Source: a virus
DNA length: 24,651 nucleotides
Direction: 5' to 3' (one strand)
Virus record (IMG/VR): IMGVR_UViG_3300029266_001176
Location: 1-24,651 of that record
Each line of letters begins with the position of its first letter. Position 1 is the stretch's first letter. Position numbers and translations under genes: made by a program. Positions 1-24,651 of the stretch are shown here, one piece after another. The notes under the pieces were generated by a model. That model searched no databases. It was not told where the DNA came from and saw nothing but the letters and a program-made list of their open reading frames with translations.

Positions 1-1
1 A

Positions 2-760
2 AATCATGCTCCAGTTATTACTGAAGCAGTTAATATGGTTGAAAGCAGAGGAGATTGTTTCTTTATAGCCGATCCAGTTGAATATGGATCAGCATTAACA
101 ACAGTTACTGCAAAGGCAGATGCTAGAGATTCAAATTATGTTGCTGAATATTGGCCTTGGATTAAAATTCCAGATGTAGATTTAGGAATGAATGTTTGGG
201 TTCCGCCTTCAACATTGATACCTAGTGTATATGCATTTAATGATAGAGTTGCCGCTCCATGGTTTGCGCCAGCTGGTTTAAATAGAGGTGCTTTAGATAT
301 TGCAGTAATGACAGAAAGAAAATTAACTCATGCAAATAGAGATACACTTTATGATTCAAATGTAAATCCGATTGCAACTTTTCCTAATGCAGGTGTAGTT
401 GTTTATGGACAAAAAACATTACAGAAAAAGGCAAGTGCATTAGATAGAATAAATGTGAGAAGATTGTTAATTGCAGCAAAGAAATTTATTGCATCATCAA
501 CCAAGTTTTTGGTATTTGAAAATAATACAGCAGTAACTAGAAATAGATTTTTAAGTATTGTTAATCCTTATTTTGAAAATATACAACAAAGACAAGGATT
601 ATTTGCATTTAAAGTTCAAATGGATGAAGCAAATAATACACCAGATGTCATTGACAGAAATGAAATGAAAGGTGCAATTTATTTGCAACCTGCTAAGACA
701 GCAGAATTCATAATTATTGATTTTAATATACTTCCAACAGGAGCTTCATTCCCAGAATAG
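2..760 (+). CDS. Contractile tail sheath protein, C-terminal part (gene starts before the window)
   Basis: This is the end of a gene whose reading frame is open back to base 2, so the ATG at 35 is internal and the true start lies outside the window. The visible ~252 residues resemble the C-terminal region of T4 gp18-type sheath proteins: an AWFAPAGLNRG-like segment (here APWFAPAGLNRGAL), then LDRINVRRLLIAAKKFI, then the NRFLSIVNPYFENIQQRQGL stretch and a final beta-rich domain ending in IIIDFNILPTG. Sheath subunits surround the tail tube and contract to drive it through the host envelope. The next gene encodes the tube protein, the usual order in myoviruses. Confidence is high because of the motifs and the neighbour. 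Confidence 0.93.
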   Translation, partial: NHAPVITEAVNMVESRGDCFFIADPVEYGSALTTVTAKADARDSNYVAEYWPWIKIPDVDLGMNVWVPPSTLIPSVYAFNDRVAAPWFAPAGLNRGALDIAVMTERKLTHANRDTLYDSNVNPIATFPNAGVVVYGQKTLQKKASALDRINVRRLLIAAKKFIASSTKFLVFENNTAVTRNRFLSIVNPYFENIQQRQGLFAFKVQMDEANNTPDVIDRNEMKGAIYLQPAKTAEFIIIDFNILPTGASFPE

Positions 761-769
761 GATGAATAG

Positions 770-779
770 TATATTTATA
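770..779 (+). promoter_or_regulatory. ATATTTATA-type element before tail tube gene (candidate late promoter)
   Basis: TATATTTATA lies 18 nt before the tail tube ATG. The same ATATTTAT(A/T) core recurs at a similar distance before six other genes in the window. It resembles the reverse complement of the T4 late box TATAAATA, but every gene here reads on the plus strand, so a late promoter of different sequence is the simplest guess. The role is inferred. Confidence 0.5.
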
Positions 780-797
780 ATAAATTGGAGAAATTAG

Positions 798-1286
798 ATG
801 GCAGAATTACTTGACCCCACCGAGATATTTTATACAGCTTATGAGCCTAAAATGGCAAATAGGTTTATTATGTACATTGAAGGCATACCTGCATATCTTG
901 TGAAAGCTGCATCAAGACCATCATTAGATCAAGGAGAAGTTATTCTTGACCATATTAATGTTGAGCGAAAGTTAAAAGGCAAAACAAGATGGCAAGATGT
1001 AACCGTAACATTATATGACCCAGTAGTTCCATCAGGAGCACAAGCGGTAATGGAATGGGTTAGACTTCATCATGAATCAGTAACAGGAAGAGATGGATAT
1101 TCAGATTTCTATAAGAAGGATGTCACATTTAATACATTAGGACCTGTAGGTGATAAAGTTGAAGAATGGACTTTAAAAGGCGCTTTTATATCAGCAGCAA
1201 GCTTTGGTGATATGGATTGGTCAACAGAAGATCCAGTACAGATTGAATTGACAATTAAATACGATTACGCAATATTGCAATTTTAA
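798..1286 (+). CDS. Tail tube protein (T4 gp19-like)
   Basis: The 162-residue product has the size and pattern of T4 gp19-family tube proteins. It has an N-terminal segment leading into a MANRFIMYIEGIPAYLVKAAS strand (one residue abbreviated in family comparisons as NRF.M.I.GIP), a KGKTRWQDVTVTLYDP beta hairpin, a helix VMEWVRLHHES, and a C-terminal strand pair ending in VQIELTIKYDYAIL. Subunits stack as hexameric rings to form the rigid inner tube through which DNA passes. The start is supported by TTGGAGAAA about 8 nt upstream. The gene follows the sheath gene by 37 nt and is followed by a strong terminator, which fits a separately and highly expressed virion protein. Confidence 0.92.
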   Translation: MAELLDPTEIFYTAYEPKMANRFIMYIEGIPAYLVKAASRPSLDQGEVILDHINVERKLKGKTRWQDVTVTLYDPVVPSGAQAVMEWVRLHHESVTGRDGYSDFYKKDVTFNTLGPVGDKVEEWTLKGAFISAASFGDMDWSTEDPVQIELTIKYDYAILQF

Positions 1287-1312
1287 ATTTAATTTTAATT
1301 AAAATCATTGAG

Positions 1313-1337
1313 AATCCTGCCTTAGGGCGGGATTTTT
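1313..1337 (+). terminator. Rho-independent terminator after tail tube gene
   Basis: The stem AATCCTGCC (1313-1321) pairs with GGCGGGATT (1326-1334) with one G-U pair and a TTAG loop. A T run follows (1333-1337). The GC-rich stem stands out in an AT-rich region and sits 27 nt after the tube stop codon. It would separate sheath/tube transcription from the downstream tail genes, which have their own upstream element at 1348. Confidence 0.88.
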
Positions 1338-1347
1338 CACACACTGT

Positions 1348-1356
1348 ATATTTATA
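1348..1356 (+). promoter_or_regulatory. ATATTTATA element before gp26-like gene (candidate late promoter)
   Basis: GTATATTTATAC surrounds this core 23 nt before the ATG at 1380 and directly after the terminator. That is where a new promoter would be expected. Role inferred from recurrence. Confidence 0.5.
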
Positions 1357-1379
1357 CTAAATAGTTATTAAGGAAAGAA

Positions 1380-2228
1380 ATGACAAAAGTTAACGAAGAT
1401 TACCCAAAAAAACAACTATCTGACGAAAAGCTAAAACAATTAGCTACGGAACAATATGAAGAAACATCAGTTGAATCATATGACTTCCCGACAGAAATAA
1501 TAGATTTACCTAGTAAAGGAAAATTATATCCAAAAGATCATATTTTGAATTCCGGAACGATTGAAATGAAATATATGACTGCGAAAGAAGAAGATATTCT
1601 TACCAATCAATCATATATTAAACAAGGTATAGTATTAGATAAATTATTTAAAGCTCTTATAATGACTAAGGTCAATTATAATGATATATTAATATGCGAT
1701 AAAAATGCAATCATGATTGCAGCAAGAATATTAGGATATGGTAAAGATTATGAAGTTAAAGTCAAAGATCCGGAATCTGATGAAATGGTTTCTCATACTG
1801 TTGATTTAACAGATCTTAAAGATAAAGAAATTGATTGGTCTTTAATAGAGGATGGTATCAATGCATTTCCATTTATATTACCAACAAGTAAAAAACAAGT
1901 CAAACTAAAATTGTTATCACAGAGTGAACAAACAAAAATTGATGCAGAACTTAAAGGTTTAATAAAAATCAAAAAAGAAGCTGGATTAACTACATTGTTG
2001 AAACATGTTATTGTAGAGTTGGATGGAGATACTGATAAATCAAAAATAAGAAAATTTGTTGATACAAACTTATTAGCCATAGATTCTAGAGCAATGAGAA
2101 TATTTCTAAAAACAATTACTCCAGAAATAGATATGTCTATTGAAGTCCCGGTTGGAGAGTCCGGAGATACATTTCCGAGTCAACTTAGCATCGGATTGGA
2201 CTTTTTTTGGCCTGACTCAGAGCTATAA
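1380..2228 (+). CDS. Baseplate/tail assembly protein, T4 gp26-like
   Basis: The 282-residue product carries a DLPSKGKLYP motif near residues 41-50 and MTAKEEDIL about 20 residues later. This is the signature I associate with the T4 base plate protein family that includes gp26. The C-terminal end reads LSIGLDFFWPDSEL. In T4, gp26 belongs to the set needed for the baseplate hub. Here the gene lies between tube and tape measure, the position occupied in many long-tailed phages by tail-assembly chaperones. The start has AAGGAAAG close upstream. Its last 89 bases overlap a second open frame (see 2140-2439), and the crossover region contains a run of seven T at codons 275-277. The family call is moderate; the exact role (hub component or chaperone) is open. 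Confidence 0.65.
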   Translation: MTKVNEDYPKKQLSDEKLKQLATEQYEETSVESYDFPTEIIDLPSKGKLYPKDHILNSGTIEMKYMTAKEEDILTNQSYIKQGIVLDKLFKALIMTKVNYNDILICDKNAIMIAARILGYGKDYEVKVKDPESDEMVSHTVDLTDLKDKEIDWSLIEDGINAFPFILPTSKKQVKLKLLSQSEQTKIDAELKGLIKIKKEAGLTTLLKHVIVELDGDTDKSKIRKFVDTNLLAIDSRAMRIFLKTITPEIDMSIEVPVGESGDTFPSQLSIGLDFFWPDSEL

Positions 2229-2439
2229 AAAACTATTTCAAGAATCTATATTTGACTTGATATATCATAGTAATGGGGGATTCTCATATACGGATGTATA
2301 TCATATGCCAGTATATTTACGTACCTTCTATATAAGGAAGTTAAGCAAAATGCATTCCGACCAAAACGAAAATCATGAGAAGGCTATGAAATCCCAGCAA
2401 TCAACAATGGCAAAATCACCTAAAATGCGCAAACGTTGA
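2140..2439 (+). CDS. Small overlapping tail-assembly ORF; possibly expressed by frameshift from the gp26-like gene
   Basis: This frame is +1 relative to the gp26-like gene and is open from 2131. A stand-alone start would have to be TTG at 2140 or 2152, neither with a visible Shine-Dalgarno sequence. The protein-like part begins near SYKKLFQESIFDLIYHSNGG and continues SYTDVYHMPVYLRTFYIRKL, then a polar Lys/Gln-rich tail. The pattern recalls small tail-assembly proteins of T4-like phages (a protein annotated gp51 in some cyanophages), but I am not certain of that link. A shift at the T7 run (2202-2208) would instead join this domain to the gp26-like protein, as in the G/GT tail chaperones of other phages. 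That the region is translated seems likely; how it starts is unresolved. Confidence 0.6.
   Translation: MKSRLESPEIHFRVNLASDWTFFGLTQSYKKLFQESIFDLIYHSNGGFSYTDVYHMPVYLRTFYIRKLSKMHSDQNENHEKAMKSQQSTMAKSPKMRKR
2202..2208 (+). promoter_or_regulatory. Candidate slippery site (T7) for ribosomal frameshift
   Basis: Seven consecutive T occupy two Phe codons and the first base of the Trp codon of the gp26-like frame, just before that frame stops at 2226-2228. Either a +1 or a -2 shift here would continue into the overlapping frame ending at 2439. Frameshifting in tail genes between tube and tape measure is established for many phages, but no shift is proven here. Confidence 0.4.
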
Positions 2440-2447
2440 TATTTATA
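2439..2447 (+). promoter_or_regulatory. ATATTTATA element before 94-residue tail gene
   Basis: The core lies 15 nt before the chosen ATG at 2463 and is followed by AAAAAAGGAAT, which supplies the ribosome binding site. It overlaps the stop of the preceding ORF by one base. Confidence 0.45.
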
Positions 2448-2462
2448 AAAAAGGAATATATC

Positions 2463-2747
2463 ATGTCCAAACATAAAATTGAAAATAAAATGCTAAAACA
2501 AATCGATCAACTCGATGAAGGCGTATTATTAGGTCTTTTAAAATTAATAATGAAGCCGGCTGTAAAAAGAGCTTTTACTAAGATAGAAAAAGATATGCCG
2601 GAAATAGTCACTACAATCTCCGGATTACGATTCTATGCTGACGAATTAAAAGATGAAATAAAAAAATTAGAAAAAGAAGCTAAAAGTAAAGATGAATTTA
2701 CTGCAGGCTTTGCTAAAGACCAGTTAAAGTTATTAAAACTACAATAA
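2463..2747 (+). CDS. Small helical protein of unknown function upstream of the tape measure gene
   Basis: I chose the ATG at 2463 rather than the in-frame ATG at 2436, because AAAAAGGAA lies just upstream of 2463 and the 2436 start would overlap the preceding stop and the ATATTTATA element. The product has 94 residues and is predominantly helical and charged, with a Lys/Glu-rich coiled-coil-like segment (ADELKDEIKKLEKEAKSK) in its second half. No family is recognised. Its place directly before the tape measure gene suggests a tail-assembly role, possibly a chaperone of the tape measure protein, but this is only positional. Confidence 0.75.
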   Translation: MSKHKIENKMLKQIDQLDEGVLLGLLKLIMKPAVKRAFTKIEKDMPEIVTTISGLRFYADELKDEIKKLEKEAKSKDEFTAGFAKDQLKLLKLQ

Positions 2748-2755
2748 AGGTATAA

Positions 2756-5008
2756 ATGAGTAAGTCAGGCCCAAGCAAAGACGATGTTAAAAATACCAAA
2801 GAGATGAACAATCTGTTTGAGTCGATGCAGAATATAACAGGCGACATTACTAGAAATTTAGAATCTATAAAAGAAGAAGAGGCTGCTATATTATCTACAC
2901 AAAATAGAGGAGTAAAACTTGCTCAGTTAACTAGACAGTTACAAAAAGAAAAAGAAAAGCTTTCGAAAAATGAAAATAATCTTAGTAAGGAGCAAATAAA
3001 ACTTAAAGCAAAAGATTTATTATTAGCCGACCGACGATTGAAAAGTGCTAAGCAGATGCAAGCCGGTAATATAAAAATTAGAAATCAACTAGTTGGAGTA
3101 AATGATCAAGCACAAAAATTATCTGGACATATAGAGAATTTTGTATCTGCATTACCAGGAGGCAAGTCACTAATAAAAATGTTTGGGATTGACCAGATAG
3201 GTGTAAAGTTTGAAGAATCATTAAATAAAGGGGCAGAAGTTTTAAAATCAGGTGGTAGTATAAAGGAAGCAATGACCGCTTTCGGTGGTGGCTTAAAAGG
3301 AATGTTAGGGCCTGCAGGAATATTACTAGTAATAATAGGAGGCTTGGTTGCAGCATTTAGCATAATTTCTAAAAAGGCACAAGAATTTTCCAAAGAAACA
3401 GGAATAACATTTGGCCAGGCAAGAAAATTAGGTAAAGAAGCATCTGACATGACAATATCGTTAGACGATAATTTGTCAAGTACAAAAGATATAAAAGATG
3501 TATTATCAGCAAGTATAAAAGAATTTGGAGTATTAAATATGTTGTCTGCAGAACAGGCAATGAATGTTTCTGAAATAGGCCAGGCATTTGGATATGGCGC
3601 AGCGCAAGCTGGAAAAGTTAACAATGTATTTATGCAAATGGGGGCATCTGCAGAAAGTGCAGCCGACGCACAAAGGGATTTAGCAGCAGAAGCTTTAAAG
3701 TCTGGACTAAATGTAGGCGCAGTAACAAAAGATATTGCGGATAATGCAAAACTTACATCAAAATTCTTTGGAGGTAATGTTAAAGCTCTTAAAAAGGCAG
3801 CATTGCAAGCAGCTAAACTAGGCATGAGTATTGCAACCATGGCAAAAGTTTCAGAGAGCTTACTTAATTTTGAAGATTCCATATCATCACAATATGAATT
3901 CCAAGCATTAACAGGAAAACAATTAAATCTAGATACAGCTAGACAATTAGCGTTACAAGGAGATATAGCAGGCGCGACCAAATTAATAATGGATCAGGTA
4001 GGTTCATCTGCAGATCTTGCAGCAATGAATGTCATTGAACGTAAAGCGTTAGCTAAAGCAACCGGAATGGAGTTTGATCAACTTCAAAAATCTGCAATTA
4101 TTAAAGAAAAAATGAAAGATTTAACTGCAGAAGATGCAGCAGCAATGGCAAATCTAGGTCTTTCGGCAGCTGAAATGGCCGGAATGAGTAGTGAACAATT
4201 GCAAAACAAATTAGCAGAACAACAGGCCAATAAAAGAAATAGTCAATCATTTGCTGCAATGGGCAATATATTGATAAATGCTATTATGCCAGCAGCACAA
4301 GCAATTTCTGAATTGTTTGGAGCATTAGCACCTATCATAAAAATGGCATTCTTTCCTTTAACAGCAGCGGCAATGGCATTTGCTAGCATTTCAAACTTTA
4401 TTAAAGATTCTGTAATAGCAACTACAGCTTTCGGTGTAGCACTTGGTGCTATACTTTTAATGAAACAAACTAGTTTGGGAATTAGTCGAGCTGAAGCAAT
4501 AGTAATTGGGTTAAGGAATGCAAAAGAAAAAATTGGATTAGGTATAGTTGCAATGAGAACGAGTATGGAGAAAAAGGGATTTTTCAAAACATTGGCATCT
4601 GCAGCACTAACAGCTTTTAAATCAGTTGCTGCGACTCCTTTCATAGGTCCTATATTAGGAGCAGCAGCTGCTGCGTCAGTAGTAGGATTGGGAGCTAGTT
4701 TAATTAGTAAGACGGGAGATTTAGGTATAGATCCTAATGGCGGCCCTATAGTATCATCACCTAGAGTCGGAGGAATATTTCAAGGAGCAAAAGCAGATGG
4801 AGTATCAATGGGGCCAGGTATGGGTACCGATCCATCAACAGGTAGTACAAATGGAGGAGGATCTGTTAGTATAGATTATCAAAGAATGGCACAGGCCATA
4901 GTAAAAGCAATGGCAGGCGTAACAGTACAATCAGCTCCAATACAAATTGGTGCTCAAGTAATAAATGCTATTAGTGATCAAATCGATGTAAATAAGTCTT
5001 ATAACTAA
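2756..5008 (+). CDS. Tail tape measure protein
   Basis: The 750-residue product is long, Ala/Gly/Lys-rich and largely helical. It begins with a coiled-coil N-terminal region (about residues 10-110) and has hydrophobic, membrane-like segments near residues 182-205, 500-545, 555-572 and 623-652. This combination is typical of tape measure proteins, which fill the tail tube, set its length and may help DNA cross the inner membrane. With the usual rule of about 0.15 nm per residue, the tail would be about 110 nm long. AAAGG lies just before the ATG. The stop overlaps the next start (TAATG, 1 nt). There is no obvious peptidase motif. Sequence identity to a specific family was not judged; the call rests on length, composition and position. 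Confidence 0.85.
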   Translation: MSKSGPSKDDVKNTKEMNNLFESMQNITGDITRNLESIKEEEAAILSTQNRGVKLAQLTRQLQKEKEKLSKNENNLSKEQIKLKAKDLLLADRRLKSAKQMQAGNIKIRNQLVGVNDQAQKLSGHIENFVSALPGGKSLIKMFGIDQIGVKFEESLNKGAEVLKSGGSIKEAMTAFGGGLKGMLGPAGILLVIIGGLVAAFSIISKKAQEFSKETGITFGQARKLGKEASDMTISLDDNLSSTKDIKDVLSASIKEFGVLNMLSAEQAMNVSEIGQAFGYGAAQAGKVNNVFMQMGASAESAADAQRDLAAEALKSGLNVGAVTKDIADNAKLTSKFFGGNVKALKKAALQAAKLGMSIATMAKVSESLLNFEDSISSQYEFQALTGKQLNLDTARQLALQGDIAGATKLIMDQVGSSADLAAMNVIERKALAKATGMEFDQLQKSAIIKEKMKDLTAEDAAAMANLGLSAAEMAGMSSEQLQNKLAEQQANKRNSQSFAAMGNILINAIMPAAQAISELFGALAPIIKMAFFPLTAAAMAFASISNFIKDSVIATTAFGVALGAILLMKQTSLGISRAEAIVIGLRNAKEKIGLGIVAMRTSMEKKGFFKTLASAALTAFKSVAATPFIGPILGAAAAASVVGLGASLISKTGDLGIDPNGGPIVSSPRVGGIFQGAKADGVSMGPGMGTDPSTGSTNGGGSVSIDYQRMAQAIVKAMAGVTVQSAPIQIGAQVINAISDQIDVNKSYN

Positions 5009-7002
5009 TGGCACTATCAAATTTAAAATCAGCATATTCGTTTTACACAAAAACACCTCCTGGCTTCAAACCTAATACTAGTGTTAATGATACAGATTTT
5101 CAGTATGAAGATGATCTAACATCTACAACTGTAGAAGCAGGATTTACCAATTATGGATCTTTGATACGACTTCGTAATAGAAGATCTAAAGATGATTTTT
5201 CTATAAATGGCCAAGGCACATCGACACGTGTTCAACAATTAGGAACCGGAACAAAATTTCCTATAGGACCAAAAGGACAAGTGCATGATTTTGATATACT
5301 AAGAGGCGGCTTCAGTATAAAAAATAAATATCAAGATTCTTATGGACCATTATTAACAGCCGGCCTGGCAGATACATATACAAAAGATTCTCCTATAGAT
5401 GACATGTATAATATTGTTAAAGTTAGAGATGTGGCATCAAGACGAGCATATGCAAGAGAACCATTCATACTAAGAGGCATACAAAGAGATAATAATTCAG
5501 ATCCACAAAGATTTGGACCTACTATAACTGCTGATATACCTCGCGGCGGAATAATTACTAATTTAACTAGAACAGCATTAGATGTTGCTCGTATAAGCAA
5601 GTTCATGATAACTCCAAAAGGATTGTTATTCAATTTAAAACAATTTGGTCAACAACTAATGAATCCTAATGTTGAAAATGTTTTTGGTGAAGCTCCAAGA
5701 AACCCATTTCTTCCAAATAGTACAAAATTATATACACCTATAAATTTAATGCTTAATGTAGCTGGAGCTGATAAAGGATTAAGATTTAGACGCCATGGAC
5801 TATTACCAATTGGCTCAAATTCCATCTCTCCAGGCCGGTATGAAGATGTGCATAAATTTCGAAATAGTTCAAAATTAGCTAACCCGATAACTAATAACAG
5901 ATTATTTAAAATAGGACGAGAGTTAGGTATTTTAGATGATATAAAAATGCAGATTGAGGGTGTGGATGCATCTCCATCAGGAACGAACAAGTTAAAAGAC
6001 TTAATGGGTAAAGCAGCATCCGGACTTGATACACTAAGATCAAAATTAGGATTTAAAGGGCAGGTAATAAAAACTTTAACAGGTATAACAGGTCCAGCAT
6101 CTATCGGAGGAATTGGGAGAACAACAATAACAAGGACCGTCGATTCTAAACAAGAACAAGCTGCATTCAATAATAAAGGTGAAGAAAATACTAGACCAAG
6201 TCGTAATGATAATACTACTAAATTAAAAGGCACTCAAGATAAGTTCAAACAATGGAATGGATTACGAGGAAAGGTAGAGGAATCAGATTTTGACGGAGTA
6301 GGTACAAGTCCATCAAAGGAAACAGATACCGGACAAAAATCTAAAGCAGAAGATCAAACACCAACAATAGCTAAATATAAAACTCTATCTTACGGACAAA
6401 TAGGTAAAGAAGCTCTAGAGCGAAATACAAATAAAGCAAGAGTATTTGATTTCAGAACAAATAAAAAATATGATTATGGCACTGATACTCCTATAGAAGA
6501 TATAGTAGGTAAAGGTGTTAATAATGATCATGCAAAAGATATTATAACAACTAAAATAACTGATTCAAAACGGGGAACAATGAAATTCTTAAGTTACATA
6601 ACTAATCTTTCAGATAGTTTAGGACAAGACATTGAATTGGATGATACCGGTGGAAGTGGCGAAATGGAACGTAGTGCAGCCCAATCTCCTATAACCAGAC
6701 AAATAAGTTTAGGATTAATTGTATCGGCTAGAAACGCTGATGAATTATCTACAATATATAAAACTTTGGAAACATATAGACGTATGATTGCAACACCTGC
6801 AGATAACCGTGGAAGAACAAAACTTACTGTAGGAAATTTTATCAATAATTTAGATGTATATCCAATTGGAATAGAAACAGGATGGGATACAGAATATACA
6901 TTTGATTTAGATGAAAAGGTTCCATACACATTAAATATTGATTTAGACTTCATAGTTGAAAAAGTTTCAACAAGACAATACAGTTTAGGATATAAAGGAT
7001 AG
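5008..7002 (+). CDS. Tail/baseplate structural protein, probable tube-cap position
   Basis: The 664-residue protein is encoded directly after the tape measure, overlapping it by 1 nt. The central part (about residues 145-230) has the patterns DIPRGGIIT, RTALDVARISKFMITPKGLLF and KQFGQQLMNPNVE. These I associate with large baseplate-proximal proteins of marine and Bacteroidota phages. The last ~120 residues (from QISLGLIVSARN onward, ending YTLNIDLDFIVEK) look like a tail-tube-type beta domain. In T4, gp48 and gp54 (tube cap and tube initiator) have such a fold and lie near the tape measure gene. The middle (about 340-470) is polar and low in hydrophobics, likely a linker. The structural role is likely; equivalence to gp48 or gp54 is a guess. 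Confidence 0.65.
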   Translation: MALSNLKSAYSFYTKTPPGFKPNTSVNDTDFQYEDDLTSTTVEAGFTNYGSLIRLRNRRSKDDFSINGQGTSTRVQQLGTGTKFPIGPKGQVHDFDILRGGFSIKNKYQDSYGPLLTAGLADTYTKDSPIDDMYNIVKVRDVASRRAYAREPFILRGIQRDNNSDPQRFGPTITADIPRGGIITNLTRTALDVARISKFMITPKGLLFNLKQFGQQLMNPNVENVFGEAPRNPFLPNSTKLYTPINLMLNVAGADKGLRFRRHGLLPIGSNSISPGRYEDVHKFRNSSKLANPITNNRLFKIGRELGILDDIKMQIEGVDASPSGTNKLKDLMGKAASGLDTLRSKLGFKGQVIKTLTGITGPASIGGIGRTTITRTVDSKQEQAAFNNKGEENTRPSRNDNTTKLKGTQDKFKQWNGLRGKVEESDFDGVGTSPSKETDTGQKSKAEDQTPTIAKYKTLSYGQIGKEALERNTNKARVFDFRTNKKYDYGTDTPIEDIVGKGVNNDHAKDIITTKITDSKRGTMKFLSYITNLSDSLGQDIELDDTGGSGEMERSAAQSPITRQISLGLIVSARNADELSTIYKTLETYRRMIATPADNRGRTKLTVGNFINNLDVYPIGIETGWDTEYTFDLDEKVPYTLNIDLDFIVEKVSTRQYSLGYKG

Positions 7003-7003
7003 T

Positions 7004-7291
7004 ATGAACAGAAATTCATTTACAAAAATAGAGGATGCAAAATATGTAACTTCTAGATATCCATCATTTCCCGCTCATGAATTAGATAAATATATAATAT
7101 CGCGAGAAGGTGATAGATTAGATATGCTATCAAATGAATTTTACGAAACAGTTGATAATTGGTGGATAATTGCACAAGCAAACAATTTAGGTAAAGGTTC
7201 ATTATTAGTACCAGCTGGTACACAAATACGTATACCTTATAATCCTGGAACATTATTTGATAAATTATCGCAAGCTAACAAGGAACGATAA
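7004..7291 (+). CDS. LysM-domain baseplate protein (gp53 / P2 gpX-like)
   Basis: In this 95-residue protein, residues 30-78 form a LysM-like module: the YIISREGDRLDMLSNEFY part matches the family pattern for the first strand and helix, then DNWWIIAQANNL, then a Leu-Leu-Val-Pro-Ala-Gly-Thr stretch and a closing IRIP strand. Small LysM proteins occur in most contractile tails (P2 gpX, the LysM domain of T4 gp53, XkdP). There they bind hub or spike components rather than cell wall. The gene is separated by 1 nt from the previous one and abuts the hub-like gene, a common neighbour pair. Confidence 0.8.
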   Translation: MNRNSFTKIEDAKYVTSRYPSFPAHELDKYIISREGDRLDMLSNEFYETVDNWWIIAQANNLGKGSLLVPAGTQIRIPYNPGTLFDKLSQANKER

Positions 7292-9724
7292 ATGGCTACA
7301 AACTTATTCCATAGAGGAGTAGATTCCAGAATTATAACTGAACTAGAAAATCGTAGGACTGGCAAGACCAGAATACGTGCCGCTTCTTTTGATGTTCAAG
7401 AACAAGAAAGAAATGGAAAATATTTTCCTAGTACACAACGACAAGCTTGGGTAAAAATATATGATCATACTGGCGCAGTATTTTTAGCATATGGCTGGGA
7501 TGCACTTAATGAGTTAAATGAAACATATGTTCTTCCTAATGGCACTGAAAGATTAGCATATAGATTAGATACATTAGAAACAGCCATTGCCGGAGATTAT
7601 GGATCATTACGTAATTTTAAATTAAATTTCACTATCAATATTAGACAGCCAGAAAAAATTAATGAACGATTTGATGAAATATTTAAAAGGGCTGTTGATG
7701 CATTTCAAATAGGTAAAAAAATATGCATTCAATATGGTTATAAAGATTTTTATGGGGGATATGATAAAGATGTGCATCATTCGCCATCGAACCCTGATGA
7801 TACAGTAGGATTCAACGCAGGATCTTTAGGAGTTACGGATTCTGAAGGCAAAGAAATAACCGGAGAAATATATACAGTAGTGAAGCCAGAATTTACTATA
7901 GCATCATTAAATAAAATAATGTTTTCCGTATCTGGAGTAGGCCCGGGCGCACAAATAGGGGAAAAAAATATATCAGATTCTTTTGATTTTAGATTATTAG
8001 CAAAATCCAACCCCGGCATGTATAAAGTAGAGGGCGATAAACAACCGACATTTATTACTAATTACGATTTAGATGATGATGAAGGACGATATGCCCCGGT
8101 ACATAATATAATTGATTGGATAGACTTCGATGTGCAAAGTCGTATACGAGAATATGAAGGCGATGATGCTGATGATGATTTTGAAACTAAAAATGGTGTC
8201 GGAACAATTGGAGACTATCAACCACCTCCGGTCGATCCAGATGGCGATTATGGAAATGTAGGTTTTGTAGTATTTAAATTTGATGAAGAATATTATACTA
8301 ATCCACTTCAGATTGATGCAGAAGATCAAGGAGATGCATATGCATATTATGTTACATTACAATATCTGACTTGGTTATTTAATTGGTCATTACAGCCTCG
8401 AGGTATACCGCCGGCAGCGAAAGATGCACAGAGAGAACAAAAGAAAAAAGAAGGTTCAAAAGATTATTACAAATACTTAATTCAATGTGATAAAGAGACT
8501 TCCAGAGCAGACCTAGCATTTGCAGACAGAGTAGGTGGTGCTATAACATATGTGCCTAGTGCAGACCCATTATCTGTAATATTTAATTATGGTAGTTATA
8601 CTACAGATCCATCTAAAGCTTCTACATATGGAGCATTAATGGAAAGCTATAATTGGTGGTATGCTCTAGCGGGTGCTGCCCTAGGAACAGTAGGAACTGT
8701 AGCTTCTTTAGGTGTTGGTTCTGTAGCAGCTGTAGGAGCTGGTGCTTTAATTGCAAGTATGGGATATCAAGAAAACTTAGAAAATATAATTTCATTTTCG
8801 AGTAACGAGAAAGATGACGACCAAGTTCATGATGCACTTAATACGGCATCGACTTTTGGAATTCAAGATAAACTTTCAATGAAACCAGAGATAGGCAATT
8901 TAAGTAACATTCTAATAAATAGGGATTGTATCGCAGGAATATTTGATGAAATGGGAGCACTTAAACGTACTAAAGAAAAAGAAGATGAAGAAGTTAGTAA
9001 AGTAACGGTTGAGAAATTTTTTAAAAAACTATTTGAAATAATTAAATCTGCATCAGGCGGGACAATACAATTGAAGGCAGTTGAAGATCCAGATAACACA
9101 GATCCATTTATTAACAAACTGCTTATAATTAATGAAAATGCCCCTCCATCAACAGAAAATATTAAAGTTCCTGTATTTAATAAAAATGATGGGAGTGTTA
9201 TTGAAATGTCTCTTAAATCTAAAATTCCTAAGGCAATGCAAGTTGCAGCTGCAACTCAAGGAGACAGTAATATCGAAGATATAGAAAATCAAGAAAATCC
9301 ATCTGATAATGAGACTGAAGATGAGGTGACAGCAAATCCAGTAACTATTGCAAGTGAAAAAGATGGATTAGTAAAAAATAAATTTGCATCTGCTAATGTA
9401 AAATCATTTAGTGCTTTATTATCAAAATTTGTCAATCGAGAAAATTCATTTTCTAAAACTAAGGTAAATAGAAAACTTACTAGATTTCCTTTGACAATGA
9501 CTCTAGTTATACAAGGCATTACTGGTTTTAAATTTGGAGATACAATAACTAGTCAAATGTTACCCCCCAAGTATAGAGAAGAAATAATTAATAAGGGATA
9601 TCAAACAGATGTAATTTTTACTGTAACTAAAGTAACGCAGCAGATCACCGGCAATTCATGGACAACTACATTAGATACTGTAATGAGATTTGCTCCTGGA
9701 ACTAAAACTACTAAAATACAATAA
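7292..9724 (+). CDS. Large baseplate hub-like protein
   Basis: The 810-residue protein follows the LysM gene without a gap, as hub genes do in many contractile tails. The N-terminal ~220 residues are beta-rich (SFDVQEQERNGKYFPS, then WVKIYDHTGAVFLAYGWD and an FTINIRQ strand). The C-terminal part has the hub-like pattern FPLTMTLVIQGITGFKFGDTI followed by FTVTKVTQQI and WTTTLDTVMRF, as in gp27/gp44/VgrG-type domains. Unusual features are a Gly/Ala-rich hydrophobic segment near residues 450-493 and an acidic, disordered-looking stretch near 655-690. Together these point to the central hub that joins tube and spike. No lysozyme motif (as in T4 gp5) was seen. The hub call is moderate to good; the domain boundaries are approximate. 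Confidence 0.7.
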   Translation: MATNLFHRGVDSRIITELENRRTGKTRIRAASFDVQEQERNGKYFPSTQRQAWVKIYDHTGAVFLAYGWDALNELNETYVLPNGTERLAYRLDTLETAIAGDYGSLRNFKLNFTINIRQPEKINERFDEIFKRAVDAFQIGKKICIQYGYKDFYGGYDKDVHHSPSNPDDTVGFNAGSLGVTDSEGKEITGEIYTVVKPEFTIASLNKIMFSVSGVGPGAQIGEKNISDSFDFRLLAKSNPGMYKVEGDKQPTFITNYDLDDDEGRYAPVHNIIDWIDFDVQSRIREYEGDDADDDFETKNGVGTIGDYQPPPVDPDGDYGNVGFVVFKFDEEYYTNPLQIDAEDQGDAYAYYVTLQYLTWLFNWSLQPRGIPPAAKDAQREQKKKEGSKDYYKYLIQCDKETSRADLAFADRVGGAITYVPSADPLSVIFNYGSYTTDPSKASTYGALMESYNWWYALAGAALGTVGTVASLGVGSVAAVGAGALIASMGYQENLENIISFSSNEKDDDQVHDALNTASTFGIQDKLSMKPEIGNLSNILINRDCIAGIFDEMGALKRTKEKEDEEVSKVTVEKFFKKLFEIIKSASGGTIQLKAVEDPDNTDPFINKLLIINENAPPSTENIKVPVFNKNDGSVIEMSLKSKIPKAMQVAAATQGDSNIEDIENQENPSDNETEDEVTANPVTIASEKDGLVKNKFASANVKSFSALLSKFVNRENSFSKTKVNRKLTRFPLTMTLVIQGITGFKFGDTITSQMLPPKYREEIINKGYQTDVIFTVTKVTQQITGNSWTTTLDTVMRFAPGTKTTKIQ

Positions 9725-10483
9725 ATGAGAAGACGTTTAAATTATAGAAGACCGTTCAATGTAAGAGAATCAGAAGTAACTGTAGATTACACTAATGGCA
9801 AAGAATATGTTTTTTATGATCCTACTGTACAAGGTGCTCAAGAATATTTTGGATTCTATTATACATTATTATCTGGTCAAGTATATATGGGATCTGATCA
9901 TACAAAAAGTCCAAGAATACCATTACATAATCCTCCTAGGAGTTCTTTTGATAAAAAGAATAAAGTATATTACGAACTAACTGGTGATGCTTTTGATAGA
10001 TATAGTTACCCTATATATTATTATCCGGAGCCAACTAACGAACAATATGATAAAGGAGTCTTGAAACGTACATTTGTACAAAAACGTAATGAACCTGGAA
10101 TCATAGTAGAAATAGATCCTAAAACCGATCAAATATATAATAATCGTAATATGCCTGGTATTAATGCATATTTATGGGATCAGCATTCAATTAATTGGAC
10201 AATTGCCGGGAATATTACTGAAGTAAGAAAAACTAATCAGCGAGTGTTAGAAAAGGCCAATCAATCCATGGATGGTATATTAAATTACCTAGGCGATGTA
10301 GATGAATTGCATAAAGATTTACCTATACTTAATAATCAAGGTTATTTATATACTAATGGGGGAGAATATAAGCTCGCGAATGGCGAAGATTATGTTGGAC
10401 CTTATCATGTACATCCTACAAAAGGAGCAATGGTAGGTTCTAGACATTCTGAAAATCCGCATGATTATTTATATCCATATTAA
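9725..10483 (+). CDS. Virion/baseplate-associated protein of unknown role with YHVHP motif
   Basis: This 252-residue, Tyr-rich protein starts immediately after the hub-like stop codon, so it is part of the late tail operon. The C-terminus contains G225-P-Y-H-V-H-P and GAMVGSRH, with His at 228, 230, 241 and 246. The N-terminal region has a related pattern (G43-F-Y ... GSDH at 56-59), suggesting an internal duplication. Similar Tyr/His/Gly motifs are common in structural proteins of marine phages, but I cannot name a function. The His cluster could bind a metal, as in some phage spike tips. It is followed by the polymerase gene and by a change of promoter type, so it probably ends the tail module. 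Confidence 0.65.
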   Translation: MRRRLNYRRPFNVRESEVTVDYTNGKEYVFYDPTVQGAQEYFGFYYTLLSGQVYMGSDHTKSPRIPLHNPPRSSFDKKNKVYYELTGDAFDRYSYPIYYYPEPTNEQYDKGVLKRTFVQKRNEPGIIVEIDPKTDQIYNNRNMPGINAYLWDQHSINWTIAGNITEVRKTNQRVLEKANQSMDGILNYLGDVDELHKDLPILNNQGYLYTNGGEYKLANGEDYVGPYHVHPTKGAMVGSRHSENPHDYLYPY

Positions 10484-10484
10484 T

Positions 10485-10513
10485 TAGGTTTTACGAAAAA
10501 AAGCTCTTATATT
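10485..10513 (+). promoter_or_regulatory. Candidate early/middle promoter before DNA polymerase gene
   Basis: The sequence matches TTAGG-N6-GAAAAAAAG-N2-CTTATATT with the same spacing as the two copies before the SSB gene (13901-13930 and 13989-14018). The first T of the box is at 10484. TAGGTT and TATATT are 17 nt apart, the spacing of a -35/-10 pair. TATATT ends 6 nt before the ATG, so the leader would be very short or absent. Confidence 0.6.
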
Positions 10514-10519
10514 CATATA

Positions 10520-11869
10520 ATGTTTGTAATAGAGAGTAGTTCCGAGTTTGATAGAGTTAAAGAAAGATTAAAGGATACAGATAGTTTTTGGATTCCTATG
10601 TTCTCTGATGTATATAAACATTACACTCATAATCGACTAAGTTACATATATATCTATTGTATTAATGAAGACTTAGAATATATCGTTTCATTCAATCATA
10701 CAGATTGCTTAAGTATACAAAGACACCGTCTGCAAGAACTTGCAAGTACATGTAATATATTTGTATTAGCTAAGAAACGCTTTGCAAAGTTTTATGCCGG
10801 AAAATGCTATGATGCTGATCTAATGGCATGGTGGCAGACCAATAGAATGTTACCATTAAATGAAACTAATACAGCAGCACATGATATGTGGAACCGGTGG
10901 TGGCATAACGAAACTAACACAAATGATTGGTTGCCGATAACAAGACATGCTGATAGATGTACTGCCATGAAAGATGTATTCATGAAGTATTATAATACTT
11001 TTGAATTGTCAGATAAATTTGAGAAATATGAATCATATGTTATAGATAATTTTTTTGCAATAGAACAAAATGGACTACAAGTAGATATCGAAACATATAC
11101 AGATAAATTTCAAACTAACGGCATCCATTCTAATAAAGTATATACAGAATACAATTTATATACAAGTACAGGTAGGCCTTCAAATAAATTTGGCGGAGTT
11201 AATTTTGCAGCATTGAATAAAGAAGATGGTAGTAGAAATGCATTTGTATCTAGATTTGAACATGGAATGTTATTGGAATTTGATTATGATGCATACCATG
11301 TAAGATTAATTGCAGATATAATTGATTATGATTTGCCAGATGGTTCTATACATGAATATTTTGGATGTCAATATTTTGGTAAAGAAGAATTATCAAAAGA
11401 AGAATATGAACAAAGTAAAAAAATTACATTTAGATTGTTATACGGAGGCATAGATAAAGACTTTGCACAAATACCATTCTTTGGTAAAACTCAGATATAT
11501 GTTAAAGAATTATGGAAAAAATTTAAATCTAAAGGATATATTGAAACTCCTTATTTTAAACGGCCAATGCATAAAGATAATTTATTTGAAATGAATCCTA
11601 ACAAATTATTTAATTATCAATTGCAAGCATCTGAGACAGAACATAATATGTTGATATTGAATGAACTGAATGAGTACATGTCAGGGCATGATAGCAAATT
11701 AATATTATATACTTATGATTCATTTTTATTTGATTTTAACTTGAATGAAGGAAAAGATAAAATTTTAGAATTAAAAAACATTATTTCTGAGAACGGAAAA
11801 TATCCAGTTAAGATAAAGGCTGGTATCAATTATGGGGTTATGAAAGACATGACTTCCAAGGTCGTTTAA
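10520..11869 (+). CDS. Compact family A DNA polymerase (polymerase domain; no active proofreading domain seen)
   Basis: The 449-residue protein has the family A polymerase motifs in order: TSTGRPSNKFGGVNF (215-229; T.TGR..S), motif A LLEFDYDAYHVRL with D255, motif B SKKITFRLLYG with K300, F304 and Y308, NYQLQ at 365-369 (the Pol I N845/Q849 pair), and motif C YTYDSFLFD with D400. The two catalytic Asp are present. By eye alignment to E. coli Pol I, E710 is replaced by His260, H881 by Tyr399 and E883 by Ser401. The first ~170 residues could be a decayed exonuclease-like domain, but the DEDD residues are not evident. Rhodothermus phage RM378, a distant T4 relative, has a split family A polymerase, so proofreading may be encoded elsewhere. 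T4 itself uses a family B enzyme. Confidence 0.88.
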   Translation: MFVIESSSEFDRVKERLKDTDSFWIPMFSDVYKHYTHNRLSYIYIYCINEDLEYIVSFNHTDCLSIQRHRLQELASTCNIFVLAKKRFAKFYAGKCYDADLMAWWQTNRMLPLNETNTAAHDMWNRWWHNETNTNDWLPITRHADRCTAMKDVFMKYYNTFELSDKFEKYESYVIDNFFAIEQNGLQVDIETYTDKFQTNGIHSNKVYTEYNLYTSTGRPSNKFGGVNFAALNKEDGSRNAFVSRFEHGMLLEFDYDAYHVRLIADIIDYDLPDGSIHEYFGCQYFGKEELSKEEYEQSKKITFRLLYGGIDKDFAQIPFFGKTQIYVKELWKKFKSKGYIETPYFKRPMHKDNLFEMNPNKLFNYQLQASETEHNMLILNELNEYMSGHDSKLILYTYDSFLFDFNLNEGKDKILELKNIISENGKYPVKIKAGINYGVMKDMTSKVV

Positions 11870-11877
11870 TATTTATT
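11869..11877 (+). promoter_or_regulatory. ATATTTATT element before nuclease-like gene
   Basis: The core is 14 nt before the ATG at 11892, starting at the last base of the polymerase stop codon. It fits the recurrent ATATTTAT(A/T) element. A Shine-Dalgarno sequence is weak here. Confidence 0.4.
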
Positions 11878-11891
11878 AAAAAAGTATGTGA

Positions 11892-13169
11892 ATGAATACA
11901 GATAAAATAATACATGAATGGTTTTACAGATTACCTAAAGGTTATGCAATAGCTCCGTATACAAAACAAGAACTAGATATATTAGATGAAGTGTTAGCAG
12001 AGAATGGATTATCACTAAATGAAGATGTGGATATATTGGACCAGGCATTCAATGATGCTAAGCCAGTTGATGATGAAGAAAAACAACATACATTAGAAGT
12101 TATAGAAGAATCTTTATTATTACAAGAAGGATATACCAAGGACGATTTAATTGCTGTAATTAAAGAAACCCCATTACCAGACAAATTAATTTCATATATT
12201 TCCAGATTAATAGATAGTGCAAATAGTAAAACTAGTGCATTAGATGGATTAAAGAAACGTAATTTTGATGACAAGACCGCGAAAGGGATGTTTGATAAAG
12301 CAGTTGAAATGGATAGTTACAAACAATTGCAAGATTTAGTAGCCGGCGAAGTATCAGGTATAGATTTTGATTCATTGGGAGACTCGGGAAATTTACAACC
12401 ATTTATTGATAAAATAGGATTTTCAAAAGAATATGCTGATTGGTTATATAACTATATACCCGCGGGAGGCGGAGTTAATGTAGGCGCAGGGGAAAATATA
12501 TTACGTGTTATTCTTAAAGGAGGACATGTCCCATCAAGTGGTGATGTCGGAGCAGAAGGAATAAAAATTGAATTAAAATCTACTCAATCAAGTACTTCGG
12601 CATTTAGAATGAGGGGACAATCTGGATATGGTTCCGGATATGATATTGCATTAGATATATTTGAAGCAATACAAACAGCATACGGAGATAATTTGCCGGA
12701 TGATTTTCCAGATGTAACTTCTAGCAATGCAATTCAATTATATTACAAATCAGGAAAAGAATCATTAGCAGATCAATATTTAAAAGATTTGGTAAAGAAA
12801 AACTTATTAAAAAGATCTCAAATCGTTGATATATACAGTAAAGCACTTCAACGTTTTTACAAAAGGTATCAAGGAAATATTAAAGGTGACGTGGCAGAAC
12901 CAGGAATTAATTCAGATGGCTCATTTAACATTAAAGAATTATTTCCAAGATTATCAGCATTAGAATTTAGATATTATGCAGATAGTGAACCATGGAATGA
13001 GTTCATGTCATTAAATTTTAAAAAAGATTATCTAATTATGGGCAAAGATGATTCGATTGATGAGTTAACTAAAATATTTAAGGATAAATTTAATATAGGA
13101 GCTCCTAATACCAAGCCGAAGGCCACTAGTCAAGATTCCATGACAGCAACTCAATTAAAATCAACATAG
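11892..13169 (+). CDS. PD-(D/E)XK nuclease-like protein
   Basis: The 425-residue protein has an N-terminal acidic, helical half (about 1-180) and a central restriction-endonuclease-like core: GAGENILRVIL (E201), then SSGDVGAEGIKIELKS with D218 and the E227-x-K229 pair. This E...D...ExK arrangement is the signature of the PD-(D/E)XK nuclease fold. The following Gly/Ser/Arg-rich segment (about 231-250) and helix DIALDIFEAIQ complete the core. The C-terminal ~30 residues are low complexity. The substrate is unknown. Placed between the polymerase and SSB genes, it could act in DNA repair, recombination-intermediate processing or host DNA breakdown. The catalytic motif is clear; the biological role is not. 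Confidence 0.65.
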   Translation: MNTDKIIHEWFYRLPKGYAIAPYTKQELDILDEVLAENGLSLNEDVDILDQAFNDAKPVDDEEKQHTLEVIEESLLLQEGYTKDDLIAVIKETPLPDKLISYISRLIDSANSKTSALDGLKKRNFDDKTAKGMFDKAVEMDSYKQLQDLVAGEVSGIDFDSLGDSGNLQPFIDKIGFSKEYADWLYNYIPAGGGVNVGAGENILRVILKGGHVPSSGDVGAEGIKIELKSTQSSTSAFRMRGQSGYGSGYDIALDIFEAIQTAYGDNLPDDFPDVTSSNAIQLYYKSGKESLADQYLKDLVKKNLLKRSQIVDIYSKALQRFYKRYQGNIKGDVAEPGINSDGSFNIKELFPRLSALEFRYYADSEPWNEFMSLNFKKDYLIMGKDDSIDELTKIFKDKFNIGAPNTKPKATSQDSMTATQLKST

Positions 13170-13178
13170 GAAAATATT

Positions 13179-13565
13179 TTGAGAACACAATTATTATGCA
13201 CATTTGCACATAAAAAAGATTTGGATCTGATAGCAGATTATATTGCAACATCATACGATGTATCAGAGAAAAGAATGTTTGTGTTCTCAGATGCAGATAA
13301 TAAAAATGATTTGTATATAACATATAATGTGGAATCGGGCAATTTTAAAAGAACTCCTAACACAATATCAATACATAGAAAAAAAGATAGTAACACATTA
13401 TATACAGTTAATGCTTTGAATGTGGTAATTAAAAATTCAAACAATGGAGTATTAGACAAAACATTTATGGTTGATTGGAGTAACTATGAGAACACATTGT
13501 TATTGACAAATGGCGATGAACTAAGACGTGTTGATCTTGTACTTATAAAAAGGATTGACATATAA
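13179..13565 (+). CDS. Conserved-looking small protein of unknown function (TTG start)
   Basis: The product has 128 residues if translation begins at TTG 13179. The TTG is chosen because TAGG lies about 8 nt upstream and the first residues (RTQLLCTFAHKKDLDLIADY) look like a folded N-terminus; the next in-frame ATG would remove about 30 residues. It shows alternating strands and helices and ends in LRRVDLVLIKRIDI. No family is recognised. It starts 9 nt after the nuclease-like gene and is probably co-transcribed with it. Confidence 0.7.
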   Translation: MRTQLLCTFAHKKDLDLIADYIATSYDVSEKRMFVFSDADNKNDLYITYNVESGNFKRTPNTISIHRKKDSNTLYTVNALNVVIKNSNNGVLDKTFMVDWSNYENTLLLTNGDELRRVDLVLIKRIDI

Positions 13566-13569
13566 CTGT

Positions 13570-13578
13570 ATATTTATT
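13570..13578 (+). promoter_or_regulatory. ATATTTATT element before 92-residue gene
   Basis: TGTATATTTATTT lies 16 nt before the ATG at 13595, with AAAAGGAAAAA between as the ribosome binding site. It matches the recurrent element. Confidence 0.45.
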
Positions 13579-13594
13579 TAAAAGGAAAAAGATC

Positions 13595-13873
13595 ATGAAC
13601 TTACAAGAAAACTACAAAAGATTATTTAAAGGTAGAATCAGATCCAATGATTCAAAATTAATATCCGAGGCTATGGTTAAAGTAGATAGTGGCGAGGTTA
13701 ATGGAATGGATAGAACAGCATCTGGTACTTATGGTAGTAAAAAATGGAAACTGGAAACAGATGATGGATTTACTAGTATTTTTGTAAATGGCAAATCTAT
13801 TGACGATGATGATCCTATGTACGATAATATATTAACGACTGTCAATGACGAAGGCTACGAATTAGAAGATTAA
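13595..13873 (+). CDS. Small acidic protein of unknown function
   Basis: The 92-residue protein has a strong ribosome binding site (AAAAGGAAAAA). The C-terminal half is rich in Asp/Glu (SIDDDDPMYDNI, DEGYELED), giving an acidic protein; the N-terminal part is basic and polar. No domain is recognised. It lies between the replication-associated genes and the duplicated leader of the SSB gene. Confidence 0.65.
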   Translation: MNLQENYKRLFKGRIRSNDSKLISEAMVKVDSGEVNGMDRTASGTYGSKKWKLETDDGFTSIFVNGKSIDDDDPMYDNILTTVNDEGYELED

Positions 13874-13884
13874 AACTTTTTTTA

Positions 13885-13921
13885 ACTTTTTTTGATAATC
13901 TTAGGATAATAGAAAAAAAGT
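13885..13921. repeat. Inverted repeat, copy 1 (ACTTTTTTT ... AAAAAAAGT)
   Basis: ACTTTTTTT (13885-13893) is the exact reverse complement of AAAAAAAGT (13913-13921). A small inner pairing ATC/GAT surrounds a TTAG loop. There is no T run after the hairpin on either strand, so it does not look like a terminator. It overlaps the spacer of the promoter-like box, so operator or RNA-structure roles are possible. Confidence 0.7.
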
Positions 13922-13930
13922 ACTTATATT
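13901..13930 (+). promoter_or_regulatory. Candidate early/middle promoter, copy 1 (distal) of SSB gene
   Basis: TTAGG-N6-GAAAAAAAG-N2-CTTATATT, identical in layout to the box before the polymerase gene. TAGGAT and TATATT are separated by 17 nt. Confidence 0.6.
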
Positions 13931-13971
13931 AATAAATAATAATTAACCAATACCAAATAAAACTTTTTTTA

Positions 13972-14009
13972 ACTTTTTTTGATAATCCTTAGGATAATAG
14001 AAAAAAAGT
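13972..14009. repeat. Inverted repeat, copy 2
   Basis: ACTTTTTTT (13972-13980) pairs with AAAAAAAGT (14001-14009). The extra C turns the inner arm into ATCC-TTA-GGAT, so the inner stem is one pair longer than in copy 1. The hairpin is kept in both copies. Confidence 0.7.
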
Positions 14010-14018
14010 ACTTATATT
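13989..14018 (+). promoter_or_regulatory. Candidate early/middle promoter, copy 2 (proximal) of SSB gene
   Basis: This is the second copy of the 30-base box with the same spacing. It is followed after about 40 nt by AAAAGGAAAAC and the ATG at 14059. Two tandem promoters would give high SSB expression. Confidence 0.6.
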
Positions 14019-14058
14019 AATACTAATAAATAATAATTAATCATTTAAAAGGAAAACA

Positions 14059-14826
14059 ATGGCAATTGATTTAGACGCAATTAAAAGAAAACTTAGTCAG
14101 CTTCAGACTACCGGCACCAGACAAAACAACTTATGGAAACCGGAACCAGGTAAGCAAACAATCAGAATAGTCCCTTATCAGCACGACAGAGACAATCCAT
14201 TCAGAGAATTATATTTTCATTACGATTTAGGTAAAAAGAATTATCTATCTCCAGTGACTAACGGCAAAGCAGATCCAGTAGTGGAATTTGCAGAGAAGTT
14301 AAAAGCATCTGGTAATTCGGATGAATGGAAATTAGGTAAGAAGATGGAACCTAAAATGAGAACATATGTTCCTGTGCTAGTAAGAGGAAAAGAATCTGAA
14401 GGTGTTAAATTTTGGGGATTTGGAAAAACAGTTTATACCGAGTTATTAGGTGTAATTGCAGATCCAGATTATGGAGATATATCTGATCCTATGAATGGAA
14501 GAGATGTATTAGTAGAATTTACTCCGTCAGAAGGAGCAGGTTCATTCCCAAAAACGACAATTAGAGTTAAGCCTAATGTTACTCCAGTAACAGAGGATAA
14601 AAATGTTGCAGAAATGGTTACAAAGAATCAACCAGATCTATCAGCAATATTTAAAGAACCGACCTATGATGAACTTAAAGAAGCATTAGAGAGTTGGCTC
14701 AATCCAGAAGAATCAGGAACAGAAGAAGCTCCTAAAGCAGAAGCAAGTTCTAACGCAGGAGAATCTACTAAAGTAAATAAAGTAGATGACGTTTCTTCAG
14801 CATTCGATTCATTATTCAACGAGTAA
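14059..14826 (+). CDS. Single-stranded DNA-binding protein, T4 gp32-like
   Basis: The 255-residue protein has the layout of gp32: a basic N-terminal arm (LDAIKRKLSQL, with a KRKLS cluster like the cooperativity motif), a core with YFHYDLGKKNYLSPV and DPVVEFAEKL, aromatic strands (VKFWGFGKTVY), and a long acidic C-terminal tail ending DDVSSAFDSLFNE. It coats single strands during replication and recombination and recruits partners through the tail. Unlike T4 gp32, it contains no cysteine, so the zinc site is absent. The start has AAAAGGAAAAC upstream. The preceding duplicated AU-rich leader may serve transcription or self-regulation. It lies 13 nt before uvsX, matching the functional partnership. 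Confidence 0.9.
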   Translation: MAIDLDAIKRKLSQLQTTGTRQNNLWKPEPGKQTIRIVPYQHDRDNPFRELYFHYDLGKKNYLSPVTNGKADPVVEFAEKLKASGNSDEWKLGKKMEPKMRTYVPVLVRGKESEGVKFWGFGKTVYTELLGVIADPDYGDISDPMNGRDVLVEFTPSEGAGSFPKTTIRVKPNVTPVTEDKNVAEMVTKNQPDLSAIFKEPTYDELKEALESWLNPEESGTEEAPKAEASSNAGESTKVNKVDDVSSAFDSLFNE

Positions 14827-14839
14827 AAAGTTATAAAAT

Positions 14840-15979
14840 ATGGCAAAATCAAAAAGTGAACTAGCAGATGATCTGGCTTTAGAATTAGCAGATAATTTAA
14901 ACAAGAAGTTTAAACATACTGGATTCAAAGCAGCTTATTTTCTAGATAGAGATACAGATGCACCAAGTGAAGTAAGAGGATGGGTAGGTTCCGGATCTTC
15001 AATGTTGGATCTTGCAATAGCAAATAGACCAGACGGCGGATTTCCAGTAGGTAGGATTACAGAAATTACAGGCTTGGAAGCATCAGGTAAATCTTTATTA
15101 GCAGCACATGCTTTAGCAAATACGCAAAAAGCAGGTGGTATGGCAGTATATATAGATACTGAAAATGCAGTTAGTAGAGAATTTTTAGAAGCTATAGGAA
15201 TAGATCTAGAGAAAATGTTATATGTTCCATTGGAAACAATTGAAGACATTTTTGAAGCGATTGAAAATATAGTTGAATCGATTAGAAAATCAAACAAAGA
15301 TAAATTGGTTACTATTGTTGTTGATTCTATAATGGGAGCATCGACTAAAATTGAAATGGCCAAGGAATTTGATAAGGATGGGTATGCAACATCAAAATCC
15401 ATTATACTTTCCAAGGCAATGAGAAAAGTAACAAATATGTTAGGACGTAACAAAATTTGTTTGATATTTACTAATCAATTAAGGACAAGGCTAGGAGTAG
15501 CTTTTGGTGATCCTTATACTACATCAGGTGGTAAAGCAATACCATTCCATTCTTCAGTAAGGTTACGATTGAAATCAGTTGGTCAGATCAAAGTTAAAAA
15601 GGACGGTGTCGATCAGACTATCGGAATTAAAACTAGATGCCAAGTGGTTAAAAATAGAATGGGGCCGCCATTAAAAACAATTGATTATGATATCTACTTT
15701 GAAAGTGGTGTCGATGATTTTGGAGGCTGGCTCAATGTTATGAAGCAATTTAAGCTTGTTGCAACGGCAGGTGCATGGTATACATTTACTAGGACTAACG
15801 GAGATGAAGTAAAATTCTTATCTAAAGATTTCGAAAAGAAATTGGACGAACTCGACGGACTTAAAGATGAAATATATCAGCAAATCTGTGATGCATATAT
15901 TCTTAAATATAAGCCTGGAGAAGACTTTGGTATTGATGATGTCGAAATAGACGAAGAATTTGTTGGTGAAGAAAGCTAA
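14840..15979 (+). CDS. uvsX: UvsX/RecA-type recombinase
   Basis: The 379-residue protein has Walker A GLEASGKS (78-85), the catalytic Glu in DTENA (E108), Walker B LVTIVVDS (near 156-163), an IFTNQLRTR segment (L2-adjacent region in RecA) and a TTSGGKAIPFHSSVRLRL strand typical of the RecA core. It forms filaments on ssDNA and catalyses strand exchange for recombination-dependent replication and repair. The acidic C-terminus (DDVEIDEEFVGEES) resembles that of RecA/UvsX proteins. It follows the SSB gene by 13 nt and its stop overlaps the exonuclease start by 1 nt (TAATG), indicating one operon. Confidence 0.95.
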   Translation: MAKSKSELADDLALELADNLNKKFKHTGFKAAYFLDRDTDAPSEVRGWVGSGSSMLDLAIANRPDGGFPVGRITEITGLEASGKSLLAAHALANTQKAGGMAVYIDTENAVSREFLEAIGIDLEKMLYVPLETIEDIFEAIENIVESIRKSNKDKLVTIVVDSIMGASTKIEMAKEFDKDGYATSKSIILSKAMRKVTNMLGRNKICLIFTNQLRTRLGVAFGDPYTTSGGKAIPFHSSVRLRLKSVGQIKVKKDGVDQTIGIKTRCQVVKNRMGPPLKTIDYDIYFESGVDDFGGWLNVMKQFKLVATAGAWYTFTRTNGDEVKFLSKDFEKKLDELDGLKDEIYQQICDAYILKYKPGEDFGIDDVEIDEEFVGEES

Positions 15980-17028
15980 TGAGAGGACGTTTTTTTGATA
16001 TACTACAAGAAGTAGAAAGGGATCACAAACAAGGTACGGGGTCAAGTAAAGATAGCCATCTATTGATTATCGACGGTCTGAATACATTTATAAGAGTGTT
16101 TTCAGCCGTGCCTGCCTTGAATGATGACGGCATGCATATCGGAGGAGTAACTGGATTCCTTCGATCTATAGCAGCTGCTATAAGACAACATAAGCCTACT
16201 AGATGCATAATTGTATTTGATGGTAAAGGCGGATCTGTCAGAAGAAAGCAGATGTACCCAGATTATAAAGCTAATAGGGCAAATAAAACGGCCTTTAATA
16301 GATATGAAGAATTTGCTTCATTACAAGATGAACAAGATAGTATGAAACGCCAATATGGCAGAATGATTCAATACTTAACATGTTTACCTATTACTGCATT
16401 AGCTATTGATAATATAGAAGCAGATGATGCAATTGCATACATTGCCAATGAAATATTTACTAAGCCAGAAAATAGAGCAACTATAGTATCGACGGATAGA
16501 GATTTTTTACAATTAGTAAATAGTCGTATTTCAGTTTGGAGTCCAACTAAAAAGAAAATGTATACTCCAAATACTATGCGAGAAGAATTTGGAATAGACG
16601 CTAGTAATTATTTATTATATAGAGCATTGACAGGTGATAAGTCAGATAATATACCTGGAGTAAATGGCGTTGGATTAAAGACAATGATACGTCGTTTACC
16701 TATTATTACAGAAAATAAACAATTGAGTGTAGAAGAACTTGTTGAATATGCATCTAATGTAGAAAAAAAATATAAAGTTCATGAAATTATCGAATCTAGT
16801 ATTGACACTATACAATTGAATTATAAATTGATGCAGCTTAAGAATGTTGATATAGCCGGCAATACTAAACTATTAATTTTAGAAAAAGTACGTGATGATA
16901 TTAATAAGATGGATGTATTGAATTTTAAGAAAATGTTTATGTTAGATAAAATGTATACGGTCATTAAAGATTTGGACACGTGGATGACAACATCATTTAA
17001 TTCATTAAATGCTTTCAGAAATCTTTGA
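15979..17028 (+). CDS. 5'-3' exonuclease (FEN / T4 RNase H family)
   Basis: The 349-residue protein has the metal-binding acidic residues of flap/5'-exonucleases: IIDGLNTFIR (D32), VFDGKGGSVRRKQMYPDYKANR-type arch region (D81, basic YPDYKANR), IEADDAIAYIA (E147, D149, D150), STDRDFLQL (D173, D175) and the helix-hairpin-helix metal loop TGDKSDNIPGVNGVG (218-232). The motif strings are family-typical. It probably removes RNA primers and flaps during Okazaki maturation, as T4 Rnh does, which fits a polymerase lacking a 5'-exonuclease domain. The start overlaps the uvsX stop. The first ~25 residues precede the core, and a later start is conceivable, but no better one is seen. Confidence 0.92.
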   Translation: MRGRFFDILQEVERDHKQGTGSSKDSHLLIIDGLNTFIRVFSAVPALNDDGMHIGGVTGFLRSIAAAIRQHKPTRCIIVFDGKGGSVRRKQMYPDYKANRANKTAFNRYEEFASLQDEQDSMKRQYGRMIQYLTCLPITALAIDNIEADDAIAYIANEIFTKPENRATIVSTDRDFLQLVNSRISVWSPTKKKMYTPNTMREEFGIDASNYLLYRALTGDKSDNIPGVNGVGLKTMIRRLPIITENKQLSVEELVEYASNVEKKYKVHEIIESSIDTIQLNYKLMQLKNVDIAGNTKLLILEKVRDDINKMDVLNFKKMFMLDKMYTVIKDLDTWMTTSFNSLNAFRNL

Positions 17029-17033
17029 TTTAC

Positions 17034-17052
17034 GAAAATAATATTATATATT
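17034..17052 (+). promoter_or_regulatory. Degenerate early/middle promoter-like box before helicase gene
   Basis: GAAAATAAT-N2-TATATATT resembles the second and third blocks of the polymerase/SSB box, and it is preceded by TTTAC as in the polymerase copy. The TTAGG block is not recognisable. Only weak support. Confidence 0.35.
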
Positions 17053-17059
17053 ATAGTAT

Positions 17060-18409
17060 ATGACAGACAGATTAAGTAGTTACGGGTACAGTTTCCAGAT
17101 AAAAGTTATAGCATCATTATTTACTGACAAATTATTTATAAATCAGATAGCAGAAATACTATCTCCTAAATATTTTGAAAGTGATGCTAATAACTGGATA
17201 GTAGAAACTGTTTTAGAGTATCATAGAGAATTTAAAACATCTCCGACATTAGAAGTAATAAAAGTTAAACAACAGGGATTAGACCATGATGTCTTAAAAG
17301 AGCAGATTGTAGCTCATATGAAAGATGCATGGAGATATATTGAAGCAGATGATTTACCTTTTATTAAACAGCAGGCAATTGATTTTTGTAAGAATCAAGA
17401 AATAAAAAAGGCAATATTAAGTTCTGTTGATTTATTAAAACATGGTCAGTATGATGAAATAAAAACTAAAATAGATGATGCTTTAAAGTCCGGAGGAGAT
17501 AAAGATATTGGCCATGATTATATGGTAAGTATAGAAGAACGATATACAGATGCAGTTAGAGATACTAAAGAAACTCCATGGGAAGTTCTTAATGATTTAA
17601 CTGACGGTGGATTAGGAAAAGGAGAGTTAGGAGTATTTGTAGCTCCTGCAGGTATAGGAAAGTCATGGGGACTAATAAATATAGGAGCACATGCAATTAA
17701 AAAGGGCATGACAGTGTTACATTATACATTAGAACTTAATCAAGCATATGTAGGATTAAGATATGACTCTGTTGTAACGGGTATTGCTAATCAAAATCTT
17801 AAACATTATCAATCTCAAGTAAAAGAAGCATTAGAAAAGATGGATGGTGAATTAATCATTAAACATTATCCAACAAAGTCTGTAGGAGTATTAGGATTAC
17901 GTTCGCATGTAGAAAAATGTATAATGCAAGACAAAAGACCAGATGTTATTATAGTAGATTATGCAGATCTATTAAAAGGCCATGGACAAGAAAAACGTCA
18001 TGAACTAGAAGGTATATATGAAGACTTACGAGGTATGGCTGGCGAATATGATATACCAGTATGGACAGCATCTCAAGCAAATAGATCAGCATTAGAAGAA
18101 GATGTAATTGATGCGAGTAAAGTATCAGAATCGTATGGCAAAGTAATGGTAGCAGATTTTATTATTTCATTATCTAGAAAGGTTCAAGACAAGTTAGCTG
18201 GAACTGGAAGATGGCATGTGATAAAAAATAGATTTGGTCCAGATGGTATAACATTGCCGAGTAAAATGAATACATCGAATGGACAAATACATATATATGC
18301 TGATACATCGATCCAAGGTAAGGATGCGCAGAAACAGATGGATAATGGTGAAGAGTATACGAGAAAATTACTATCACGTAAGTTTCAAGAGATACAAGGT
18401 TTCGAGTAA
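17060..18409 (+). CDS. Replicative DNA helicase, DnaB/T4 gp41-like
   Basis: The 449-residue protein has a helical N-terminal domain (about 1-145), a linker, and a RecA-fold ATPase domain with Walker A APAGIGKS (195-202), TLELNQ after strand 2 (223-228), Walker B VIIVDYADLL (296-305, D300) and the sensor motif TASQANRSA with Gln339. It would form a hexamer that unwinds DNA 5'-3' ahead of the polymerase and may bind primase. The length and order match gp41/DnaB. The last residues end at FQEIQGFE. The start lies 32 nt after the exonuclease gene behind a promoter-like box; no strong Shine-Dalgarno is visible. Confidence 0.94.
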   Translation: MTDRLSSYGYSFQIKVIASLFTDKLFINQIAEILSPKYFESDANNWIVETVLEYHREFKTSPTLEVIKVKQQGLDHDVLKEQIVAHMKDAWRYIEADDLPFIKQQAIDFCKNQEIKKAILSSVDLLKHGQYDEIKTKIDDALKSGGDKDIGHDYMVSIEERYTDAVRDTKETPWEVLNDLTDGGLGKGELGVFVAPAGIGKSWGLINIGAHAIKKGMTVLHYTLELNQAYVGLRYDSVVTGIANQNLKHYQSQVKEALEKMDGELIIKHYPTKSVGVLGLRSHVEKCIMQDKRPDVIIVDYADLLKGHGQEKRHELEGIYEDLRGMAGEYDIPVWTASQANRSALEEDVIDASKVSESYGKVMVADFIISLSRKVQDKLAGTGRWHVIKNRFGPDGITLPSKMNTSNGQIHIYADTSIQGKDAQKQMDNGEEYTRKLLSRKFQEIQGFE

Positions 18410-18460
18410 AAAAGCTTTAAAAGAGTTATCAAAAATAGGTATCGATGCAGCAAGTAGCGT

Positions 18461-18509
18461 ATATTTATTGAAAAATACGTTGTTTTTGTATCATTAATAA
18501 ACATTTATA
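18461..18509 (+). promoter_or_regulatory. Two ATATTTAT-like elements before nrdJ
   Basis: ATATTTATT at 18461-18469 and ACATTTATA at 18501-18509. The second lies 14 nt before the nrdJ ATG, the same distance as in other genes, and is followed by AAAAAAGAATAAG. The whole 114-base gap holds nothing else I can identify. Confidence 0.4.
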
Positions 18510-18523
18510 AAAAAGAATAAGAC

Positions 18524-20380
18524 ATGGATATATCAAATAGAATTTTATCTGACATTACAGTGCATATGAAGTATGCAAAATATGTACCGGAATTGAATAG
18601 GAGAGAGACTTGGGATGAGTTAGTTACGAGAAATAAGAATATGCATATAAAAAAGTTTCCAACACTTAAGTCGGAAATAGAAGATGTATATAAAATGGTA
18701 TATAATAAAAAGATATTGCCATCAATGCGGTCATTACAATTTGGCGGCAAGCCAATTGAAATATCTCCGAATAGAGTTTACAATTGTGCATATCTTCCTA
18801 TAGATGATTGGAGAGCTTTTGGAGAAGTAATGTTTTTACTATTAGGAGGAACAGGCGTAGGATATTCAGTACAAAATCATCATATAGATAAATTACCGGA
18901 AATTAAAAAGCCAAATATAAATAGGACTAGAAGATTCTTAATAGCTGATAGTATTGAAGGATGGGCAGATGCAGTTAAAGCATTAATGAAAAATTATTTT
19001 CAAGGTGGATCTAAATTAAAATTTGATTTCTCAGATATAAGACCTAAAGGTGCTCAACTAGTTACATCAGGTGGTAAAGCTCCAGGACCCCAGCCATTAA
19101 AAGAATGCTTAATTAAAATAGCAGGAGTTTTAGATTTAAAGAAAGATGATGAAAAATTATCTCCATTAGAAGTACATGATATAGTTTGTCATGTAGCAGA
19201 TGCCGTTCTAGCAGGTGGTATAAGACGTGCAGCATTAATTAGTTTATTCTCTGCAGATGATAATGAGATGATTAGTTGTAAATCAGGTAACTGGTGGGAA
19301 CTTAATCCACAAAGAGGTAGATCTAATAACTCTGCAGTACTTATGAGGCATAAAATTACTAAAGAGTTCTTCATGGAACTATGGAAAAGGGTTGAATTAT
19401 CTAATGCAGGAGAGCCTGGTATATACCTGTCTAATGATAAGGATTGGGGAACTAATCCATGTTGTGAAATAGCATTAAGACCTTTTCAATTTTGTAACTT
19501 ATGTGAAGTAAATGCTAGTGATATTAAGTCTCAAGAAGATTATGAAGCAAGAGTAGTGGCAGCAACATTTATAGGTACATTACAAGCATCATATACCGAT
19601 TTTCATTATTTAAGACCTATATGGCAAAGAACAACAGAGAAAGATGCTTTAATTGGAATATCAATGACCGGTATAGGATCTGGCACAGTATTAAATTATG
19701 ATATGAAAGCAGCAGCAAAAATTGTTAAAGTAGAAAATGAACGTGTTGCTAAATTATTAAATATAAATAAGTCGGCTAGATGTACAACAGTTAAGCCTGC
19801 AGGAACAACATCTCTTACATTAGGAACTTCATCTGGAATTCATGCATGGCATAATGATTATTATATACGTAGAATTAGAGTTGGCAAAAATGAATCCATA
19901 TATACATATTTAAAAAATAATCATCCAGAACTAATTGAGGATGAATATTTTAGGCCTCATGACACTGCTGTAATTAGTATACCGCAAAAAGCACCTGAAG
20001 GTTCTATAATGAGAACCGAATCACCATTTCAATTATTAGAACGTGTAAAAAAGGTTGCTCAAGAATGGATTAAACCTGGACATAGATCTGGTAATAATAC
20101 TCATAATGTTTCAGCAACAATTTCATTGAGAGATCATGAATGGAAGCCGGCTGGAGAATGGATGTGGGATAATAAAGATCATTATAATGGACTTTCAGTA
20201 TTAAATTATAACGGGGGTACATATGAACAAGCTCCATTTGAAGATTGTACAGAAGAGACATATAACACATTAATGAAAACATTAACTGAAGTTGATATTT
20301 CTAATATTATTGAGTTAGATGATCAGACAGATTTATCCGGCGAAGTAGCATGTGCAGCAGGTGCATGTGAGATAGTGTAG
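18524..20380 (+). CDS. nrdJ: Adenosylcobalamin-dependent (class II) ribonucleotide reductase, monomeric RTPR type
   Basis: The 618-residue protein has the residues of Lactobacillus-type RTPR in order: redox Cys88 in YNCAY, Asn311-Pro-Cys313-Cys-Glu315 (radical-site Cys and Glu), redox Cys324 in FCNLCEVN, the KPAGTTSLTLGTSSG phosphate-binding loop (425-439) and a C-terminal CAAGAC pair (C610, C615) for reduction by thioredoxin/glutaredoxin. It converts ribonucleoside triphosphates to deoxy forms and needs B12, supplied by the host or taken up. It is shorter than the ~740 residues of the bacterial enzyme. Phages often carry it to feed replication. It is followed, with a 1-base overlap, by the DUF5522-like gene. 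Confidence 0.93.
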   Translation: MDISNRILSDITVHMKYAKYVPELNRRETWDELVTRNKNMHIKKFPTLKSEIEDVYKMVYNKKILPSMRSLQFGGKPIEISPNRVYNCAYLPIDDWRAFGEVMFLLLGGTGVGYSVQNHHIDKLPEIKKPNINRTRRFLIADSIEGWADAVKALMKNYFQGGSKLKFDFSDIRPKGAQLVTSGGKAPGPQPLKECLIKIAGVLDLKKDDEKLSPLEVHDIVCHVADAVLAGGIRRAALISLFSADDNEMISCKSGNWWELNPQRGRSNNSAVLMRHKITKEFFMELWKRVELSNAGEPGIYLSNDKDWGTNPCCEIALRPFQFCNLCEVNASDIKSQEDYEARVVAATFIGTLQASYTDFHYLRPIWQRTTEKDALIGISMTGIGSGTVLNYDMKAAAKIVKVENERVAKLLNINKSARCTTVKPAGTTSLTLGTSSGIHAWHNDYYIRRIRVGKNESIYTYLKNNHPELIEDEYFRPHDTAVISIPQKAPEGSIMRTESPFQLLERVKKVAQEWIKPGHRSGNNTHNVSATISLRDHEWKPAGEWMWDNKDHYNGLSVLNYNGGTYEQAPFEDCTEETYNTLMKTLTEVDISNIIELDDQTDLSGEVACAAGACEIV

Positions 20381-20538
20381 TGCGCTCCGACGATTGGATA
20401 TCTCAATTAGACGTTAAGGAACGTGCTAATTCTCAAAAAGATTTTTATTGGGAACATGGCATGATGGTCATGACAAGCCACTATCACCTTAAGCGTGGAT
20501 ATTGTTGTAAGAACGGCTGCTGTAACTGTCCATATTAA
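20380..20538 (+). CDS. DUF5522-like small Cys-rich protein
   Basis: A 52-codon ORF begins with GTG that overlaps the final base of the nrdJ stop codon. The second half reads MTSHYHLKRGYCC followed by KNGCCNCPY at the C-terminus. This closely matches the DUF5522 signature (T..YHL.RG.CC...C..CPY), a short domain common in Bacteroidota and also found in eukaryotes. The function is not established. Five Cys in the last 12 residues suggest metal binding. By hand count the gene is about 41% G+C, higher than the surrounding DNA, which may reflect recent acquisition from a host. Translational coupling to nrdJ is suggested by the overlap; there is no Shine-Dalgarno of its own apart from sequence inside nrdJ. 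Confidence 0.8.
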   Translation: MRSDDWISQLDVKERANSQKDFYWEHGMMVMTSHYHLKRGYCCKNGCCNCPY

Positions 20539-20576
20539 TTTTCATTACATTTACTAGTTTCTAGACAACTTTCTAT

Positions 20577-20585
20577 ATATTTATG
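20577..20585 (+). promoter_or_regulatory. ATATTTATG element before T9SS cargo gene
   Basis: TATATATTTATG lies 15 nt before the ATG at 20601. It overlaps the upstream in-frame ATG at 20583, which argues against that codon as the start. The shared element suggests phage control of this gene. Confidence 0.45.
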
Positions 20586-20600
20586 ATAAATGGAGATTGG

Positions 20601-23600
20601 ATGAAACGTTTTATATTAAGTCTATTCTGTTTAATTACACTTACAAGTAACGCACAGAATATAATATTTGGTTGTACAGATACAGCAGCAGCAAATTATG
20701 ATTCAACAGCTACACAGCAACTAGAAGGAAATGTTGAATTTCCCGTTGGTTGTAATCAAACCGGCTGGTTCGGAAATTATGTAGGTATAAATTTAGCATT
20801 ATATCAGAACAATCCATTAGCATTTGCAGTAGGTACAAAAGTAACAATAGCAGGCTATGATTATTGGATTGATGCTATGAATGTGCCAACTAACTGTAAT
20901 GCTGGCGTTGCCTTAATTTATATAGCATATACCCCGGGGTTAGCAGACGGAAATTGGATGACACAGGGTGGAGTTGTTCAAGGTATAGGCCCCAGACCGG
21001 GAGACCAATGGAATATTACAGAATGTTTTTATAATCCAGGATGTATGGATCCAGATTATATAGAATATGATTCAAGTGCCAATTGGGATGATGGTAGTTG
21101 TCAGACATTAATATTAAAAGGTTGTACAGATTCAACATCATTAAATTATAACCCATGGGCTAATACAGATGATAGTTCTTGCATACCAGATTTAAGTTGT
21201 GGTTTCCATAAGGTTGAAATATCCGTAACTTTAAAGTTAGATAATTGGCCAAGTGAAACTAGTTGGTTACTATTACACACAACAGGAAACGTCACAGATA
21301 CAGCTTATTATGCACCTAGAGGAACATATAATTATCAACAACAAGGACAAACTATAGTAACTAATTTTTGTGCTAACGCAGGGCCAAATCATTATTTACA
21401 ATTCGTATTACAAGATTCATATGGTGATGGTATAAGAGGTTATCCAATACCCACTAATAGTGGATATTGTTTAGTTGAAAATAAGTCTTGCCCTGATACC
21501 TTATTTTATATGTCTGAAGCAAATGCTGACTTTGGATCCGTAATCACTAGTGATGGAAATTATTGGAGTCAAAGATCATCTTATTGTGGTCCTACTCCTA
21601 TTTTTGGTTGTATGGATCCTGCCTATCAAGAATATGATTCATTAGCTACCGTAGACGATACTTCGTGTGTCAATCTTCACATTTATGGTTGTATGGATAC
21701 TAATTCTGTTAATTATAACTCAAATCATACAACACCAGATAATATAGAAAATTGTCAATATAGAGTTATAATAGAAGATGATGGCGGAGATGGATGGGGA
21801 GAAAGCTTTATAGGCATTAAACAAGGATTTCAATTATGGGATTTTAGGTTAGGTCTCGGAACGTATGTAGATACTTTTTATATAGATCTTATAGTTAAAG
21901 ATAATCCTGGATTACAAGAACTAGTTGAAATGTATTATTTTGAAATAGGAGATGACCAACAATCTACTCAACAAATAGATATTCAAACAATACAAAATTC
22001 AGTTAAAATAGAAAATGATTATGGAATTTTAATACAAGAAGGAAATTTTCCATGGGCTAATGGAAATAAATTAAAAACATATAAAACAACAGCCGATATA
22101 TATTCCGGAATACCATTCTGTGGATATGTATGTACTCCTAAAGTATATGGTTGTATGGATCCAACTTCATTAAATTATAATCCTAATGCAAATACTGATG
22201 ACGGAAATTGTATTCCTATAATTTATGGATGTATGAATCCTTTAGCATTTAATTATGATTCGACTGCTACCATTAGCGATAATAATTGTATAGCTATAGT
22301 ATATGGATGTACAGATCCTATATCATTTAATTATGACTCTAATGCAAATGTAGATAATGGAACTTGTATTTATTTAGGATGTACAGATAATATAGCTTGT
22401 AATTATGATTCAACAGCAAATGTTGATAATGGTGGATGTATGTATCCTGCTCAATATTATGATTGTAATTATATTTGTTTGGAAGATATAGACGGAGATG
22501 GTATCTGCGATTCACTAGAAATATTAGGATGTACAAATCCACTTTCAATTAATTATAACTCTAATGCAACTGATAATGATGGCTCATGTATACCATATGT
22601 ATATGGCTGCATGGATCCTACATCATTTAATTATGATTCATTAGTTAACACAGACGATGGATCATGTATACCGGTAATATTAGGATGTACAAATCCTACT
22701 TCTTTAAATTACAATCCTAATGCCAATACAAATAATGGTTCATGTATAACACCAGTATATGGTTGTACAGATCCAACCTCATTTAATTATAATGTTTTAG
22801 CAAATGTAGATAACGGATCTTGTATTCCTGTAGTGTACGGTTGCACAGATTCTACAATGTTTAATTATAATGTTTTAGCCAATACTAATAACGGAACATG
22901 TATATCATATGTATATGGATGTACAGATTCAAATGCTTTAAATTATAATCCATTAGCAAATACAGATGATAATTCATGTATTACAAAAGTTTATGGATGT
23001 ACAGATCCTACATCATATAATTACGACTCAAATGCAAATACAGATGATGGTAGTTGTATACCTGTGATATTAGGATGTATAGATCCTACCATGTTTAATT
23101 ATAATATAAATGCAAATACAAATGACGGTTCATGTATACCTTATGTATACGGTTGCACAGATCCAAGCTCATTTAATTATGATTCGACAGCAAATACTGA
23201 TAATGGCTCATGTGCGCCAATTGTATTTGGTTGTACTGATTCAACTGCATTTAATTATGATCCTTTATCTAATACCAATAATGGTTCTTGTATACCTATA
23301 GTTTATGGTTGTACAGACCCAAATGCATTTAATTATAATCCAAGTGCAAATACAGAAGATTTTAGTTGTATTCCTGTAGTTTATGGTTGTACAGATTCTA
23401 CTTCTGTAAATTATGATTCAACTGCAAATGTGGATAATGGTTCTTGTATAACTGCAGTCCCAGGTTGTACAGATCCAAATGCATTTAATTATAATCCAAA
23501 TGCAAATGTTCCTGATTCAGCATCGTGTTTATATGATGCCGGATGTATTACAGGTCCAGGTAATCCATATTGGTTAAATGATCAATGTTATGCCTGGGTA

Positions 23601-23936
23601 ATTAGTATAGATCCATATTGTTGTTCTGTAGGATGGGATGCTAATTGTCAAAGTACATATGATTACTGTGATCAAAATAGTACCTGGACCGGCATAGAAG
23701 ATTTAATTTATGATGGAGGAATAGCAATATATCCTAATCCAACTAAAGATAAATTAAATATAGTAAGTTCTAGATTCGAAAATGTATTAGTTACATTATA
23801 TAGTATATCAGGACAAGTTGTTATAAATGAAACTAATGATAAAGTTATTGATTTAAACAATTTGCAAGATGGTGTTTATTTTATGCATATATCTGTTGCA
23901 GAATTAACATATATTAGAAAGGTAATTAAACAATGA
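20601..23936 (+). CDS. Phage-encoded secreted repeat protein with T9SS C-terminal sorting domain
   Basis: I chose ATG 20601 because TGGAG lies 5 nt upstream and a clear signal peptide follows (MKRFILSLFCLITLTSNAQ); the in-frame ATG 20583 lies inside the promoter-like element. The product is 1111 residues. It has about 22 copies of a Cys-containing unit of about 26 residues (pattern GCTDPTSFNYDSNANTDDGSC). Three are N-terminal, two are central and about 17 are in a C-terminal array. Between them are two larger beta-rich insertions with DSYGDGIRGY and DDGGDGWGES motifs, a DIDGDGICD calcium-type loop, and a Cys-rich DPYCCSVGWDANCQ module. The last ~70 residues (IYPNPTKDKLNI, LYSISGQVV, LQDGVYFMHI, RKVIKQ) are a type IX sorting domain. 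It should cross the inner membrane by Sec and be displayed or released by the host T9SS. The role is unknown. Confidence 0.88.
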   Translation: MKRFILSLFCLITLTSNAQNIIFGCTDTAAANYDSTATQQLEGNVEFPVGCNQTGWFGNYVGINLALYQNNPLAFAVGTKVTIAGYDYWIDAMNVPTNCNAGVALIYIAYTPGLADGNWMTQGGVVQGIGPRPGDQWNITECFYNPGCMDPDYIEYDSSANWDDGSCQTLILKGCTDSTSLNYNPWANTDDSSCIPDLSCGFHKVEISVTLKLDNWPSETSWLLLHTTGNVTDTAYYAPRGTYNYQQQGQTIVTNFCANAGPNHYLQFVLQDSYGDGIRGYPIPTNSGYCLVENKSCPDTLFYMSEANADFGSVITSDGNYWSQRSSYCGPTPIFGCMDPAYQEYDSLATVDDTSCVNLHIYGCMDTNSVNYNSNHTTPDNIENCQYRVIIEDDGGDGWGESFIGIKQGFQLWDFRLGLGTYVDTFYIDLIVKDNPGLQELVEMYYFEIGDDQQSTQQIDIQTIQNSVKIENDYGILIQEGNFPWANGNKLKTYKTTADIYSGIPFCGYVCTPKVYGCMDPTSLNYNPNANTDDGNCIPIIYGCMNPLAFNYDSTATISDNNCIAIVYGCTDPISFNYDSNANVDNGTCIYLGCTDNIACNYDSTANVDNGGCMYPAQYYDCNYICLEDIDGDGICDSLEILGCTNPLSINYNSNATDNDGSCIPYVYGCMDPTSFNYDSLVNTDDGSCIPVILGCTNPTSLNYNPNANTNNGSCITPVYGCTDPTSFNYNVLANVDNGSCIPVVYGCTDSTMFNYNVLANTNNGTCISYVYGCTDSNALNYNPLANTDDNSCITKVYGCTDPTSYNYDSNANTDDGSCIPVILGCIDPTMFNYNINANTNDGSCIPYVYGCTDPSSFNYDSTANTDNGSCAPIVFGCTDSTAFNYDPLSNTNNGSCIPIVYGCTDPNAFNYNPSANTEDFSCIPVVYGCTDSTSVNYDSTANVDNGSCITAVPGCTDPNAFNYNPNANVPDSASCLYDAGCITGPGNPYWLNDQCYAWVISIDPYCCSVGWDANCQSTYDYCDQNSTWTGIEDLIYDGGIAIYPNPTKDKLNIVSSRFENVLVTLYSISGQVVINETNDKVIDLNNLQDGVYFMHISVAELTYIRKVIKQ
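22149..23532 (+). repeat. In-frame array of ~78-bp coding repeats (26-residue Cys units)
   Basis: About 17 near-tandem units begin with GGT/GGA-TGT (Gly-Cys) and encode GC(T/M)(D/N)P...NY(D/N)..AN(T/V)(D/N)(D/N)GSC followed by 3-5 spacer residues such as IPVVY. Unit length is mostly 26 codons. A DGDGICD segment interrupts the array near 22440-22530. Copies differ at many synonymous sites, so they are not a very recent expansion. It is not CRISPR: the units are coding and have no unique spacers. Confidence 0.9.
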
Positions 23937-24651
23937 TCAGAAACTTATTATTAATATTAACTTTAATACCATTATTATCATATGGTCAGTATACACAAAA
24001 ATTACACCATGGTAGACTTATTGCTAATTCCAAAAAAGAAAAATGGAAACCATTTGAAGATTTTGATAAAAAATTTAAAAAGGCAATTAAATTTGCTACA
24101 TTTTATGGAGCATTAAATGGAAATAATAGTATTGCAGATGCCGATGTATATTCAATAAACACTGGCCAACTACTTAATAGTACAGTAGAAACGCCATTTG
24201 ATTATTCAGTTGTTTTAGGAGTAAGAAAGATAGCTAGATTTGGTTATGAAAATAGAGCAAATGTGTTTTATAATGGTACTGAACATACATATGCTGATGC
24301 TGCAACAATAGGAAAGATATCTGGATTTGAATTTTTAATAGAAGCAGATTATAAAAGAAGATTTGGAAAAACATATTTAGATCAAAATCATTTCTTAAGA
24401 TATGTAGCAGATAGATGGATTGTTAAGACAGAATATGTGCAACAAGGATTTGCAGATATTAAATACTTTGAAGCATCACAAAGATATAGACAGAAAGTTA
24501 ATAAAAAGTTATCATGGAATATAGGTATGGTACAACGAATATCAGAACCGTACGGATATAATCCATTAGAAGAATTTATATTACCAAATGGAAGTTTACA
24601 TTATACTGCATTAGCATTACAAGAAGGATATAATGTAGAATTTTTACCAGG
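23933..24651 (+). CDS. Exported, probably outer-membrane beta-rich protein (runs off the window)
   Basis: The ATG overlaps the TGA of the repeat protein (ATGA, 4 nt), so the two are probably translationally coupled. The reading frame is open to the end of the window (239 codons plus). The N-terminus MIRNLLLILTLIPLLSYGQ is a clear signal peptide with a Gly-Gln cleavage-site ending common in Bacteroidota. The rest has alternating strands with many aromatics (FDYSVVLGVRKIARFGYENRANVFY, shortened here to the FDYSVVLGVRKI part as the clearest strand; WNIGMVQRI; YFEASQRYRQ), consistent with a beta-barrel or beta-rich envelope protein. The FTQYMFN-type motif of PorP/SprF proteins, which often neighbour T9SS cargo, is absent. 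Function unknown. The start and export signal are well supported. Confidence 0.75.
   Translation, partial: MIRNLLLILTLIPLLSYGQYTQKLHHGRLIANSKKEKWKPFEDFDKKFKKAIKFATFYGALNGNNSIADADVYSINTGQLLNSTVETPFDYSVVLGVRKIARFGYENRANVFYNGTEHTYADAATIGKISGFEFLIEADYKRRFGKTYLDQNHFLRYVADRWIVKTEYVQQGFADIKYFEASQRYRQKVNKKLSWNIGMVQRISEPYGYNPLEEFILPNGSLHYTALALQEGYNVEFLP

What the first reader, a model, noticed from the sequence alone, without database searches (positions are those of the whole stretch)
2128..2439. Possible programmed frameshift linking a gp26-like protein to an overlapping ORF at a T7 run
Between tube and tape measure, exactly where G/GT-type chaperones sit, the gp26-like frame ends 18 bases after a run of seven T. 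A +1 frame with a convincing protein domain continues to 2439. That second frame has no ATG or visible ribosome binding site before its domain begins; only TTG codons are available. A +1 or -2 slip would give a fused product of about 345 residues. The known cases are mostly -1, with Mu using -2, so this would be an uncommon direction. It would also suggest that the T4 gp26-like family is related to tail-assembly chaperones.
Basis: partly seen in the sequence, partly recalled or inferred. Interest (0 to 1): 0.65.

Follow-up and report, generated by a model that had tools for sequence, protein, structure and literature searches.

The report
+1 frameshift in phage tail chaperone
In this Bacteroidota-type phage and hundreds of relatives, ribosomes appear to skip one base at a conserved run of U's near the end of a gp26-like gene, so one gene yields a short and a long tail-assembly chaperone; the trick is known from other T4-like phages, but there the ribosome slips backwards rather than forwards.

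Summary
The gp26-like ORF (1380-2228) and a second ORF ending at 2439 overlap out of frame at CTTTTTTTGGCCTGAC. The arrangement is conserved in 61 non-redundant relatives (108 loci), including phages Mel-JY01 and immuto. A DNA-only scan for a 19-nt form of the site gave 80 loci: all encode the gp26-like frame, and 78 the second domain in the +1 frame (two are cut by contig ends). The invariant core is YUU_U. Wobble bases in the run are frozen, the frame under selection switches at the run, and 25 of 61 genes have no ATG/GTG/TTG in the +1 frame before it. TTC_TTT_TGG and GCT_TTT_TGG variants exclude -2, and short runs argue against transcriptional slippage, so the shift is +1 at the second Phe codon (352-residue fusion). 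Best explained as the short/long tail-assembly-chaperone pair (lambda G/GT; T4 gp26/gp51). That role for T4-like phages is published (Vladimirov 2022), with poly-T -1 signals. New is direction: Kyanoviridae, Cr30 and phiM12 shift -1 at the same Phe-Phe hinge; this clade shifts +1 and avoids a U just 5' of the run (3 observed, 35 expected). eCIS may encode the halves as separate genes (DUF6760).

The parts
1380..2228 (+). gp26-like protein, short form (TAC-N), 282 aa, zero frame
   Evidence: PF12322 E 8e-5, phrog_150 E 2e-8; AlphaFold pLDDT 91, best PDB match HK97 tail assembly chaperone 2ob9 (E 1.2, not significant); aligned with 63 relatives
2201..2201 (+). base just 5' of the run (C here): U avoided at this wobble position
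   Evidence: T in 3 of 61 relatives, 35.4 +/- 3.4 expected from each gene's codon usage
2202..2208 (+). T7 run; slip site is the second Phe codon 2205-2207 (UUU) re-pairing +1 to 2206-2208 (UUU)
   Evidence: YTT_T invariant in 61/61 relatives, wobble positions fixed
2208..2216 (+). zero-frame UGG CCU GAC, read +1 as GGC CUG ACN (from 2209); A-site codon always begins with U
   Evidence: TGG 56/61, CC at both next bases 61/61
2209..2439 (+). +1-frame C-terminal domain (TAC-C), 76 residues then TGA
   Evidence: conserved in 61 relatives; DUF6760 in 16/62 members, best E 3.5e-5; third-position-biased substitutions in the +1 frame
2226..2228 (+). zero-frame stop TAA, seven codons after the start of the slip codon
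   Evidence: stop 4-7 codons after the slip codon in all relatives listed
35..760 (+). tail sheath, C-terminal part (upstream neighbour)
   Evidence: PF17482 E 7e-13, phrog_23 E 4e-55
798..1286 (+). tail tube gp19-like (upstream neighbour)
   Evidence: phrog_4542 E 7e-27
2756..5008 (+). probable tape measure protein, 750 aa, by position and composition
   Evidence: no family match; in the phage immuto the protein at this place is annotated as tape measure

Best explanation
The locus encodes the tail-assembly chaperone pair of a T4-like myovirus through a programmed +1 ribosomal frameshift. Most ribosomes read the gp26-like frame and stop at 2228, giving TAC-N (282 aa). A minority, with tRNA-Phe on the second UUU (2205-2207) in the P site and UGG in the A site, slip forward one base to UUU 2206-2208 and continue with GGC CUG ACU, giving TAC-NC (352 aa). 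By analogy with lambda, TAC-N coats the tape measure protein and the C-terminal domain of TAC-NC recruits the tail tube subunit. Shown by sequence: overlap, frame, conserved site, lack of a start, selection on the +1 frame, exclusion of -2, and runs too short for transcriptional slippage. Inferred: the slip itself, its efficiency, any pause at UGG, and the roles of the two products.
For: YTT_T core in 61/61 non-redundant relatives; both wobble bases in the run fixed (97%, 100%) while upstream wobble positions are mostly 30-43%; TTT at 58/58 Phe slip codons, chance about 1e-8 from each gene's usage if genes were independent. Frame switch: major-base frequency at zero-frame codon position 3 rises from 0.40 upstream to 0.76 downstream. 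25 of 61 have no ATG/GTG/TTG in the +1 frame between its last stop and the slip; in 18 of them that stop is only 6 or 12 nt away. A DNA-only motif scan: 80/80 loci have the N frame, 78/80 the C domain in +1, the two others cut by contig ends. TTC_TTT_TGG (L100-L114) and GCT_TTT_TGG (L012, L013) exclude -2; T runs as short as 3-5 argue against transcriptional slippage. Position between tube and tape measure here and in Mel-JY01, immuto, SP-15. T4 gp51 = PF12322 domain plus a C part (phrog_634), T4 gp26 = PF12322 alone; the C domain aligns with gp51/cyanophage C parts, hhalign E 5e-5, probability 68%.
Against: No mass-spectrometry or reporter data. No stimulatory RNA structure is conserved, and the upstream SD-like signal is weak (mean z -0.7), so what makes the shift efficient is unknown. 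In L110/L115, nested inside the clade, the C domain has its own ATG, so a fusion is not strictly required there. The structural match to a known chaperone is not significant (E 1.2).
Confidence: 0.88

Rival explanations
1. The second ORF is translated independently from a TTG (2140 or 2152) or another start inside the gp26-like gene.
For: Two TTG codons exist in the window; Mel-JY01 was annotated with such a start; L110 and L115 use an ATG after the gp26 stop.
Against: 25 of 61 relatives have no ATG/GTG/TTG between the last +1-frame stop and the slip site, and 40 have no ATG; conserved FGLT..YR residues begin right at the run; start positions are not shared across relatives.
Confidence: 0.05
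2. The +1 frame is reached by -2 slippage on the T7 run, as in phage Mu.
For: For U7 runs a -2 re-pairing is possible, and -2 is known in Mu (PMC5009743).
Against: TTC_TTT_TGG and GCT_TTT_TGG members keep the frame relation but cannot re-pair at -2; only YUU_U is common to all. CTT_T members do not discriminate.
Confidence: 0.04
3. RNA polymerase slippage on the T run makes mRNAs of a different length.
For: Homopolymer runs can cause it in bacteria.
Against: Six of 61 relatives have runs of only 3-5 T yet keep the arrangement.
Confidence: 0.02
4. Sequencing error or a decayed gene.
For: Homopolymers are error-prone.
Against: Same phase in over 100 contigs and in sequenced isolates; substitutions in the +1 frame are third-position biased.
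Confidence: 0.01

Closest known systems
Tail assembly chaperones of T4-like phages (TAC-N / TAC-NC; T4 gp26 and gp51; Vladimirov, Gautam and Davidson 2022, Virology 566:9-15)
   Same: Same N family (PF12322/phrog_150), C domain related to the C part of gp51, short and long product, frameshift near the 3' end at a Phe-Phe hinge with a poly-T signal.
   Different: Published and observed T4-like signals are -1 (U_UUU_UUC in P-SSM2 and S-PM2; U_UUU_UUU in Cr30 and HTVC008M; a U7 run read -1 in phiM12, PMC12846349). Here the extra U is 3' of the Phe codons and the shift is +1. T4 itself uses two separate genes.
Lambda gpG/gpGT and P2 E/E+E' chaperones
   Same: Position between tube and tape measure; short protein plus rare frameshifted extension.
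   Different: -1 shift; no sequence similarity of the N domain found here; only a weak hit of an eCIS DUF6760 protein to Phage_P2_GpE (E 0.021).
Halorubrum virus HSTV-2 G-T (very likely +1, PMC5009743)
   Same: +1 direction in a chaperone of a contractile-tailed virus.
   Different: Archaeal virus; not compared by sequence here.
prfB (RF2) +1 frameshift CUU_UGA
   Same: YUU_U P-site re-pairing +1 onto UUU; L062/L074/immuto have exactly CUU_U.
   Different: Sense codon UGG instead of a stop in the A site; no clear SD three bases upstream.
eCIS gene pair: hypothetical protein + DUF6760 after the tube gene (Streptomyces, Haloferax plasmids)
   Same: N-like and C-like domains in the same order at the same place.
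   Different: Two genes overlapping by 4 nt, C domain with its own start; no frameshift needed.

Membership tests
T4-like tail assembly chaperone (gp26/gp51 family) | N domain of PF12322 / phrog_150 | tested here: met
   phrog_150 E 2e-8; PF12322 E 8e-5, 22.9 bits against a 24.5 cut-off; relatives SP-15 1.5e-28, LR756508 4e-15
T4-like tail assembly chaperone (gp26/gp51 family) | C-terminal extension related to that of gp51 | tested here: met
   hhalign E 5e-5, probability 68% over 35 columns; L121 C domain to phrog_634 E 0.0098; borderline, but same motif (YS..D/EI..M.P.ER)
Tail assembly chaperone pair (G/GT type) | Genes lie between tail tube and tape measure | tested here: met
Tail assembly chaperone pair (G/GT type) | Short and extended products from one start by frameshift | tested here: inconclusive
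   strong comparative evidence; products not observed
Tail assembly chaperone pair (G/GT type) | Binds tape measure and tail tube, absent from virion | not testable with these tools
   needs pull-down and virion proteomics
Published T4-like -1 frameshift site | X_XXY_YYZ heptamer in the -1 register | tested here: not met
   C_TTT_TTT_TGG; U avoided 5' of the run (3 against 35 expected); C domain is in +1
RF2-type +1 site | YUU_U P-site codon | tested here: met
   61/61
RF2-type +1 site | Upstream SD-like stimulator | tested here: inconclusive
   mean z -0.7, rank <0.05 in 8% of genes
DUF6760 (PF20546) | match over curated cut-off | tested here: not met
   17.7 bits against a cut-off of 27 for the window; best member E 3.5e-5

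The most novel reading that the evidence does not exclude
The same chaperone gene family switched its programmed frameshift direction once in evolution. One branch shifts -1 with an extra U before the two Phe codons; the other (Bacteroidota phages, a Microcystis phage, huge phages and SP-15-like phages) shifts +1 with the extra U after them, and selects against the U that would allow -1. One nucleotide register would then decide direction. The split form survives in eCIS as DUF6760.
Probability: 0.6. Interest if true: 0.65.

Novelty: new variant of a known kind. Interest (0 to 1): 0.55.

Why it matters
Programmed +1 frameshifting on a sense codon is much rarer in bacteria and phages than -1. 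Here is a compact site (YUU_U plus an A-site codon beginning with U) kept in hundreds of phages, with natural variants that show which bases matter, a sister clade shifting the other way at the same hinge, and a sub-branch that gave up shifting for an ATG. It makes the question of what sets direction directly testable. It also re-annotates a protein usually left as 'baseplate hub' plus 'hypothetical' in these phages, and suggests that DUF6760 in contractile injection systems is a chaperone half.

Tried and rejected
Downstream RNA structure: none conserved (z close to in-ORF controls, RNAalifold 4 pairs without covariation); no Rfam match. Single-sequence hhalign of T4 gp26/gp51 against the N and C profiles: not significant, replaced by family models and a multi-phage C alignment. 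CUG as a start codon at the C domain: rejected, CTA/CTC/CAC occur there in relatives. I first counted CTT_T members as evidence against -2; wobble pairing makes that unsafe, so only the TTC_TTT_T and GCT_TTT_T members are used. PDB search of the C domain by fold gave nothing, by sequence nothing. Genome search for DUF6760 around L121 found none. The eCIS probe was a sequence I improvised as a family-like bait; only its database hits are used. Several tool calls failed on argument errors and yielded nothing.

Full report
Observation. The window is a 24.6-kb virus record. Order: sheath (35-760), tube (798-1286), gp26-like ORF (1380-2228), second frame to 2439, a 94-residue protein (2463-2747), probable tape measure (2756-5008). 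The T7 run is 2202-2208 in phase GAC TTT TTT TGG CCT GAC ... TAA. T7 runs are common in this AT-rich contig; conservation, not the run, is the evidence.

Conservation. tblastn-confirmed relatives from IMG/VR, INPHARED and one MAG were reduced to 61 by greedy clustering at 80% identity. All keep YTT followed by T at the same place: slip codon TTT 58, CTT 3; A-site codon TGG 56, TTC 3, TAC 1, TAT 1; then CC in all. These 61 were gathered with a motif that allows these variants, so more distant members (LR756508, SP-15, LIS04, GXN1) were read by eye. One of the six peptide patterns used for the first scan covers the site (DFFWPDSE), but it does not bias Phe codon choice. Codon position 3 varies upstream (mostly 30-43% major base) but is 97% and 100% T in the two run codons. 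Downstream, conservation moves to the +1 frame.

Not a separate start. In 25 of 61 genes no ATG, GTG or TTG lies between the last +1-frame stop and the slip; in 18 of them that stop is 6 or 12 nt upstream.

Direction. L100-L109 and L111-L114 read TTC TTT TGG and L012/L013 GAC GCT TTT TGG: only the second codon TTT plus one U is kept, so -2 re-pairing and polymerase slippage do not work, while UUU to UUU in +1 does. LR756508 has TTT_CTA (UUU to UUC in +1). The base 5' of the run is T in 3 genes against 35 expected, as if U_UUU_UUU, a -1 site, were avoided.

Relation to T4. T4 gp26 matches PF12322 along its whole length and ends in GLKEFFELL; gp51 matches PF12322 at 1-201 and phrog_634 at 147-246. 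In P-SSM2, S-PM2, HTVC008M, Cr30 and phiM12 the C part overlaps in the -1 frame at the same Phe-Phe hinge. The N-domain tree has -1 and separate-gene phages on one side, +1 phages on the other, and the own-ATG phages L110/L115 nested inside the CTT_T subgroup (midpoint root, so polarity is not shown). So the direction differs between two deep branches, and frameshifting was later lost in one twig.

Known or new. Vladimirov et al. 2022 assigned T4 26/51 as chaperones and frameshifts in other T4-like groups (title in PMC10885494 and PMC13222765; content from my memory of the abstract). PMC12846349 cites it for poly-T -1 signals. Atkins et al. 2016 (PMC5009743) note -1, -2 and +1 in different phages, with +1 inferred for HSTV-2. 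The role is therefore known; the +1 clade, its site rule and the guarded 5' base I did not find described in the papers held here.

eCIS. In Streptomyces and Haloferax plasmids the gene after (or one after) the tube encodes an N-like protein and is followed, with a 4-nt overlap, by DUF6760. hhalign to the phage profiles: C E 2.7e-4, N E 1.2e-4, both with modest probabilities (42%, 55%). I treat this as a lead.

Structure. N model pLDDT 91, C model (three helices) 85. The N model's first PDB hit is the HK97 tail assembly chaperone, E 1.2: suggestive only; in BFVD it matches SP-15 baseplate hub subunit at E 3e-17 and T4-like hub assembly proteins at E 1e-14 to 1e-10.

Open. Efficiency, stimulator and product roles are untested.

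Noticed in passing
window 20583-23936 (+): 1117-residue Cys-rich repeat protein with a C-terminal T9SS type A sorting domain (TIGR04183, E 3e-13), coded on a phage contig: points to a Bacteroidota host and to a phage protein exported through the host's type 9 system.
   Followed up: partly
window 13871-14033: 87-bp intergenic repeat (1.9 copies, 94% matches) with T7/A7 runs and a CTTAGG core just before the ORF at 14059.
   Followed up: no
L110 2223-2543 and L115: C domain as a separate ORF with its own ATG just after the gp26 stop, nested inside the frameshifting clade.
   Followed up: yes
L146 2432-3012, L147 2474-3270: eCIS loci: N-like hypothetical protein followed by DUF6760 with a 4-nt overlap, near the tube gene; likely split chaperone.
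   Followed up: partly
L128 1501-2794 (Enterobacter phage PF-CE2): gp51-like and gp26-like genes overlap head to tail on the same strand, unlike the divergent pair in T4.
   Followed up: no
L096 3657-3929 (huge phage LR756511): C-like ORF in the -1 frame with ATG overlapping the gp26 stop (TAATG); could be coupled initiation or -1 slippage.
   Followed up: no
window 18524-20380: Ribonucleotide reductase resembling the adenosylcobalamin-dependent triphosphate type (TIGR02505, 299.5 bits against a cut-off of 340).
   Followed up: no
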